Below, piece after piece: positions 1-64,000 of a stretch of 64,000 nt of DNA. Each line of letters opens with the position of its first letter. The first letter of the stretch is position 1. The position numbers and the translations under genes are program-made. Source of the DNA: Ruminococcus sp. (GTDB taxonomy: Bacteria; Bacillota; Clostridia; Oscillospirales; Ruminococcaceae); the NCBI GenBank assembly GCA_015066805.1, contig SVNP01000006.1, forward strand, positions 1 to 64,000, read 5' to 3'. A model generated the notes under the pieces. The model was given only the letters and a program-made list of their open reading frames with translations. It was not told the DNA's origin and did not search any database.

Positions 1-1
1 T

Positions 2-424
2 GAGTATGTAGGCGGCATGGACTACGTTGAGAAGATCCAGAAGGAAGGCTGGATGGACTTCGACGTCGTTATCGCTTCCCCTGACATGATGGGCGTTGTT
101 GGTCGTCTGGGTAAGGTGCTGGGTCCCCGTGGCCTGATGCCCAACCCCAAGGCAGGTACCGTTTCCCCCGATGTTGCTAAGGCTGTTGCCGAGGCAAAGG
201 CAGGTAAGATCGAGTACCGTCTGGATAAGTCCAACATCATCCACTGCCCCATCGGCAAGGTTTCCTTCGGCGCAGAAAAGCTGGAGGAGAACTTCAATAC
301 CCTGGTTGAGGCTGTTGTAAAGGCAAAGCCCGCCGCCGCAAAGGGTACCTACCTGCGTTCTATCACCGTTGCTTCCACCATGGGTGTGGGCGTTCCGGTG
401 CAGACCGCTAAGTTTGGTGTCTGA
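2..424 (+). CDS. rplA: 50S ribosomal protein L1, C-terminal part (5' truncated by window edge)
   Basis: Frame open from base 2 ([13 protein letters not shown]...); L1 signature [21 protein letters not shown]... Confidence 0.97.
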
Positions 425-550
425 TTGAAAAAAACATCGCTTTTGCGGAGCAGAACCGCTGTGTGTTCTGCTCCCGAAGCGTTGATTTTCAATTTTGAAG
501 GAATTCTCTTGACAAATCATATAGTTTGTGTTATAATACTATTCGTTCAT

Positions 551-623
551 GAGAAATTAGCTCAGTTGGCAGAGCATCTCCCTTTTAAGGAGAGGGTCGA
601 GGGTTCGAACCCCTCATTTCTCA
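551..623 (+). tRNA. tRNA-Lys (TTT)
   Basis: Cloverleaf GAGAAAT..CTTTTAA..GGTTCGAAC..ATTTCTC A; anticodon TTT. Confidence 0.95.
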
Positions 624-744
624 TCCGGAAACAGGTGTCACAGCGGTGGCACCTGTTTTGTTTTACCCGCAAGGCTGCTTCCCCCAAAAGGAAAAATCTT
701 CATAAACCCCTTGACAAATCCTTGGGAACGTGCTATAATCTCTA

Positions 745-1036
745 GCATAAAGGCGATGACGAAGAAGGCCTGCAATCACGCAGCACAGAGAATCGGTGGT
801 TGGTGTAAACCGATGTGTGGGATTGCAAAGTGCCCCTCCCTTCCGAGCCGGAGACCTGAACATCCAGTGGAAAAAGTAGGGCTCCCGTGATTGCTGCGTC
901 AATGCATACGAAGTTGTCAGACTTCAATGAGGTGGCGTACACATCAGAAGATGTGACGCAATTTGAGTGGTACCGCGAGTGTAAGATCTGCACCCGTCTC
1001 AAAGTCCAATTGCTTTGAGATGGGTGTTTTTTATTT
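745..1036 (+). promoter_or_regulatory. T-box leader (Stem I, T-box motif TGGTACCGCG, intrinsic terminator) upstream of ridA-leuA
   Basis: Promoter TTGACA-17-TATAAT at about 712-740; GATGACGAAG / CTTCCGAGCC k-turn; AGAGA..GGTTGGTG apical motif; GAGTGGTACCGCG at 965-977; terminator CACCCGTCTCAAAG/CTTTGAGATGGGTG plus T-run at 1001-1036. Confidence 0.9.
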
Positions 1037-1132
1037 GCCCTCCCAAGCAAAATCCCGCCAAAGGAGGCACCCTTTGCGCTGCACAGGCAGCCCGTGCCCG
1101 TAAAAATCAACAGATAAAAGGAGAATATTGCT

Positions 1133-1516
1133 ATGACAACCAAAATTCAGACCGCAAATGCACCTGCCGCCATCGGCCCCTACTCTCAGGCTATGGTCTG
1201 CGGCAATCTTGTATTCACATCGGGTCAGATTCCCATCAACCCCGCCACCGGCAACGTGGAGGCAGTAGGCATCGAAGCACAGACCGAACAGGTCTGCAAG
1301 AACCTCGCTGCAGTGTTGCAGGCCGCAGGCAGCGATCTCACCAAGGCCATCAAAACAACCTGCTTTTTGCAGGATATGGCCGATTTCGCCGCATTCAACG
1401 ATGTGTACGCACGCTACTTTACCGAAAAGCCCGCACGCTCCTGCGTGGCTGTGAAAACACTGCCCAAGAATGTACTGGTGGAAGTGGAAGTGATCGCCGA
1501 GAAAAAGGAGGATTGA
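1133..1516 (+). CDS. ridA: RidA/YjgF family reactive intermediate/imine deaminase
   Basis: IQTANAPAAIGPYSQAMV...FTSGQIPINPATG...VEVEVIA. Confidence 0.95.
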   Translation: MTTKIQTANAPAAIGPYSQAMVCGNLVFTSGQIPINPATGNVEAVGIEAQTEQVCKNLAAVLQAAGSDLTKAIKTTCFLQDMADFAAFNDVYARYFTEKPARSCVAVKTLPKNVLVEVEVIAEKKED

Positions 1517-1522
1517 CCCCTT

Positions 1523-3196
1523 ATGATGAATCCTCGGAAATATCGCCCGGGATACTTCCTCGCTCCCGGAGAATGCCGTGACTGGATGCGGAAAGACCGC
1601 ATCGAAAAAGCACCGGTCTGGTGCAGTGTGGATATGCGCGACGGCAACCAGAGCCTTGTGATCCCCATGAGTCTGGAACAGAAGCTGGAATACTATCAGA
1701 CGCTGCTGGATGTGGGCTTTAAGGAAATCGAAGTGGGCTTCCCTGCCGCATCTGATACGGAATATGAGTTTTTGCGTACGCTCATCGAACGCAATATGAT
1801 CCCCGAGGATGTGACTGTTCAGGTGCTGACCCAGTGCCGTGAGCATATCATCCGCAAAACCTTTGAAGCCTGCAAGGGTGCGCCCAGTGCCATCATCCAC
1901 TTTTATAACTCTGTCAGTGTGGCACAGCGTGAGCAGGTGTTCCGTAAATCCAAGGAGGAGATCAAGGAGATCGCCGTTGCTGGTGCAACGCTGGTAAAGC
2001 AGCTTGCCGCCGAGTATGAAGGCAACTTCCGCTTTGAATATTCCCCCGAAAGCTTTACAGGTACCGAGCCGGAATACGCACTGGAGGTCTGTAATGCGGT
2101 GCTGGATGTGCTGCAGCCCTCACCTGACAACAATGTGATCATCAACCTGCCCGTAACTGTGGAAATGAGCTTGCCTCATGTGTATGCTTCCCAGGTGGAG
2201 TACATGAGCAAAAACCTGAAGTACCGTGAGTATGTGACCCTTTCTCTGCACCCCCACAATGATCGCGGTACCGGTGTTGCCGATGCAGAGCTTGCTTTGC
2301 TGGCAGGCGCAGACCGTGTGGAAGGTACGCTGTTCGGCAACGGCGAGCGTACAGGCAATGTGGATATCATTACGCTGGCCATGAATATGTACTCCCACGG
2401 TGTGGACCCCCGCCTGGATTTCTCCGATATGCCCGCCCTGACCGAGGTTTACGAACGCTGCACAGGCATGCACGTCTATGAGCGTTCCCCCTATGCAGGT
2501 GCGCTGGTCTTTGCCGCCTTCTCCGGCAGCCACCAGGATGCCATTGCCAAGGGTATGAAATATCGGGAGGAAAAACAGCTCGCCTTCTGGGATGTGCCTT
2601 ATATCCCCATTGATCCCAGAGATATCAACCGCGCCTACGATGCCGACGTGATCCGTGTGAACTCTCAGTCCGGCAAGGGCGGCATCGGTTATCTGCTGGA
2701 GCAGACTTATGGCTATTTCCTGCCCCCCGGTATGCGTGAACATCTCAGCTATGTGTGCAAGGGTATCTCCGACAGAGAGCATAAGGAGCTGAAGGTCTCC
2801 GAGGTGCTGGATATCTTTATGGAGCATTATCTGAACGTGCCCGGTGCCATCAGCGTAACCGATTTCGACTTCATGCGGGAAAACGATGCGGTGAAGATCG
2901 ACATCACCTTTATGCGCAACGGCGAGCAGACCAAGCTGCAGGCCGAAGGCAACGGTTCTCTCAGTGCGATAAACAACGCCCTGAAGGCCTATACCGGAAA
3001 AGAATACACTTTGCAGGTATTTACACAGCACAGTATGCAGGGGCAGGGCTCCCAGAGTGTGGCGGCATCCTACATCGGGCTGGAAACCACACAGGGTGCT
3101 ATGTTCTGGGGTGCCGGCACCGATACCGACGTGATCAAGGCAAGCACCAACGCACTGCTCAGTGCCTTCCATAACATGGTACAGAGCGAGGCGTGA
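1523..3196 (+). CDS. leuA: 2-isopropylmalate synthase, actinobacterial/fungal-type LeuA
   Basis: PVWCSVDMRDGNQSLVIPMS...EIEVGFPAAS...SLHPHNDRGTGVADAELALLAGADRVEGTLFGNGERTGNVD. Confidence 0.93.
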   Translation: MMNPRKYRPGYFLAPGECRDWMRKDRIEKAPVWCSVDMRDGNQSLVIPMSLEQKLEYYQTLLDVGFKEIEVGFPAASDTEYEFLRTLIERNMIPEDVTVQVLTQCREHIIRKTFEACKGAPSAIIHFYNSVSVAQREQVFRKSKEEIKEIAVAGATLVKQLAAEYEGNFRFEYSPESFTGTEPEYALEVCNAVLDVLQPSPDNNVIINLPVTVEMSLPHVYASQVEYMSKNLKYREYVTLSLHPHNDRGTGVADAELALLAGADRVEGTLFGNGERTGNVDIITLAMNMYSHGVDPRLDFSDMPALTEVYERCTGMHVYERSPYAGALVFAAFSGSHQDAIAKGMKYREEKQLAFWDVPYIPIDPRDINRAYDADVIRVNSQSGKGGIGYLLEQTYGYFLPPGMREHLSYVCKGISDREHKELKVSEVLDIFMEHYLNVPGAISVTDFDFMRENDAVKIDITFMRNGEQTKLQAEGNGSLSAINNALKAYTGKEYTLQVFTQHSMQGQGSQSVAASYIGLETTQGAMFWGAGTDTDVIKASTNALLSAFHNMVQSEA

Positions 3197-3260
3197 TCTT
3201 CAAACCAAACCGCAGGGCGGCTGATGCCGCATCTGCGAAACACAGAAAGGAATTGTAATT

Positions 3261-3485
3261 ATGGGATTCTCGGATGCATTGAAAAAACTGGCCGGCGAAG
3301 CTGTGAATATGGCAGGCAACGTAGCGGAAGCCGCAGCAGGCATCGTGGATGATGTGACGGATGAGGCAAACGAACTGTTCTCCAAGGCTGAGCAAAAGGT
3401 GACTGAAGCAGTAGCGGCACATTCTTCAGCCGAAAAAAAGACTCCTCCGATGCAGACAACGCATAACAAAACCTTTCCGCATTAA
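3261..3485 (+). CDS. small hypothetical protein (74 aa, amphipathic/Ala-rich)
   Basis: RBS AGAAAGGAATTGTAATT upstream of ATG; ORF. Confidence 0.55.
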   Translation: MGFSDALKKLAGEAVNMAGNVAEAAAGIVDDVTDEANELFSKAEQKVTEAVAAHSSAEKKTPPMQTTHNKTFPH

Positions 3486-3581
3486 GGAAATCTTCAGAAA
3501 ATCTTAAAGGCTGTCCCCCTTGCTTTCGGGCTGCGATTATGGTATCATAAAAGCAGAAAAACCGAAATCAAGGGGGATTTT

Positions 3582-3815
3582 ATGATGTTTGACGCTGCTG
3601 ATCTGCTGGTATGGCTGATTCCCGCCATTCCCGCAGCAACCCTGCTCTGGTTTGTAATCTGTCTGGTGCGTAAGCTGACCTACCGAGGGGAAGATGTAAC
3701 GGTACGCAAAAGCCGCAATTTCTGGCTGATCCTTTCGGGCATTGTATTTGCTGTCATAGGCGGCAGCTTCCTGGCCATGATCATTCTGTTTGCCATGGCC
3801 ATTGCTCATATGTGA
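3582..3815 (+). CDS. small membrane protein (77 aa)
   Basis: RBS AAGGGGGATTTT; two hydrophobic helices. Confidence 0.6.
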   Translation: MMFDAADLLVWLIPAIPAATLLWFVICLVRKLTYRGEDVTVRKSRNFWLILSGIVFAVIGGSFLAMIILFAMAIAHM

Positions 3816-3823
3816 GGTGCCCT

Positions 3824-3964
3824 ATGAGCGACAAACTGTTTCATCGCATCATTCTGCTGATTTGTGCAGTGGGGATCGCCGCTACCATCGGACTGGTCAT
3901 CTATACCTGCTATCTGCATGATACTTGCGCCATCCTGACCTTTATTGCCAATGAAAGGAGCTGA
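3824..3964 (+). CDS. very small single-TM protein (46 aa)
   Basis: Own translation MSDKLFHRIILLICAVGIAATIGLVIYTCYLHDTCAILTFIANERS*; just downstream of the preceding ORF and overlapping the next RBS. Confidence 0.5.
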   Translation: MSDKLFHRIILLICAVGIAATIGLVIYTCYLHDTCAILTFIANERS

Positions 3965-3968
3965 GCCT

Positions 3969-4949
3969 GTGAAAAAACTGACCAAACAGCTTCTGTGCAT
4001 CGGCAGCTTAAGTGCCATGTTTCTTGCCTTTGATCTTGGTATTTACCACTGCTTTACCAAACGCTGTACCGAAACGGAAAGTGCGGAATTTCAGGCGAAA
4101 TCCGTGGAAGTCAGCGCATATCTCCCCTTTGATGCGGATTCCGCCATTGTCAGGCACAGATCCGAAGTGCAGCTCACGGGCGATCTGCCGGTCATGGATG
4201 GAGCTGCTGCCTTGTTCCCCATGTATTCCGCCTTTGCCCATGCCCTTTATCCGGAGGATTCCTGCCCCTACGCAGAGGGTGATTTTTTACCGGAAAGTGC
4301 GGTACAGTTCCGCAATACGGGAGATGCCTACCGTGCCATTGCAGATGGTACTGCCGATGTGATCTTCTGCGCCCGCCCTGCGGAATATCAACTGCAATAT
4401 GCCGCAGACCGCAATGTGGAGCTGGTATTTCAGCCCATTGGCAAAGAAGCCTTTGTATTTGTGGTCAACAGCCAAAACCCTGTTAATACCCTGACCTGCC
4501 AACAGGTACGGGGCATTTACAGCGGTGAATATACAAACTGGTCTCAATTGGGCGGAGAAAACACGCCCATTGCCGCCCTGCAGCGCATCCACGGCAGCGG
4601 CAGCCAAAGTGTGATGGAATCCTTTATGGGTGAGGTGCCGATGGTCAAAGATTACGACACCTTTCTGGGACGTGCCATCGGATTTTCTTTCCGCTACTAT
4701 GTGGAAGGAATCGTGGAAAAGGGCGGTGTCAAGCTGCTTTCTCTGGAAGGCATTGCACCCACTGCCGAAAACATCCGCAACGGCAGCTATCCTGTGGTCA
4801 GCGAGATCTACGCCATTTACCGCAAGGATGACACAAGCGAAAATCTGGCGCAGCTCCTGACATGGATCATGAGCGATGAAGGGCAGCGCATTGTGGAAGA
4901 AACAGGATATGTACCCTACACCGCCGCCCCTGTGACTTTTTCGGAATAA
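3969..4949 (+). CDS. PstS-like periplasmic substrate (phosphate)-binding protein, GTG start
   Basis: PBP-like domain: DVIFCARPAEYQ...VFVVNSQNPVNTLT..QVRGIYSGEYTNWSQLGGENTPI; RBS AAAGGAG before GTG at 3969. Confidence 0.8.
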   Translation: MKKLTKQLLCIGSLSAMFLAFDLGIYHCFTKRCTETESAEFQAKSVEVSAYLPFDADSAIVRHRSEVQLTGDLPVMDGAAALFPMYSAFAHALYPEDSCPYAEGDFLPESAVQFRNTGDAYRAIADGTADVIFCARPAEYQLQYAADRNVELVFQPIGKEAFVFVVNSQNPVNTLTCQQVRGIYSGEYTNWSQLGGENTPIAALQRIHGSGSQSVMESFMGEVPMVKDYDTFLGRAIGFSFRYYVEGIVEKGGVKLLSLEGIAPTAENIRNGSYPVVSEIYAIYRKDDTSENLAQLLTWIMSDEGQRIVEETGYVPYTAAPVTFSE

Positions 4950-4961
4950 AGGAGTACCATC

Positions 4962-5717
4962 ATGAAGCACATCAAAGTGTGGATGCAAACCATCAGGGAA
5001 AAAATAAAACAGCTTTGGCACCGGGCAATGCTGCGCCGCAAAACAATCAACCGAAAGAAATGGTGTGCAGCAGCAGGCATTACCGCCCTTGCAGGTGCAG
5101 TCTGCATTCTCGGTATCAACGGATATGTCAAGCATACCGCTAAAGCAGCCTTTGTCACTGCACAACAGGCAGCCGAGGGTGAGGAGGTTGACTGCATCAT
5201 TGTGCTGGGCTGCCTGGTAAGAGATGACGGCACCCCCAGCGATATGCTGCGGGATCGTCTGACAGGAGCCGTAGAGCTGTACCGTATGGGTGCCGCACCC
5301 AAAATTCTCATGAGCGGCGATCACGGACAGGATTCCTATGACGAGGTAAACGCCATGAAACAGTTTGCTGTGGATGCAGGCGTGCCTTCCGAGGATGTGT
5401 TTATGGATCATGCAGGATTCTCCACCTATGAAACCATGTATCGGGCAAAAGAAATTTTCGGGGCGGAAAAAGTCGTGGTAGTCACCCAGGAATATCACCT
5501 GTACCGTGCCGTGTACATCGCAGAAGAGCTGGGCATGGAGGTCTGCGGTGTCAGCTCCGATTACAACCGCTATTACGGCCAGACCATGCGGGATCTGCGG
5601 GAGGTGCTGGCACGCTGCAAGGATTTTGCCATGTGTATCCTGCAGCCCGAGCCTACCTTTCTCGGCGAAACCATTTCTCTGGACGGAGATGGGAATGTGA
5701 CCAATGATAAGACTTGA
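4962..5717 (+). CDS. SanA/YdcF family (DUF218) membrane-anchored protein
   Basis: VDCIIVLGCLVRDDGTPSDMLRDRL..LMSGDHG..YDEVNAMK...VTQEYHLYRAVYIAEELG. Confidence 0.9.
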   Translation: MKHIKVWMQTIREKIKQLWHRAMLRRKTINRKKWCAAAGITALAGAVCILGINGYVKHTAKAAFVTAQQAAEGEEVDCIIVLGCLVRDDGTPSDMLRDRLTGAVELYRMGAAPKILMSGDHGQDSYDEVNAMKQFAVDAGVPSEDVFMDHAGFSTYETMYRAKEIFGAEKVVVVTQEYHLYRAVYIAEELGMEVCGVSSDYNRYYGQTMRDLREVLARCKDFAMCILQPEPTFLGETISLDGDGNVTNDKT

Positions 5718-5779
5718 CAAATTATCGCAAATATGGTATAGTAAAATTACGAATCGACTTTGAAAGGAGCTGCCCACCC

Positions 5780-5848
5780 ATGTTTTGTTGTAGTGCAACA
5801 TCCACAAATTGCATTTTGCACAACGGGGGGGGGTATGTCTTTCTGTAA
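5780..5848 (+). CDS. candidate short ORF (22 aa: MFCCSATSTNCILHNGGGYVFL) containing a G9 tract
   Basis: Promoter TTGACA-17-TATAGT upstream, RBS AAAGGAG, stop before a terminator-like hairpin. Confidence 0.35.
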   Translation: MFCCSATSTNCILHNGGGYVFL

Positions 5849-5876
5849 TTAGTCGATTTGCACAATTTGTACAATT

Positions 5877-5925
5877 GCACACCAAAGTGCGCCTTGATAC
5901 AAGGTGTACTTTGGTGTGCTTTTTT
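5877..5925 (+). terminator. strong intrinsic terminator/attenuator hairpin
   Basis: GCACACCAAAGT...ACTTTGGTGTGC perfect 12-bp stem, with inner CCTTG/CAAGG, followed by TTTTTT. Confidence 0.85.
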
Positions 5926-5982
5926 GTAGCTGAAAATTGAAACAACATAGATACATTTATGTAACATGGAGGAGGAAATCGA

Positions 5983-7170
5983 ATGGACTTAAAGAAGATT
6001 ATGACTTTTGTAGTATGCACAGGTATGAGTATGACACTAGCAGCATGCACGGACACAAACGGAAGCAACCCCGATTCAAAAGCAGCTGAAACGACGGGTA
6101 ATAGCAGTTTTGGATCGCAAAAGGATATGGTCACGGTAAATGATGAAATTCTGAATGCAGATCCTTATGAACATATGGTTCAGATTGGCAATAATAAGAT
6201 TGATTTTCCGTTAACGGTAGAAAAACTGGTTGCAAATGGGTTTGAGTATGCTGACTCTAACGAAAACGCAATTGATTACTTGATGGATATCAACGCGCGG
6301 AAAGATATTGATTTTCTACTGAATGGAACCCAAGTGTCGCTATTCGTTGGAAATGACACCGGAGACTACGCACCAATCTCTGCTTGTAAGGCAGATTATC
6401 TGACTACGAATGCATTTGGTGAGCAAGCTGAATATCTGATATTTCCCGGAGGTGTTCGTATTGGTTTTACGAAAAATGAATTGATTGCTGCCTGGGGTGA
6501 ACCTTACTTGGCGGAAGATTGCTACAACGATGGCATTGTGACGAAAAAATATTATTATGTCAGATATTATAAAAAAGAGGCGCTGATAGATTACCCTTTA
6601 TCATACTGTGATGAAAGGTATACAGTAACCTTGGAAAATGATACAGTTACAGGCATTCAGCGTTCTTGGAGCAATTATACAGGCTCCGAGGATGCCGACA
6701 GAGAAGTTACTTCAAACGATGGAGCAGCCACACTTTATTATACCAGAAATCCCGACGTTTATGATAGAGTACATGATGAACACACAGGAATTATCACAGT
6801 TACTAATAATGATTACTTAGTAAGTGGCAATTCCATTTTAGGATATATTTATCGTTACCCTTATGATGTAGCAGGAGTAAGTGAGGCAGAATTTCAAAAG
6901 GCGTTAACCAAGGCTGCACATTCAGTTTATGATAGCATTGAATATAAAAAAATTTCCATGTCGGAAGATGATGGAATCTGGGTCGGTTATTGCACCGATG
7001 CATTTGACAGCAGCTTTTATATTGTCTACGCTTTGGCGTTCGACAATTCTTGGTACTATGGTTCCATAGGCATCACACCTATCACACCCAATGCACCGAT
7101 TACGGACGAAGTAAAAGAACGGCTCTATATGGTTGTAGAAGATATGCTTCTTTCTGCACATCAGAAATGA
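5983..7170 (+). CDS. secreted lipoprotein of unknown function, AT-richer than neighbours
   Basis: Signal peptide plus lipobox TLAAC; RBS GGAGGAGG; 395 aa. Confidence 0.8.
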   Translation: MDLKKIMTFVVCTGMSMTLAACTDTNGSNPDSKAAETTGNSSFGSQKDMVTVNDEILNADPYEHMVQIGNNKIDFPLTVEKLVANGFEYADSNENAIDYLMDINARKDIDFLLNGTQVSLFVGNDTGDYAPISACKADYLTTNAFGEQAEYLIFPGGVRIGFTKNELIAAWGEPYLAEDCYNDGIVTKKYYYVRYYKKEALIDYPLSYCDERYTVTLENDTVTGIQRSWSNYTGSEDADREVTSNDGAATLYYTRNPDVYDRVHDEHTGIITVTNNDYLVSGNSILGYIYRYPYDVAGVSEAEFQKALTKAAHSVYDSIEYKKISMSEDDGIWVGYCTDAFDSSFYIVYALAFDNSWYYGSIGITPITPNAPITDEVKERLYMVVEDMLLSAHQK

Positions 7171-7280
7171 TGCTAGCGGAAATTCTGCACAAACGATGCC
7201 TTAGCCAAAAGAATAGAGTAGTCTGGTACATCAAACAAAAACCGAACGGCTATCACACCGTTCGGTTTTGCTTTTGCGTC

Positions 7281-7355
7281 TGGCACCCCCTGCGGGAATC
7301 GAACCCACAACTAACCCTTAGGAGGGGCTTGTTATATCCATTGAACTAAGGGGGC
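7281..7355 (-). tRNA. tRNA-Arg (CCT), CCA encoded
   Basis: Reverse complement GCCCCCTTAGTTCAATGG...CTCCTAA...GTGGGTTCGATTCCCGCAGGGGGTGCCA. Confidence 0.93.
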
Positions 7356-7520
7356 GTTTCCTAAGTATTATATCACAGAATCCCCAAAGGGTCAAGCACC
7401 ACAGGAAAGAAAAAACGCCGCTGCGTTAAATTTCTGCAAAGTCTTGCAAAAACCCTTGCTTTTTTCCGCAAGATGTGGTACAATAAAACGGTATAGATTT
7501 TTACTCTATCCACAGAAAGG

Positions 7521-8873
7521 ATGCGTATCATAACTATGGAGAACACAGCCTCTATTGCAAGAGAACGCCTTGCGCTGCTCTTCGACAACGGCTCCTTTAC
7601 CGAGCTGGATGCCCTTCGTATGGAAAAGGACGAGGGTGCTGCTGTCGTGTGTGCACATGGCTATGTAGACGGCCTGCCCGTCTGCGCCTTTGCACAGTCC
7701 CCTGACATCAACAACGGTGCCCTGGGCAAAAATGCCGCCGGCAAAATCAAGCGCCTGTATAATCTGGCTGCAAAGACCGGTACCCCCGTAGTAGGGATCT
7801 ACGATTCCAACGGCGTTTACATCGACGGTACTGCCGATGCACTGACCGTTTACGGCAAGCTCATCGCAGCCGCCAATCATCTTTCCGGTGTGGTAGCACA
7901 GATCTCCGTGATCGCAGGTGTCTGCGCAGGCAGCGCCGCACTGATGGCTTCTGCTGCTGATTTTGTCATCTGCACCGAAAAATCCGAGCTGTACCTGACT
8001 CCTCCCTTCGGCACCAATGCCGCCGCCGCAGAAACCGCTGCCAAGAACGGTGTGGCTGCTGCTGTGTGTGCAGATGATGCCGCAGCTATGGAAAAGGTCA
8101 AGGCAATTCTGACCCTGATGCCTGCCAACAATCTGGCCGGCGCACCTGTTTGTGAGTATACCGCTCCCGCAGCAGCCTGCACCAAGGAGGCTCTGGCCGA
8201 GAGCATTGCCGATGCAGATTCTCTGCTGCCTTTGTATGAGACCTACGGCGATACCGTAAAGACTGCTCTGGCAACCCTGCGCGGTACTGCAGTGGGTATT
8301 ATTTCCGCTTGCGGCAAGGATGCCCTCACCGCTGACGATACCGCAAAGATCGCACGCTTTGTACGCACCTGCGATGCCTTCTCCATTCCCGTCATCACCC
8401 TGATGGATACCCCCGGCTTCGCTTGTGATACCGATGCCGCAAGAAACGGTTCTCTCCGTGCGATGGCACAGCTTTGCGGTGCCTATGCAGAAGCCACTAC
8501 CGTGAAGATCGCCCTCATTACCGGCGAGGCAAGCGGTGCCGCATTCTCCGCCATGGCCGGCAGAGGCGCAGGCAGCGATCTGGTTCTGGCCTGGGACAGC
8601 GCAACCATCGCCCCCATGAGACCCGAAGCCGCAGTAGAATTCCTGTGGCACGATAAGCTGAAGGGTGCTGCCGATGTGAACGCTACCCGCCGTACATTGG
8701 CCGCCGAGTACAGCAGCACGCTGGCATCTGCCGAAAAGGCCGCACAGCTTGGCGTTGTGGATACCGTGATCTCCGCAGCCGCCAGCCGTGATGCTCTTGT
8801 AGCAGCTCTGGATATGCTGGAGGGCAAGCGCATCAGCCGTATGCCCAAGAAGCACAGCAATATCCCCTTCTAA
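7521..8873 (+). CDS. acyl-CoA carboxylase/transcarboxylase carboxyltransferase subunit (12S-like); start may be 7536
   Basis: Carboxyltransferase fold: ARERLALLFDNGSFTELDAL...GVCAGSAALMASAADFVICTE...GEASGAAFSAMAGRGAGSDLVLAW. Confidence 0.88.
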   Translation: MRIITMENTASIARERLALLFDNGSFTELDALRMEKDEGAAVVCAHGYVDGLPVCAFAQSPDINNGALGKNAAGKIKRLYNLAAKTGTPVVGIYDSNGVYIDGTADALTVYGKLIAAANHLSGVVAQISVIAGVCAGSAALMASAADFVICTEKSELYLTPPFGTNAAAAETAAKNGVAAAVCADDAAAMEKVKAILTLMPANNLAGAPVCEYTAPAAACTKEALAESIADADSLLPLYETYGDTVKTALATLRGTAVGIISACGKDALTADDTAKIARFVRTCDAFSIPVITLMDTPGFACDTDAARNGSLRAMAQLCGAYAEATTVKIALITGEASGAAFSAMAGRGAGSDLVLAWDSATIAPMRPEAAVEFLWHDKLKGAADVNATRRTLAAEYSSTLASAEKAAQLGVVDTVISAAASRDALVAALDMLEGKRISRMPKKHSNIPF

Positions 8874-8958
8874 TTGCAAATCCATGCAGATCCTGCATGA
8901 CCATAGGTCGTAGACCGCAGAACATAGACCATATCAAACAAATAATCAGGAGGTTCTC

Positions 8959-9354
8959 ATGAAACAGTTCCGTGTAACCATCAACAATAAGCAATATGAT
9001 GTCGCAGTGGAAGAGCTGGGCGCAGGTGCCGCACCTGCTCCTGCTGCCGCCACTGCACCCGCCGCTGCACCTGCTCCCGTGCAGGCAGCCGCACCCGCAC
9101 CTGCCGCAGCACCTGCTGCACCCGCAGCCGTTCCCGCTGATGGCGAGCCCGTATCCGCACCCATGCCCGGCACCATCCTGCAGGTAAAGTGTGCCGCAGG
9201 CGATGCCGTTACCAAGGGTCAGGTCCTGTTTGTGCTGGAGGCTATGAAGATGGAGAACGATATCGTTGCCCCCAAGGATGGCACCATCGTTTCCGTGAAC
9301 ACCACCAAGGGCAGCTCTGTCAACCCCGGCGATGCACTCGCCATCCTGGGCTGA
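8959..9354 (+). CDS. biotin carboxyl carrier protein (1.3S-like) with Ala/Pro linker
   Basis: [50 protein letters not shown] biotinylation site. Confidence 0.96.
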
Positions 9355-9370
9355 GAAAGCGAGCAGTACC

Positions 9371-10768
9371 ATGCCGAAGATCAAAATTACAGAAACCGTC
9401 CTGCGTGACGCACACCAGTCCTTGCTGGCAACCCGTATGCCCACCTCCGATATGCTCCCCATTCTGGAGCAGATGGATAAGATCGGCTTCCACTCCATCG
9501 AGTGCTGGGGCGGCGCAACCTTCGATTCCTGCCTGCGTTTTCTCAGTGAAGACCCCTGGGAGCGTCTGCGCCTGCTGAAAAAGTATATGCCCAACACCAA
9601 GCTGCAGATGCTGTTCCGCGGCCAGAATATGCTGGGCTACCGCCATTACGCCGATGACGTGGTAGAATACTTCGTACAGAAATCCATTGCCAACGGTATT
9701 GATGTCATCCGTATCTTTGATGCCCTCAACGATATCCGCAACCTGGATACTGCCATTAAGGCAGCCAAGAAGGAAGGCGCGCATACTCAGGTGGCCATCA
9801 GCTACACCACCGGTGAGGTGTTCACCAACGAATACTATGTCAACTATGCAAAGCAGATCGAATCCGCCGGTGCAGACTCCATCTGTATCAAGGATATGGC
9901 TGCTCTGCTGACCCCCTATGAGACCGAGTCTCTGGTAAAGGCTCTGAAGGCTGCCGTAAAGCTGCCCATCCAGATCCATACCCACAGCACCTCCGGTCTG
10001 GCCTCCATGTGCCTGATGAAGGGCATCGAGGCAGGCGCAGATATTGTGGATACCGCAATGAGCCCTCTGGCTCTGGGTACCTCCCATGCGCCCACCGAGT
10101 CCATGGTCGCCGCACTCCAGGGTACCGAGTATGATACCGGTCTGGATCTGGTGGCTCTCAGCGAGATCCGTACCTACTTTATGGGTCTGCGCGATAAGTA
10201 TATCAAGGCCGGCCTGCTGGATCCCAAGATGCTGGCAACCGACGCCAATGCCCTGATCTATCAGGTGCCCGGCGGTATGCTCTCGAACCTCTTGTCTCAG
10301 CTCAAGCAGGCAGGCAAGGAGGATCAGCTTACCGCAGTGCTGGAGGAAGTGCCCCGTGTCCGTGCAGACGCAGGCTACCCCCCTCTGGTCACCCCCTCTT
10401 CCCAGATCGTGGGCACACAGGCTGTGTTCAACGTCATCATGGGCGAGCGTTACAAGACCGTTACCAAGGAGTTCAAAGGCGTGGTACGCGGCGAATACGG
10501 CAGAACCCCCGTGGCGATTGATCCCGAGTTCCGTAAGAAGATCATCGGTGATGCAGAGCCCATTGACTGCCGCCCCGCTGACCTGCTGAAGCCCGAGCTG
10601 GAAACCCTCCGTCAGGAGTGCGCCGAGTGGCTGACCCAGGAAGAAGATGTGCTGAGCTATGCACAGTTCGGACAGGTCGCCGTGAAGTTCTTTGAACAGC
10701 GCAGAGATAAACAGTTCGGTCTGGATGGCGTACACGGTAACGCTGAAAAACAAATTCACCCCGTCTGA
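9371..10768 (+). CDS. oxaloacetate decarboxylase alpha / pyruvate carboxylase B / transcarboxylase 5S-like subunit
   Basis: [23 protein letters not shown]...[44 protein letters not shown]. Confidence 0.93.
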
Positions 10769-10868
10769 ACGACACCATGAATTTATATCGGCAAGCTGCA
10801 AGTCCGCATTCGTGCCGTATCACCCGAATGGAACAACAGACGGTGTAACACGGAAAGGAGCATGTAGC

Positions 10869-11816
10869 TTGCCGATTTGTATTTCCAAGGAACTGCCTGC
10901 CTATCAGGCATTGCTGAATGAAAAGATTTTTGTGATGGGCGCAGAACAGGCTGCCCATCAGGATATCCGCCCCTTGCGGATCCTCATTCTCAACATTATG
11001 CCCAAGAAGATCGAAACCGAGACACAGTTGCTGCGTCTGCTGAGCAATACCCCTTTGCAGGTGGATATTTCTCTGCTGCGGTTGGAATCTCATGTTTCCA
11101 AAAACACCGCCCAGAGCCATATGGATGCCTTCTATACCACCTTCTCCGAGATTCGCAAGAAGTACTACGATGGCATGATCATTACCGGTGCCCCTGTGGA
11201 ACAACTCCCCTTTGAGGAGGTTGACTACTGGTCGGAGATCTGCGAGATCATGGATTGGTCCAAACGACACGTTTTCAGTACTCTGCATATCTGTTGGGGT
11301 GCCCAGGCAGGATTGTACCACCACTTCGGTGTGCCGAAATATCCGCTGGAGCAGAAGATGTTCGGCATCTTCCCTCATAAGGCGGAGGTGGAGAATTCTC
11401 TGCTGCTGCAAGGCTTTGATGAGGTGTTCGATGTACCCCATTCCCGCCACACAGAGGTGCGTCGTGAGGACATCGAAAAGGTGGATGCGCTGGAGATCCT
11501 TACCAGCTCTCCCCTCTCCGGTGTGCATATTGTGGCAAACCGCAACGGCAGACAGTATTTTATTACAGGACATTCCGAGTACGACCGCAACACCCTTGCG
11601 GATGAATACTTCCGGGATAAGGAAAAGGGGCTGCCCATCGCCATCCCCTACCACTACTTCCCCAATGATGATCCCGCCTGTCAGCCGCGGTTCAGTTGGC
11701 GATGCCACGCCAATCTGATGTTCTCCAACTGGTTGAATTACTGCGTTTACCAGCGCACGCCCTTTGATCTGGAAGAGCTGGCACTGCGTAACTGGAACTG
11801 GCATATGGATGCCTGA
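10869..11816 (+). CDS. metA: homoserine O-acyltransferase (MetA family), TTG start
   Basis: [23 protein letters not shown]...[32 protein letters not shown]...[29 protein letters not shown] before TTG at 10869. Confidence 0.93.
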
Positions 11817-11855
11817 GGCGCATCCCCGGCGTGTGAAAGTGAAAGGAGCCTTGCA

Positions 11856-12473
11856 ATGGATCAGCAACCGATTCCCAATCCCTATGAGCAATACCCCAAC
11901 GGCTATCAACGACCCTATTACCATGCTCCCATGCAGCAGCGCAAGCCCATTGGCTTTGCAGTTGCCGCACTGGTGCTGGGATTGGTCAGTCTGGTAGGCA
12001 TTTGCTGCTGCATCAACTTTGTAACAGCACCCCTTGCCATTATTTTCGGCATTATTGCACTGGTGCAGAAGCAGCGCGGTACGGGAATGTCCATTACCGG
12101 TATTATTACCGCAACCTTAAGCCTGATCGCTGTGCTGATCTGTTTTCTGGCCTTTGCCGAATTGGTTCCCTACGCAGAAGATATCGCAAGCGACTACGAA
12201 CGGGTCATTGTGGAGGCCGATGAGATCTTCCCCGAATACGAGGAAACCGGCGAGCTGCCTGAGTTCCTTACCAAATATCTGGAAGACCCCTACGATAGCT
12301 GGCTGGATAAGTACGACATTGATATCTACGACATTATGGACGTACTGCTGGTGGAATATAAAAACGGTAACCTCTCTTTTGAAAGCTACAACGACGGCTT
12401 TTATTACAGCAAAGAATTTCACTACGGAACAGGCAACGGTGTCATCACGCTGCTGCCGCCCGTTACCCCATAA
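11856..12473 (+). CDS. DUF4190-like membrane protein
   Basis: KPIGFAVAALVLGLVSLVGICCCINFVTAPLAIIFGIIALVQKQRGTGMSITGIITATLSL. Confidence 0.8.
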   Translation: MDQQPIPNPYEQYPNGYQRPYYHAPMQQRKPIGFAVAALVLGLVSLVGICCCINFVTAPLAIIFGIIALVQKQRGTGMSITGIITATLSLIAVLICFLAFAELVPYAEDIASDYERVIVEADEIFPEYEETGELPEFLTKYLEDPYDSWLDKYDIDIYDIMDVLLVEYKNGNLSFESYNDGFYYSKEFHYGTGNGVITLLPPVTP

Positions 12474-12478
12474 AAACA

Positions 12479-12522
12479 GAACATCCGCAGGTCTTTTGCA
12501 CGGCCTGCGGATGTTTTTTGTT
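12479..12522 (+). terminator. intrinsic terminator
   Basis: ACATCCGCAGG...CCTGCGGATGT plus T-run. Confidence 0.85.
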
Positions 12523-12645
12523 CCCATTTCAGGCGGAAATATTGATTTTCGGAAAGCTTTTATTGTTTTTCGATAATTTTCTATTGACAAACGAGAAAAT
12601 GTATGCTATACTGATACCAACAACTACCAAAGGAGCGTGACCGAT

Positions 12646-13098
12646 ATGTCAAAACAATGGAAACCGACGCATTCTCTTTTTCTGAGCCGCATTCTGGTGA
12701 TGGCGGTGTTCGGCCTGCTGATTGCCCTGCTGTTCTGCATTCCCCTCATTACCGAATGGTATGATTCCGTTTCCGGACAGGAACCCATTGCATTGGTACT
12801 GAACATCAGCCTGTATCTTTCCGATGCTGCCGGATTTGCCGCTGCATTTTTTCTCCACCGCCTGCTGGGCAATATCCGCAAGCAGGAGATCTTTGTGGAT
12901 GCCAACGTCACCTGCCTGCGTGTGATCTCCTGGTGCTGCTTCGGCCTTGCCCTTATCTTCTTTGCACTGGGATTCTGGCGGTCACTGGCGTGGATGATCA
13001 CCTTTGCCGCTGCTTTCTTCGGGCTGATCATGCGTGTGCTGAAAAACGTGTTCCAGCTTGCCGTGGAAATGCGTAAGGAAAACGACTACACCATCTGA
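12646..13098 (+). CDS. DUF2975-like membrane protein
   Basis: Four TM helices; directly followed by small XRE regulator, typical DUF2975/HTH pair. Confidence 0.75.
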   Translation: MSKQWKPTHSLFLSRILVMAVFGLLIALLFCIPLITEWYDSVSGQEPIALVLNISLYLSDAAGFAAAFFLHRLLGNIRKQEIFVDANVTCLRVISWCCFGLALIFFALGFWRSLAWMITFAAAFFGLIMRVLKNVFQLAVEMRKENDYTI

Positions 13099-13117
13099 AC
13101 GGAGAAAAGGAGCAATT

Positions 13118-13336
13118 ATGCCGATTATCGTAAATCTGGATGTGATGATGGCAAAACGGAAGATCTCCGCCGGAGAACTGGCAGAACGCATTGAGATCAC
13201 CCCCGCCAATCTTTCCATCTTAAAGAACAACAAGGCAAAGGCCATTCGGTTTTCTACGCTGGAGGCCATTTGCAAAGCCTTAGACTGCCAGCCCGGTGAT
13301 GTGCTGGCGTATACCCCCGATGAAGAATCCACCTAA
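13118..13336 (+). CDS. small XRE/Cro-type HTH regulator (YozG-like)
   Basis: MPIIVNLDVMMAKRKISAGELAERIEITPANLSILKNNKAKAIRFSTLEAICKALDCQPGDVL. Confidence 0.92.
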   Translation: MPIIVNLDVMMAKRKISAGELAERIEITPANLSILKNNKAKAIRFSTLEAICKALDCQPGDVLAYTPDEEST

Positions 13337-13349
13337 GGAGGGAACGATC

Positions 13350-14876
13350 ATGATGTATTACGTATCGGATGTACCCCGACCTGCGGAAGAACAAGCCCAT
13401 GTACAGCGCAGCTTCCGCAGCCATGACGGCATTGCCGCAGGTGCTTGTATGCTGCTGGGATTTCTCGCAGTACGGTATCTGCTGTTTCTGCCCGATGGCT
13501 TCGCCACAACTGCTCTGTTTCTGCTGATGTTTTTCTTTGCGGTGTGGTATCATCGCAAATGCGGATTTGCCTATACAGTATCTCATAAGCTGCAGGGCGG
13601 CGTGATCTGCCTGTTTTCCCTCAGCTTTTCCCTCACAGATAACAGTCTGCTGCATACGCTGGCCGCATTGTATCTCATTGTCGCACTGGCATGGCTGCAT
13701 TATTCTGCAGCCCATGGATTGCAGCACACCCCTCGATTTCTGTTTTTCCATCTCACAGGACTGTTTATGCAGCACGCCCCCGATGAACTGGGCAGCGGAT
13801 ACAAAGCCATCGGGCAAAGCTGCCGCAGCAGCAAAACCGGCAATGCTGTGCGGATCATCCTGCTGGGGCTGCTGCTGAGTCTGCCCCTGACACTGATCGT
13901 AGCCGCATTGCTCTCCTCAGCGGACGCAGGCGTTGCCAAGATGCTCAACACCATATGCGATCTGTTTACCGAAGAGTTTTTCTCCATAGCAGGGCAAGTA
14001 TTGATTGCGCCGCTGGCAGGTGCCTGGATATTTGCCGTGCTGTATGCCGCCACCAATACAAGCCGATATCCCCGTGTGTGCGATCAAGCCTTTGAAACCC
14101 GACTGGAGGGACTGCGGTTTCTGCCGACCCTTGGATTATGCACAGCCGTTACCCCTATCTGCCTGCTTTATGTGATCTATGTGGTGTCCCAGATCAGCTA
14201 TTTCTGTTCTGCATTCCGGGGCAATCTCCCCGAAAACATGATCTATTCTCAATATGCACGCCGCGGCTTTTTTGAGCTGTGTGCCATCGCTGTTTTGAAT
14301 CTTCTGGTGCTGCTGGTCATCAACGGCTGCTGCAAACAGAAAAACCACCGTAAACCCTTTGCTGCCAAGCTGTATGGCTGTGCGCTCTGCCTGTTCACGT
14401 TGTTTATCATTGCAACGGCTCTTGCCAAAATGATTATGTACATCAACGCTTATGGTCTGACACGTCCCCGCCTGTACACCGCATGGTTTATGGTACTGCT
14501 GGCTGCTGTTTTCATTCTTTTATTGGTGATGCAGTTCCGCAAGCTGCCGGCCGCCTCTGTGCTGACTGCTGTTTTTACCCTTTGGCTGGGGATCCTCTGC
14601 TTTGCCAGACCCGATGCCCTCATTGCGGAATACAACATCACACGCTGGGAAAAGGGCACGCTTGCCACGCCGGACTGGTATATGCTGTGCGAGCTTTCCG
14701 ATGATGCCTATGCGGTGATCTGCGAGCACTGGGATGCCATTGATCCCACCAACCAAGAGAAAATTCAAAAAAACTATGACCGCCGCCAACAGGAATATGA
14801 CCAAGACATCCACAATACATGGAATCTTTCTACCCAATATCTGCTGCACTGCTGGGAGGGCAACCACCATGAATAA
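13350..14876 (+). CDS. DUF4153/DUF4173-like polytopic membrane protein
   Basis: Multiple TMs; family-like C-terminal region. Confidence 0.65.
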   Translation: MMYYVSDVPRPAEEQAHVQRSFRSHDGIAAGACMLLGFLAVRYLLFLPDGFATTALFLLMFFFAVWYHRKCGFAYTVSHKLQGGVICLFSLSFSLTDNSLLHTLAALYLIVALAWLHYSAAHGLQHTPRFLFFHLTGLFMQHAPDELGSGYKAIGQSCRSSKTGNAVRIILLGLLLSLPLTLIVAALLSSADAGVAKMLNTICDLFTEEFFSIAGQVLIAPLAGAWIFAVLYAATNTSRYPRVCDQAFETRLEGLRFLPTLGLCTAVTPICLLYVIYVVSQISYFCSAFRGNLPENMIYSQYARRGFFELCAIAVLNLLVLLVINGCCKQKNHRKPFAAKLYGCALCLFTLFIIATALAKMIMYINAYGLTRPRLYTAWFMVLLAAVFILLLVMQFRKLPAASVLTAVFTLWLGILCFARPDALIAEYNITRWEKGTLATPDWYMLCELSDDAYAVICEHWDAIDPTNQEKIQKNYDRRQQEYDQDIHNTWNLSTQYLLHCWEGNHHE

Positions 14877-15258
14877 ACGATGGCTGTATATCCTGCTGAG
14901 TATCGTTCTGTTCCTCGCCGAGGTTCTCATCGGAGCATTTGCCCATGGCTGGTTACGCAAATACTTTGGAGATGTTCTGGTTATCATCCTGATGTACACC
15001 ATGGTGCGAAGCGTTCTTCCTCGCATACGGCGATGTGGACTGCTGCCCACATTACTGCTGATCTTCTGCCAGATCGTGGAAGGCTTGCAGGCATGGGGCT
15101 TTGTGGATAAAATGGGCATCACCAACCACCTGCTGCGTATTCTCATCGGCACATCCTTCTCATGGATCGACGTGCTTTGCTACGGCATTGGTTTTGTGCC
15201 CCTGCTGGTATGGGAGATCTTTGCTGTCAGATACCCGAAAAGAAAGGCAACATTATGA
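14869..15258 (+). CDS. DUF2809-like membrane protein
   Basis: LAEVLIGAFAHGWLRKYFGDVLVIILMYTMVR; overlaps preceding stop. Confidence 0.8.
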   Translation: MNKRWLYILLSIVLFLAEVLIGAFAHGWLRKYFGDVLVIILMYTMVRSVLPRIRRCGLLPTLLLIFCQIVEGLQAWGFVDKMGITNHLLRILIGTSFSWIDVLCYGIGFVPLLVWEIFAVRYPKRKATL

Positions 15259-15809
15259 AAACTCTGATCCTCAACGGTTCTCCTCACATCAACGGAGATA
15301 CCGCCCAACTGCTGGCACAATGTACAGCAGTGCTGGAAGGCGAAGTCCGCATCATTCAGGCATATACCGCCAACATTGCTCCCTGTGTGGATTGCCGCGC
15401 CTGTCGGCAGCAGATCGGCTGCATTGTGGAAGATGATATGCAGGAGATCTACAAGGAGCTGGAAAGCTGTGATAACGTGATCCTTGCCACACCTGTGTAT
15501 TTTTCTCAGCCCACCGGCAAGCTGCTGGATGTGTGCAGCCGTCTGCAAATGCTGTTTTGTGCACGATTCTTTTTGCATAAGCGGCTGCTGCAAAAGCCAA
15601 AACGGGGCGGCATGATCGTGGTGGGCGGCGGTAACGGCAGCGTAACGCCTGCCTGTCAGACCCTTTCTGTTCTGCTGCGGGAAATGGGCTGCACCGAACA
15701 GTTTCCTCCTGTTACCAGCCATAGCACCGATACCCTGCCCGCCATAAAAGATGCCCTTGCCTGTGAAAAGGCAAGGGCATTGGGCGCATACTGTAATCGT
15801 TTAATCTAA
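15255..15809 (+). CDS. NADPH-dependent FMN reductase / flavodoxin-fold protein
   Basis: MKTLILNGSPHINGDTAQLL..CVDCRACRQQIGCIVEDDMQEIY. Confidence 0.88.
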   Translation: MKTLILNGSPHINGDTAQLLAQCTAVLEGEVRIIQAYTANIAPCVDCRACRQQIGCIVEDDMQEIYKELESCDNVILATPVYFSQPTGKLLDVCSRLQMLFCARFFLHKRLLQKPKRGGMIVVGGGNGSVTPACQTLSVLLREMGCTEQFPPVTSHSTDTLPAIKDALACEKARALGAYCNRLI

Positions 15810-16580
15810 GGGGCAGGCAAAAAGAGCTGCGGCGTTTTCAGCGGTGATCCTTCCGATCTCCTGCGTGGAAACGCCCTTTTCTCTTGCCATGACCGCCACC
15901 ACCTCGGTAAGCATAGTGCTGTCACAGCGCTTGCCACGGTAGGGCACGGGAGCCATATAGGGGCAGTCTGTTTCGATCAGCAGGCGGTCAAGAGGCACCT
16001 GTGCCAGAGCCTCCAAGGGCTTGCGGGCATTTTTGAAGGTCAGCACGCCTGTAAAGCCAATGTGCAGCCCCAGTGCGATGACCTCCCTGGCAGATTCCGC
16101 AGAACCTGAGAAACAGTGCATCACACCTTGTTTGGGGCGGCATTCCCGCAGGATCTCCAACATATCGCCCATGGCATCCCGACAGTGCAGGATCACGGGC
16201 AGCCGCAGCTTTTCCGCCAGAGCAAGCTGCTCACGGAATATTTTCTTCTGGAAATCGGGGTCATAGCCATCATAATGGTAGTCCAGACCGATCTCGCCAA
16301 TGGCCTTTACCCTCGGATGTTTTGCAAGCTGCTCCAATTGCAGCAAATAATCTCCGGGCACCTCGGTGCATTCGGGATGCACCCCCACCGCTGCAATGAG
16401 ATGCGGGTAACGCTCAGCAAGCTGCACGCTGCCCACAGCGGATTCCATATCATAAGCGGCAACCATACAACGCACAACGCCCTTCTCCGGCAAGGAGGAC
16501 AAAAGGGCATCTCTGTCCTCATCGTAAGCGCTGTCGGTGTAGTGTGTATGGCTGTCAAAAATCAGAATTTGCTCTTCCAT
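15801..16580 (-). CDS. tatD: TatD family metal-dependent DNase
   Basis: IFDSHTHYTDSAYDEDRDALL...VGVHPE...AIGEIGLDYHYD...LIETDCPYMAPVPYRGKR. Confidence 0.95.
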   Translation of the reverse strand: MEEQILIFDSHTHYTDSAYDEDRDALLSSLPEKGVVRCMVAAYDMESAVGSVQLAERYPHLIAAVGVHPECTEVPGDYLLQLEQLAKHPRVKAIGEIGLDYHYDGYDPDFQKKIFREQLALAEKLRLPVILHCRDAMGDMLEILRECRPKQGVMHCFSGSAESAREVIALGLHIGFTGVLTFKNARKPLEALAQVPLDRLLIETDCPYMAPVPYRGKRCDSTMLTEVVAVMAREKGVSTQEIGRITAENAAALFACPLD

Positions 16581-16722
16581 TCCCTCAACCTTTACAAATC
16601 ATTAACAATTTATTGAGACAAAATGCTATTTTTCGGCAGAAAACTGTGGTATACTGGTTACAGTGATAAGAAACTGATTCATTTACAGGCACGGAAGCAG
16701 CTGCTCCCGTGCCTCTTTCTTT

Positions 16723-17952
16723 TTATTGGGGCTTTCTGGCATTGGCCAGCATCAGCTTTACACGGTTCTCCTGATTGACCTTGGTCGCACCGGGGTCATA
16801 GTCAATGGCGGTGATGTTAGCCTCGGGATAGGCATTTTTGATGACACGCATCATACCCTTGGCCACAATATGATTGGGCAGGCAGCCAAAGGGCTGTGTG
16901 CAGATGATATTTTCGGTGCCGGATTCTGCCAAAGCAGCCATTTCCGCAGTGATCAGCCAGCCTTCGCCCATACTGACACCCTGACTGATATAGCGGTCTG
17001 CCAGATGCCGCAGTTCTTCAAAATCATGGGGGGGATCAAACACACCATGCTTACGCATCACATTGATCTGCTGCTTCTGCATGGCGTAGATCGCCTTGTA
17101 ACCGATGCCGTTGATCACGGTTTTCTTGTTGCGATAACCGTAAAGCTTGCCATCCACATTGGTACTGATGGCACAGTACATCACAAACTCCAGCAGCGAA
17201 GGGATCACAGGCTCGCAGCCCTCGGAAAGCAGGAAATCCTCCAAATGATTATTGGCAAGGGGCGAATACTTCACATAAATTTCACCCACAATGCCCACAC
17301 GCACCTTATTGCGCTTGGTGCGCTGGATCTTTGCAAAATCATCCAGAATGGCACGGTACAGCTTTTTGGTCTTCAGATATTCATTGGTGTGGAAGGCTTC
17401 TTCCAACCGATGCTGCCAGCGATCCAGCGTTTTCTGCGTCTCGCCCTTCTTCAGCTCATAGGGGCGGCACTGGTTGGAAACGGACATCAGCAGGTCGCCG
17501 TACAGCACTGCATACAAAAACTTCAGGAAGATGGGGGCGGTCAGTTGAAAGCCTGATTTGGGGTCTTTTTCCAGACCGGAGAAGTTCAGGGAAATCACGG
17601 GTACCTGCGGGAACTGTTGCTCCAGAGCTTTTCTCAGCAGATGAATATAGTTGGAGGCACGGCAGCCGCCGCCGGTTTGTGTGATCAGCAGCGCAGTGCG
17701 GTCAGGGTTGTAGCGTCCCGATTTCAGAGCCTCCATAAACTGCCCGATGACCAGCAGTGCGGGGTAACAGGTATCGTTGTGGACATTCTTCAGGCCCTCA
17801 TCTACAACCGCACGGCTGGCAGTACGCAGCAGCTCACAGTTATAGCCGTATTTCCGCAGCACACTGATGAGAAGCTGAAAATGTACCGGCAGCATATCGG
17901 GCACAAGAATGGTATGGGTTTGTTTCATTTCCGGTGTAAACCGTGCAGACAT
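16723..17952 (-). CDS. acyl-CoA dehydratase activase-related protein, C-terminal (HgdB-like) part
   Basis: GLKNVHNDTCYPALLVIGQFMEAL...LLITQTGGGCRASNYIHLLRKAL...IICTQPFGCLPNHIVAKGMM. Confidence 0.88.
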   Translation of the reverse strand: MSARFTPEMKQTHTILVPDMLPVHFQLLISVLRKYGYNCELLRTASRAVVDEGLKNVHNDTCYPALLVIGQFMEALKSGRYNPDRTALLITQTGGGCRASNYIHLLRKALEQQFPQVPVISLNFSGLEKDPKSGFQLTAPIFLKFLYAVLYGDLLMSVSNQCRPYELKKGETQKTLDRWQHRLEEAFHTNEYLKTKKLYRAILDDFAKIQRTKRNKVRVGIVGEIYVKYSPLANNHLEDFLLSEGCEPVIPSLLEFVMYCAISTNVDGKLYGYRNKKTVINGIGYKAIYAMQKQQINVMRKHGVFDPPHDFEELRHLADRYISQGVSMGEGWLITAEMAALAESGTENIICTQPFGCLPNHIVAKGMMRVIKNAYPEANITAIDYDPGATKVNQENRVKLMLANARKPQ

Positions 17953-17967
17953 GGGATAAACCACCTT

Positions 17968-18510
17968 TCAGGGGGATTCAGCAGAAAAAATACGATCCGA
18001 TGCAATTTTCGGATCCCCGATATCCAGCAAGATCTCAAAGGGGAATCCGATGGCATCCAATGTGGAGGGCTGTGTGATGGTCAACGGAACGGGGCGCAGC
18101 ACCAACGTTCCGTCTTTTTGCCGCACCTGTGCATGAAGCGCACCGCAAGTGATGTGTTCTTGACGGCCAAACTCCGCAAGGCCGGTAAGAAAAGCCTCAA
18201 ACAGATCATTGCCTTGTGTCAGGGTATATTGTTCTGACCATTTGCCGTTCCAAAAGCTCTGTTTTCGCTGCATCTGGGTAACGGGCACGTCAAAATCCCG
18301 AGGAATCAACCGACAGAAGCCGTTGATAGCGATCCGTGAGCCCATGCGGGTATAACGGCCGCAGCGCACCAGTAATCTGGCTTCGTGCTGCATCATTTCA
18401 ATGTAGGTGCGCGCAAGATCTCTGCCATACTGAAACCGTCGGCTTTTGAAGTCAATTTCCTGTTCGCTGTGAATTTTTGCTTCTTGTCGAAGCTGCTCCA
18501 AAAATTCCAT
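17968..18510 (-). CDS. conserved hypothetical protein inserted between the two activase parts
   Basis: Own RBS; 180 aa; same operon. Confidence 0.7.
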   Translation of the reverse strand: MEFLEQLRQEAKIHSEQEIDFKSRRFQYGRDLARTYIEMMQHEARLLVRCGRYTRMGSRIAINGFCRLIPRDFDVPVTQMQRKQSFWNGKWSEQYTLTQGNDLFEAFLTGLAEFGRQEHITCGALHAQVRQKDGTLVLRPVPLTITQPSTLDAIGFPFEILLDIGDPKIASDRIFSAESP

Positions 18511-18548
18511 GCAAACCCACCTCTCTGTTTGCTCCGATCGCTTTTGTT

Positions 18549-21476
18549 TTATTCCTCCATTGCGGCAACAAGGCTACGCAGACGGATCCTTGCAGCACCC
18601 AGATTGTTGATCTCGTCGATCTTCAACTGGGTATACAGCTTGCCCTTGCGCTCCAGAATAGAACGGATCTCATCACTTGTCACGGCATCAATGCCGCAGC
18701 CGAAGGAAACAAGCTGCACAAGCTGCATATCGGGCTGAGCTGCCACATAATTGGCGGCACGATACATTCTGGCGTGGTATGTCCACTGATTCAGCACGCC
18801 CAGCTTTTCATCGGCAGGGGCCAAAGCAGCAACAGAATCCTCTGTCACCACAGCCATACCCAGACCGGTGATCAGCTTATGGATGCCATGGTTGATCTCT
18901 TTATCAATATGATAGGGGCGGCCTGCCAGCACAATGATCTTCTTGCCCTCGGCTCTTGCCCGTGTGATGATCTCCTGTGCCTGTGCTGCTACTGTATCCT
19001 GATACTGCTGCTGGGCAGCGTAGGCAGCATTCAGGGCAAGATTCAGGTTTTCCCGGAGTTCATAGCCCTTCAGACTGCGCTTTAATGCCTTTGCCACACC
19101 CTTGGGATGGTTCAGATCCATATAGGGTGTGATAAAGTTTTTGGGGGTCAGCCGCATATTGTTGGCACGCAGCAGCTCGGGATAGTAGGCAACCACGGGG
19201 CAATTGTAGTGGTTATCGCTGTGTCCCTCGTCCAGATTATAGCTCATGCAGGGCCAGAAGATGAAATCCACCTTCTGCTCCAGCAGGTTTTCGATGTGTC
19301 CGTGTGCCAGCTTTGCAGGATAGCATACCGTATCGGAAGGAATGGTATGCTGCCCCTGATAGTACACATTGCGGTCACTTTCTCCCGAAATGACCACGCG
19401 GAAGCCCAGCTTTGTAAACAGCGTAGCCCAGAAGGGCATCTGCTCATAGAAGCTCAGTGCCAAAGGCAGACCAACGGTACCGATGGGATTCTGGGGTGCA
19501 TCAGGTACACATTGCAGAATGCTCTGGTACTTGTAATCATACAGGGAAGGAATGGCGGAGGCATCGGTTTTGCCTGCGCCTTTTTCGCAGCGGTTACCGG
19601 AAATATATCTGCCGCCATCGGAGAATTTTACAATATTCAGCGCACAGTGCGCGGTACAGCCGTTGCACTTTGCACCGGTGGAGGTATAAGAGAAGTCTGC
19701 CAGTGCTTCAGGGGAGATCAGCTTGGTCTGTGCGGGAATATGCTCCTTGGCATACAAAGCTGCACCAAAGGCACCCATCAGGCCGGAAACCGCAGGACGG
19801 ATGACCGGTCTGCCCAGCTCCATTTCAAAGGAACGCAGCACGGCATCGTTAAGGAAGGTACCGCCCTGCACTACAATATTCTGCCCCAGTTCTTCCACGG
19901 ATTTGGCACGGATAACCTTATACACCGCATTTTTGATGATGGAAGCAGACAAACCGGCAGAGATATCCTCCACCGTTGCGCCTTCCTTCTGCGCCTGCTT
20001 GACAGAGCTGTTCATAAACACAGTGCAGCGGGAGCCCAGATCCACGGGATGCTCCGCAAACAGACCGAGCTGCGAAAACTCACCGATCTCATAGCCCAAG
20101 GCCTGTGCAAAGCTCTGGATAAAGGAGCCGCAGCCCGAAGAACAGGCCTCGTTGAGCATGATGCTGTCGATGCTGTGATTGCGGATCTTAAAGCATTTGA
20201 TGTCCTGTCCGCCGATATCCATGATGAAATCCACTTCGGGGCAGAAATAGGAGGCTGCCTTGAAGTGGGCAACCGTTTCCACAATGCCGTAATCAATGCC
20301 CAGACCTGCACGGATCAGGTCCTCACCATAGCCTGTAACGGCAGAGGCACAAATATGCAGATCGGGATTTTTCTGCTCATAAATTTTCTTCAGGTGCTTG
20401 ACCACACGATCCAAGGGCTGACCCAGATTGGCGGCATAATGAGAATACAACAGCTCGCCTGCTTCGGAGATCAGCACCATTTTGGTGGTGGTAGAGCCTG
20501 CATCAATACCCAGATAGGCGTTGCCCGTTACGGTTCTGATATCACCAAAGGGCAGATCATGCTGCTTATGTCGTGCCACAAATGCTTCGTAATCGGCACG
20601 GGAGGCAAACAAAGGCTCGCCGGTTACGGCAGCGGAGGCTGCCGCTGCATTTGTGATCTTCTCCAGCGTTTCCCCAAGAGTCATGCCCTCGCCGGATTGC
20701 TTTGCAAACATGGCACAGCCATATGCCACAAAAACCGGTGCATCTTCGGGGAATACTGCGTGTTCCTCATCCAGAGAAAGGGTGCGTACAAATGCCTGCC
20801 GCAGACCCTTCAGGAAATACAGCGGGCCGCCCAGAAACAGCACCTTGCCCTCAATGGTGCGCCCCTGCGCCAGACCCGAAACGGTCTGATCCACCACGGC
20901 CTGAAAAATACTGGCGGCAATATCCTCTCTCCGTGCGCCCTGATTCAGCAAGGGCTGGATATCGGATTTGGCAAACACACCGCAGCGGGAGGCAATGGGA
21001 TATCTTTTTTCGGCCTTCAGTGACAGGGCATCCAGTTCATCGGCAGTAATGCCCAGCAGAGTTGCCATCTGATCCACAAAGGCACCCGTGCCGCCCGCAC
21101 AGGAGCCGTTCATGCGCTGCTCCGTGCCGCCGGTCAGAAACATGATCTTTGCATCCTCACCGCCCAGCTCAATGACGGCATCGGCATCGGGATATTCGTG
21201 CTTTACCGCCAGAAATGCGGCGTGCACCTCCTGCACAAAGGGTATCTCTGCGCTCTGGGCAAGGCCCAGTCCGGCAGAGCCGGTAATACATACGGAAAAA
21301 ACAGCATCGTCAAAGCGTGCCTGCAAATCTTTCAGTTGCTCCGCAACGGTTTCTCTCACGCGGGAAAAATGGCGGCGGTAGCATTGTGAAATCATGGTAC
21401 CCTCGGCATCCAGCACAACGGTTTTTACCGTAGTGGAGCCGACATCAATACCCAGAGAATAGGTAGGTTGATTCGT
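18549..21476 (-). CDS. 2-hydroxyacyl-CoA dehydratase activase (two BcrAD/BadFG ATPase domains plus DUF2229-like); probable non-canonical ACG start at 21474-21476
   Basis: SLGIDVGSTTVKTVVLD...VIELGGEDAKIM...NGSCAGGTGAFVDQMA and second GIDAGSTTTKMVLI...DIGGQDIKCFKI; SD AGGAGG 8 nt upstream of ACG. Confidence 0.9.
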   Translation of the reverse strand, partial: TNQPTYSLGIDVGSTTVKTVVLDAEGTMISQCYRRHFSRVRETVAEQLKDLQARFDDAVFSVCITGSAGLGLAQSAEIPFVQEVHAAFLAVKHEYPDADAVIELGGEDAKIMFLTGGTEQRMNGSCAGGTGAFVDQMATLLGITADELDALSLKAEKRYPIASRCGVFAKSDIQPLLNQGARREDIAASIFQAVVDQTVSGLAQGRTIEGKVLFLGGPLYFLKGLRQAFVRTLSLDEEHAVFPEDAPVFVAYGCAMFAKQSGEGMTLGETLEKITNAAAASAAVTGEPLFASRADYEAFVARHKQHDLPFGDIRTVTGNAYLGIDAGSTTTKMVLISEAGELLYSHYAANLGQPLDRVVKHLKKIYEQKNPDLHICASAVTGYGEDLIRAGLGIDYGIVETVAHFKAASYFCPEVDFIMDIGGQDIKCFKIRNHSIDSIMLNEACSSGCGSFIQSFAQALGYEIGEFSQLGLFAEHPVDLGSRCTVFMNSSVKQAQKEGATVEDISAGLSASIIKNAVYKVIRAKSVEELGQNIVVQGGTFLNDAVLRSFEMELGRPVIRPAVSGLMGAFGAALYAKEHIPAQTKLISPEALADFSYTSTGAKCNGCTAHCALNIVKFSDGGRYISGNRCEKGAGKTDASAIPSLYDYKYQSILQCVPDAPQNPIGTVGLPLALSFYEQMPFWATLFTKLGFRVVISGESDRNVYYQGQHTIPSDTVCYPAKLAHGHIENLLEQKVDFIFWPCMSYNLDEGHSDNHYNCPVVAYYPELLRANNMRLTPKNFITPYMDLNHPKGVAKALKRSLKGYELRENLNLALNAAYAAQQQYQDTVAAQAQEIITRARAEGKKIIVLAGRPYHIDKEINHGIHKLITGLGMAVVTEDSVAALAPADEKLGVLNQWTYHARMYRAANYVAAQPDMQLVQLVSFGCGIDAVTSDEIRSILERKGKLYTQLKIDEINNLGAARIRLRSLVAAMEE

Positions 21477-21762
21477 AACAAGGACCTCCTTCCGACGGCT
21501 GCATACGGCGCAGCAACAAAACGGATATACATTACAATTATAGCACAGTTTCGACAAAAAGAAAAGGGCTTTTTCTGATTTTTCCTGTTTTTTCCCGCTT
21601 TCTTCGGCATCATAGCAAAGCGCAGCAAGCCACTTCGGGAAATTTCACAAATTCGTCTTTTCTACTTGAAAATTATGGGAGAGTATGATATAATATCACT
21701 GTATTGCATTCCGCAGTATGAAAGAGGTACCGATCCAAACGAAAGAAAAAAGGGTGAACAGT

Positions 21763-24414
21763 ATGAAACACAGAACACACAAGGGCCTGCTGGCCGTATG
21801 TACCGCAGCAGCCCTTTCACTGAGCGCATCCGTCTCAGTGATGCCCATGACGGCTATGGCCGCCACCACAGATGCCACCAATACCATGACATGGGACGCT
21901 GTCCGTATCGGCGGCGGCGGCTTTGTTTCCGGTATTGTAACCGGCAAGGATGTGATGTATGTCCGCACCGACGTTGGCGGCGCATACAAGTACAACTTCA
22001 AAACCAATGAGTGGGAGCAGCTTTTCGCCTTCCTCAACGAGGCAGAGCGCGGCTATCTCAGCGTAGATGCCATGGCCATTGACCCCACCGATGACAACAC
22101 CGTGTATTTCCTGTGCGGCTGTGCGTATTTCAGCGGTGCCGGCACAAGAATCTACAAAACAACCGATGGAGGCAAAACCTTTACCTACACCGATGTCACC
22201 GATCTCATTCAGGTGCATGGCAACGGCTACGGCCGTCAGTGCGGCGAAGCCATTGCCGTTGACCCCGACAATCCCGACGTGATCTACTGCGGCGGCGACG
22301 TGGCCTACAATTCCTCCGGCCTGATCAAGAGCACCGACGGCGGTAAAACATGGAAATCCGTGGAGGGTTACAGTGAGCTGGGATTCTTCTCCTCCTCCAC
22401 CAAATGGCCCACCTGGACAGACCGCATCTGCAAGTCCAATGATTCCGGTGAGTACATGAACCAGAACGGTGTGGGCACCGTTATGGTCACCGGCGGCAAG
22501 GTGTATGTGGGTACTTCCGCTACGGGCGCAGGCAACTTTGCCGTGGCAGATACCTCCAAGGACACCTTTACCACCCTCAGCAGCAAGCTGCCCACCGATG
22601 TATATCCTTCCCATATTACTCTGGATGCCAACGGTGATCTGCTGATCTCCTACATTGCAGGCCTGACCTTTGCAGCAGGCGCAGGCGGCGTTTATCGCTA
22701 TGATCCCGATACCGATACGGTAACGGATATTTCTCCCGTCAACAACAGCATCGGCTGTACCGTCAGCGACCCCGACGATGCCAACAAGCTGGTTGCCACC
22801 ACCTGTGCTGTCTGGAGCGGCCAGAGCTGGGACAGCTCCTCCACCTGCTACGGCGAGTGGATGTACCGTTCCGAGGATGGCGGTCAGACATGGACTTCCA
22901 TCTACCCCGGCAAAAAGGACGGCATCTGGGTATGGGATGAAGAACTGGGCGAGATGCACGATAATCTGCTGTACCAGTACACCCAGACCGGCGGCTATGA
23001 CTGGATCTACGGCAAGGCGATCCACTGGAGTGGTGCCATTGCACTGAACCCCCGTGATCCCGACCAGCTTTGGACAGTTTCCGGCAACGGCGTGTTCCGC
23101 TGGGATAATATGTGGGGTCAGGGCTACGAGGACAGCCCCGTTGCCACTTTCCACCCCACCGGCATTGAGGAAGTGGTTGCACTGGATATGTGCAGCGTAC
23201 CCGGCGGCAATGTGTACTCTGCCATTGGTGACTACGATGGCTTTGTACATACCAACCCCGACCAGTACTGCCAGCAGCACGTTCCCAATATGGGTTCTAC
23301 CGGTGCCATTGCCTATTGCCCCCAGAATCCCGATGTTATGGTTCGTATTGCAGAAAAGCAGAACGATGTCGCTTCCGGTTTCTATACTCTGGATGGCGGC
23401 AAGACCTGGACAAAGATGAGCTGCTCCTACGGCGGCAAGGCCGCCATTACCCAGTTGAAGGACGGCTCCTACCGTATCTTCCAGAGCAGCGGCGACAACA
23501 GCACCGCAGTTTCCTACTCCGATGACTTCGGCGCAAGCTGGAACAACTGCTCGGGTATTCCCACCGCATACGGTTCCAAGACCACCTATATGCTGGTTGA
23601 GCCGGATCAGCCCAACATCGTATACGCATATGCAACCTATTTCAACTCCTCCTGGCACTATTCCAAGCCGGAGCCCACTGCCGAGGATGCACAGTATAAG
23701 CTCTGCGTCAGCACCGATTACGGCGCAACCTTTACTCCTACCGATATCTGTATGTACGATCAGTGCGACAGTGCAGGCCGTATTGCATATCTGGGCGAAG
23801 GCGAACTGATCCTGGGTGGCGGCTGGTACGGTATGTATCACGCCAGCGTTGCAAGCAACGGCAGCGTTTCCGTTAAAAAGCTGGACAGCGTATTCTACTG
23901 CAAGACCGTTGGCTACGGCGCACCGAAAGAGGCCGGCGATGTCAACGCCCTGTATATGTACGGTATGCCCACCGAGGATGATCCCGAGGGTATTTACCGT
24001 TCCGATGACGGCGGCGAAAGCTGGGTATGCATTAACACCGATCACCTCTACGGCGGTACCGGCAACGGCAACTTCCTGGTAGGTGATATGAACACCTACG
24101 GCACCGTATATATGTCCACCGTAGGCTGCGGTATCATCTACGGCACATTGGGCAGCAGCACGGGCAACCAGAATCCCGGCGATGACCCCGATGACCCCCC
24201 TGTCGGTAATTCTGATCTGGGTGATGTCAACTGCAGCGGCAATGTGGAGATCGCAGACGTGATCCTGCTCAACCGCATTCTTGCCGAGGATACCACCGCT
24301 GTGTTTACCGCACAGGGCTTGAAAAATGCAGAAGTCACCGGTGATACCGATATGAACTCTGACGATGCCATCCGGATCCTGATGTATCTGGCAGGCCTTG
24401 CCACACTAGGCTGA
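21763..24414 (+). CDS. secreted GH74-type xyloglucanase with C-terminal dockerin
   Basis: Signal peptide; WDAVRIGGGGFVSGIVTGKDVMYVRTDVGGAYKY..., DGGKTW/DDGGESW propeller repeats; dockerin LGDVNCSGNVEIADVILLNRIL...TGDTDMNSDDAIRILMYLAGL. Confidence 0.93.
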   Translation: MKHRTHKGLLAVCTAAALSLSASVSVMPMTAMAATTDATNTMTWDAVRIGGGGFVSGIVTGKDVMYVRTDVGGAYKYNFKTNEWEQLFAFLNEAERGYLSVDAMAIDPTDDNTVYFLCGCAYFSGAGTRIYKTTDGGKTFTYTDVTDLIQVHGNGYGRQCGEAIAVDPDNPDVIYCGGDVAYNSSGLIKSTDGGKTWKSVEGYSELGFFSSSTKWPTWTDRICKSNDSGEYMNQNGVGTVMVTGGKVYVGTSATGAGNFAVADTSKDTFTTLSSKLPTDVYPSHITLDANGDLLISYIAGLTFAAGAGGVYRYDPDTDTVTDISPVNNSIGCTVSDPDDANKLVATTCAVWSGQSWDSSSTCYGEWMYRSEDGGQTWTSIYPGKKDGIWVWDEELGEMHDNLLYQYTQTGGYDWIYGKAIHWSGAIALNPRDPDQLWTVSGNGVFRWDNMWGQGYEDSPVATFHPTGIEEVVALDMCSVPGGNVYSAIGDYDGFVHTNPDQYCQQHVPNMGSTGAIAYCPQNPDVMVRIAEKQNDVASGFYTLDGGKTWTKMSCSYGGKAAITQLKDGSYRIFQSSGDNSTAVSYSDDFGASWNNCSGIPTAYGSKTTYMLVEPDQPNIVYAYATYFNSSWHYSKPEPTAEDAQYKLCVSTDYGATFTPTDICMYDQCDSAGRIAYLGEGELILGGGWYGMYHASVASNGSVSVKKLDSVFYCKTVGYGAPKEAGDVNALYMYGMPTEDDPEGIYRSDDGGESWVCINTDHLYGGTGNGNFLVGDMNTYGTVYMSTVGCGIIYGTLGSSTGNQNPGDDPDDPPVGNSDLGDVNCSGNVEIADVILLNRILAEDTTAVFTAQGLKNAEVTGDTDMNSDDAIRILMYLAGLATLG

Positions 24415-24424
24415 CACAACAAAA

Positions 24425-24463
24425 CAAAGCCGCTTTCTCACTTGGGAAAGCGGCTTTTTTCAT
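24425..24463 (+). terminator. intrinsic terminator
   Basis: AAGCCGCTTTC tcacttg GGAAAGCGGCTTTTTT. Confidence 0.85.
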
Positions 24464-24983
24464 ACCAAAAGAAAAAACCGCATCGTTTCTGCGTTCGATG
24501 CGGTTGCATATGAGGAGATATCAAATGAGATGGGAATAGGGAATTGGGAAATAAAACAGGGAATGGGGGATCGGTACAAAACAGGGGTGGGAATCCCCTG
24601 CCGTTGGTATCAGTCTACCACCCTTATCTTAAATGAACCTGAAAAAACATAAAAATCCCCAAAAAAAGATAAAAAGCTATGCCCAAAGGCATAGCCTGTG
24701 CAAATAAAATGAACTCAAACAGGGGGGATTGGGGGATTTGAAACAAGGTTTCCTCAACCTTGCTATTAAGTATACTAAAGAAGTCTTAAATCTATCTGAA
24801 GTTAAACTGAACAAACTGAAAAGAAATTGTGAGCGAAATATGAACATCCGCAAACAACATTCCTGTCCGATTGTCGCATTTTTATGCTGAATTGTGCCTA
24901 GTTTGATGAAATTGCTTGACATTCCACCTTCCTGTATGTTATGATTTGAGCATACTCAATATATTAAGGGGGATTTTTCTATT

Positions 24984-27947
24984 ATGAACAAATGGCTTAG
25001 AAAGCTGCTGGGTCTTGCGACAACTTTTTCCATGTCTGCCGCATTGATCCAGGCAATGCCGCTGCCTTCCGCACCGGAAGTTTCTGCGGCCTCCGACTAC
25101 TGGAAGTTCGACTTTGGCGGCGGCGGTACTGCCAGCGGCTACACCGGTGTGACTGCCACCACAGGTTACAGCTCTTCTACCGGCTACGGCTTCAGCTCCG
25201 GTACTGCTGTCAAGGATGTTTCCGCAGCCGGCAGCGGTGCCCTCAGTGATGCTGTGCAGTTCACCAACTCCAGCAATACCGGCTCCTACGGCTTTTGCGC
25301 CGATGTGCCCAACGGTCTGTATCAGGTGACCGTATGGCTGGGCAACACCAACCGTACCAGTGTCGCTGCCGAGGGTATGTACCAGATCATCAACATGACC
25401 GGCAACAACGCTACCGACACCTTCCAGATCCCGATCACCGACGGCCAGCTCAATATCTGCGCCTGTGCAGGTAAGGCAGGTTATGCCTATACCATGTCTG
25501 CTCTGGAGATCAAGCAGATCTCTACCGACACTACCACCAATCCTACCATCTGGATCTGCGGTGACTCCACCGTTTGTAACTACTACCCGCTGGACAGCTC
25601 CGTACAGGCAGGCTGGGGACAGATGCTTCCCTCCGTGCTGGGTGCCGATTCCGGCTGGCAGATCCGCAACATGGCAGCCAGCGGTCAGTATGCCGCAGGA
25701 TTCCTCAACGGCGGCCAGTTTACCGCCATTGAAACCTACGGCAAGCCCGGCGATAAGTACATCATCTCCATCGGTATCAACGATACCAACTACTCCAATG
25801 CCGAGGAATACTACAATGTGGTAACCGATATGTCCAAACGCGCCATGGCCAAGGGAATGGAAGTAATCCTGGTCAAGCAGCAGGGCAGAAACGGTGACGC
25901 ATCCCGTAATCCTCTGCTGACCGGCCGTTGGTTCGGCGGTACACTGGATCAGATCGGCTCGGAGCTGGGCCTGCAGGTGGTTGACCTGTTCAACCTCTGG
26001 CAGAACCACTGCATCAGCATCGGCACCGATGCCACCACCGCCCTCTACATGAGCGGTGATACCCTGCACCCCAACCGTGCGGGTGCAACCGTTCTGGCTC
26101 AGTTGATGGCTTCAGCCGTAAACTTTGATGTGACAGGCCCCTCCTATACCGGCGAGACCTTCACCGATGGCAGCGTGTACATGATCCAGAATGTAAACAG
26201 CGGCCAGTACCTCACCGTAGAAGGCGGCGTAGCTGCTGACAACACCAATGTCTGCCAGAGCGCAGACAGCACCCCCTCCGCAGCCAACCAGTGGAAGTTT
26301 GTGAAATCTGCTGCCGATGGCTACTACTATCTGTACTCCATGCTGGCAGGAGGCGAAAGCTATCTGCTGGATGTTGCCGCAGCAGGCACCGATAACGGTA
26401 CCAACATCGGCATTTTCTCCAACACCAACCACGATGCACAGTTGTTCAAGATCGCAGCAAACGGTGATGGCATCTACCGCATCCACACCAAGGTAACAAA
26501 CGATGCCAGCGTCATCGGCGTGGCAGGCGGTTCCACCGAGGACGGTGCCAATGTACTGGAATGGCAGATCGACAATACTGCCAACCAGAACTGGCGGCTT
26601 ATCGAGGTAAAGGCTGCAACTGCCGCTACCACCTATCTCCATGGTGATATGAACGGCGACGGCATCCTGAGTGCGTCCGATCTGACCATCCTCAAGCGCG
26701 GCATGATCAGCGGCTTTACCGATACAGCCGCAGAGCAGGCTTCCGACCTCAACAGCGATGACAACCTCTCCGTGGCAGATGCTGTGCTGCTGGCAAAGTA
26801 TCTCACCACCGGTGTCTGCGATTTCAGCGACCGTAAATACTACGCCATGAACGGTGTCATCACCAACGGCGTTTGGGAAGATACCAACGCAGGCTTTACT
26901 GCCGATTCCTATGTAAACCTTGCCAATGCTGTGGGCAGCTCCTTGGCATTTACCGTAAATGTAGCAAAGACCGGCAACTATCTCTGCACCTTTAGTGTTG
27001 CAAACGGCTCTGCCAACGACCGCAAAATGATGATCTCCGTCAACGGCCGGACCGATACCTGGCTGCAGAGCTTCCTGACCACCTCCGCATGGACCACATG
27101 GGAAGAACGTGCACTGGTTCTGCCTCTGGCAGCCGGCCTGAACACCATTACCCTGGTTTCCCATACTGCCGAGGGCGGCCCCAACATTGATTTCCTGCGT
27201 ACTACCCTTACCGATGAGCCTGTCGCAGAGCCCTATGATCCCAACTCCGACCCCGACATCATCGTTTCTCAGAATCCTGTTGTGTATATCGCCAGCGATT
27301 CCACCGCACAGAGCTACAAGGCAAGCTATGCACCGCAGCAGGGCTGGGGCTACTATCTTGGCAACTACTTCAGCAGCAATGTGACTGTTTCCAACCACGC
27401 CATTGCAGGCCGCAGCTCCAAGAGCTTCTACGACAACGGCCGTCTGACCACCATTCTGGATGCCATGAAGGAAGGCGACTACCTTATCGTGGACTTCGGC
27501 ATCAACGATGGTGCAGCCTCCCAGGCAGAGCGTTACGCCCCTGTGTGCGGCAATGTAGATAACCCCACCGAAGGCTCCTTTGAGTACTACATGACCTTCT
27601 ACATCAAGGGTGCGCTGGATAAGGGCGCAACCCCCATCCTCATGAGCCCCACGCTTTCCATTAAGAACCAGAGTCAGCCTTTCAAGGTAGGCTACCGCAA
27701 CATTGATTCCGCCTGCCGTATGCTGGCCGCAAAGTACAACATCCCTTACTTTGATCTGGGTCAGGCCATGACCGACCAGTTCAACAATACCGCTTATAAT
27801 ACTGTGTACAGCTACTACATGGGCTCCACCACCGACGGTGGCACGGACTTCACCCACTTTACCGAGACCGGTGCCAATGTGGTGGCACAGATCATTGCAA
27901 ACGGCATTAAGGGTCTGGGCATTCCTCTTTCCAACCAAGTTGCATAA
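24984..27947 (+). CDS. multimodular CE12 - CBM13-like - dockerin - CBM35-like - CE12 esterase
   Basis: SGNH blocks WICGDSTVCNYY..GWGQMLP..GINDTN and VYIASDSTAQSY..GWGYYLG..NHAIAGRSSKSF..DFGINDG; ricin-like YMIQNVNSGQYLTV; dockerin HGDMNGDGILSASDLTILKR..SDLNSDDNLSVADAVLLAKYL. Confidence 0.92.
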   Translation: MNKWLRKLLGLATTFSMSAALIQAMPLPSAPEVSAASDYWKFDFGGGGTASGYTGVTATTGYSSSTGYGFSSGTAVKDVSAAGSGALSDAVQFTNSSNTGSYGFCADVPNGLYQVTVWLGNTNRTSVAAEGMYQIINMTGNNATDTFQIPITDGQLNICACAGKAGYAYTMSALEIKQISTDTTTNPTIWICGDSTVCNYYPLDSSVQAGWGQMLPSVLGADSGWQIRNMAASGQYAAGFLNGGQFTAIETYGKPGDKYIISIGINDTNYSNAEEYYNVVTDMSKRAMAKGMEVILVKQQGRNGDASRNPLLTGRWFGGTLDQIGSELGLQVVDLFNLWQNHCISIGTDATTALYMSGDTLHPNRAGATVLAQLMASAVNFDVTGPSYTGETFTDGSVYMIQNVNSGQYLTVEGGVAADNTNVCQSADSTPSAANQWKFVKSAADGYYYLYSMLAGGESYLLDVAAAGTDNGTNIGIFSNTNHDAQLFKIAANGDGIYRIHTKVTNDASVIGVAGGSTEDGANVLEWQIDNTANQNWRLIEVKAATAATTYLHGDMNGDGILSASDLTILKRGMISGFTDTAAEQASDLNSDDNLSVADAVLLAKYLTTGVCDFSDRKYYAMNGVITNGVWEDTNAGFTADSYVNLANAVGSSLAFTVNVAKTGNYLCTFSVANGSANDRKMMISVNGRTDTWLQSFLTTSAWTTWEERALVLPLAAGLNTITLVSHTAEGGPNIDFLRTTLTDEPVAEPYDPNSDPDIIVSQNPVVYIASDSTAQSYKASYAPQQGWGYYLGNYFSSNVTVSNHAIAGRSSKSFYDNGRLTTILDAMKEGDYLIVDFGINDGAASQAERYAPVCGNVDNPTEGSFEYYMTFYIKGALDKGATPILMSPTLSIKNQSQPFKVGYRNIDSACRMLAAKYNIPYFDLGQAMTDQFNNTAYNTVYSYYMGSTTDGGTDFTHFTETGANVVAQIIANGIKGLGIPLSNQVA

Positions 27948-27959
27948 TGCTGCAAACCG

Positions 27960-28001
27960 CCGCCTGTATCCCCAACGGATGCAGGCGGCTGCTTTTTGTT
28001 G
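27960..28001 (+). terminator. intrinsic terminator
   Basis: CCGCCTGTATCC/GGATGCAGGCGG plus T-run. Confidence 0.75.
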
Positions 28002-28122
28002 TGTGAAAGACTGATAAAATTATGGGAAACCACCCGCAAGCCCTTGCCAAGAACCCGAAATTGTGCTATAATGACTGAAGTATATTGTTTGATCTCGTAA
28101 GAGCTCGGAAAGGAATACGATC

Positions 28123-28746
28123 ATGAAGAAAACCAAAACGATTCTTGCCGCAACACTGGCTTCTGCCATGATGCTTTGCAGCTTTACCGCCTGCGATAAT
28201 AAGGACGATGCAGCCGGTGCAGGCTCCCAGTTCACCATTACCCTGTATCCCGATAAGGCACCCATTACCTGCGAAAACTTTGAAAAGCTGGTCAGCGACG
28301 GCTTCTATGACGGTCTGACCTTCCACCGTGTGGTGGATGATTTTATGGCACAGGGCGGCGATCCTGCCGGCAACGGCACCGGCGGCAGCAAGGAAACCAT
28401 CAAGGGTGAATTTTCTGCCAACGGCGTGCAGAACGACCTTTCCCACACCAGAGGCATCGTTTCCATGGCACGTTCCTCCGCTATGGACAGCGCATCCAGC
28501 CAGTTCTTCATCTGCTACACCGACTGTACTTTCCTGGACGGCAGTTATGCCGCCTTCGGTGAGGTCACTGAGGGTATGGAGGTCGTAGACAGCTTCCTGA
28601 AGGTAGAGCGTACCGTAGGCGGCGACCGTGCCATCTCCGCCCCTGTTTCTCCCATCGTCATTGATACCGCAGTGATGCTTGAGGATGATGCCAGCGGCAA
28701 TCCCAGAGTACAGTTTACCATGAAAGAGATCCCCATCGCAGATTGA
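28123..28746 (+). CDS. cyclophilin-type peptidyl-prolyl isomerase lipoprotein
   Basis: FTITLYPDKAPITCENFEKLV..GLTFHRVVDDFMAQGGDPAGNGTGG..FFICYTDCTFLDGSYAAFGEV. Confidence 0.95.
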   Translation: MKKTKTILAATLASAMMLCSFTACDNKDDAAGAGSQFTITLYPDKAPITCENFEKLVSDGFYDGLTFHRVVDDFMAQGGDPAGNGTGGSKETIKGEFSANGVQNDLSHTRGIVSMARSSAMDSASSQFFICYTDCTFLDGSYAAFGEVTEGMEVVDSFLKVERTVGGDRAISAPVSPIVIDTAVMLEDDASGNPRVQFTMKEIPIAD

Positions 28747-28757
28747 TCACATCAACA

Positions 28758-28796
28758 AAACCGCACCCGATGTCTTATCGGGTGCGGTTTTTGATT
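28758..28796. terminator. bidirectional intrinsic terminator
   Basis: AAACCGCACCCGAT gtctt ATCGGGTGCGGTTTTT. Confidence 0.85.
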
Positions 28797-28809
28797 GCAT
28801 ATAGGGGGG

Positions 28810-30297
28810 TCAGGGCATCTCCGGAACCTTTTCCTGCAGCGTCACAGCAAATTCACGGTCGTTGCCGCTGCGCACCACGGTGATGGTAATGGTGTCCCCT
28901 GCGGCATAATTATTTTTAGCAGCGTTCAGCTCCGCATAGGTATCCACGCTTTCACCGTTAATGGCAATGATCACATCGCCCTTGCGGATGCCTGCCAGTT
29001 CGGCAGCACCGCCCTTTACGACCTCGGTCACATAAATGCCCAAAGGCAGATCGTATGCCTGCGACATATACTCGGTCACATCACGGCCGCTGATGCCGAT
29101 GAGGGGCTTGCCTCGCACATAACCGAAGTTGATCAGGTCGTCGATCACATTGCGGGCATGAGCCATGGGAATGGCAAAACCAAGGCCTTCCACCGTTGCG
29201 GCAGAGCTGCCGTAGCTGCTGCTCATTTTGGCGGAGTTGATGCCGATGACCTGTCCGTAGGCGTTGATCAGGGGGCCGCCCGAGTTGCCGTTGTTAATGG
29301 CAGCATCGGTCTGAATGAGCCGCATGGGTGATTCGTTGATGGTCACCTCACGGTTCAAAGCGGAAACAATGCCTGTGGTCACAGAGCCAAACAGCTCCAG
29401 ACCCAGGGGGTTGCCAATGGCGATCACAGCCTCACCGACCCGCAGTGCATCGCTGTCACCAAACTCTGCGGCAATCAGCCGACGGTCGGTATCCAGCTTC
29501 AGCACGGCAATATCCTCCTCGGTATCATAGCCTACAATGGTAGCTGCGATCTGTGTTTCGCCGTCATAATACTCGGGGTTCAGCGTGATCTGCACTTCCT
29601 TGGCCTTGCCGCCGTAGGCAGCCTGATAGATCACATGAGCATTGGTGATCACATAACCCTCGGCACTCATAATAATGCCGGTGCCGGTGGAGGGGGCAGA
29701 TTCTTCGTAGGTACCACCGCCGAAGCCCCACATATCCGTGACCTGCTCCTGCCACACAAAAATAGATGTGATGCCTACCGTTGCGGGAGAAACCTTATCT
29801 ACAATATCGGGAATGGACATCGCATTTTCGGGTGCTGCCATCTGGTACCAGTCCACGCTGCTGTGCAAAACATCCGCAGCAGAGCTTTCTTCCGTTACGC
29901 TGTTCTCCTTGGAAGATTCTTCTGCCTTTGAGCTGCCCAACTGGGCGGTAGGCTCATTGACAAAGCTGTCGTCCCTGCCAAAAAAACGCTGCAGCGATTC
30001 GTTTTCCGCCACAAAACGGTATGCCTGTACCGATCCCACAGAAACCAGCACCAGTCCCGCCACAATACCCAGCACCTTCAGGCCGGTGTGAGAGGATTTC
30101 TTTTTCGGGGGCTGCGGTGCAGGTGCCTGACAGACAGGCTCCCGCTGCATGGGCGGTACACCGCCGTTGCTGCGGGGAGAATAATAGCTGCCCGTTATGG
30201 GAGCACCCTGTGGCGGTGCGGATTGTGTCTCTGCCGGCGAAGGAGCATTGTTCTCTGCACCGTTATGCATCATATCCTGTTCGTTTTCGTTGAACAT
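28810..30297 (-). CDS. HtrA/DegP-type membrane-anchored serine protease with PDZ domain
   Basis: GTGIIMSAEGYVITNAHV..DIAVLKLD..IGNPLGLELFGSVTTGIVSALNR..TDAAINNGNSGGPLIN; PDZ LAGIRKGDVIIAINGE. Confidence 0.96.
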   Translation of the reverse strand: MFNENEQDMMHNGAENNAPSPAETQSAPPQGAPITGSYYSPRSNGGVPPMQREPVCQAPAPQPPKKKSSHTGLKVLGIVAGLVLVSVGSVQAYRFVAENESLQRFFGRDDSFVNEPTAQLGSSKAEESSKENSVTEESSAADVLHSSVDWYQMAAPENAMSIPDIVDKVSPATVGITSIFVWQEQVTDMWGFGGGTYEESAPSTGTGIIMSAEGYVITNAHVIYQAAYGGKAKEVQITLNPEYYDGETQIAATIVGYDTEEDIAVLKLDTDRRLIAAEFGDSDALRVGEAVIAIGNPLGLELFGSVTTGIVSALNREVTINESPMRLIQTDAAINNGNSGGPLINAYGQVIGINSAKMSSSYGSSAATVEGLGFAIPMAHARNVIDDLINFGYVRGKPLIGISGRDVTEYMSQAYDLPLGIYVTEVVKGGAAELAGIRKGDVIIAINGESVDTYAELNAAKNNYAAGDTITITVVRSGNDREFAVTLQEKVPEMP

Positions 30298-30549
30298 GAC
30301 GTAACACCTCTTTCTTGTTCCCGATGCAGTTTGCTCTCATGGCAGAATGTCTGCATCACCATCTCTGATATCCATTATACCCATCAATGTGAAAACCATA
30401 TGATAAAATGAAAAAAGCCGCAACAAATCCTCAAAGAAAAAAGCACCTCTGTCTGCATCTGCTTTCTCCGCAGCAGAATCTTTCATTGACAAACACCGGA
30501 AATCATGTTATACTGATTGTTGTACCATTATCTGAAGGAGGAGTACCCA

Positions 30550-31800
30550 ATGAAAAAAACCCTTTCCCTGCTGTGCGCCGCAGTGCTCACACTGGCTGCC
30601 TGTACCGGCTGCAACAAAGATAACAGCAGCTCCGCAGGCTCCGTGGATTCCCAGACCGTGGAGATCAGCATTCCCGACAACATTCTGGGAGATCCCCAGA
30701 TCAGCGTGCCCGAATTTACCGTGGACAAGTACCCCCTGCCCGAAAACGAAGCCATGCAGTTCGTGGAGGACATGAAGCTGGGCTGGAATCTGGGCAATAC
30801 CTTTGATGCCTCCAACTGCAACGTGACCGATGAGCTGGACTACGAAAAGGCATGGTGCGGCACCATCACCAAGCCCGAAACCATTGCCGCCATCAAGGCA
30901 GCAGGCTTTGAAACCATCCGCATTCCCGTTTCATGGCACAACCATGTGGATGAAAACTTCCAGATCTCCGAGCCTTGGATGAACCGTGTGAAAGAAGTCG
31001 TGGACTGGGCACTGGCCTGTGATCTCAAGGTCATCGTCAACACCCACCATGATGTGGATGTGAAGTATTACTACCCCGATTCCGCCCACCTGGAAAGCTC
31101 CAAAAAGTACCTGACCGCTGTCTGGGCACAGATGGCGGAGACCTTTAAGGATTATGACAACGATCTGATCCTGGAATCCCTGAACGAGCCCAGACTCATC
31201 GGCACCAACTATGAGTGGTGGTTTGATAAGAACAGTGCAGAATGTCAGGATTCCATCAACTGCATCAATACCCTCAACCAGATCTTCGTGGATACCGTTC
31301 GTGCCAGCGGCGGCAATAACGCAACCCGCTTCCTGATGATCCCCGGCTACTGCGCTTCGGTAGACGGTGCCTGCAATGATTTCTTCAAGCTGCCCACCGA
31401 TACCGTCGCCAACCGCATGATCCTGTCCATTCACGCCTATACCCCCTACAACTTCGCCCTGAATAAGCTGGGCACCTCCGAGTTCTCCGTAAATACCGAG
31501 CTGAACCGCAAAGAGATCATCGACTTTATGGACAGACTGTACGCCAAGTTCACCGCCAACGGTGTGCCTGTGTTCATCGGCGAGTTTGGTGCCATGAACA
31601 AGGACAACGAGCAGGCTCGTGTGGAGTTTTCCGCCTTTTATGTAGCAACTGCCCGTGCCAGAGGCATCTCCTGCTGCTGGTGGGATAACAACGCCTTTAC
31701 CGGCAGCGGCGAAAACTTCGGTCTGCTGCTGCGTTCCGCATCTACCTTTACTTATCCCAAGATCGTAAAGGCTCTGGTAGAGTACGCTGCTGCGGAATAA
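30550..31800 (+). CDS. GH5 endoglucanase lipoprotein, no dockerin
   Basis: Lipobox LAACTGC; GWNLGNTFDA..WCGTITKPETIAAIKAAGFETIRIPVSWHNH..LILESLNEPRL..PVFIGEFGA. Confidence 0.94.
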   Translation: MKKTLSLLCAAVLTLAACTGCNKDNSSSAGSVDSQTVEISIPDNILGDPQISVPEFTVDKYPLPENEAMQFVEDMKLGWNLGNTFDASNCNVTDELDYEKAWCGTITKPETIAAIKAAGFETIRIPVSWHNHVDENFQISEPWMNRVKEVVDWALACDLKVIVNTHHDVDVKYYYPDSAHLESSKKYLTAVWAQMAETFKDYDNDLILESLNEPRLIGTNYEWWFDKNSAECQDSINCINTLNQIFVDTVRASGGNNATRFLMIPGYCASVDGACNDFFKLPTDTVANRMILSIHAYTPYNFALNKLGTSEFSVNTELNRKEIIDFMDRLYAKFTANGVPVFIGEFGAMNKDNEQARVEFSAFYVATARARGISCCWWDNNAFTGSGENFGLLLRSASTFTYPKIVKALVEYAAAE

Positions 31801-31821
31801 GCCGTGAAAAGGAGCCATCCT

Positions 31822-32385
31822 ATGAAAATACGTTGCCGTTTTCTGTCCCTGATGCTGATGTGTGCTCTGTGCTGCTGCGGAATCACAGGCTGTAAGACGG
31901 AAGAATCCTCGGTTACAGGTGATTCTCTTCATCGTGTGGATACAACAACATCATCTGTCCACACGACCATACAGACGACAACGACCACAACCACAACTGC
32001 CACTACCGCAGAATCCACCGAAGCCACACAGACCACGACAGATACAACAGCTTCTTCCGAGTCATTGGCTGCTGCCAGCAAATTTGTCGGTGCATGGAGC
32101 TGTACAGGTGTGGAGCAGAACGGTGTGCCAATGACCCTTGAGAAATGCTTTGACGTTGAGGATGAGATATCCATTGAGGTGTCTATTGATCTGGACATAT
32201 ACGCAGACGGCACCTTTGCCATCACCCTCTCGTTGGATAACACCCCTGTGTATGGCACATGGTCAGATGCGGAGCATCCTGCCGTATTTACTGCTATGGA
32301 CTACCCCATTTTCGGTGTTCTTACCAATGATGGCTTAACCCTCTATGAAGACGATGAAAAGATGTTTTTTATAAAACAAGAATAA
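31822..32385 (+). CDS. lipoprotein with Thr-rich linker, unknown function
   Basis: Lipobox CGITGC, then TTTTTTTATTAESTEATQTTTDTT. Confidence 0.75.
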   Translation: MKIRCRFLSLMLMCALCCCGITGCKTEESSVTGDSLHRVDTTTSSVHTTIQTTTTTTTTATTAESTEATQTTTDTTASSESLAAASKFVGAWSCTGVEQNGVPMTLEKCFDVEDEISIEVSIDLDIYADGTFAITLSLDNTPVYGTWSDAEHPAVFTAMDYPIFGVLTNDGLTLYEDDEKMFFIKQE

Positions 32386-32392
32386 CATCCCC

Positions 32393-32428
32393 ACAGGCTG
32401 CGGAAGTGGATTTCGCAGCCTGTTTTTT
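32393..32428 (+). terminator. intrinsic terminator
   Basis: ACAGGCTGCGGAA/TTTCGCAGCCTGT plus T-run. Confidence 0.8.
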
Positions 32429-32445
32429 CGGAAAGGAGATCGCTC

Positions 32446-34044
32446 ATGCTCCGTATCACCAATCTAAAGCTGCCGCTTTCCTATACCGAGGCTATGCTGC
32501 ATCAGGCGGCAGCCGATGCGCTGCGGGTACCTGTATCCGCATTGCGACAGGTAACCCTTGCCAGACGTGCCGTAGATGCCCGCAAGGAGGTCTGCTTTAT
32601 CATCACTGCAGATGTGACCCTTGCAGATGAAAAAAAAGTGCTTTCCGCCCTGCAGCGCAAGGGCAAAGGGAAAAACATCACGGCAGTACAGCCCTTTTGT
32701 ATGCCTGTATACGCCCCCACCGTGCGGAAGCTCCGACCGGTGGTCATTGGCTGCGGCCCTGCCGGATTATTCGCCGCATGGGTGTTGGCACAGGCAGGCA
32801 CCGCACCCATTCTGCTGGAACGGGGACAGGATGTACCATCCCGTATGGCTGCGTTGGAGCGATATCACGCCACAGGTGTGCTTGACCCCGAATGCAATCT
32901 GCAGTTCGGAGAAGGCGGTGCAGGTACTTTCTCCGATGGCAAGCTGAATACCGGCACCAAGGATCCCCGTATCCGCCTGGTACTGCAAACCTTTGCGGAA
33001 TGCGGTGCACCCGAGGAAATTCTATGGCAGGCAAAGCCCCATATCGGCACCGATCGTCTGGCTGTTTGTATTCCAACGCTGCGAAAAAAAATCGAAGCAT
33101 GGGGTGGTGAGGTTCGTTTTGGTGCAAAATGCACAGCTCTGCACACAGAAAAAGGCAGCATCCGCGGTGTTGCATATGAGCAAAACGGCGTTTCGCATTT
33201 TCTGGAGACCGACAGCGTGATCCTTGCCATTGGTCACAGCGCAAGGGATCTGTTTGCCACGCTCCATGCCATGGGGCTGCCCATGGAACAGAAAGCCTTT
33301 TCTCTGGGTGTCCGCATTGAGCATTTGCAGGCGGATATAGACCGCATCTGCTACGGCAAAGCCGCAGGACATCCTGCGCTGGGAGCTGCCAGCTATAAGC
33401 TGGCGGTGCATCTGCCAAACGGCAGAGGTGTGTATTCGTTCTGTATGTGCCCCGGCGGATCGGTTATGGCGGCCGCCTCGGAGCCTGATACGGTAGTCAC
33501 CAACGGCATGAGCCGTTTTGCCCGTGATGCACGCAACGCCAACAGCGCACTGCTGGTAGGCATCACTCCCGGGGATTTTGGTGACGATTCTCCGCTGGCA
33601 GGCATTGCACTGCAACGAAAAATCGAACAGGCAGCATACAAGGCAGGTGGCTGCAACGGTGCGGCACCTGTGATTCTGGCAGAGGATCTGGTGCAGCGCA
33701 GAGTATCCACAGGCTTTGGCAGAATCATGCCCAGCTATCCCATGGGAACCAAATTTGCCCCCTTGGAGGAAACATTGCCCGCTTTCATCTGCGATGCGCT
33801 GCGGGAGGCTTTGCCTTTGCTGGATCGGCAGCTTCATGGGTTTTATCAGCCCGATGCCGTGCTGACTGCCCCCGAAACCCGCAGTTCTTCTCCCGTAAGA
33901 TTGCTCCGCAGCCCTGAAACACTGGAATCCATTGGCGTAAAGGGTCTGTACCCCTGCGGCGAAGGTGCCGGCTATGCAGGCGGCATCGTATCCGCTGCCG
34001 TAGATGGCATCCGCTGTGCAGAGATGCTGCTGGCACGCAGCTAA
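32446..34044 (+). CDS. FAD-dependent dehydrogenase/oxidoreductase (COG2509-like)
   Basis: RPVVIGCGPAGLFAAWVLAQAG..LERGQDVPSRMAALERY..LNLQFGEGGAGTFSDGKLNTGTKD..LYPCGEGAGYAGGIVSAAVDG. Confidence 0.92.
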   Translation: MLRITNLKLPLSYTEAMLHQAAADALRVPVSALRQVTLARRAVDARKEVCFIITADVTLADEKKVLSALQRKGKGKNITAVQPFCMPVYAPTVRKLRPVVIGCGPAGLFAAWVLAQAGTAPILLERGQDVPSRMAALERYHATGVLDPECNLQFGEGGAGTFSDGKLNTGTKDPRIRLVLQTFAECGAPEEILWQAKPHIGTDRLAVCIPTLRKKIEAWGGEVRFGAKCTALHTEKGSIRGVAYEQNGVSHFLETDSVILAIGHSARDLFATLHAMGLPMEQKAFSLGVRIEHLQADIDRICYGKAAGHPALGAASYKLAVHLPNGRGVYSFCMCPGGSVMAAASEPDTVVTNGMSRFARDARNANSALLVGITPGDFGDDSPLAGIALQRKIEQAAYKAGGCNGAAPVILAEDLVQRRVSTGFGRIMPSYPMGTKFAPLEETLPAFICDALREALPLLDRQLHGFYQPDAVLTAPETRSSSPVRLLRSPETLESIGVKGLYPCGEGAGYAGGIVSAAVDGIRCAEMLLARS

Positions 34045-34412
34045 TACTGCTCCCCCACCCAGCACAGCATCGCCCGCAAGGCGGCACATTCCGAGGCAAG
34101 CTCGTCATTTTTTGCCTGTGCCAAAGGCTGCAGCTTGGCGAAGCCCGTATTCAGCTCCGCCACAGATTGCCTTGGCACAAAAAGCTGCAGCCATCTGCGG
34201 CTTTGTTCCCACTGTTCCAATGCCGCATCTACCGCAGATGCGGCACTTTTCATGTCCGCTTCCTCAGAAAAAACCATTATCCTCGCCAGCTTCCGATCCA
34301 TTTCCGTGCAGTGATACTCTACCGTAAGCATAGAGGTCGCAATAAGCAGCACTACCATGCAAAGCAAGAGCATCCCTGTTTGCAAATGACTGCTTGGCCG
34401 TTTCATTTTCAT
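34041..34412 (-). CDS. DUF4363-like membrane protein
   Basis: N-terminal TM, ATGA overlap with the upstream DUF421 gene. Confidence 0.7.
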   Translation of the reverse strand: MKMKRPSSHLQTGMLLLCMVVLLIATSMLTVEYHCTEMDRKLARIMVFSEEADMKSAASAVDAALEQWEQSRRWLQLFVPRQSVAELNTGFAKLQPLAQAKNDELASECAALRAMLCWVGEQY

Positions 34413-35086
34413 TGGCCGCCCTCCTTTTTTACCAGACAATGCAAACCCTGTTCATCTACTGTCAACAGAAAAACACCCTCAGGCGATACTTTATGCTTTT
34501 GCAGCATGGCAGCCAGCCGATGCTTGGTATATCCTGCGGCAGCCATGCCCTCCGGGCTGATGATCCCGTCTGCGATCAGCACCTCTGGGGGACGCTTTGC
34601 CTGCACATCCTTTTGCAGATCCCCCTTGGTGGCAGGCTGACAGGGCGTTTTCTGATACACGGAAACAGTACCGTTGGTTTCCACCACAGCCGTGTGCACC
34701 TCACTGATATCAAACACACCCACGCTGCGCAAAGCAGTCATAAGATCATCCAGTGAAAACCGCAGCGTCTGCATCATTTCCCGATCGATCTCACCGCTGC
34801 GGATAATAATTTTGGGGCTGCCCGAAACCAGCCGCCGCAGCTTCCGCCAGCGCAGACACGCCCAGGAAACGATCACCTCAAAGCTGACCAGCACCAGCAT
34901 AGGCGCAATGCCCATCAGCAGGGGCAGATTCTGATCCTCCAGCGGCAAAGTGGCAATGTTGGAGATCAGAATGGTAATGACCAGCTCCGCAGGCTGCAAT
35001 TCTCCGATCTGGCGTTTTCCCATCAGCCGCACCGCAGCGATCACCAGCGGATACAGCACCGCTGCACGCAATACACAGGTCAGCAA
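34409..35086 (-). CDS. DUF421 (YetF-like) membrane protein
   Basis: RLMGKRQIGELQPAELVITILISNIATLPLED..PKIIIRSGEIDREMMQTLRFSLDDLMTALR. Confidence 0.92.
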   Translation of the reverse strand: MLTCVLRAAVLYPLVIAAVRLMGKRQIGELQPAELVITILISNIATLPLEDQNLPLLMGIAPMLVLVSFEVIVSWACLRWRKLRRLVSGSPKIIIRSGEIDREMMQTLRFSLDDLMTALRSVGVFDISEVHTAVVETNGTVSVYQKTPCQPATKGDLQKDVQAKRPPEVLIADGIISPEGMAAAGYTKHRLAAMLQKHKVSPEGVFLLTVDEQGLHCLVKKEGGQ

Positions 35087-35195
35087 ACCATCACCTTCTC
35101 ATCTGTTTTTGCCTATTAGGATGCACACCACGAAAAGGAATATACAAAAAAACAGCCGCATTCCCGAAGGAATGCGGCTTGATGCGCGGTCGGAA

Positions 35196-35477
35196 TCACT
35201 TTGCTGCGTTGTTCAGCATCTTCATGAGCTGAGACTTCTTTCTTGCAGCACAGTTCTTGTGCATCAGACCCTTTGCACAAGCCTGATCCACACGCTTGAT
35301 TGCGTAACGGACTGCTGCGGTGGTATCTGCGCCGCCCACATAGCAGGCATTGGATGCCTTCTTGATAGCGGTCTTCAGTGCGGAACGACGAGCACGGTTA
35401 CGAGCTGCGTTCATTGCATTGATGCGGTCTCTCTTTTCGGGGGTGGGGCGCTTCTTGGGCAGTTTAGCGTTTGCCAT
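35196..35477 (-). CDS. rpsT: 30S ribosomal protein S20
   Basis: MANAKLPKKRPTPEKRDRINAMNAARNRARRSALKTAIKKA. Confidence 0.95.
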   Translation of the reverse strand: MANAKLPKKRPTPEKRDRINAMNAARNRARRSALKTAIKKASNACYVGGADTTAAVRYAIKRVDQACAKGLMHKNCAARKKSQLMKMLNNAAK

Positions 35478-35511
35478 TGTTTGGTACTCCTTTTCTCGAA
35501 CTTGTCAATAT

Positions 35512-35743
35512 CATCAAAAAATGTACAACCAATGCCACAGCCGATGCGGTGAGAACATACGGCTGTACAATGTTTGAGGTGCCGTCCCGTGATGAACAGG
35601 CGGCTGTATAATTTCGGAAAAGCGGCATACAGTATGGGAGGTCGGTTATGGCGGGGCCGACCGCCAGCTACGGGTGGGGACCGTATACATGGCTATGCTG
35701 CAAAACCAAATAATATTCTACCATTTTTCTCATAAAAATGCAA
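35512..35743 (-). promoter_or_regulatory. candidate structured leader/attenuator upstream of rpsT
   Basis: Minus-strand promoter TTGCAT-17-TAGAAT (35743-35715), several paired stems, terminator TGTACAGCC/GGTTGTACA plus TTTTTT (35569-35515) ahead of the rpsT RBS. Confidence 0.6.
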
Positions 35744-35874
35744 TAGGCAAAAGGGGAATATTTTCACGATTTTCCGACGGTTTTTCGGCAGATTGCACAA
35801 GGTACGGGATTTTGATGCCTAATTCCGCCCAAAACACGGGTAATATACACAAAATACGCCAAAAAGGAGCTGCT

Positions 35875-36729
35875 ATGGGAATCATAAGAACCGACCTTGC
35901 ACTGGAGCAGGCCGCTGCTTTATCGCCGGAAAACACGGTACCTGTCATCCGCAGAGGAAAAGCCTTTGCTGTTTCCGAGCTGCATATCACCGATGAAGCC
36001 ATGAGCCGCCGGCTGGGAAGGGACATGGGTCGGTATATCACGCTGGAATGCGATGCGCTCAGCCGCCTGCCCGATGCTTTTCAGGCACAGGCCGAGGAGC
36101 TTGCCGCAGAGATCGGCAGCTTTTTGCCCAAGGGCGATGTTCTGGTAGTGGGGCTGGGCAACAGCAGTATCACACCGGATGCTCTGGGTCCGGCGGTGGC
36201 GGATAAGATCCTTGCCACCCGCCATTTACGAAAAGAATTGCAGGAAAATGATCCCAAGCTGGCATTTTTACGGAGCCTGCGCCCGGTCAGCGTGCTGGCC
36301 AACGGCGTTCTGGGGCAGACCGGCATTGAAGCCGCCGAGCTGACTGCCGCCGTGCAAGGCACTGTCCACCCCGCCGCCGTGATCGTTATTGATGCGCTGG
36401 CCTGCTCCGATGTAAGACGGCTGGGCACTACGGTGCAGATCAGTGATGCAGGTATTTCCCCGGGCAGCGGCGTACAAAACCGCCGCAAAGAGCTGAGCTG
36501 CCGTACCTTAGGCGTACCGGTCATTGCCATCGGGGTGCCCACTGTGGTAGATCTGCATACCATTGTGCGCCATTACACGTCTTTTTCCGATGCCGATGCC
36601 CCCAACATGATGGTCACCCCCAGAGATATCGACAAGCTTATTGAGCACGCCGCAAGGCTCATCGGCTGCAGCCTGAACCTTGCTTTGCAGCCTGCCATGT
36701 GCTTTGCCGATGTGGAGGGTATGATGTAG
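35875..36729 (+). CDS. gpr: germination protease GPR (spore protease)
   Basis: RTDLALEQAAALSPEN..DVLVVGLGNSSITPDALGPAVADKILATRHL..VIVIDALACSDVRRLGTTVQISDAGISPGSGVQNRRKEL. Confidence 0.95.
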   Translation: MGIIRTDLALEQAAALSPENTVPVIRRGKAFAVSELHITDEAMSRRLGRDMGRYITLECDALSRLPDAFQAQAEELAAEIGSFLPKGDVLVVGLGNSSITPDALGPAVADKILATRHLRKELQENDPKLAFLRSLRPVSVLANGVLGQTGIEAAELTAAVQGTVHPAAVIVIDALACSDVRRLGTTVQISDAGISPGSGVQNRRKELSCRTLGVPVIAIGVPTVVDLHTIVRHYTSFSDADAPNMMVTPRDIDKLIEHAARLIGCSLNLALQPAMCFADVEGMM

Positions 36730-37123
36730 CAAAGCGGCAATATACTACCAAAAAATTCCTGTTCCATTTTGTAAAATTCCGCATATACTACTACCAAGCG
36801 ACTCCCTTCTGCCCTGCTGCGTCTGAAAGTGATGAAGCGATATTGCTCTGTAACAGCCATGGTTTCATCCCTTGAACAGCTTTCGGACAAGGGGTGAAGT
36901 ATGGCCGCTTTTGGGATAGCAGCGCATCCGCAGGGGTGCGCTGTATTTGATTTTCGTCTTTAATTTTGAGCAATCTGCCAAGAATCTTTCAAAACCCAAA
37001 GCGCAATTTGGCAGTTTGCTCCTTGACAAGGTATCGCAATTTTGGTATAATATAAGTGTGTATTCGTGTGTAAAGTACTACATACGCATCCGATTCCCAA
37101 TGTATTTTAGGAGGATATCAGAA

Positions 37124-38518
37124 ATGAAAAAGACCAGAATGGCTATTGCAGCACTGCTGCTCGCCAGCATGAGCATGACCATGTTCGCTTGCGGCGATGA
37201 CACCGAGTCCAGCTACAAGTCCCTGGATTCCGCTACCGCTGCCGAGGTTGCAGAGATCGCAGCCGAGGATGAGCGTCTCACCGGCGAGCTGACCAACAAG
37301 ACCATCAAGTGGATGGCAAACTGGGACATCAACCCCGATGCTTCCGGTAAGGAGCCCCCCATTGAGCTGGCCATCTTCCAGTCCCGCTACGGCGGCATCG
37401 TGGAGTACCACGCTGTTGACTGGACCACCCGTTACGACTCCCTGGCAAACGCCATCAACGGCGGCGAGGGCATCGACTTCTTCCCTGCCAGCGACCTGGA
37501 TGCATTCCCCAAGGGTGCAATCAAGGATATGTTCGCTCCCATTGATGACTACATCGACTTCAACAATGAGCTGTGGGCAGATACCAAGGAAGTTATGGAC
37601 CAGTTCACCTGGGGCGGCAAGCACTATGTGATCGTAAACGCTGTTTCCGGCGACAACTGCGCTCTGATCTACAACAGAACCACCATCGAAGAGAACGGTC
37701 TGAAGGATCCCGCCGAGCTGTTTGCCAAGGGCGAGTGGACCTGGAACACCTTCCAGGAGCAGTTGGAGCAGTTCGTTAACGTCGAGGACGGCTACTACGG
37801 TCTGGACGGCTACTGGTTCGAGGCCGGTCTGTCCGCAACCCTGGGCACTCCTTACATCGGCATCGAGAACGGCAAGCTGGTCAACAACCTGAAGAACCCC
37901 GATATCGAGCGTCTCCAGAACTGGTTCTTCGATATGGCTTCCAACAACCTGTTCGCCATCGGCGTAGGCGACTTCGGCTGGACCGAGCAGCCCCAGTACA
38001 TCGGCGAGGGCAAGGAGCTGTACTTCCCCGCAGGTCTGTGGAAGATCTACTCTACTCCCGATCAGTGGGAGCCCGTATTCGGCGATGCAGAGGACGTTAT
38101 GTTCGTTCCCATGCCTAAGGATCCCGAGTCTGACACCTACTACATCCCCTGCGGTCTGGACGGCTATGTAATGGTCAAGGGCGGCCAGAACCCCGAGGGC
38201 GTTGCTAAGTTTGCAGAGTGCAAGCGTGTTACCATCACCAACGAGCGTGCAGATGCTATCGCTACCGAGCAGCTCTATGATGTCTACGGCTGGACCGATG
38301 AGATGGTTCAGATGAAGATCAAGATGGATGAGATGGCAAGAGCCAACCCCCACTACGACTTCTACACCGGTACTTCCGCCGACGTTGCCAAGATCCTGGA
38401 TTCCTCCGAGAACGGTATCCGTACCGCTGCCAAGGGTCAGATCCAGTGGTCTGAAACTGTTGGTACCATCTACTCCGCAATCGATGCTTACCTCAACGAG
38501 TACAACGGCCAGCAGTAA
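37124..38518 (+). CDS. extracellular solute-binding lipoprotein (ABC carbohydrate type), orphan
   Basis: Lipobox MFACG; SBP family 1-like; RBS AGGAGG. Confidence 0.85.
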   Translation: MKKTRMAIAALLLASMSMTMFACGDDTESSYKSLDSATAAEVAEIAAEDERLTGELTNKTIKWMANWDINPDASGKEPPIELAIFQSRYGGIVEYHAVDWTTRYDSLANAINGGEGIDFFPASDLDAFPKGAIKDMFAPIDDYIDFNNELWADTKEVMDQFTWGGKHYVIVNAVSGDNCALIYNRTTIEENGLKDPAELFAKGEWTWNTFQEQLEQFVNVEDGYYGLDGYWFEAGLSATLGTPYIGIENGKLVNNLKNPDIERLQNWFFDMASNNLFAIGVGDFGWTEQPQYIGEGKELYFPAGLWKIYSTPDQWEPVFGDAEDVMFVPMPKDPESDTYYIPCGLDGYVMVKGGQNPEGVAKFAECKRVTITNERADAIATEQLYDVYGWTDEMVQMKIKMDEMARANPHYDFYTGTSADVAKILDSSENGIRTAAKGQIQWSETVGTIYSAIDAYLNEYNGQQ

Positions 38519-38539
38519 TTTTTCTGATATCAAGCATAA

Positions 38540-38573
38540 GGGCATTCTCCTGCGGGAGGATGCCCTTTTTGTC
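38540..38573 (+). terminator. intrinsic terminator
   Basis: AGGGCATTCTCC tgc GGGAGGATGCCCTTTTT. Confidence 0.85.
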
Positions 38574-38779
38574 GATTTTTCGCATATCCTGAATGTGTTT
38601 CCCAAAAGTTGCCACTAATTATTGTGCAAGATACACAAAAGAAGGGGCGATAATTCTACAATCGCACCGTGCTGCATCCCCTTGAAATTCACCGAAATCT
38701 GTGGTATAATTGTTACGATAGCTGTTTTATGCCATAATCAACTAACCTAACATGATTGCATTTTCAGGAGGCGCAAACA

Positions 38780-41700
38780 ATGGGCTTTAAAATTAAAAAT
38801 GGCGTTTTGCTGAAATATGAGGAGACCGGCACGCTGGAACGTCTGGGCATCCGCAAAAAAGGCGAGAGCCTTGTTGTGCCCAAAAACGTGACCGAGATCG
38901 CAGACGAGGCTTTTACCATGACTGCCGTCAGCGGTGTTACACTCCCCGACTCCACCTTGTCCATCGGCGAAAAATCCTTCGCACTCTGTGCAGAGCTGGA
39001 AACCATTTATATTCCCGAAGGACTGCGACATATCGGCGCAAATGCCTTCGATGGCTGCCATGTGCTTTCTACCATGATCATCCCCGATACCTGCGATACC
39101 GTAGGTATGTGGGCGTTTTGTAACTGCAGCAACCTGAAGCACCTGAAATTTTCCGCCGCTATGGATACCATCGACCGCGGCACCTGTTCCGGCTGCTCTC
39201 ACCTCCAGGAGATCGAGATCCCCGGCAATGTACAATATATCGAAAACCGTGCGTTTTTTGCCTGCACCGGCCTTACTACCGTGAAGCTCTCCTCCGGCCT
39301 GCGTGTCATCGGCAGAGAGGCCTTCGCAAACTGCACCTCTCTTACTACGGTTTCTATCCCCGAAACCGTAACGGAAATCTGCGAGGACGCTTTTGCCGGC
39401 TGTACCGAGCTGAAATGCGTGATCATTCCGCCCTCCGTGACCAAGCTGCACCCCTTTGCCTTCGGCACAGAGCATAATCTGAAAATCATCACTGCCTGCA
39501 CCGGCAGCGCGGCACATCAGTTTGCCCTGAAGGAAAATGTGATGTGCTACACCGAGCGTGAAGCCGCTCTGCTGCGTGGCGCAAACCCCGCATTCTTCAT
39601 CGAATACGGCATTCTGAAAAAATATACCCAGGAATACAATGTCCGTGATATTATGATCCCCCAAGGCGTGATCCGCATCGGTAACCACGCTTTTGAACAG
39701 AACAAGCAACTGGTTTCCGTGGTGATTCCCGAGGGCGTAGAGGAAATCGGCGGATACGCCTTTAACGGCTGCCGCAGTTTGCAGCGCATCTACCTGCCCA
39801 GTACCCTGCGCCGTATCGGCCGTTTCGCTTTCCGTGATTGTCCCCTGCTGGAGGTCATTCTGCCCCAGGGCATTGAAGTGGTGGAGAAAAACGCTTTCCA
39901 GAGCTGTACCACCATGCGTCGCTTCTATATGCCCGATACCCTGAAGGTCATGGAAAATGAAGCCCTGCGGGATTGTATGTCCCTGACCGAGCTGCGGTTC
40001 TCCTCTCAGTTGGAGATCATCAGCGACGGTATCTGCACCGGATGCTCATCCATGCGTACCGTTGTGATCCCGGAAGGTCCCAAGTACATCCAGCAAAATG
40101 CCTTCCGCAACTGCAGCAGCCTTTGTGAAGCCTATATTCCCGACAGCGTGGAAGAAATCGCCGGCAACGCCTTTGCCGATACGCCTCTCTTCCGTATGAC
40201 TGCGGGTCACTATATTGTCGGCCGTTTCCTGATCCGTGCCGATGGATACAGCCCCATCCCCATCGGCGTGCGCCGTATCGGCCCCCGTGCCTTTGAACGT
40301 GGCGGCCTGCGGAATGCCGTGATCCCTGAGGGTGTCATCAGCATTGGCGATAACGCCTTTGCCAACTGCGGTGTGCTGACGGATGTTTCCATTCCCTCCA
40401 CCGTTACCCAGATCGGCGTGGATGCCTTTGCCTACACACCTTGGCTCAGCCGCCGTGCGGAGCCCTTTACCATCGTAGGTGCCAGCATTCTGCTGCACGC
40501 CAATCCCCCCCAGACAGAGGTGGATGTGCCCATCGGCGTGCGCTGCATCGCATCAGCCGCTTTTGCACAGCTCCCCGTTCGTGCAGTACGCCTGCCTGAG
40601 GGTCTGCACACCATCCAGCATGGCGCATTCTCCTTCTGTGAGCAGTTGGAGTACATTGAGCTGCCCGGCACGCTCCGCACCATCGAAGGCTACGCCTTCC
40701 ATAGCTGCTCTGCTCTGCACACCGTAAAGCTCCATGACGGTCTCTCCAAGATCGGCCACGCAATGTTCAGCAATTGTGTTGCCCTCAAGAGCATCCGTCT
40801 GCCCTCTACCCTGACCGAAATCGACAACGAGGCGTTCTATCATGCCGGCTTGCGTGAAATCATCATCCCCGAGGGTGTGACCCGAATCGGACGCTCCGCA
40901 TTCAGCCATTGTGCCCAGCTTGCAGATATTTTTATTCCCGCATCGGTTACACAGATCGAAGAAAACGCCTTTACCGACTGTCCCAAATTCCGTCTGCATG
41001 CCGAAGAAGGCTCTTTTGCCGAGCGTTACGCCAAGCAGAACAATATGCTGATGCAGTTTGTCAAGCATACCGGAGAGCCCCCTGTCAGCTTCTCTGAGCC
41101 GGTACAGCAGCCCCAGCGTGTGGCACCGCCTGTGCCCCAGGCTCCCGTACAGCAGGCAGCACCTTCCGCAGATCCCGATTTCCTGTTCCGTCCTGTTGCA
41201 CCCCAGCCGGAGCCCGAGCAGGCACCTGTCAAAAAGCAGCCTGCCCCCAAGCCCGAGCCGGAGATCAAGCTGCATTTTGTGGAGCCGAAGGCCACAGAAA
41301 AGCCCAAGGCTGTCCCGCAGCCTGAGCCTGCCAAGGAAATCCCCCGCGAGGAAACAGCCAAGTCTGCCGCTGTCGCACCTGAAAAGCCCAAAAAGGCCGT
41401 TGCCCCCAAGCCTGTTGATATTCCTGCCGAGAAACCCGCCACGGCAGCGACCAAAGCAGCAGAAGCACCCACAGAAGAACACCGTCCCAAGTACCGCAGC
41501 TTTGATGAGGAAGAGGAAATCAACTACGCAGAGCGCATTAAGCGAGAGCTGGAAGAAGCACGGAAAAAGTCCGTGCCTGTGGATCCCAACGCCAAGCTGC
41601 CGCAGTTGGAGGAAGAGCCCGAACCCAAGCCGGCGCCCAAGCAGCCTAAGGAAAAGGCAAAAAAGCCCAAAAAGGCAAAGGCAAAGCCCGAGCGTGAGCT

Positions 41701-42040
41701 TTCTCCCGAGGAGGCAAAGGCAAAGCGTCGCGCCAGCTTGTTGGATGACCTGCCCGACCTGCCCGAGGATCGTGAGCGTAAGCAGCGCATGAAGGAAAGC
41801 CCCGAAGAACGAAAGGCCCGTATGCGTGCCAGCCTGCTGGATGATCTGCCGGATCTGCCCGATCTGCCGGATGAGCCTGAGGTTCCCGAGCCGCCCAAGG
41901 CAAAGCCTGCTGCACCCGAAGCCACTCAGCCCCAGGAACAGACAGCTCCTGCCGGCAGCGAGGAAGGTGCAGCCGATGACGATCCTTTTGCAAACATCCA
42001 CTGGAATGAGGATCAGTCTACCTTTACCATTCGACTCTGA
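38780..42040 (+). CDS. large LRR_5 (BspA-like) leucine-rich repeat protein without signal peptide, Pro/Lys/Glu-rich C-terminal tail
   Basis: Repeated V.IPEGVxxIGxxAFxxCxxLxxVxIPxxVxxI units; C-terminal duplicated RASLLDDLPDLP. Confidence 0.9.
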   Translation: MGFKIKNGVLLKYEETGTLERLGIRKKGESLVVPKNVTEIADEAFTMTAVSGVTLPDSTLSIGEKSFALCAELETIYIPEGLRHIGANAFDGCHVLSTMIIPDTCDTVGMWAFCNCSNLKHLKFSAAMDTIDRGTCSGCSHLQEIEIPGNVQYIENRAFFACTGLTTVKLSSGLRVIGREAFANCTSLTTVSIPETVTEICEDAFAGCTELKCVIIPPSVTKLHPFAFGTEHNLKIITACTGSAAHQFALKENVMCYTEREAALLRGANPAFFIEYGILKKYTQEYNVRDIMIPQGVIRIGNHAFEQNKQLVSVVIPEGVEEIGGYAFNGCRSLQRIYLPSTLRRIGRFAFRDCPLLEVILPQGIEVVEKNAFQSCTTMRRFYMPDTLKVMENEALRDCMSLTELRFSSQLEIISDGICTGCSSMRTVVIPEGPKYIQQNAFRNCSSLCEAYIPDSVEEIAGNAFADTPLFRMTAGHYIVGRFLIRADGYSPIPIGVRRIGPRAFERGGLRNAVIPEGVISIGDNAFANCGVLTDVSIPSTVTQIGVDAFAYTPWLSRRAEPFTIVGASILLHANPPQTEVDVPIGVRCIASAAFAQLPVRAVRLPEGLHTIQHGAFSFCEQLEYIELPGTLRTIEGYAFHSCSALHTVKLHDGLSKIGHAMFSNCVALKSIRLPSTLTEIDNEAFYHAGLREIIIPEGVTRIGRSAFSHCAQLADIFIPASVTQIEENAFTDCPKFRLHAEEGSFAERYAKQNNMLMQFVKHTGEPPVSFSEPVQQPQRVAPPVPQAPVQQAAPSADPDFLFRPVAPQPEPEQAPVKKQPAPKPEPEIKLHFVEPKATEKPKAVPQPEPAKEIPREETAKSAAVAPEKPKKAVAPKPVDIPAEKPATAATKAAEAPTEEHRPKYRSFDEEEEINYAERIKRELEEARKKSVPVDPNAKLPQLEEEPEPKPAPKQPKEKAKKPKKAKAKPERELSPEEAKAKRRASLLDDLPDLPEDRERKQRMKESPEERKARMRASLLDDLPDLPDLPDEPEVPEPPKAKPAAPEATQPQEQTAPAGSEEGAADDDPFANIHWNEDQSTFTIRL

Positions 42041-42049
42041 CAGTAAAAT

Positions 42050-42086
42050 AAATCGCCCACGAAGATACGTTCGTGGGCGATTTTTA
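42050..42086. terminator. bidirectional intrinsic terminator
   Basis: AAATCGCCCACGAA gatacg TTCGTGGGCGATTTTT. Confidence 0.85.
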
Positions 42087-42539
42087 TTGTTTTTCAGGTC
42101 GATACAGCACAAAACGACGGGCAAGGAAATTCCAAAGCAGAACCAACACAGCAGCAATTCCTTTGGCAAGCAGAGGTGCAATGTCCAGCCTATCACTCAA
42201 CAGCCAGATCAGCAGCTCTGTCAGACCAAGACCGATCACACCGATGACTCCATAGGTGATGAACTCCACCAGTTTACCCTGCTTTGCCTTCTGCTGAAAC
42301 ACCGCCCACTTGGAAAGCAAGTAGTTGGCGCATAATCCGGCGCAAAAAGCAAGAGCGGTGGCGAGATACAAATTCATATCAAGTCCATGATGCAGCAAAG
42401 CCAGTGTGCCGAAATCCACCAGAAAAGCCAGACCACCCACAAAACCGTAGCGCAGCAGTTGGATCCAGATATTATTGGTCTGTTCCAAAAACAGCGCACG
42501 GAATCTGCCTTGCATCAGCAGACGAAGCAGCTCTTTCAT
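42084..42539 (-). CDS. GtrA family membrane protein
   Basis: QLLRYGFVGGLAFLVDFGTLALL..CAGLCANYLLSKWAVF. Confidence 0.92.
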   Translation of the reverse strand: MKELLRLLMQGRFRALFLEQTNNIWIQLLRYGFVGGLAFLVDFGTLALLHHGLDMNLYLATALAFCAGLCANYLLSKWAVFQQKAKQGKLVEFITYGVIGVIGLGLTELLIWLLSDRLDIAPLLAKGIAAVLVLLWNFLARRFVLYRPEKQ

Positions 42540-42602
42540 AACACATCTCCCAACAAAAAAGGTGCGATCATAAGACCGCACCTTCTTTATTCAACCAATC
42601 AA

Positions 42603-44492
42603 TTAGTTGAGAACGCCAAAGATTACCAGAGGATCAACGTGCTGCTCAGCAACGTGTGCGCACTCTGCACCGATAACCTCAGTCCAGGTGGTGGGCACGC
42701 CCATAACGGTGTTGCGGTTGTAGTAGATCAGCATGTTGATAGCATCCAGGGTGATAACATCCTGAGCTGCGTCAACGTCAGCAGCGTAGCACATTGCACG
42801 GAAGTCCTGATCGTTCAGGCCGAATGCATCCTGAGTCTCCTCAGCGGTGTACTTCAGAACGGATACACGGTTGTACAGCTCCAGAGCGGTGATAGCATCC
42901 AGAGTATCGTTGGTGTTATCCAGAGAAACGTCGCCGCGCTCCATAACGATTACGTCAAAGTCTGCAACGTTCAGGTTTGCGAAGATAGCATCTTCCAGGT
43001 TAGCGGTGTTGTACTCCAGGGTCTCCAGCAGATCAACGATTGCATCGTAGCCTTCCTGAGAAACGTTCACGCCAATGGTGTAAACGCCGTAGCCGTTGTA
43101 CTCCAGATCAGCAGCGGTAGCAGCGTCTGCATAGAAGCAGTCATCGGGCAGAGGAATGTTCTCTACCAGAGAACCATCAGCATAAACGCTCAGCACAGCG
43201 TCGATACCGGAGAGGTTAAACTCAACGGTCTCCTCAGACCAGTAGTACAGGTTATCGGTGATGCCATCGGTAACGGTCAGCTCGTAGGTGTAAACGATCT
43301 CGGGGATCTCAACAACCTCCAGGGTCACGCTGTCGATCACACGGGTAGCGGTATAGGTTGCACCGAACATGCTTGCGCCGCAGCCCAGCTCCTTGTGGGA
43401 CTGAACATCAACAACCTTGTAGATGTAGCCCTCAGCCAGCTCGTAATCCTCAACGAAGTACTCCTCCAGCTCAAACAGCTTGTCAGCAGTGGTGTAGTAC
43501 TCCTGGAAAGCAGCCAGCAGCTCAGCATTCTGGTCATCCTCGATGCTGAAGGTGGTGGAGATGTAGCCATTGCCGAAGTAAGCCTGGATGTCATATGCGC
43601 CTGCCAGGACATCAGCGATATCAGCAACAGTCAGGGTAACCTCAGCGATATCCTGAGTGTCGTTGAGAAGAGCAACTGCGTCATCAAACTTTGCGTTAAC
43701 TTTCTCATTTGCCAGAACATCTGCAAAGGTAGCGGGAGCCTCCTTCTCAATGGATGCGGGCAGAGCCTCAACCAGAGCAGCGTAGAAGGTCTCGAAATCG
43801 GTTGCGCTGATCTCAGTAGCGCTGAACTTATCCTTAGCCTCCTGGATCTTGGCAGCAACCTTAGCGATCTTGTCCTCTGCGCCAACGGCAGTCAGAGCAG
43901 TGGAAACCTTAGCCATCAGGTAATCCTCGATGTTAGCGATGCCGTAGGTCTCGCCATCCTCAGCCTCAAAAGCAACGTCATAGCCAACGGTGCAGTAGGA
44001 GGTCATGTCGATCGCGATGGTAACGGTACCGGAAACGTTCATGTCGATGTCAGCGCCGGTCACGCCAGCCAGCTTCTGAGCCATAGCAGCACCCACAGCA
44101 GGGCCGCACTCGTCAATGTTAACAGTCAGAACATACTGGCCTGCAACACCGGTCAGAGTAGCATCGGAAACTGCAGCAGCGATCTCATCGGCACCGCCGA
44201 CGTTGTACTTTGCAAACAGCTTCTTCACAGCGTTTCTTGCCATGTCTGCGGAAACCTCGGTATCCAGAGCATCTGCTGCGGTGAAAGCAGCGGAGAGCAG
44301 GTTGTACCAGCTGCCCTCGGTGTACTCCATGTAACCATCGGGATTCACAAATACGGGAACGTCGGTCAGATAGGATGCGTCAACAGTGACATCTGCTGCG
44401 GATGCGTTCATAGCAACAACACCCAGCTGGGAAGCTGCCAGCAGAATGCCGGTTGCGGAAGCGATTCCGCGCTTGAACATGGTCTTTTTCAT
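42603..44492 (-). CDS. secreted acidic protein of unknown function with divergent C-terminal dockerin
   Basis: Signal peptide; C-terminus GDVSLDNTNDTLDAITALELYNRVSVL...ADVDAAQDVITLDAINMLIYYNRNTVMGVPTTWTEVIG. Confidence 0.85.
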   Translation of the reverse strand: MKKTMFKRGIASATGILLAASQLGVVAMNASAADVTVDASYLTDVPVFVNPDGYMEYTEGSWYNLLSAAFTAADALDTEVSADMARNAVKKLFAKYNVGGADEIAAAVSDATLTGVAGQYVLTVNIDECGPAVGAAMAQKLAGVTGADIDMNVSGTVTIAIDMTSYCTVGYDVAFEAEDGETYGIANIEDYLMAKVSTALTAVGAEDKIAKVAAKIQEAKDKFSATEISATDFETFYAALVEALPASIEKEAPATFADVLANEKVNAKFDDAVALLNDTQDIAEVTLTVADIADVLAGAYDIQAYFGNGYISTTFSIEDDQNAELLAAFQEYYTTADKLFELEEYFVEDYELAEGYIYKVVDVQSHKELGCGASMFGATYTATRVIDSVTLEVVEIPEIVYTYELTVTDGITDNLYYWSEETVEFNLSGIDAVLSVYADGSLVENIPLPDDCFYADAATAADLEYNGYGVYTIGVNVSQEGYDAIVDLLETLEYNTANLEDAIFANLNVADFDVIVMERGDVSLDNTNDTLDAITALELYNRVSVLKYTAEETQDAFGLNDQDFRAMCYAADVDAAQDVITLDAINMLIYYNRNTVMGVPTTWTEVIGAECAHVAEQHVDPLVIFGVLN

Positions 44493-44777
44493 TCAAACAT
44501 CTCCTCACAAAATTGTTGGTTTTATGTACGGTTGTACGGCGGCAGGCAGAACTACCGATACCGATACTGATACATACATACATTATAACAATAACTGCCG
44601 TGAATTGCAAGTGTTTTATAGAATTTTGTGGCATTTACACTATAGCGAGCTGAGGTTTTCCACCTGTGATTGTGCATAACGTCAGTGTGCGGAAAACAAT
44701 GGAAAACCGTCATTTCTGCGACTTTAAACCTTTCGATGGTCAAAATATAAAAATATGTAAAATCTCGCTATTTTCTA

Positions 44778-44806
44778 TTGACATTGTGAAGATTTTATGG
44801 TAGAAT
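44778..44806 (+). promoter_or_regulatory. strong sigma-A promoter for the orphan RNA
   Basis: TTGACA-17 nt-TAGAAT. Confidence 0.85.
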
Positions 44807-44812
44807 GTAATC

Positions 44813-45078
44813 AAGCAAGAGGAAGTCGCACACTTCCGGTGCAGATTACAAAGAAAGGGCGTGTGACCAATGGGTCATTCACATCTTTCCTCCCCGTGAG
44901 TCAAACGGCGGAGGGCCGACAGGTACGATATCCGCCGCATTTTCCATGGAGGCTTGAGTCCGATGTACAAGTAATGTAACACCGCTTGCAAAGCGGAAAC
45001 GATCTTAATCATAGTGAACCTCTATATTTGTAGGTATAAGCGATCATCGTCTGCCCGTGGGACGGTGATCGCTTTTTA
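44813..45078 (+). ncRNA. candidate structured ncRNA (about 265 nt), family unassigned
   Basis: Consensus promoter at the 5' end, 14-bp terminator AAGCGATCATCGTC/GGACGGTGATCGCTT plus T-run at the 3' end, several internal hairpins, no credible ORF. Confidence 0.75.
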
Positions 45079-45207
45079 TCTGCGGCGCATACTGCTATAT
45101 AGATAGTATACACTGCGGTGCAGATCACTGTCAGTTGAAAATTCCGCAGCTTTTTGAAAAAAGTGCTTGACAAACGCTGCGTGGTATGGTATAATATTTC
45201 TTGTTGT

Positions 45208-45281
45208 GAGGGTGTAGCTCAGTTGGTTAGAGTACCTGCTTGACATGCAGGGGGTCGACGGTTCAAGTCCGCCCATCCTCA
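45208..45281 (+). tRNA. tRNA-Val (GAC)
   Basis: GAGGGTG..CCTGC TTGACAT GCAGG..GGTTCAAGTCC..CATCCTC A. Confidence 0.93.
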
Positions 45282-45288
45282 TCCTGAA

Positions 45289-45323
45289 GAAAACGCATAC
45301 TGCTTCGGCGGTATGCGTTTTTA
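45289..45323 (+). terminator. intrinsic terminator after tRNA-Val
   Basis: AAAACGCATACTGC ttcg GCGGTATGCGTTTTT. Confidence 0.85.
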
Positions 45324-45537
45324 TTTTTTGTACAAAACCGTTGATTTTTTGGCAGCTTTGGGATGTTTTGCAAAAATTCATGGGGCATTTTCGGTACATC
45401 ATTTTTGATGTTTCAAGTGAATTTAACTAAATACAAGCGCAAAAGCATCGTAAATTCGATGTTTTTCGGCATAATGCAAATGTCACAAAATTCAAAAACG
45501 CCCACATCGGAATATGTAAATATTCTATAAACAGCAC

Positions 45538-45566
45538 TTGACATTCCCTACAATAAGTGCTATACT
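45538..45566 (+). promoter_or_regulatory. promoter of the sipW-TasA-scaffoldin operon
   Basis: TTGACA-17 nt-TATACT. Confidence 0.8.
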
Positions 45567-45616
45567 GTAAGTACGTCGATTTATTTACCATTGATATTTC
45601 ACTGTAAGGAGCCACC

Positions 45617-46180
45617 TTGCGTATGTTCGCAAAAATCATAAAGTACGTTTTGAAACCTCTGGCCAGCCTGCTGCTGGCTGCCGCCATTACCTTTTCCTTC
45701 CTCGTTGCAGGCGTAAAGCTGCTGGGTGTGGAGCTGTATACCATCCTCTCCCCTTCCATGGAGCCCAACTACCACACCGGTGCGCTGATCTATGTCAAAG
45801 AGGTGGATCCCGCCGAGCTGCAGGTGCGGGATGTCATCACCTTCCGCCTGGACGGAACCACCACCGCAACCCACCGCATCATCGAGGTGCTGCACGAGGA
45901 CGGCTTACAGTTCCGCACTCAGGGTGATGCAAACGATATCCCCGATACCAACCCCGTGGATGCTGCCGATATCATCGGCACGCCCGTTGTACATATCCCC
46001 TATCTGGGGTACGCCGCTTCCTATGTGCAGAACCCTCCGGGTCTGTATGCGGCCATCGCTATTTTTGCAGCAATCGTTTTTATTGTCCTCATTGTGGATA
46101 TCTTAGACGGTGTCTACAACCCAAAGCCGGACAAAAAAGCGAAAGCCGATAATTCCAACCGAAAGGAGACTGAAGCATGA
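45617..46180 (+). CDS. sipW: SipW-type (ER/archaeal-like) signal peptidase I
   Basis: ELYTILSPSMEPNYHTGALIYVKEVDPAELQVRDVITFRL..TTATHRIIEV..FRTQGDANDIPDTNPV; C-terminal TM. Confidence 0.93.
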   Translation: MRMFAKIIKYVLKPLASLLLAAAITFSFLVAGVKLLGVELYTILSPSMEPNYHTGALIYVKEVDPAELQVRDVITFRLDGTTTATHRIIEVLHEDGLQFRTQGDANDIPDTNPVDAADIIGTPVVHIPYLGYAASYVQNPPGLYAAIAIFAAIVFIVLIVDILDGVYNPKPDKKAKADNSNRKETEA

Positions 46181-46866
46181 AGACCCCAGCAAAGATCCTT
46201 TCTCTTGCGGCAGGTGCAGCCCTTCTGGTGACTGTCAGTATTGCAGGCACTGTGGCGTATCTCACCGCAGAGGACAAGGCCATCAATACCTTCACCGTGG
46301 GTAAGGCTACCATTACGCTGGATGAAACCGACGTGGATGAGTACGGTGTCAAGGTCAGTGATGTGCGTGTGGACGGCAATGAGTATCGCCTGATCCCCGG
46401 ACAAACCTACATCAAAGACCCCACCGTTACCATTACCGCCGGCTCCGAGGCCGTTTATGTGCGTATGCTCGTGACCATTAACGAGATGACCGCACTGAAA
46501 GCCATGTGCGGGGAAGATTTTCTCCCCCAGAACTATGTGAACGGCACCTGGGATGAAACCATCTGGCCCTGCGTGGGTGTAACGGATAACGGCGACGACA
46601 GCGTCACCTATGAATTCCGCTATACCGATCCTGACAAGGATGCCCTGCAGGATGTGGTGGATGCCTCCGGTTCCGCTGATGATTTGGTGCTGGATGCCTT
46701 GTTTGAAACCTTTACCATGCCGGGCACCGCTACTGCCGATCAACTGGAAGCTCTGGAAGATCTGGAGATCACTGTGGTGGGCAATGCAATCCAGGCAGCA
46801 GGCTTTGCCGATGCCGATGCCGCTTGGACAGCCTTTGATCCCAAGGATGCCAACGAAGCCGGCTAA
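46177..46866 (+). CDS. TasA/camelysin-like SipW-dependent secreted protein
   Basis: Signal SLAAGAALLVTVSIAGTVAYLTAEDKAINTFTVGKATITLDE; ATGA overlap with sipW. Confidence 0.88.
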   Translation: MKTPAKILSLAAGAALLVTVSIAGTVAYLTAEDKAINTFTVGKATITLDETDVDEYGVKVSDVRVDGNEYRLIPGQTYIKDPTVTITAGSEAVYVRMLVTINEMTALKAMCGEDFLPQNYVNGTWDETIWPCVGVTDNGDDSVTYEFRYTDPDKDALQDVVDASGSADDLVLDALFETFTMPGTATADQLEALEDLEITVVGNAIQAAGFADADAAWTAFDPKDANEAG

Positions 46867-46943
46867 ACCCCTGTTTTTCATGTGAGCTGCGATAACAGCT
46901 CGTACCAATGAAAAAATCTTCAAGGAAAGGAGGAACCTACATC

Positions 46944-47534
46944 ATGCAGAAAACCGAAAAGCGTTACAGCCTCAAAGCGATGATCGCTGCATCCGCAGCA
47001 ACCGTTGCTCTGCTGGGTGCAGTAGGCGGTACGGTGGCATGGCTGATCGCAGAAAGCGACACCGTGACCAATACCTTTACCTACGGTGATATCAACATCA
47101 CCCTGACGGAAGATGACGTGGACGCAGACGGCGACCCCACTGCCAATACCTATGAGATGGTACCCGGCAATGCCATCGCCAAAAACCCCACCATTACCGT
47201 GGAGGCCGACAGCGAAGCAAGCTGGCTGTTCGTTAAGCTGGAGGAATCCGACAATTTCGATACCTTCCTGACCTATGAGCTGGCCGAAGGCTGGACCGCT
47301 CTGGAAGGCGTTGACGGCGTGTATTATCAGGAGGCAGCAGCCACCGGTGATGCCGCTGTGGAGTATGGCGTGCTGGCAAATGACGAAGTCGTTGTGGCAG
47401 AGAACATCACCAAGGAGCAGTTCAATGCACTGGATGCCACCGGTGCATTCCCCACCCTGACCGTATCTGCCTACGCTGTGCAGAAGGACAACATCGCATC
47501 CGCAGCCGATGCATGGGCATTGGCAAACCAGTAA
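46944..47534 (+). CDS. TasA/camelysin-like SipW-dependent secreted protein
   Basis: AVGGTVAWLIAESDTVTNTFTYGDINITLTEDD. Confidence 0.88.
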   Translation: MQKTEKRYSLKAMIAASAATVALLGAVGGTVAWLIAESDTVTNTFTYGDINITLTEDDVDADGDPTANTYEMVPGNAIAKNPTITVEADSEASWLFVKLEESDNFDTFLTYELAEGWTALEGVDGVYYQEAAATGDAAVEYGVLANDEVVVAENITKEQFNALDATGAFPTLTVSAYAVQKDNIASAADAWALANQ

Positions 47535-47596
47535 TCCCCTACATTTCCAAACGGCAAAAGCCGTAAACCACAAACAAATCATAAAGGAGTATTATC

Positions 47597-48952
47597 ATGA
47601 AAAAGTTTACTAAAGTAGCACTGTCCGCACTGAGCCTTGCTTCCGTAGCTGCTATTTCCATTGCCGGTACTGTGGCTTATCTGACCAACACCGATGCAGA
47701 TATCAACGTTATGACTCTGGGTAACGTTAAGATCGAGCAGCACGAGTACGAGCGTGTAACCAACGCAGACGGCTCCTTCAAGACCGAGACCATTGACGAG
47801 CAGAACAGCTATGTGCTGCAGGACTTCACTCAGGGCAAGGCACTGGTGCCCACCACTGACCCCACCAACCACGGTGCAGGTCCTTGGGACAGCACTACCG
47901 TGAGAATGTCTCAGGTTGATTCTTACGGCGGCATGCAGGTTTTCTCCAACAAGAACGCACAGGATAAGTTCGTTACCGTTGAGAACACCGGCAAGACCGA
48001 TGCTTATGTTCGCACCTTGGTTGCAATTGAGTGCGGCACCGGCGATGCGGATCTGATTGGCACCAGCTACCACAACACTTGGACCAAGAATGATATCGGC
48101 ACCATTGCAGTCGGCAATGTAAACTACTATCTGTTTGAGTATGTATATGCCGGTGGTAAACTGAGCGACGGCAGCTACAGACACAAAAACGGTGTGCTGC
48201 CTGCAGGCGATACCTCTTACCCCAACCTGTCTCAGATCTACATCCAATCTGTAGCTACTAACGAAGACATGGTAGCGCTGGACGGCAACGGCAACGGCAC
48301 TCTGGATGTTCTGGTATTCTCTCAGGCTGTTCAGGCCGATGGCTTTGCTGATGCCGAAACCGCTCTGAATGCTGCATTTGGTGATATCGACACCAAAAAC
48401 CATCCTTGGACTGAGGGCACCGGCATCGTTGTAGCTTCTCCCGAGTCCGAGGCAGTTCGTCCTGCAGGTTATGCTCCTGCCGGTGAGGATGTAGTAATCG
48501 ACAACTTGATCGTGAATGACAAGTCCGATGATGCAACCAACCTGCGTGCACTGTACAATAGCGGTGCCAAAATCGTTGGTGACCTGACCGTTACCAATTC
48601 CTATCTGGACGGCACTTATGCCATGAACGTTTACGGCGACGGCACCGGTGCTCTGATTGTTGAAAACACCGCTCTCCGTGGCTGGGTCAGCTACGATGGC
48701 TTTACCTCCGCCTCCTTCACCGACTGCAACTTTGATATCAACAGCAACGGCGAGTACTACAAGACCATCCGTCCTTACTCTGAGATCGTTCTGACCAACT
48801 GCGATTTCGCAGCAGGTTACGAGTTCTGGCTGGACAAGATGCCTGCCGGCGCTTCCATCACTTTTGACAACTGCACCATCGGCGGCGTGGCTCTCACCAA
48901 TGCTTCTCAGCTCAACGTTGTTTACGAGGGCGGCACTGTCGTCATTAAGTAA
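47597..48952 (+). CDS. SipW-dependent protein, TasA-like N-terminus plus beta-helix-like C-terminal region
   Basis: SIAGTVAYLTNTDADINVMTLGNVKIEQHEY; C-terminal SASFTDCNFDINSN..VLTNCDFAAG..ITFDNCTI ladder. Confidence 0.85.
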   Translation: MKKFTKVALSALSLASVAAISIAGTVAYLTNTDADINVMTLGNVKIEQHEYERVTNADGSFKTETIDEQNSYVLQDFTQGKALVPTTDPTNHGAGPWDSTTVRMSQVDSYGGMQVFSNKNAQDKFVTVENTGKTDAYVRTLVAIECGTGDADLIGTSYHNTWTKNDIGTIAVGNVNYYLFEYVYAGGKLSDGSYRHKNGVLPAGDTSYPNLSQIYIQSVATNEDMVALDGNGNGTLDVLVFSQAVQADGFADAETALNAAFGDIDTKNHPWTEGTGIVVASPESEAVRPAGYAPAGEDVVIDNLIVNDKSDDATNLRALYNSGAKIVGDLTVTNSYLDGTYAMNVYGDGTGALIVENTALRGWVSYDGFTSASFTDCNFDINSNGEYYKTIRPYSEIVLTNCDFAAGYEFWLDKMPAGASITFDNCTIGGVALTNASQLNVVYEGGTVVIK

Positions 48953-49055
48953 TCCCCCACAAATCACATTTTCACAATTCCTTGATTCAGGCCGGAGGCC
49001 CCCGTTACAGGGGGCTGAAGGCACTACTCAAACCTGACAAAAGGAGATTTGAAAC

Positions 49056-50552
49056 ATGAAAACCATTACAAAAGTTGCCCTTTCCACAATGACCTTGGTT
49101 GCTGTGGCTGCCGGCTCTGTTGCAGGTACTTTGGCTTATCTGCAATCCCAGACACCCGTAGCTACCAACGTTATGGCATCCGGCGGCGTGGAGATCCAGC
49201 AGCTTGAGCTGCAGCGTGCCGAGAATATTCCCTATAACCACAAAGAAACAAAAATCGGCGATCTGGTACCCTTTCAGCAGCATCAGGTTTTTGCACCTGC
49301 ACATCCTGTGGAAGGTGCCTCCAGCCCCTATACTGCCGAGCCAACCGATTTGTTCAAGTGGGGTCCTTATGTGTATTCCGGCACTGCGGCCAATGGCCTG
49401 TGGAATGATGATAAGCTGGAAGGTGCCATTGACAAGTTTGTATTTGTTAAGAACACCGGCGATTCCGATTGCTACTACCGTACCCTGATCGCATTTGAGT
49501 GCCCCGAGGACACCGAGTACAGCCAAGGCTCCGACAAAGAGTTCATGATGAACGTTAACGGCAGCGATCTTTTTGATTGGGAAGAAACGGGCTATATTAC
49601 TGTGGGCGGCACCCGTTATCTGCTGATGGTTGCAACCTACCAACGTGCATTGGGTGACGGCGAAACTTCTCAGCCCTCCCTGCTGCAGGTGGTTATGACC
49701 CACAATGCAACCAACGAGGATGTTGAGAAGCTGAACGGCGAGTACGAGATTCTGGTTATGTCTCAGGCTTGCCAGACCGAGAACTTTGACAGTGCCGATG
49801 CTGCTCTGAACGAGATCTTTGGTGCAGCCGATACCACTAACGCTACCAAGTGGTTCTCTGATTCTCTGGGTATTGTTACTGTTAAAAGCAATGAAGAACT
49901 GGCAACCGCTATCGCAAACGGCGCAACTCAGATCACTCTTGGCGAAGGCACTTACAGCATGCCTTCAGCCGCTAAGGGCAAAAAGCTGACCATCAACGGC
50001 ACCACTAACTCTGTAATCGAAGTAGTCCCTGCAGGTCAGGGCGAAGCTAATGGACAGCTTGATTATAGTCTGGACGGTTCTACTGTTACTTTCAACAATG
50101 TAACAATCAAAACCAACAGCCAACTGTATGCAGGTTATGCCCGTTTGAGCGCAACCTACAACGATTGCGTAATCCAGAACACCTACAATCTGGGTGTTGG
50201 TACCAGCGAATTTAACAACTGTACGTTCAACATCACTAACGAGTACCTCCGTGTAGGCGGTGCTTACTCCGCCACCTTTAACGGCTGCACCTTCAACACT
50301 GACGGTCGTGCAATTCTGGTGTACCAAGACGGCACTCATAACGATCAGGTTGTAACTGTTAAGGATTGTACCTTTAACGCTACTGCTGCTGCATCTACTT
50401 GGAATGGTATTCATGTTTCTGCCGTTTCCATCGATGGCAGCCAAGGCGGTACTTATGTTGTAAATCTTGAAGGCACAAATACTGTTGACGAAGATTTCAA
50501 TGGTCTTTGGCAGATCAAGAAGGGCGAAGAAAACGTAACTGTTAACGAGTAA
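49056..50552 (+). CDS. SipW-dependent protein, TasA-like N-terminus plus beta-helix-like C-terminal region
   Basis: SVAGTLAYLQSQTPVATNVMASGGVEIQQLE; C-terminal ATYNDCVIQNT..SEFNNCTFNI..ATFNGCTFNTD..VKDCTFNAT. Confidence 0.85.
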   Translation: MKTITKVALSTMTLVAVAAGSVAGTLAYLQSQTPVATNVMASGGVEIQQLELQRAENIPYNHKETKIGDLVPFQQHQVFAPAHPVEGASSPYTAEPTDLFKWGPYVYSGTAANGLWNDDKLEGAIDKFVFVKNTGDSDCYYRTLIAFECPEDTEYSQGSDKEFMMNVNGSDLFDWEETGYITVGGTRYLLMVATYQRALGDGETSQPSLLQVVMTHNATNEDVEKLNGEYEILVMSQACQTENFDSADAALNEIFGAADTTNATKWFSDSLGIVTVKSNEELATAIANGATQITLGEGTYSMPSAAKGKKLTINGTTNSVIEVVPAGQGEANGQLDYSLDGSTVTFNNVTIKTNSQLYAGYARLSATYNDCVIQNTYNLGVGTSEFNNCTFNITNEYLRVGGAYSATFNGCTFNTDGRAILVYQDGTHNDQVVTVKDCTFNATAAASTWNGIHVSAVSIDGSQGGTYVVNLEGTNTVDEDFNGLWQIKKGEENVTVNE

Positions 50553-50587
50553 TTTCGCATCACTCACCCCCACTCTCCCGAGTGGGC

Positions 50588-50629
50588 GGTGAACAAAGGG
50601 CATACAAACGGCTGTGCCCTTTGTTTACC
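50588..50629 (+). promoter_or_regulatory. 15-bp intercistronic stem-loop upstream of the scaffoldin-like gene (no U-tract)
   Basis: GGTGAACAAAGGGCA ... TGCCCTTTGTTTACC, 15/15 paired with one G-U. Confidence 0.85.
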
Positions 50630-50675
50630 GCAAATCAACTGCTGCTTGCAGCATAGAATACAAGGAGGACATTGC

Positions 50676-53600
50676 ATGAAACGACGGGTCTGGCGCAAAC
50701 ATCTTGCGCTTGCACTGTCACTGTGCGTTACGCTCAGCGCAACGGTGCAATCAACATTTGGTTTTCTCACCACCCGGTCACAGCAGATCGAGAACACCTT
50801 CCAGCCCCAACAACCGGTAGAGGGTGACCTCATCTTGCTTAAGACCATCGAGCATCCCTTTGGCGAAGCCTACCAGGTACCGGAAACCCTTTCCTTCGAT
50901 TTCAAAGTAGATCTGGGCAGCCATTATGCGCTGACCACTCTGGAAACCACCGAAGGTACGGTCATCACCGATGAAAACGGTTCCCTGCTGGTATCCTTGC
51001 AGCCCGATGCTCCCATTGGCATCAACGGCATTGATGAAGGCACTGAGGTCACCGTAACCGAGCTTGCTGCTATGCCCAAGGGCTTTGCTCCCAAGGATGA
51101 GCTGACACAGACGGTAACGGTTTCTCCCGAAGGCAACACCACGGCAGAGTTCGTAAACGTCTACACGCCTGCTCCTGTTCGCCCGCTGATCACCGTGGGC
51201 GGCACCAAAACGCTTGTGGGCAGAGAGTGGCAGCCCGATGACCGCTTCACCTTCCTGCTGGAACAGCAAGTAGGCGATGATCGTGTACTGCTGGATGTAG
51301 ATACCATCACCGAGGATACGGCTTTCGGCTTCAATGCAGCCATACAGTCTCTCTCCTTTGATACTGCCGGTGAGTATGTGTTCTACATCTCTGAGCTGGA
51401 TGGTTCTCTGGCGGATATGACCTATGATGCAGCGGTATATGATTTCACTGTAACCGTTGCCGATGCCGATATGGACGGCTCTCTGGAGATCGCTTCCGTT
51501 ACCGGTGAAAATGCAGTCATCACCGAAGATGCCGCAACCGGCAGCTATGATGTTGCTGTGAACTTTACCAACACCTACACCGCACCCACTCCGGAAGATC
51601 CCGGCAATGTAGTCTATCAGATCGACGATATCAATGGTCTGCCGGATACCACCGTGCGTGTACCTGTTCTGGCTTGGTATGATGAAGGTACTGCGTCCAT
51701 TTCCATGCAGTTTGCAGTTCCCGAAGGCTTTATCATCAGCGGCTATGAATTCGGCAACGCCTACACCGGCGAAGAAAATGCCCTGTGGTCTGCGGAAGAT
51801 TACAGCTTCACCTGGACTTCTCCCGATGGTACCGACCAGATCGCAGAATCCGGTGCCGCTATCCTTTATCTGCTGGTAGATGTACCTGCGGATGCGGAAA
51901 TCGGCGAGACTTACCCCGTGATCTTCACTGAAGACAGCGTATCCGTATCCGATGCAGAGGGCAACACACCTGCATTTGATACCGTTGACGGTTCTGTATT
52001 CATTCTGGAAGCACCTCAGCCCGATCCCGGTCATGCCGTATATCAGATCGATGATGTAAACGGTCTGGCAGGCACAACGGTTCGTGTACCTGTACTGGCT
52101 TGGTTCGATGATGGCGCAGCATCTCTGGCAATGCAGTTTACCGTTCCCGAAGGCTTTGCCATCAGCGGCTATGAGCCCGGCAATGCCTACACCGGCGAAA
52201 CGGTCTGGTCGGATGAGGATTACAGCTTCCGCTGGACTTCTCCCGATGGTGCTGTACAGATCGCCGAAGCCGGATCCGTGATCCTGTATCTGCTGGTAGA
52301 TATCCCTGCCGATGCAGCAGCGGACACTGCTTATCCCATTGATTTTGTGGAAGGCAGCATTTCTGTTTCCGACAACTCCGATGAAGATGTGATCTTCTCC
52401 ACCATAAACGGTTCTGTTTATGTGCTGGATGTACCCACCGTGCCTGCCGGCAACGTGGTCTACAACATCGGTGATACCGAAGCTACTCCCGGCAGCAAGG
52501 TGGATGTGCCCGTAGATGTCTGGTTCGACAACGGCACTGCTTCCTTCTCTATGACCTTCGATATCCCCGAGGGCTTCACCATTGACTCCATTGCCTACGG
52601 TGACGGCTACGAGGACAACGGCACCTTTACCTTTGATCCCGAAAGCGGTACTCTGGTATGGGCCAGCAATGATGGCAGCAATTATGTTCCTACGCCCGGT
52701 GAGAACATTGCCGCCATTACCCTGACCGTTCCCGAGGATGCCGAGATCGGCACCGAGTACCCCATTGGCATTACCGAGATCATCCCTGTGGATGAAAACG
52801 GCAATCCGCTGGAGTACACCGTTAACGAGGGCACCGTTTCCATTATCGCTCCCGAAACCACTACCACTCCTGTTGAAACTACCACCACCGAGACCACCAC
52901 TACCTTCCCCAACCCCGGCAACGTGGTCTACAACATCGGTGATACCGAAGCTACTCCCGGCAGCAAGGTGGATGTGCCTGTAGATGTCTGGTTCGACAAC
53001 GGCACTGCTTCCTTCTCTATGACCTTCGATATCCCCGAGGGCTTCACCATTGATTCCATTGCCTACGGTGACGGCTACGAGGACAACGGCACCTTTACCT
53101 TTGATCCCGAAAGCGGCACTCTGGTATGGACCAGCAACGATGGCAGCAATTATGTTCCTACTCCCGGCGAGAACATTGCAACCATTACCCTGACCGTTCC
53201 CGAGGATGCCGAGATCGGCACCGAGTACCCCATTGGCATTACCGAGATCATCCCTGTGGATGAAAACGGCAATCCTCTGGAGTACACCGTTAACGAGGGC
53301 ACCGTTTCCATTATCGCTCCCGAAACCACTACCACCGAATCCACTACTACCACCACCGAGACCACCACTACCTTCCCCAACCCCGGCAACGTAGTCTACA
53401 ACATCGGTGATACCGAAGCTACTCCCGGCAGCAAGGTGGATGTGCCCGTGGATGTCTGGTTCGACAACGGCACTGCTTCCTTCTCCATGACCTTTGATGT
53501 TCCCGAAGGCTTTACCATTGACTCCATCACCTACGGTGACGGCTACGAGGACAACGGCACCTTTACCTTTGATCCCGAAAGCGGCACTCTGGTATGGACC

Positions 53601-55223
53601 AGCAATGATGGCAGCAATTATGTTCCTACGCCCGGTGAGAACATTGCAACCATTACCCTGACCGTTCCCGAGGATGCCGAAATCGGCACCGAGTACCCCA
53701 TTGGCATCACCGAGATCATCCCTGTGGATGAAAACGGCAACCCTCTGGAGTACACCGTTAACGAGGGCACCGTTTCCATTATCGCCCCCGAAACCACTAC
53801 CACCGAATCCACTACTACCACCACTACCTTCCCCAACCCCGGCAATGTAGTCTACAACATCGGTGATACCGAAGCTACTCCCGGCAGCAAGGTGGATGTG
53901 CCCGTGGATGTCTGGTTCGACAACGGCACCGCTTCCTTCTCCATGACCTTTGATATCCCCGAGGGCTTTACCATTGACTCCATTGCCTACGGTGACGGCT
54001 ACGAGGACAACGGCACCTTTACCTTTGATCCCGAAAACGGCACTCTGGTATGGACCAGCAACGATGGCAGCAATTATGTTCCTACTCCCGGCCAGAATAT
54101 TGCTGTACTGACTATTGCAGTTCCCGAGGACGCAGTGGCAGGTGATGTTTACCTGATCTCCGCCACCGATGTTGTGCCTCAGGATGCATACGGCAGCCTG
54201 CTGACCTATGTGGTCAACGACGGCGAGCTGACCATTCTGGCTATGGAAACCACCACAACTCCGATGCCCGGCTACACCACCGTAACCACCTACGTCACCG
54301 AGTTTACACCGCCTACCCGTGTGAACTACTGGTCTCACGACCTGCGTACCTTTGTGGAAAGCGGCGGTCTGGATGGTCTCAGCGCACTGATCCACCTGTA
54401 CAAGTACAATGTGAATGCCGATGGTTGCTTTGTCAATGCCGATGGTACGGTAGTGACCGATGCAGAGGGCAATCCCATGGTTTACGATGCCGAAAGCCCC
54501 GTATTCCCCGAGATTTCCTACGCATTTGAGTACAAGTGGCTGGATGTTACCGCAACCACACAGCCTCCTGCCGATGCAGATTCTCCTGTGGAGGTTTATG
54601 AGCCCGGCGTACACGCATATCCTATTGCAGTGTACTACGATCAGAGCAAGCAGACCGATCCCGACTTCATCTTCGGCGATGGTTCTCCCATGTTCTTCGG
54701 CGAGTTCGACATCTTCATCGGTCTGAAGGGTGACGTTACCCTGGATGACGCTGTGGATACCCGTGATGCCATTGAAGTGCTGCGGTACTACAACAGTGTT
54801 ACCATTATGGGCACCTCCTACGAGTTCCACGATGATCCTTATCTCCATGATCTGGGCTTCTATCTGGGCGATGTGTACTACACACAACAGTTGGATACCG
54901 TTACCGCTATTGCGATCCTCCAGTACTACAACAGCTTCACCGTTATCGGCGAGCCTGTTACCTGGACGGATATCTGCGGCTATGATTTCCCCGATGAGTT
55001 CTTCGAGGGTACGGAGGAATCCGTACCCGAGGAGGAGCCTGCCGCAGAAGAAACCGAAAGCTCCGATGAAACCGATCCTGCTGAGGAGGAAACCACTCCC
55101 GTTGAGGAAGAAGCTCCCGTGACCGAAGCCGTTTCCTCTGTGGAACAGCCGGCAGATACCGATGCAGATCTCATGGCCGAGATTCAGGCAAGACTGGCCG
55201 GTATTATGACTGCACAACCGTAA
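50676..55223 (+). CDS. scaffoldin-like protein: pilin isopeptide domains, six cohesin-like modules, divergent dockerin, acidic tail
   Basis: FctA-like GGTKTLVGREWQPDDRFTFLLE..YISELDG..FTNTY; six modules GNVVYxIxDxxxxPGxxVxVPVxxWxDxGxASxSMxFxxPEGFxI..; C-terminal GDVTLDDAVDTRDAIEVLRYYN..LDTVTAIAILQYYNSFTVIG. Confidence 0.85.
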   Translation: MKRRVWRKHLALALSLCVTLSATVQSTFGFLTTRSQQIENTFQPQQPVEGDLILLKTIEHPFGEAYQVPETLSFDFKVDLGSHYALTTLETTEGTVITDENGSLLVSLQPDAPIGINGIDEGTEVTVTELAAMPKGFAPKDELTQTVTVSPEGNTTAEFVNVYTPAPVRPLITVGGTKTLVGREWQPDDRFTFLLEQQVGDDRVLLDVDTITEDTAFGFNAAIQSLSFDTAGEYVFYISELDGSLADMTYDAAVYDFTVTVADADMDGSLEIASVTGENAVITEDAATGSYDVAVNFTNTYTAPTPEDPGNVVYQIDDINGLPDTTVRVPVLAWYDEGTASISMQFAVPEGFIISGYEFGNAYTGEENALWSAEDYSFTWTSPDGTDQIAESGAAILYLLVDVPADAEIGETYPVIFTEDSVSVSDAEGNTPAFDTVDGSVFILEAPQPDPGHAVYQIDDVNGLAGTTVRVPVLAWFDDGAASLAMQFTVPEGFAISGYEPGNAYTGETVWSDEDYSFRWTSPDGAVQIAEAGSVILYLLVDIPADAAADTAYPIDFVEGSISVSDNSDEDVIFSTINGSVYVLDVPTVPAGNVVYNIGDTEATPGSKVDVPVDVWFDNGTASFSMTFDIPEGFTIDSIAYGDGYEDNGTFTFDPESGTLVWASNDGSNYVPTPGENIAAITLTVPEDAEIGTEYPIGITEIIPVDENGNPLEYTVNEGTVSIIAPETTTTPVETTTTETTTTFPNPGNVVYNIGDTEATPGSKVDVPVDVWFDNGTASFSMTFDIPEGFTIDSIAYGDGYEDNGTFTFDPESGTLVWTSNDGSNYVPTPGENIATITLTVPEDAEIGTEYPIGITEIIPVDENGNPLEYTVNEGTVSIIAPETTTTESTTTTTETTTTFPNPGNVVYNIGDTEATPGSKVDVPVDVWFDNGTASFSMTFDVPEGFTIDSITYGDGYEDNGTFTFDPESGTLVWTSNDGSNYVPTPGENIATITLTVPEDAEIGTEYPIGITEIIPVDENGNPLEYTVNEGTVSIIAPETTTTESTTTTTTFPNPGNVVYNIGDTEATPGSKVDVPVDVWFDNGTASFSMTFDIPEGFTIDSIAYGDGYEDNGTFTFDPENGTLVWTSNDGSNYVPTPGQNIAVLTIAVPEDAVAGDVYLISATDVVPQDAYGSLLTYVVNDGELTILAMETTTTPMPGYTTVTTYVTEFTPPTRVNYWSHDLRTFVESGGLDGLSALIHLYKYNVNADGCFVNADGTVVTDAEGNPMVYDAESPVFPEISYAFEYKWLDVTATTQPPADADSPVEVYEPGVHAYPIAVYYDQSKQTDPDFIFGDGSPMFFGEFDIFIGLKGDVTLDDAVDTRDAIEVLRYYNSVTIMGTSYEFHDDPYLHDLGFYLGDVYYTQQLDTVTAIAILQYYNSFTVIGEPVTWTDICGYDFPDEFFEGTEESVPEEEPAAEETESSDETDPAEEETTPVEEEAPVTEAVSSVEQPADTDADLMAEIQARLAGIMTAQP
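52449..54245 (+). repeat. four tandem near-identical modules (468, 468, 456-bp periods) in the scaffoldin-like gene
   Basis: GGCAAYGTRGTCTACAACATCGGTGATACCGAAGCTACTCCCGGCAGCAAGGTGGATGTGCC at 52449, 52917, 53385 and 53841, separated by Thr-rich linkers. Confidence 0.95.
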
Positions 55224-55232
55224 ACACAAACA

Positions 55233-55272
55233 AAAAACCGTGACGAGATCGCATTTCTCGTCACGGTTTTTT
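55233..55272. terminator. bidirectional intrinsic terminator
   Basis: ACCGTGACGAGA tcgcat TTCTCGTCACGGTTTTTTTT. Confidence 0.9.
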
Positions 55273-55284
55273 TTGGCTCCGCAT

Positions 55285-55551
55285 TTACTGCGTACGGCTG
55301 TATTCTTCCTCCAGCCATGCCAGCATAGCATCAAAGCCTTCTTCTGTCAGCGGAAAACTGTTTTCGCCTTCCAACTGATCCATTACCAGCTCATAGCAAA
55401 GATCCTGCCGCCATACTGCCACCAAAAGCTCGCCGCCTTCGGGGCATACACGGTACCGCAGCTTGCCGCGGCTGCCTGTGTGGATATTCTTAGCTTCAAA
55501 GTAAAACAGCTTGGGGATATCAAAGGCATTTCTCGGTTGATGCTCTGTCAT
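55285..55551 (-). CDS. small hypothetical protein (88 aa)
   Basis: ATG overlaps the upstream gene stop; last gene of the minus-strand operon. Confidence 0.65.
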   Translation of the reverse strand: MTEHQPRNAFDIPKLFYFEAKNIHTGSRGKLRYRVCPEGGELLVAVWRQDLCYELVMDQLEGENSFPLTEEGFDAMLAWLEEEYSRTQ

Positions 55552-57500
55552 TGTGCTTGCGCTCCTTTCTCGGTCAGCAGCGTGTGATCGGCAAGATCAA
55601 CTGCACCGTCACCATTCAGATCACCTGCAAGGATCTGTACAGGCTCCAGCAGAGCCACGCCGTTAAAGTATGCTTCCATCAGCTTGATATCACCTGCATC
55701 CACGGCACCGTCCAGCGTCACATCACCGCAAAGATACAGGTACGGTGTGCCCATCTCACCAAGGCACACCCAGCCGGTACCATCCTGCCAGATGACCTCT
55801 GCCCAATGCTCCTCTGTCTGCACCACTTGCAATACATCGCCTTGTGCGGCTCTGCCGATCCATTTTCCGTCTGTACCCGCTGTCTGCCGAATGTTCAGAC
55901 CCGTGGCCACAACCACGCACTGACCCACACCTGCCGGCCACAGCGAGGCATCCTTGGGTTCCTCCGGCTCCGTTGCTTTCACAAGGGTACAATAGCCCAG
56001 ATGCACCCATCCTTCTTTTTCGTGGTACACTGTCTTGCCCCAGTCCCCTGCGATTTCCGTAATGGTCAGCAGGGTATCTGCGCCAATAAATGCCAGTGTT
56101 TCCGAATCGGTTGTAGCTGCCGCACGCAGCCGCAAAGAGTTTTCACCCGTGGTGTAAACATCTCCTGTTACCACAGGGGTTTCCTCCTCCTGACGGATAC
56201 AGTAGCCCAGATGGATCCAACCATCCAAATTATCATAGCAGGTTCTGCCCCAATCGCCTACGATCTCCGTAACCGTAAACAGCGTATCTGTTTCCAGTAT
56301 GGTCAATGTTTCCGATTGTGTATTGGCAGCGGCACGCAGGCGCATACGGTTTTCTCCCGTGGAATACCGCACCGAGATGCCCGTATCGGCACTGCCGCTG
56401 TTGCTGCTGCAATATCGCAAAGCGATCCAGCCGGATTTTTCACCGTAGGTACAGTAGCCCCAGCTTCCGCTGATCTTTGTAACATCCACCACAGTCCGGG
56501 GCTGCAGGTATCCCACCGCCTGCGAAGCCGCCGAAGGCGCACTGCGTATGGTCAGAGAGTTGCCGTCGGTACAATACAGCCCCTTGGTATACATGGCTAT
56601 GGCAGGCTTGCAGTATTGCAGGCAGACCCAGCCTTCACGGTCATTCCAGAAGCATTTGCCCCACTCGCCTGCGGTTTCGATGATATCCAATCGGGTACCA
56701 TCGGGGATCACGTCCAGAACTTCACCCTCCAGACCTGCCACTGCCCGAAAATTCAGTCGGTCGGTGGTTTCATAGGTACCGTCGGCGTATTCTACAGGTG
56801 TCTCCTCCTTGGGAGACTCCCCCTTACGGAACAGTCGCACACTTTCCACATACGCCGAACGATAGGCCGCATACAGAGAATCATGGCTGCTTGCGGGATC
56901 AAACATATACACAATGCCGTTTTCCACGCGGTCAATGGCTACAAAATGAGTGGATGCGGGAATGGTAACACCATTTTCCTCACGGGCAGGAGTACGCAGC
57001 ATAACGGATACATAGTAACCCTGCTCCAGATATGCCGCAAGCTTGGCGATCTGATCCCGCTGTACCTTGGTTTCAAAGGTTTCCGTGCGTTCAAACCGGA
57101 AATCCGGCACCAGCTTGGAGATCACATACCATTGCAGATTGCCGTTGATGGAAAACCCGCCGTTAGCCGTAAGAAAACGGCACAGCATACCGGGATCAAA
57201 GCCTTCCGGCAGATCACAGCCGGAAGCCGCACACAAAATGGCAGCGGAGGTTACGGCGCAGCCCGAAGTACGCATGGTATCACCCAGCTTACCCACAGGC
57301 AGAGCTTCCCACGCAGAGGCATACTGCTTCCAGCGGCTGTATGCGGACCGTTCCAGAACAGCATCGGTCATGGGCAGTGAGATCCTTGCTGCTTTGGCAG
57401 CATTTACCGCCAAGGGCGCACTGCTTTGCCACAGCATCAGCACTGCCGCGGAAAACGGCAGCATCGCCCTCAGCATTCTTTTCGGATGTTTTTGCAACAT
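55548..57500 (-). CDS. secreted C39-like (putative peptidase) protein with multiple SH3b-like repeats and C-terminal dockerin
   Basis: TSGCAVTSAAILCAASG...THFVAIDRVENGIVYMFDPAS; SH3b repeats (YTTGENSLRLRAAATTDSETL..GDWGKTVYHEKEGWVHLGYC); dockerin CGDVTLDGAVDAGDIKLMEAY..GDLNGDGAVDLADHTLL. Confidence 0.85.
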   Translation of the reverse strand: MLQKHPKRMLRAMLPFSAAVLMLWQSSAPLAVNAAKAARISLPMTDAVLERSAYSRWKQYASAWEALPVGKLGDTMRTSGCAVTSAAILCAASGCDLPEGFDPGMLCRFLTANGGFSINGNLQWYVISKLVPDFRFERTETFETKVQRDQIAKLAAYLEQGYYVSVMLRTPAREENGVTIPASTHFVAIDRVENGIVYMFDPASSHDSLYAAYRSAYVESVRLFRKGESPKEETPVEYADGTYETTDRLNFRAVAGLEGEVLDVIPDGTRLDIIETAGEWGKCFWNDREGWVCLQYCKPAIAMYTKGLYCTDGNSLTIRSAPSAASQAVGYLQPRTVVDVTKISGSWGYCTYGEKSGWIALRYCSSNSGSADTGISVRYSTGENRMRLRAAANTQSETLTILETDTLFTVTEIVGDWGRTCYDNLDGWIHLGYCIRQEEETPVVTGDVYTTGENSLRLRAAATTDSETLAFIGADTLLTITEIAGDWGKTVYHEKEGWVHLGYCTLVKATEPEEPKDASLWPAGVGQCVVVATGLNIRQTAGTDGKWIGRAAQGDVLQVVQTEEHWAEVIWQDGTGWVCLGEMGTPYLYLCGDVTLDGAVDAGDIKLMEAYFNGVALLEPVQILAGDLNGDGAVDLADHTLLTEKGAQAQ

Positions 57501-57526
57501 GGTAGCGTTCACCTTTCCTTTACACA

Positions 57527-60055
57527 TCAGACTGCCGTTTTTGCTGCTGAAGACATGGCGGCAGCTTGCTTTTTCTCTTTTTTCTCTTGTTTTTTGCAAC
57601 GGGAATAAGCTCCGCGCAGAGTACAATAGGCAGCATAGGACTCCATAGAGGAGGCATGATCGCAGGTTTCTCCGTACACTGCCTGCTCCACGGTCTGCTG
57701 CAGCCGATGCAAAGCATCTGCGGCAGCGGCATCATAGGAGTACAAGGACTGCATCCGAGCGCAAGTTTCCCGCACCGTATCCACATCGGAAGTCTGCCAC
57801 AGTTTCTTCAAGCGCAGATAAGCCTTACAGATCATATGGGCATCGGGCTGCCTGCGGTACTGCCGCCGGAACCACTGCTCCCGCAGCAAAGGCAGCAGCC
57901 AATACAAAAACAGCACGATCACGGCAACAGTGATCAGCAGCACCAGACCGGCACGCTGCAAGGAATTGACCACATCACCGACCGCTTCCAGATTATTGTT
58001 GACAGAGTTCATGTCCGCAGCGGTGGCATCAAAGGAAAGCCAGCCATAGCCGGGAATATACACCTCGGTAAAGGCATGGGCATGCTTTGCGCGGATCACA
58101 TAATTTGCATCGGGATAGCGGTTACTGTTGGCTTCTTCCGCCAGAGCATAGCCTTCCACATAGCGGGCACGCAGACCTGCCGCACGGCAAAGCTCGGTCA
58201 TTGCGCTGGCAAACTGATAGCACACACCGGTTTTGTTCTCAAACAGGAAGGTTTCCACGTTATCCTGCTCCCCAATGGGATATTCCGCATCATAGACATA
58301 AAAGCTGTATAAATAGCTGCGGATGGCCTCTGCTTTTTCGTACTCGGTGGTCAGTCCCTCGGTGAGCGTATCCGCAAGCTCCTCCACCCTTTCGGGGGTT
58401 TCCCGACGGTAGGTGGAAATGGTATAATTCACGGCACTGCTGTAATCCGCATCCACCCGTACAGCAAGATCATACAGCCCCGATGCAGTGGTTTCATCAT
58501 AGTGATCATACAGCAGATTCAGCAAAAGCTGAGTCATTTCCGTGTCGGTCACATTGGCGATCAGGAATTGCATGGCATCCTCCCGCACTACAGTGGGGCT
58601 GAGATAGATCATGGAAAACTCCTCATTGCGGACAGTGGCAGGCTCCTTGCGGAAAAACAAGCCGTTTTTGCTGTGATACAGGGATTGCACACGGTTAGAA
58701 AGCAGATCTATCGTATGCAGCGGTGCCATATAGCTGATGCCGTTGTACATGGTGGCATTCAACTGCAGATAGCGGACATAGGGTTCCACCTGAAAACCGA
58801 TTTTCGAAATACCGTTAAAGCCATAGCTTTCTGCCAGCTCGGGGAACTGCCGTTCCACTTCACAAAACAGCAGATAGTAGTCGTAGGGGGTAGCCGTGCG
58901 GTTTTCGCTGACGAATTCGCCATAATCAATCAGATTCATTTGCGGCTCCCCATAAAGGGAATCATACTTGGCAGGACGATCCATGTCATCGGCCGCCCAG
59001 CTATCCGTCTCATAATCGTAATGCGTGTAAGTGGAAAGCCGCAGATTCAGTGCTTCTTCGGCACGCGCATAATACAATGCCTGAGAAAAGTTCATGTTGC
59101 CATAGCCGCCGCCATCGGAAGAATCGGAAAAGCCGCTGATGGCATTCATCAGATAATCGGAGAAGCTGGAAAACTCCAGCAAGGTCTCCACATAGCTGTT
59201 ATCTGCCGTAATGGAAGGCTTGGGCAGCAGCAGCACCAAAATGGTAGCTGCTCCCACAAACAGGGCTGCTCCCTTCCAGATGCCTTTTCCCACCAGCTCG
59301 GGGCGGGGCATCTCGATGAGCTCCTTGGCATTGACACGGATAACTGATTCCGGCTCCGGCAAGGTATACCGTACCGCCTTGGGGTTATGGGGGTGTATGA
59401 TCTTTTCATCACCGCAATGCAACTGGCGGCAAAGGATCATCACCACAAAGTACATGACAAACAATGCCACAATAAACGCCACAGGCATGATCTCCGCTTC
59501 CTTGGCGTAAATGGTAAAGGGAAAACACATCACGGAAAAGGACATGAGTGTACGGTAGCGTATGTAGGTGTAATAGTAGGTAATGGTGGAGATAAACAGC
59601 GTAAACAGCAGAAACAGCGCAACCGTATAAGGCCCGTAAAAGGCGTTGATAACCGACTGGGGCGTTAAAAACCACACCATAAAGCTCAGGGAAACATCTG
59701 TGCCCTGAGGTGCAAAAATACCACCGAACATGGAATGATCTCCGCCCACGGTTATGCATACCTGCACTGCCAGTATGATAAGCACACCCACTACCACATA
59801 CAATGCACCGCCCACCAGATGGTGCCGGTCTACAAAGCGCAGTAGTTTGAACAAGCCCCACTGCAAGATCACACTTAAAACAAACCACAGCAGCGTATAC
59901 TCAGAGCCATAGTGATAAAAAATGGAGGTCACCACCAGCACGGAATACAGCAGCGGAATATTTCCGACATCTGCCAGCCGCCGTACAAAAGGCAGTGCAG
60001 AAAGCTTTTGCAGCCACTTGGGCTGCGCTGCGGGCATTGCGGCTGTCTGTGCCAT
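57527..60055 (-). CDS. transglutaminase-like membrane protein (TgpA/DUF3488-type)
   Basis: N-terminal TM cluster; FLFENKTGVCYQFASAMTELCRAAGLRARYVEGY..HAHAFTEVYIPGYGWLSFDAT. Confidence 0.92.
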   Translation of the reverse strand: MAQTAAMPAAQPKWLQKLSALPFVRRLADVGNIPLLYSVLVVTSIFYHYGSEYTLLWFVLSVILQWGLFKLLRFVDRHHLVGGALYVVVGVLIILAVQVCITVGGDHSMFGGIFAPQGTDVSLSFMVWFLTPQSVINAFYGPYTVALFLLFTLFISTITYYYTYIRYRTLMSFSVMCFPFTIYAKEAEIMPVAFIVALFVMYFVVMILCRQLHCGDEKIIHPHNPKAVRYTLPEPESVIRVNAKELIEMPRPELVGKGIWKGAALFVGAATILVLLLPKPSITADNSYVETLLEFSSFSDYLMNAISGFSDSSDGGGYGNMNFSQALYYARAEEALNLRLSTYTHYDYETDSWAADDMDRPAKYDSLYGEPQMNLIDYGEFVSENRTATPYDYYLLFCEVERQFPELAESYGFNGISKIGFQVEPYVRYLQLNATMYNGISYMAPLHTIDLLSNRVQSLYHSKNGLFFRKEPATVRNEEFSMIYLSPTVVREDAMQFLIANVTDTEMTQLLLNLLYDHYDETTASGLYDLAVRVDADYSSAVNYTISTYRRETPERVEELADTLTEGLTTEYEKAEAIRSYLYSFYVYDAEYPIGEQDNVETFLFENKTGVCYQFASAMTELCRAAGLRARYVEGYALAEEANSNRYPDANYVIRAKHAHAFTEVYIPGYGWLSFDATAADMNSVNNNLEAVGDVVNSLQRAGLVLLITVAVIVLFLYWLLPLLREQWFRRQYRRQPDAHMICKAYLRLKKLWQTSDVDTVRETCARMQSLYSYDAAAADALHRLQQTVEQAVYGETCDHASSMESYAAYCTLRGAYSRCKKQEKKEKKQAAAMSSAAKTAV

Positions 60056-60083
60056 ACAATACGCCTCCTTTCGGTTGATTTGT

Positions 60084-61382
60084 TCAGGATTGCAAGGGGA
60101 TCAGACGATGCTCTTCATTGATCTGCCAGACGGTCGTAGTGCCTGTGGATGCTCTGCCGCCCGGCATATCAACCGGATGCACCAAATGCACAACCGCATT
60201 GAGCTGCTCTACCGCATCGGCAGAGTCACCTGCCCCCGTTGAAAAGCACATCAAGATCAGATCATTTTGCATTGCAACGGCAGGGGGCAGCGCAGGGCTT
60301 TGCGCCAAGGCATATCCGGAACGGAAGCCGCCGCGCAGCAGCCGTACCGATTCGGTTGCCACCTGCTCCGGCATATCCGCAGAAAACTGTGTCCACGCTG
60401 CATTTTCATCCTGATAGTACAGCACACAGGGGTACCCCTGCCGCAAACACAGCGAAAGCATACCCAATGCACCCTCGATCAGAAGCTGCTCCGCCGCCAG
60501 GCATTTTTTCATGGAGCCCCAAGAGGGATTCCGATGAAAGTCCAGAATGACTGTCAGCTTTGCCAGTGCGGCAGGCTCGTCCTTTCGCACCATAAGTCTG
60601 TGCCGCTTGGAAGAGAGCTTCCAGTTTACCCGTTTCAGGGAATCGCCCGGGAAATAATCTCGGTGCTCGTAGCCCGGCGTGGCAGAGGCGGAAAACACAG
60701 GTGTGGCTTCACTTTCTTCATCGGCTGTCACGGCCTCGTTTGCCACACTCTGGAACAGGCGGTTATCAGGCTGTATGGAAGGGATCATGGGCAAGATCAG
60801 CACAGAAGCACGGGGCTCCTTATGCAAACGGAAACGGAACAGCCGCAGAAAATCCGTCAGCTCACCGTGAGAGATCCATACCTCACCGCTGCCGCAATAG
60901 CGGGTATCCAGCAGGATCTTGCAGGTATATTCCCGCTGCAGCCCCATGGTAAAGCAAAAGGGCAGCATATCGGGGGTATGCTGAACGGCACAATGCTTTT
61001 CATACAAACGCAGTGCATGATGGTACCGCAATTCCCCCAGAAAAGCATTGGGATCACACATCGGCGGCTCAGGCAGCTCTGCCGCCGAAGCATTTAAAGG
61101 GGCAAAATGTGCATCGGCATAAAACCGCAGCCGTAAAAAGGGCATGGGCAAGGGGGTTTTCTTGGTCAGGGTCAGAGAAGCCTCTATCTGCTTGCCCTTG
61201 CTGCATTCATCGGGCAACTGAATCCGGATCTCCATTCCCCGTTTGCCGATGAGTGTCAGGGACAGAGAAAGCAGCGGCATCACCAGCAAAAAAGCAAGCA
61301 TCATTACACCAATGCCGCCGTCCAGATACAGTGTAAACATCAGCGCAATGCCAATGGCCGCCAGATATCCTACGGGGATCAT
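60084..61382 (-). CDS. DUF58 domain protein
   Basis: GYEHRDYFPGDSLKRVNWKLSSKRHRLMVRKDE. Confidence 0.93.
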   Translation of the reverse strand: MIPVGYLAAIGIALMFTLYLDGGIGVMMLAFLLVMPLLSLSLTLIGKRGMEIRIQLPDECSKGKQIEASLTLTKKTPLPMPFLRLRFYADAHFAPLNASAAELPEPPMCDPNAFLGELRYHHALRLYEKHCAVQHTPDMLPFCFTMGLQREYTCKILLDTRYCGSGEVWISHGELTDFLRLFRFRLHKEPRASVLILPMIPSIQPDNRLFQSVANEAVTADEESEATPVFSASATPGYEHRDYFPGDSLKRVNWKLSSKRHRLMVRKDEPAALAKLTVILDFHRNPSWGSMKKCLAAEQLLIEGALGMLSLCLRQGYPCVLYYQDENAAWTQFSADMPEQVATESVRLLRGGFRSGYALAQSPALPPAVAMQNDLILMCFSTGAGDSADAVEQLNAVVHLVHPVDMPGGRASTGTTTVWQINEEHRLIPLQS

Positions 61383-62317
61383 GAAGCATCCACCGGTACA
61401 GCAACGGCAGCCAGAACATCCTTTACCACGGCTGCACCATCTGTATAGCGGGATTTACCCTTGGGCGAAAGGATCAGACGGTGCGACAGAACGCTTTCCG
61501 CCATGACCTTTACATCATCGGGCAGGGCATAGCTTCTGCCATCCAGAAATGCATTGGCCTTAACAGCCTTAAACAACGCAATAGAACCGCGGGGGCTGGC
61601 TCCCAGCACCAGTGCATCATGATGACGGGTAGCATCTGCAATCCGAAGAATATACCGCCGTACCGGCTCACTGACAGTGATCTCCTGCACTGCTGCCTGC
61701 AATGCCAGAATATCCTCAGGACAAAGCACGGCCTTTTCAATGTTGCGGATGGGATTGCGGTGCTCGGTACGGGCAAGAATCATCAGCTCCTCATCCTCGG
61801 TGGGGTAGCCCATGCTGATCCGCATAAAGAAACGGTCCATCTGTGCTTCGGGCAGATGGAAGGTACCGTAGGTTTCCACGGGATTCTGGGTGGCAAGCAC
61901 CATAAAGGGCTTGGGCAGCGGATGTGTTGCACCGTCAATGGAGATCTGCTGCTCCTCCATAACTTCCAGCAGGCTGGACTGCACCTTGGGAGAGGCACGG
62001 TTGATCTCATCGGCAAGGAGAAAATTACACATGGCAGCACCGGGACGGTACTCCAGTTCAAAGGTCTGCTGGTTGACCAGCGTAAAGCCGGTAATATCCG
62101 AGGGCATGACATCGGGGGTAAGCTGAATACGGTTGAAGGTTCCGCCCACAGACCGTGCCAGTGCCGCTGCGATCTGGGTTTTGCCCACGCCGGGAACGTC
62201 CTCGATGAGAATATGGCCGCCGCACAGCAGTCCGGCGATGACACAGCGCACAGGCTGTTCTTTTCCTACAATTACAGAGGAGATACTGTCTTTCAGTGCT
62301 TGTATTTTCGTATGCAT
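61379..62317 (-). CDS. MoxR-type AAA+ ATPase
   Basis: GGHILIEDVPGVGKTQIAAALARSVGGTFNRIQLTPDVMPSDITGF..LLADEINRASPKVQSSLLEVMEE. Confidence 0.97.
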   Translation of the reverse strand: MHTKIQALKDSISSVIVGKEQPVRCVIAGLLCGGHILIEDVPGVGKTQIAAALARSVGGTFNRIQLTPDVMPSDITGFTLVNQQTFELEYRPGAAMCNFLLADEINRASPKVQSSLLEVMEEQQISIDGATHPLPKPFMVLATQNPVETYGTFHLPEAQMDRFFMRISMGYPTEDEELMILARTEHRNPIRNIEKAVLCPEDILALQAAVQEITVSEPVRRYILRIADATRHHDALVLGASPRGSIALFKAVKANAFLDGRSYALPDDVKVMAESVLSHRLILSPKGKSRYTDGAAVVKDVLAAVAVPVDAS

Positions 62318-62572
62318 GACATAATATCCTTTCCTGTTATCTTTGCGTCGCCTGCCTCAATGCCCTTTCGGCAACATGGGGCAGTTCTCCTGATACCATT
62401 ATATGATATTTTGTGGAAAAAAGCAAGTATAATTTGCATTTTCCTGTCAACCCATGCCAAAGCATAATCGTGATAAAGCTCTTGACAGCAGCAGGGAAAA
62501 CAGCTATAATATATGTGTATGCCTGTGCGATCCCGCACAGCGCACCCGCCAAGCAAGGAGGAACAAAATCCC

Positions 62573-63244
62573 ATGAAACAAAATGAGCTTACACAGCGGT
62601 TCTGCCGCAACTGTGCCACTATTCTCACCGATACCGACATCTGCTGCCCCCAGTGCGGCTTTGCCGTAGGTACCGGTATGCGATTCTGCCCCTATTGCGG
62701 TGATCCTGCCGCCGTGGGAGCCACCACCTGTACCACCTGCTGCCAGCCGCTGATGCAGACCGACAGCGCTTCCGTGCGGAGCACTGCCGCACCCACCATG
62801 GCAGATGCCAATGTTGCCTATGCGCCGCCTCCCGTACAGCAGCAGCCTGTTTACCCCCAGGCAGCGCCGCCCCCTGTACAGCGGCAGACAGTACATCCGC
62901 AGGCGGCACCGCCCCCTGTGCAGTATGTACCGAACAATCAGCAGGGTGGCTACGCTTACCGCAACGGTGCCATGCCCCAGAACACCGTCAGCTACAACAC
63001 CTACACCGCAAACGCACAAAAATCCAAGATCACAGGCGGTATTCTCGGTATCTTTCTGGGAATGTTCGGCGTGCATAACTTTTACCTGGGCTATACCGGC
63101 AAGGCAGTTGCACAACTGCTGCTTACGCTGCTTTCCTGCTTTATGCTCTCCCCCATTACAGAGATCTGGGGGCTGATCGAGGGCATTATGATCCTCGCAG
63201 GCAGCATCTCCACCGACGGAAAAGGTGTGCCCCTGAAGGATTGA
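62573..63244 (+). CDS. zinc-ribbon plus TM2 domain membrane protein
   Basis: FCRNCATILTDTDICCPQCGF..FCPYCGDPA..TCTTC; TM2 ITGGILGIFLGMFGVHNFYLGYTGKAVAQLLLTLL. Confidence 0.93.
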   Translation: MKQNELTQRFCRNCATILTDTDICCPQCGFAVGTGMRFCPYCGDPAAVGATTCTTCCQPLMQTDSASVRSTAAPTMADANVAYAPPPVQQQPVYPQAAPPPVQRQTVHPQAAPPPVQYVPNNQQGGYAYRNGAMPQNTVSYNTYTANAQKSKITGGILGIFLGMFGVHNFYLGYTGKAVAQLLLTLLSCFMLSPITEIWGLIEGIMILAGSISTDGKGVPLKD

Positions 63245-63441
63245 TCCGCCACGGGGATTTCACGGAATTTTCCTTTGGCAGACACAAAAACCACTGTTAC
63301 TTTCAGTTTGTTTTAAGAATACGGCTCTATAATGAAAGCATCATCGGGGCAGACCCGATGCATGAGCAACAGAAAAAAGGAGGGAGCCGTGCCAAATGAC
63401 CCGCCGATGACGGCGGCATCATTCCAAGGCACGCAGGAAAC

Positions 63442-64000
63442 ATGGCTATCAGCACCTTTCAGCGCCGTGAAGTGAAATATCTGCTCTCCATGGAGCAGTT
63501 TGAAGCCCTTCTCCCCATCATTCACGAGCATATGAACCCCGATAAATACTGTGTGGACGGCAAGGAATACGGCATCTACAACATTTATTACGATACCCCC
63601 GACAACTTCCTGATCCGCACCTCCATCGAGAAGCCCTATTACAAGGAGAAACTGCGGCTGCGCAGCTACTACTCCCCCGCATCTCCCGATGACACTGTTT
63701 TCCTTGAGGTCAAAAAGAAGATCGGCGGCATTGTGACCAAGCGGCGTGTGGCAATGACCCTGCGGGAGGCAGAAACCTATCTGCAGACCAGAGTCAAGCC
63801 CTACTACGAGCGTTTTATCGACCAGCAGGTGATGAAGGAATTTGATGTGTTCCTCAACCACTACGACTGCGCTCCCAAGCAATACATCAGCTACCAGCGT
63901 GCCGCATTCTTCGGCAAGGAGGATAAAAACTTCCGCCTGACCTTTGACCGCCGGATCACCGCCCGCCGTGAGGATGTTTCTCTGAGCAGAGAAAGCTACG
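63442..64000 (+). CDS. VTC-domain polyphosphate polymerase-like protein (3' truncated by window)
   Basis: FQRREVKYLLSMEQFEAL..IYNIYYDTPDNFLIRTSIEKPYYKEKLRLRSYY..VFLEVKKKIGGIVTKRRVAM. Confidence 0.92.
   Translation, partial: MAISTFQRREVKYLLSMEQFEALLPIIHEHMNPDKYCVDGKEYGIYNIYYDTPDNFLIRTSIEKPYYKEKLRLRSYYSPASPDDTVFLEVKKKIGGIVTKRRVAMTLREAETYLQTRVKPYYERFIDQQVMKEFDVFLNHYDCAPKQYISYQRAAFFGKEDKNFRLTFDRRITARREDVSLSRESY

Follow-up and report, generated by a model that had tools for sequence, protein, structure and literature searches.

A genus-wide array of putative micro-ORFs in gut bacteria as a candidate for action through ribosome engagement

In a window of 64,000 nucleotides from Ruminococcus sp. 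(contig SVNP01000006.1, assembly GCA_015066805.1; "the window" denotes this whole stretch), a promoter and a terminator enclose an RNA for which a first-pass annotation proposed an orphan structured non-coding RNA without any plausible ORF. What kind of RNA is this, and through what could it act? The proposal holds for a discrete RNA gene with promoter and terminator, conserved and unmatched in Rfam, but not for a plain non-coding RNA: two micro-ORFs preceded by Shine-Dalgarno (SD) sequences lie inside it, and the statement that there is no plausible ORF is wrong.

Boundaries, fold and genomic neighborhood

Both boundary elements named by the first-pass annotation are present, the promoter with an extended TG in addition and the terminator with a stem of 15 rather than 14 bp (Table 1); in homologs, a TTGACA-type promoter lies 5' of the modules described below wherever the contig extends that far. 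All internal stems listed earlier are found in the sequence, and the strand folds somewhat more stably than its shuffles do (z -2.64; 2 of 200 equal it), although the terminator supplies much of the stability. A long-range AGAGG/CCTCT pairing suggested in the same annotation is absent from the predicted fold of the transcript.

Table 1. Coordinates of the features in and beside the RNA (window positions)
Feature	Position	Strand	Remarks
Divergent gene, 629-aa secreted protein (MKKTMFKRG...), dockerin-like C-terminal repeats	42603..44492	-	constant neighbor of the RNA
Sigma-70-type promoter, TTGACA-17-TAGAAT, extended TG	44778..44806	+	11/12 consensus matches
Micro-ORF array RNA, about 265 nt	44812..45078	+	start site inferred from promoter; homologs in 30/30 genus genomes searched
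Module 1: extended SD GAAAGGGCGTG, spacer, AUG (GAAAGGGCGTGTGACCAATG)	44853..44872	+	17.1 bits, E 3.9e-4
Hairpin TGACC-AATG-GGTCA, first start codon in loop	44864..44877	+	predicted fold; sequence common to G013 and G006
Micro-ORF 1, MGHSHLSSP-stop; stop UGA 44897-44899	44870..44899	+
Predicted pairing of micro-ORF 1 stop region (44892-44898) with micro-ORF 2 SD (44945-44952)	44892..44952	+	pair probabilities about 0.5-0.8
Module 2: SD GGAGG (44948-44952) and micro-ORF 2, MYK-stop (44963-44974)	44948..44974	+
Intrinsic terminator: 15-bp stem with 7-nt loop GCCCGTG (stem and loop together 45038-45074), then TTTAT	45038..45078	+

The scan with Rfam 15 covariance models at gathering threshold returned tRNAs only for the window, and a relaxed-threshold search of the RNA region gave nothing credible. 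Nine homologous loci, and one full homolog searched at relaxed threshold, likewise matched no family. The RNA resembles 6S, tmRNA, SRP and RNase P RNA in being a stand-alone structured bacterial RNA but differs from them in lacking a covariance-model match, in agreement with the first-pass annotation, which could not place it among these families. The RF00013 match for 6S RNA is a separate gene (G000:C20:88899-89085, 69.8 bits), and none lies at this locus.

Upstream, the neighborhood is constant: an orthologue of the divergent secreted-protein gene is found in 27 out of 27 loci with upstream sequence. Its start lies 314-425 bp from the RNA promoter, the orthologous protein begins with MKSLFKR or similar, and the dockerin ending was seen in an orthologue as a sub-threshold Pfam match. 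Antisense action on the start of the divergent mRNA was considered and rejected, the duplex energies being not consistently beyond those of shuffles. Elsewhere in the window, positions 45617-48952 resemble a SipW/TasA-type matrix operon, with a SipW-like signal peptidase (NCBIfam), then a pair of proteins weakly matching SipW-dependent export and a third secreted protein of similar appearance; a large protein at 38756-42040 has, by eye only, many leucine-rich repeats like those of BspA-type surface proteins.

Distribution and layout of the modules

The conservation in relatives on which the first-pass proposal had been staked is present, homologs of the predicted transcript occurring in all 30 genomes of the genus that were searched. 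A plain DNA search with the whole RNA yielded short matches only, in 2 of 60 relatives; the match in G013 continues, at weak similarity, across the promoter and roughly 200 nt of the RNA and adjoins the divergent-gene orthologue. Further homologs were located by inspecting the regions upstream of divergent-gene orthologues in other genus members. In these, the RNA consists of a motif near AAGGAYGTGYTTCCRATG, present in one to six copies behind a consensus promoter, and in each such module an SD sequence and an AUG open a very short ORF.

At one mismatch, the motif occurs in 29 of the 30 genus genomes; in G013, the one genome left, the variant GGGCGTGTGACCGATG is found. The window genome (G000) has its one-mismatch match at another locus, the window copy being a GGGCGTG variant, and a 27-nt model has matches in all 30. 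Across 343 other genomes of the family, the pattern was found as single matches only, at about twice the rate of a reversed-pattern control, and no module cluster turned up outside the genus when 249 family genomes were searched with the model. Three of the single module-like matches in other genera look like ordinary ribosome-binding sites, having the form AAGGAGG, and none of the single matches is clustered. Within the sensitivity of the searches used, the RNA family appears to be restricted to the genus, which argues against a basic translational role. Off-locus matches of the module model that were inspected in genus genomes are mostly ordinary gene starts, e.g. that of a transporter permease-like protein.

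The window genome has two further occurrences. At G000:C30:6544-6568 (L110), a micro-ORF AGGGATGTGATTCCAATG GGC TGA (MG-stop) follows a promoter and precedes a 273-aa gene, and the module may be used there as an upstream ORF as well. Near the 6S gene, at G000:C20:89868-89891 (L059, L114), one strong module (MESEQFSVRFLPAHTIPVGLH-stop) with a consensus promoter and a terminator-like hairpin precedes a downstream gene; Rfam gave no match besides 6S at this second transcript-like region.

The layout of a module is a strong SD, an AUG about 10 nt past the GGR core, usually 1-12 codons, and a stop; the 5' stretch of the conserved motif is complementary to the 3' tail of 16S rRNA, and its 3' end is the AUG. 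A typical first module reads AGGAGGCGUUNCCAAUG GGC stop (MG-stop), a typical second module AGAAAGGAUGUGCUUCCGAUG CAG AAG UAC ... GGN (NNN) stop (MQKYSxG(x)-stop). Later modules add more short ORFs, for instance MYR-stop, often followed by a longer last ORF.

The window copy is a reduced member of the family with two micro-ORFs, the first of which belongs to the motif that is repeated and conserved across the genus. Module 1 is the only match of the module model in the window, and near-identical sequence is found in G013 and G006; its predicted anti-SD pairing amounts to -13.5 kcal/mol with an assumed Firmicutes 16S tail. The starts aligned with that of micro-ORF 1 read MGHQQHASVI-stop in G013 and MGHSTASSGFFIA-stop in G006, and at the place matching micro-ORF 2, G013 has GGAGGCTCGAAACCAATG GAC ACG TAA (MDT-stop). 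Pairing between the stop region of the first micro-ORF and the SD of the second would couple the two, which is only a suggestion because this pairing is not predicted in the fold of G013.

Reading frames, hairpins and the 3' domain

As the decisive test, we compared the distance from AUG to the first stop in the true frame with that in the two shifted frames, for 104 modules from 29 genomes. In 88% of the modules, an in-frame stop follows within 12 codons, whereas the shifted frames give 28% and 35%; for 8 codons, the values are 67% versus 15% and 17%. After thinning to 56 dissimilar modules, the figures for 12 codons are 88% versus 32% and 39%. Stops are distributed over UAA (46), UGA (44) and UAG (14), and no overlap with the following module is seen in any of 75 ORFs. 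The median predicted anti-SD pairing of the modules is -12.2 kcal/mol, close to the -12.1 of 18 SD-bearing genes of the window and far from the -5.6 of shuffled sequences; for the 16S 3' tail we assumed the usual Firmicutes sequence, which may not be that of this genome. Because SD strength and spacing are gene-like, stops are in frame and the ORFs do not overlap, the modules are very probably translated micro-ORFs.

Of the 17 sequences in the second-module group, 16 have their stop after codon 7 or 8, with all three stop codons in use. The stop of this group is placed in a hairpin loop, and the stems of the hairpin show compensatory changes (CGGA/UCCG, CCGGC/GCCGG, GCGGU/ACCGC and others). 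The pairing score in a swap test is 13.2 against 10.7 +/- 0.6, with 0 of 1000 swaps as high. A hairpin of at least 4 bp with the AUG in its loop is predicted for 70% of modules, as against 58% after swapping halves between modules; this is weakly above chance, and we do not claim a general rule of this kind. Beyond the last module, CCCGTG is kept in 28 of 29 homologs, usually as a hairpin loop on a stem of varying sequence.

Two observations on the 3' domain stand apart. In L046, L047, L050 and L056 (alignment columns 394-412), it contains GGYCGGAAGC or similar, complementary to GCUUCCGA of module 2, with which it pairs in the consensus fold; a switch that hides start sites is a possible reading of this predicted pairing. 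In the 3' loop, CCCGUG is followed by letters (CAG, UAC or GGG by lineage) that often equal those after the AUG of modules of the same lineage (L045, L052 and the window), hinting that the 3' hairpin may be derived from a module.

Proposed ribosome engagement and its alternatives

What is conserved in this RNA, then, are translation-initiation signals, the positions of in-frame stops, the 3' hairpin loop and, in one module, the hairpin at the stop codon. We presume that it is a stand-alone array of translated micro-ORFs that probably acts through ribosome engagement and not as an untranslated RNA or a source of protein. The selected feature would be the act of starting and then quickly ending translation, since start, stop and one stop hairpin are preserved, whereas the peptides (M-stop, MG-stop, MYR-stop, MQKYSxG-stop) are too short or too variable for an obvious product. 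ORFs of 2-8 codons undergo reiterative translation without dissociation of the ribosome, and for mccA in vitro the fitted number of rounds is about 71 at 7 codons, 30 at 11 and 6 at 15 (PMC6495379). In two thirds of the modules the ORF is no longer than 8 codons, within this range, and we therefore favor an array on which ribosomes engage and are held. With ORFs so short, a ribosome would cover its own start site throughout the ORF and could re-initiate there, so that each module might hold roughly one ribosome. The array would then be a ribosome sponge, or an occupancy switch in which both the structure and the 3' CCCGUG hairpin would depend on translation. Capture or titration of ribosomes specifically is a tentative proposal. 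Against the preferred reading count the last ORF, which in some lineages reaches 20-27 codons, the reduced state of the window copy and the slight excess of hairpins with the AUG in the loop.

A polycistronic mRNA whose tiny peptides are themselves functional, as signals, antibiotic precursors or effectors of membrane or ribosome, would have the same genuine initiation sites and in-frame stops; many ORFs have about 7 codons, like the microcin C precursor gene mccA, and MQKYSxG recurs across many species. Such a product is nevertheless unlikely, given how common ORFs of one to three codons are. Furthermore, codon positions 1 and 2 of the second-module ORFs are as free to vary as position 3, and because no third-position bias is seen outside the Gly codon, selection on the peptide is not evident. 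With mccA itself the array shares a strong SD, ORFs short enough for reiterative translation and a short, terminator-ended transcript (PMC6495379). mccA, however, is a single ORF whose Asn-ended peptide is modified by MccB, whereas the array RNA has up to six ORFs with varying ends and no conserved C-terminal Asn, and no ThiF (MccB-type) gene was seen on the contigs of the RNA among the matches listed. A precursor of this type was therefore rejected on the ORF ends and these contigs; the presence of ThiF as such is uninformative because ThiF is ubiquitous.

Unlikely as well, and ranked next, is a structured regulatory sRNA whose module and CCCGUG loop bind a protein or a target RNA, the frames being secondary. 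Ribosome binding alone does not account for the CC before the AUG, invariant in the module alignment, or for the conserved 3' loop, and the covarying stop hairpin would also suit this model. It leaves unexplained, though, the preponderance of in-frame stops, which the other frames do not match, and an anti-SD strength equal to that of genes.

Leader-like micro-ORFs followed by an intrinsic terminator also recall an attenuator that controls the next gene. The downstream neighbor, however, differs by lineage (tRNA-Val in several, groESL in G018, G023 and G019, others elsewhere), tRNA-Val is opposite in orientation in G012, and the tRNA-Val of the window (45207-45284) has its own TTGACA-17-TATAAT promoter, as the first-pass annotation had observed. 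Because the downstream gene is not conserved, a leader role is very improbable, and attenuation of tRNA-Val was rejected, no conserved co-directional downstream gene being found. Attenuator leader peptides, including the trans-acting peTrpL of Sinorhizobium (PMC7298713), resemble the array RNA as small translated RNAs with a terminator and a stop in a hairpin, but the array has no conserved downstream operon, contains several ORFs, and showed no enrichment of codons for a single amino acid that we noticed.

A CsrA sponge can be dismissed, barring an unrecognized CsrA homolog: AAGGAUGUG resembles a CsrA site, ARGGAUGU being similar to the CsrA consensus, and like CsrB/RsmZ the RNA is stand-alone with repeated GGA-containing modules, several per RNA, but its GGA sits in the SD before an AUG, and the search for the CsrA gene (PF02599) scored in 3 of 12 order relatives and in 3 control genomes but in 0 of 19 genomes of the genus.

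The array RNA also resembles the phage lambda bar minigenes, whose very short ORFs inhibit protein synthesis when translated (cited in PMC8012679). The likeness lies in very short SD-preceded ORFs with an effect, presumed for the array, via translating and not via a product; the array RNA differs in being chromosomal, tandem and conserved, with a dedicated promoter and terminator, and is not known to be toxic. No description of such a micro-ORF array was found in the literature searched.

Orphan RNAs without an ORF above the length filter are routinely classed as non-coding, and the conserved signal here lies in ORFs of 1-10 codons, which are invisible to annotation. A simple test for other orphan RNAs is to compare, for each SD-AUG, how soon the first stop comes in each of the three frames. 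To our knowledge, regulation by futile initiation has so far been known only from single short ORFs, e.g. mccA and lambda bar. If ribosome capture is true, the array would be a riboregulator that works through futile initiation; that it serves the whole genus as a dedicated ribosome-capture RNA, sensing or buffering translation capacity without a protein product, is a conjecture we hold more loosely than that of capture itself.
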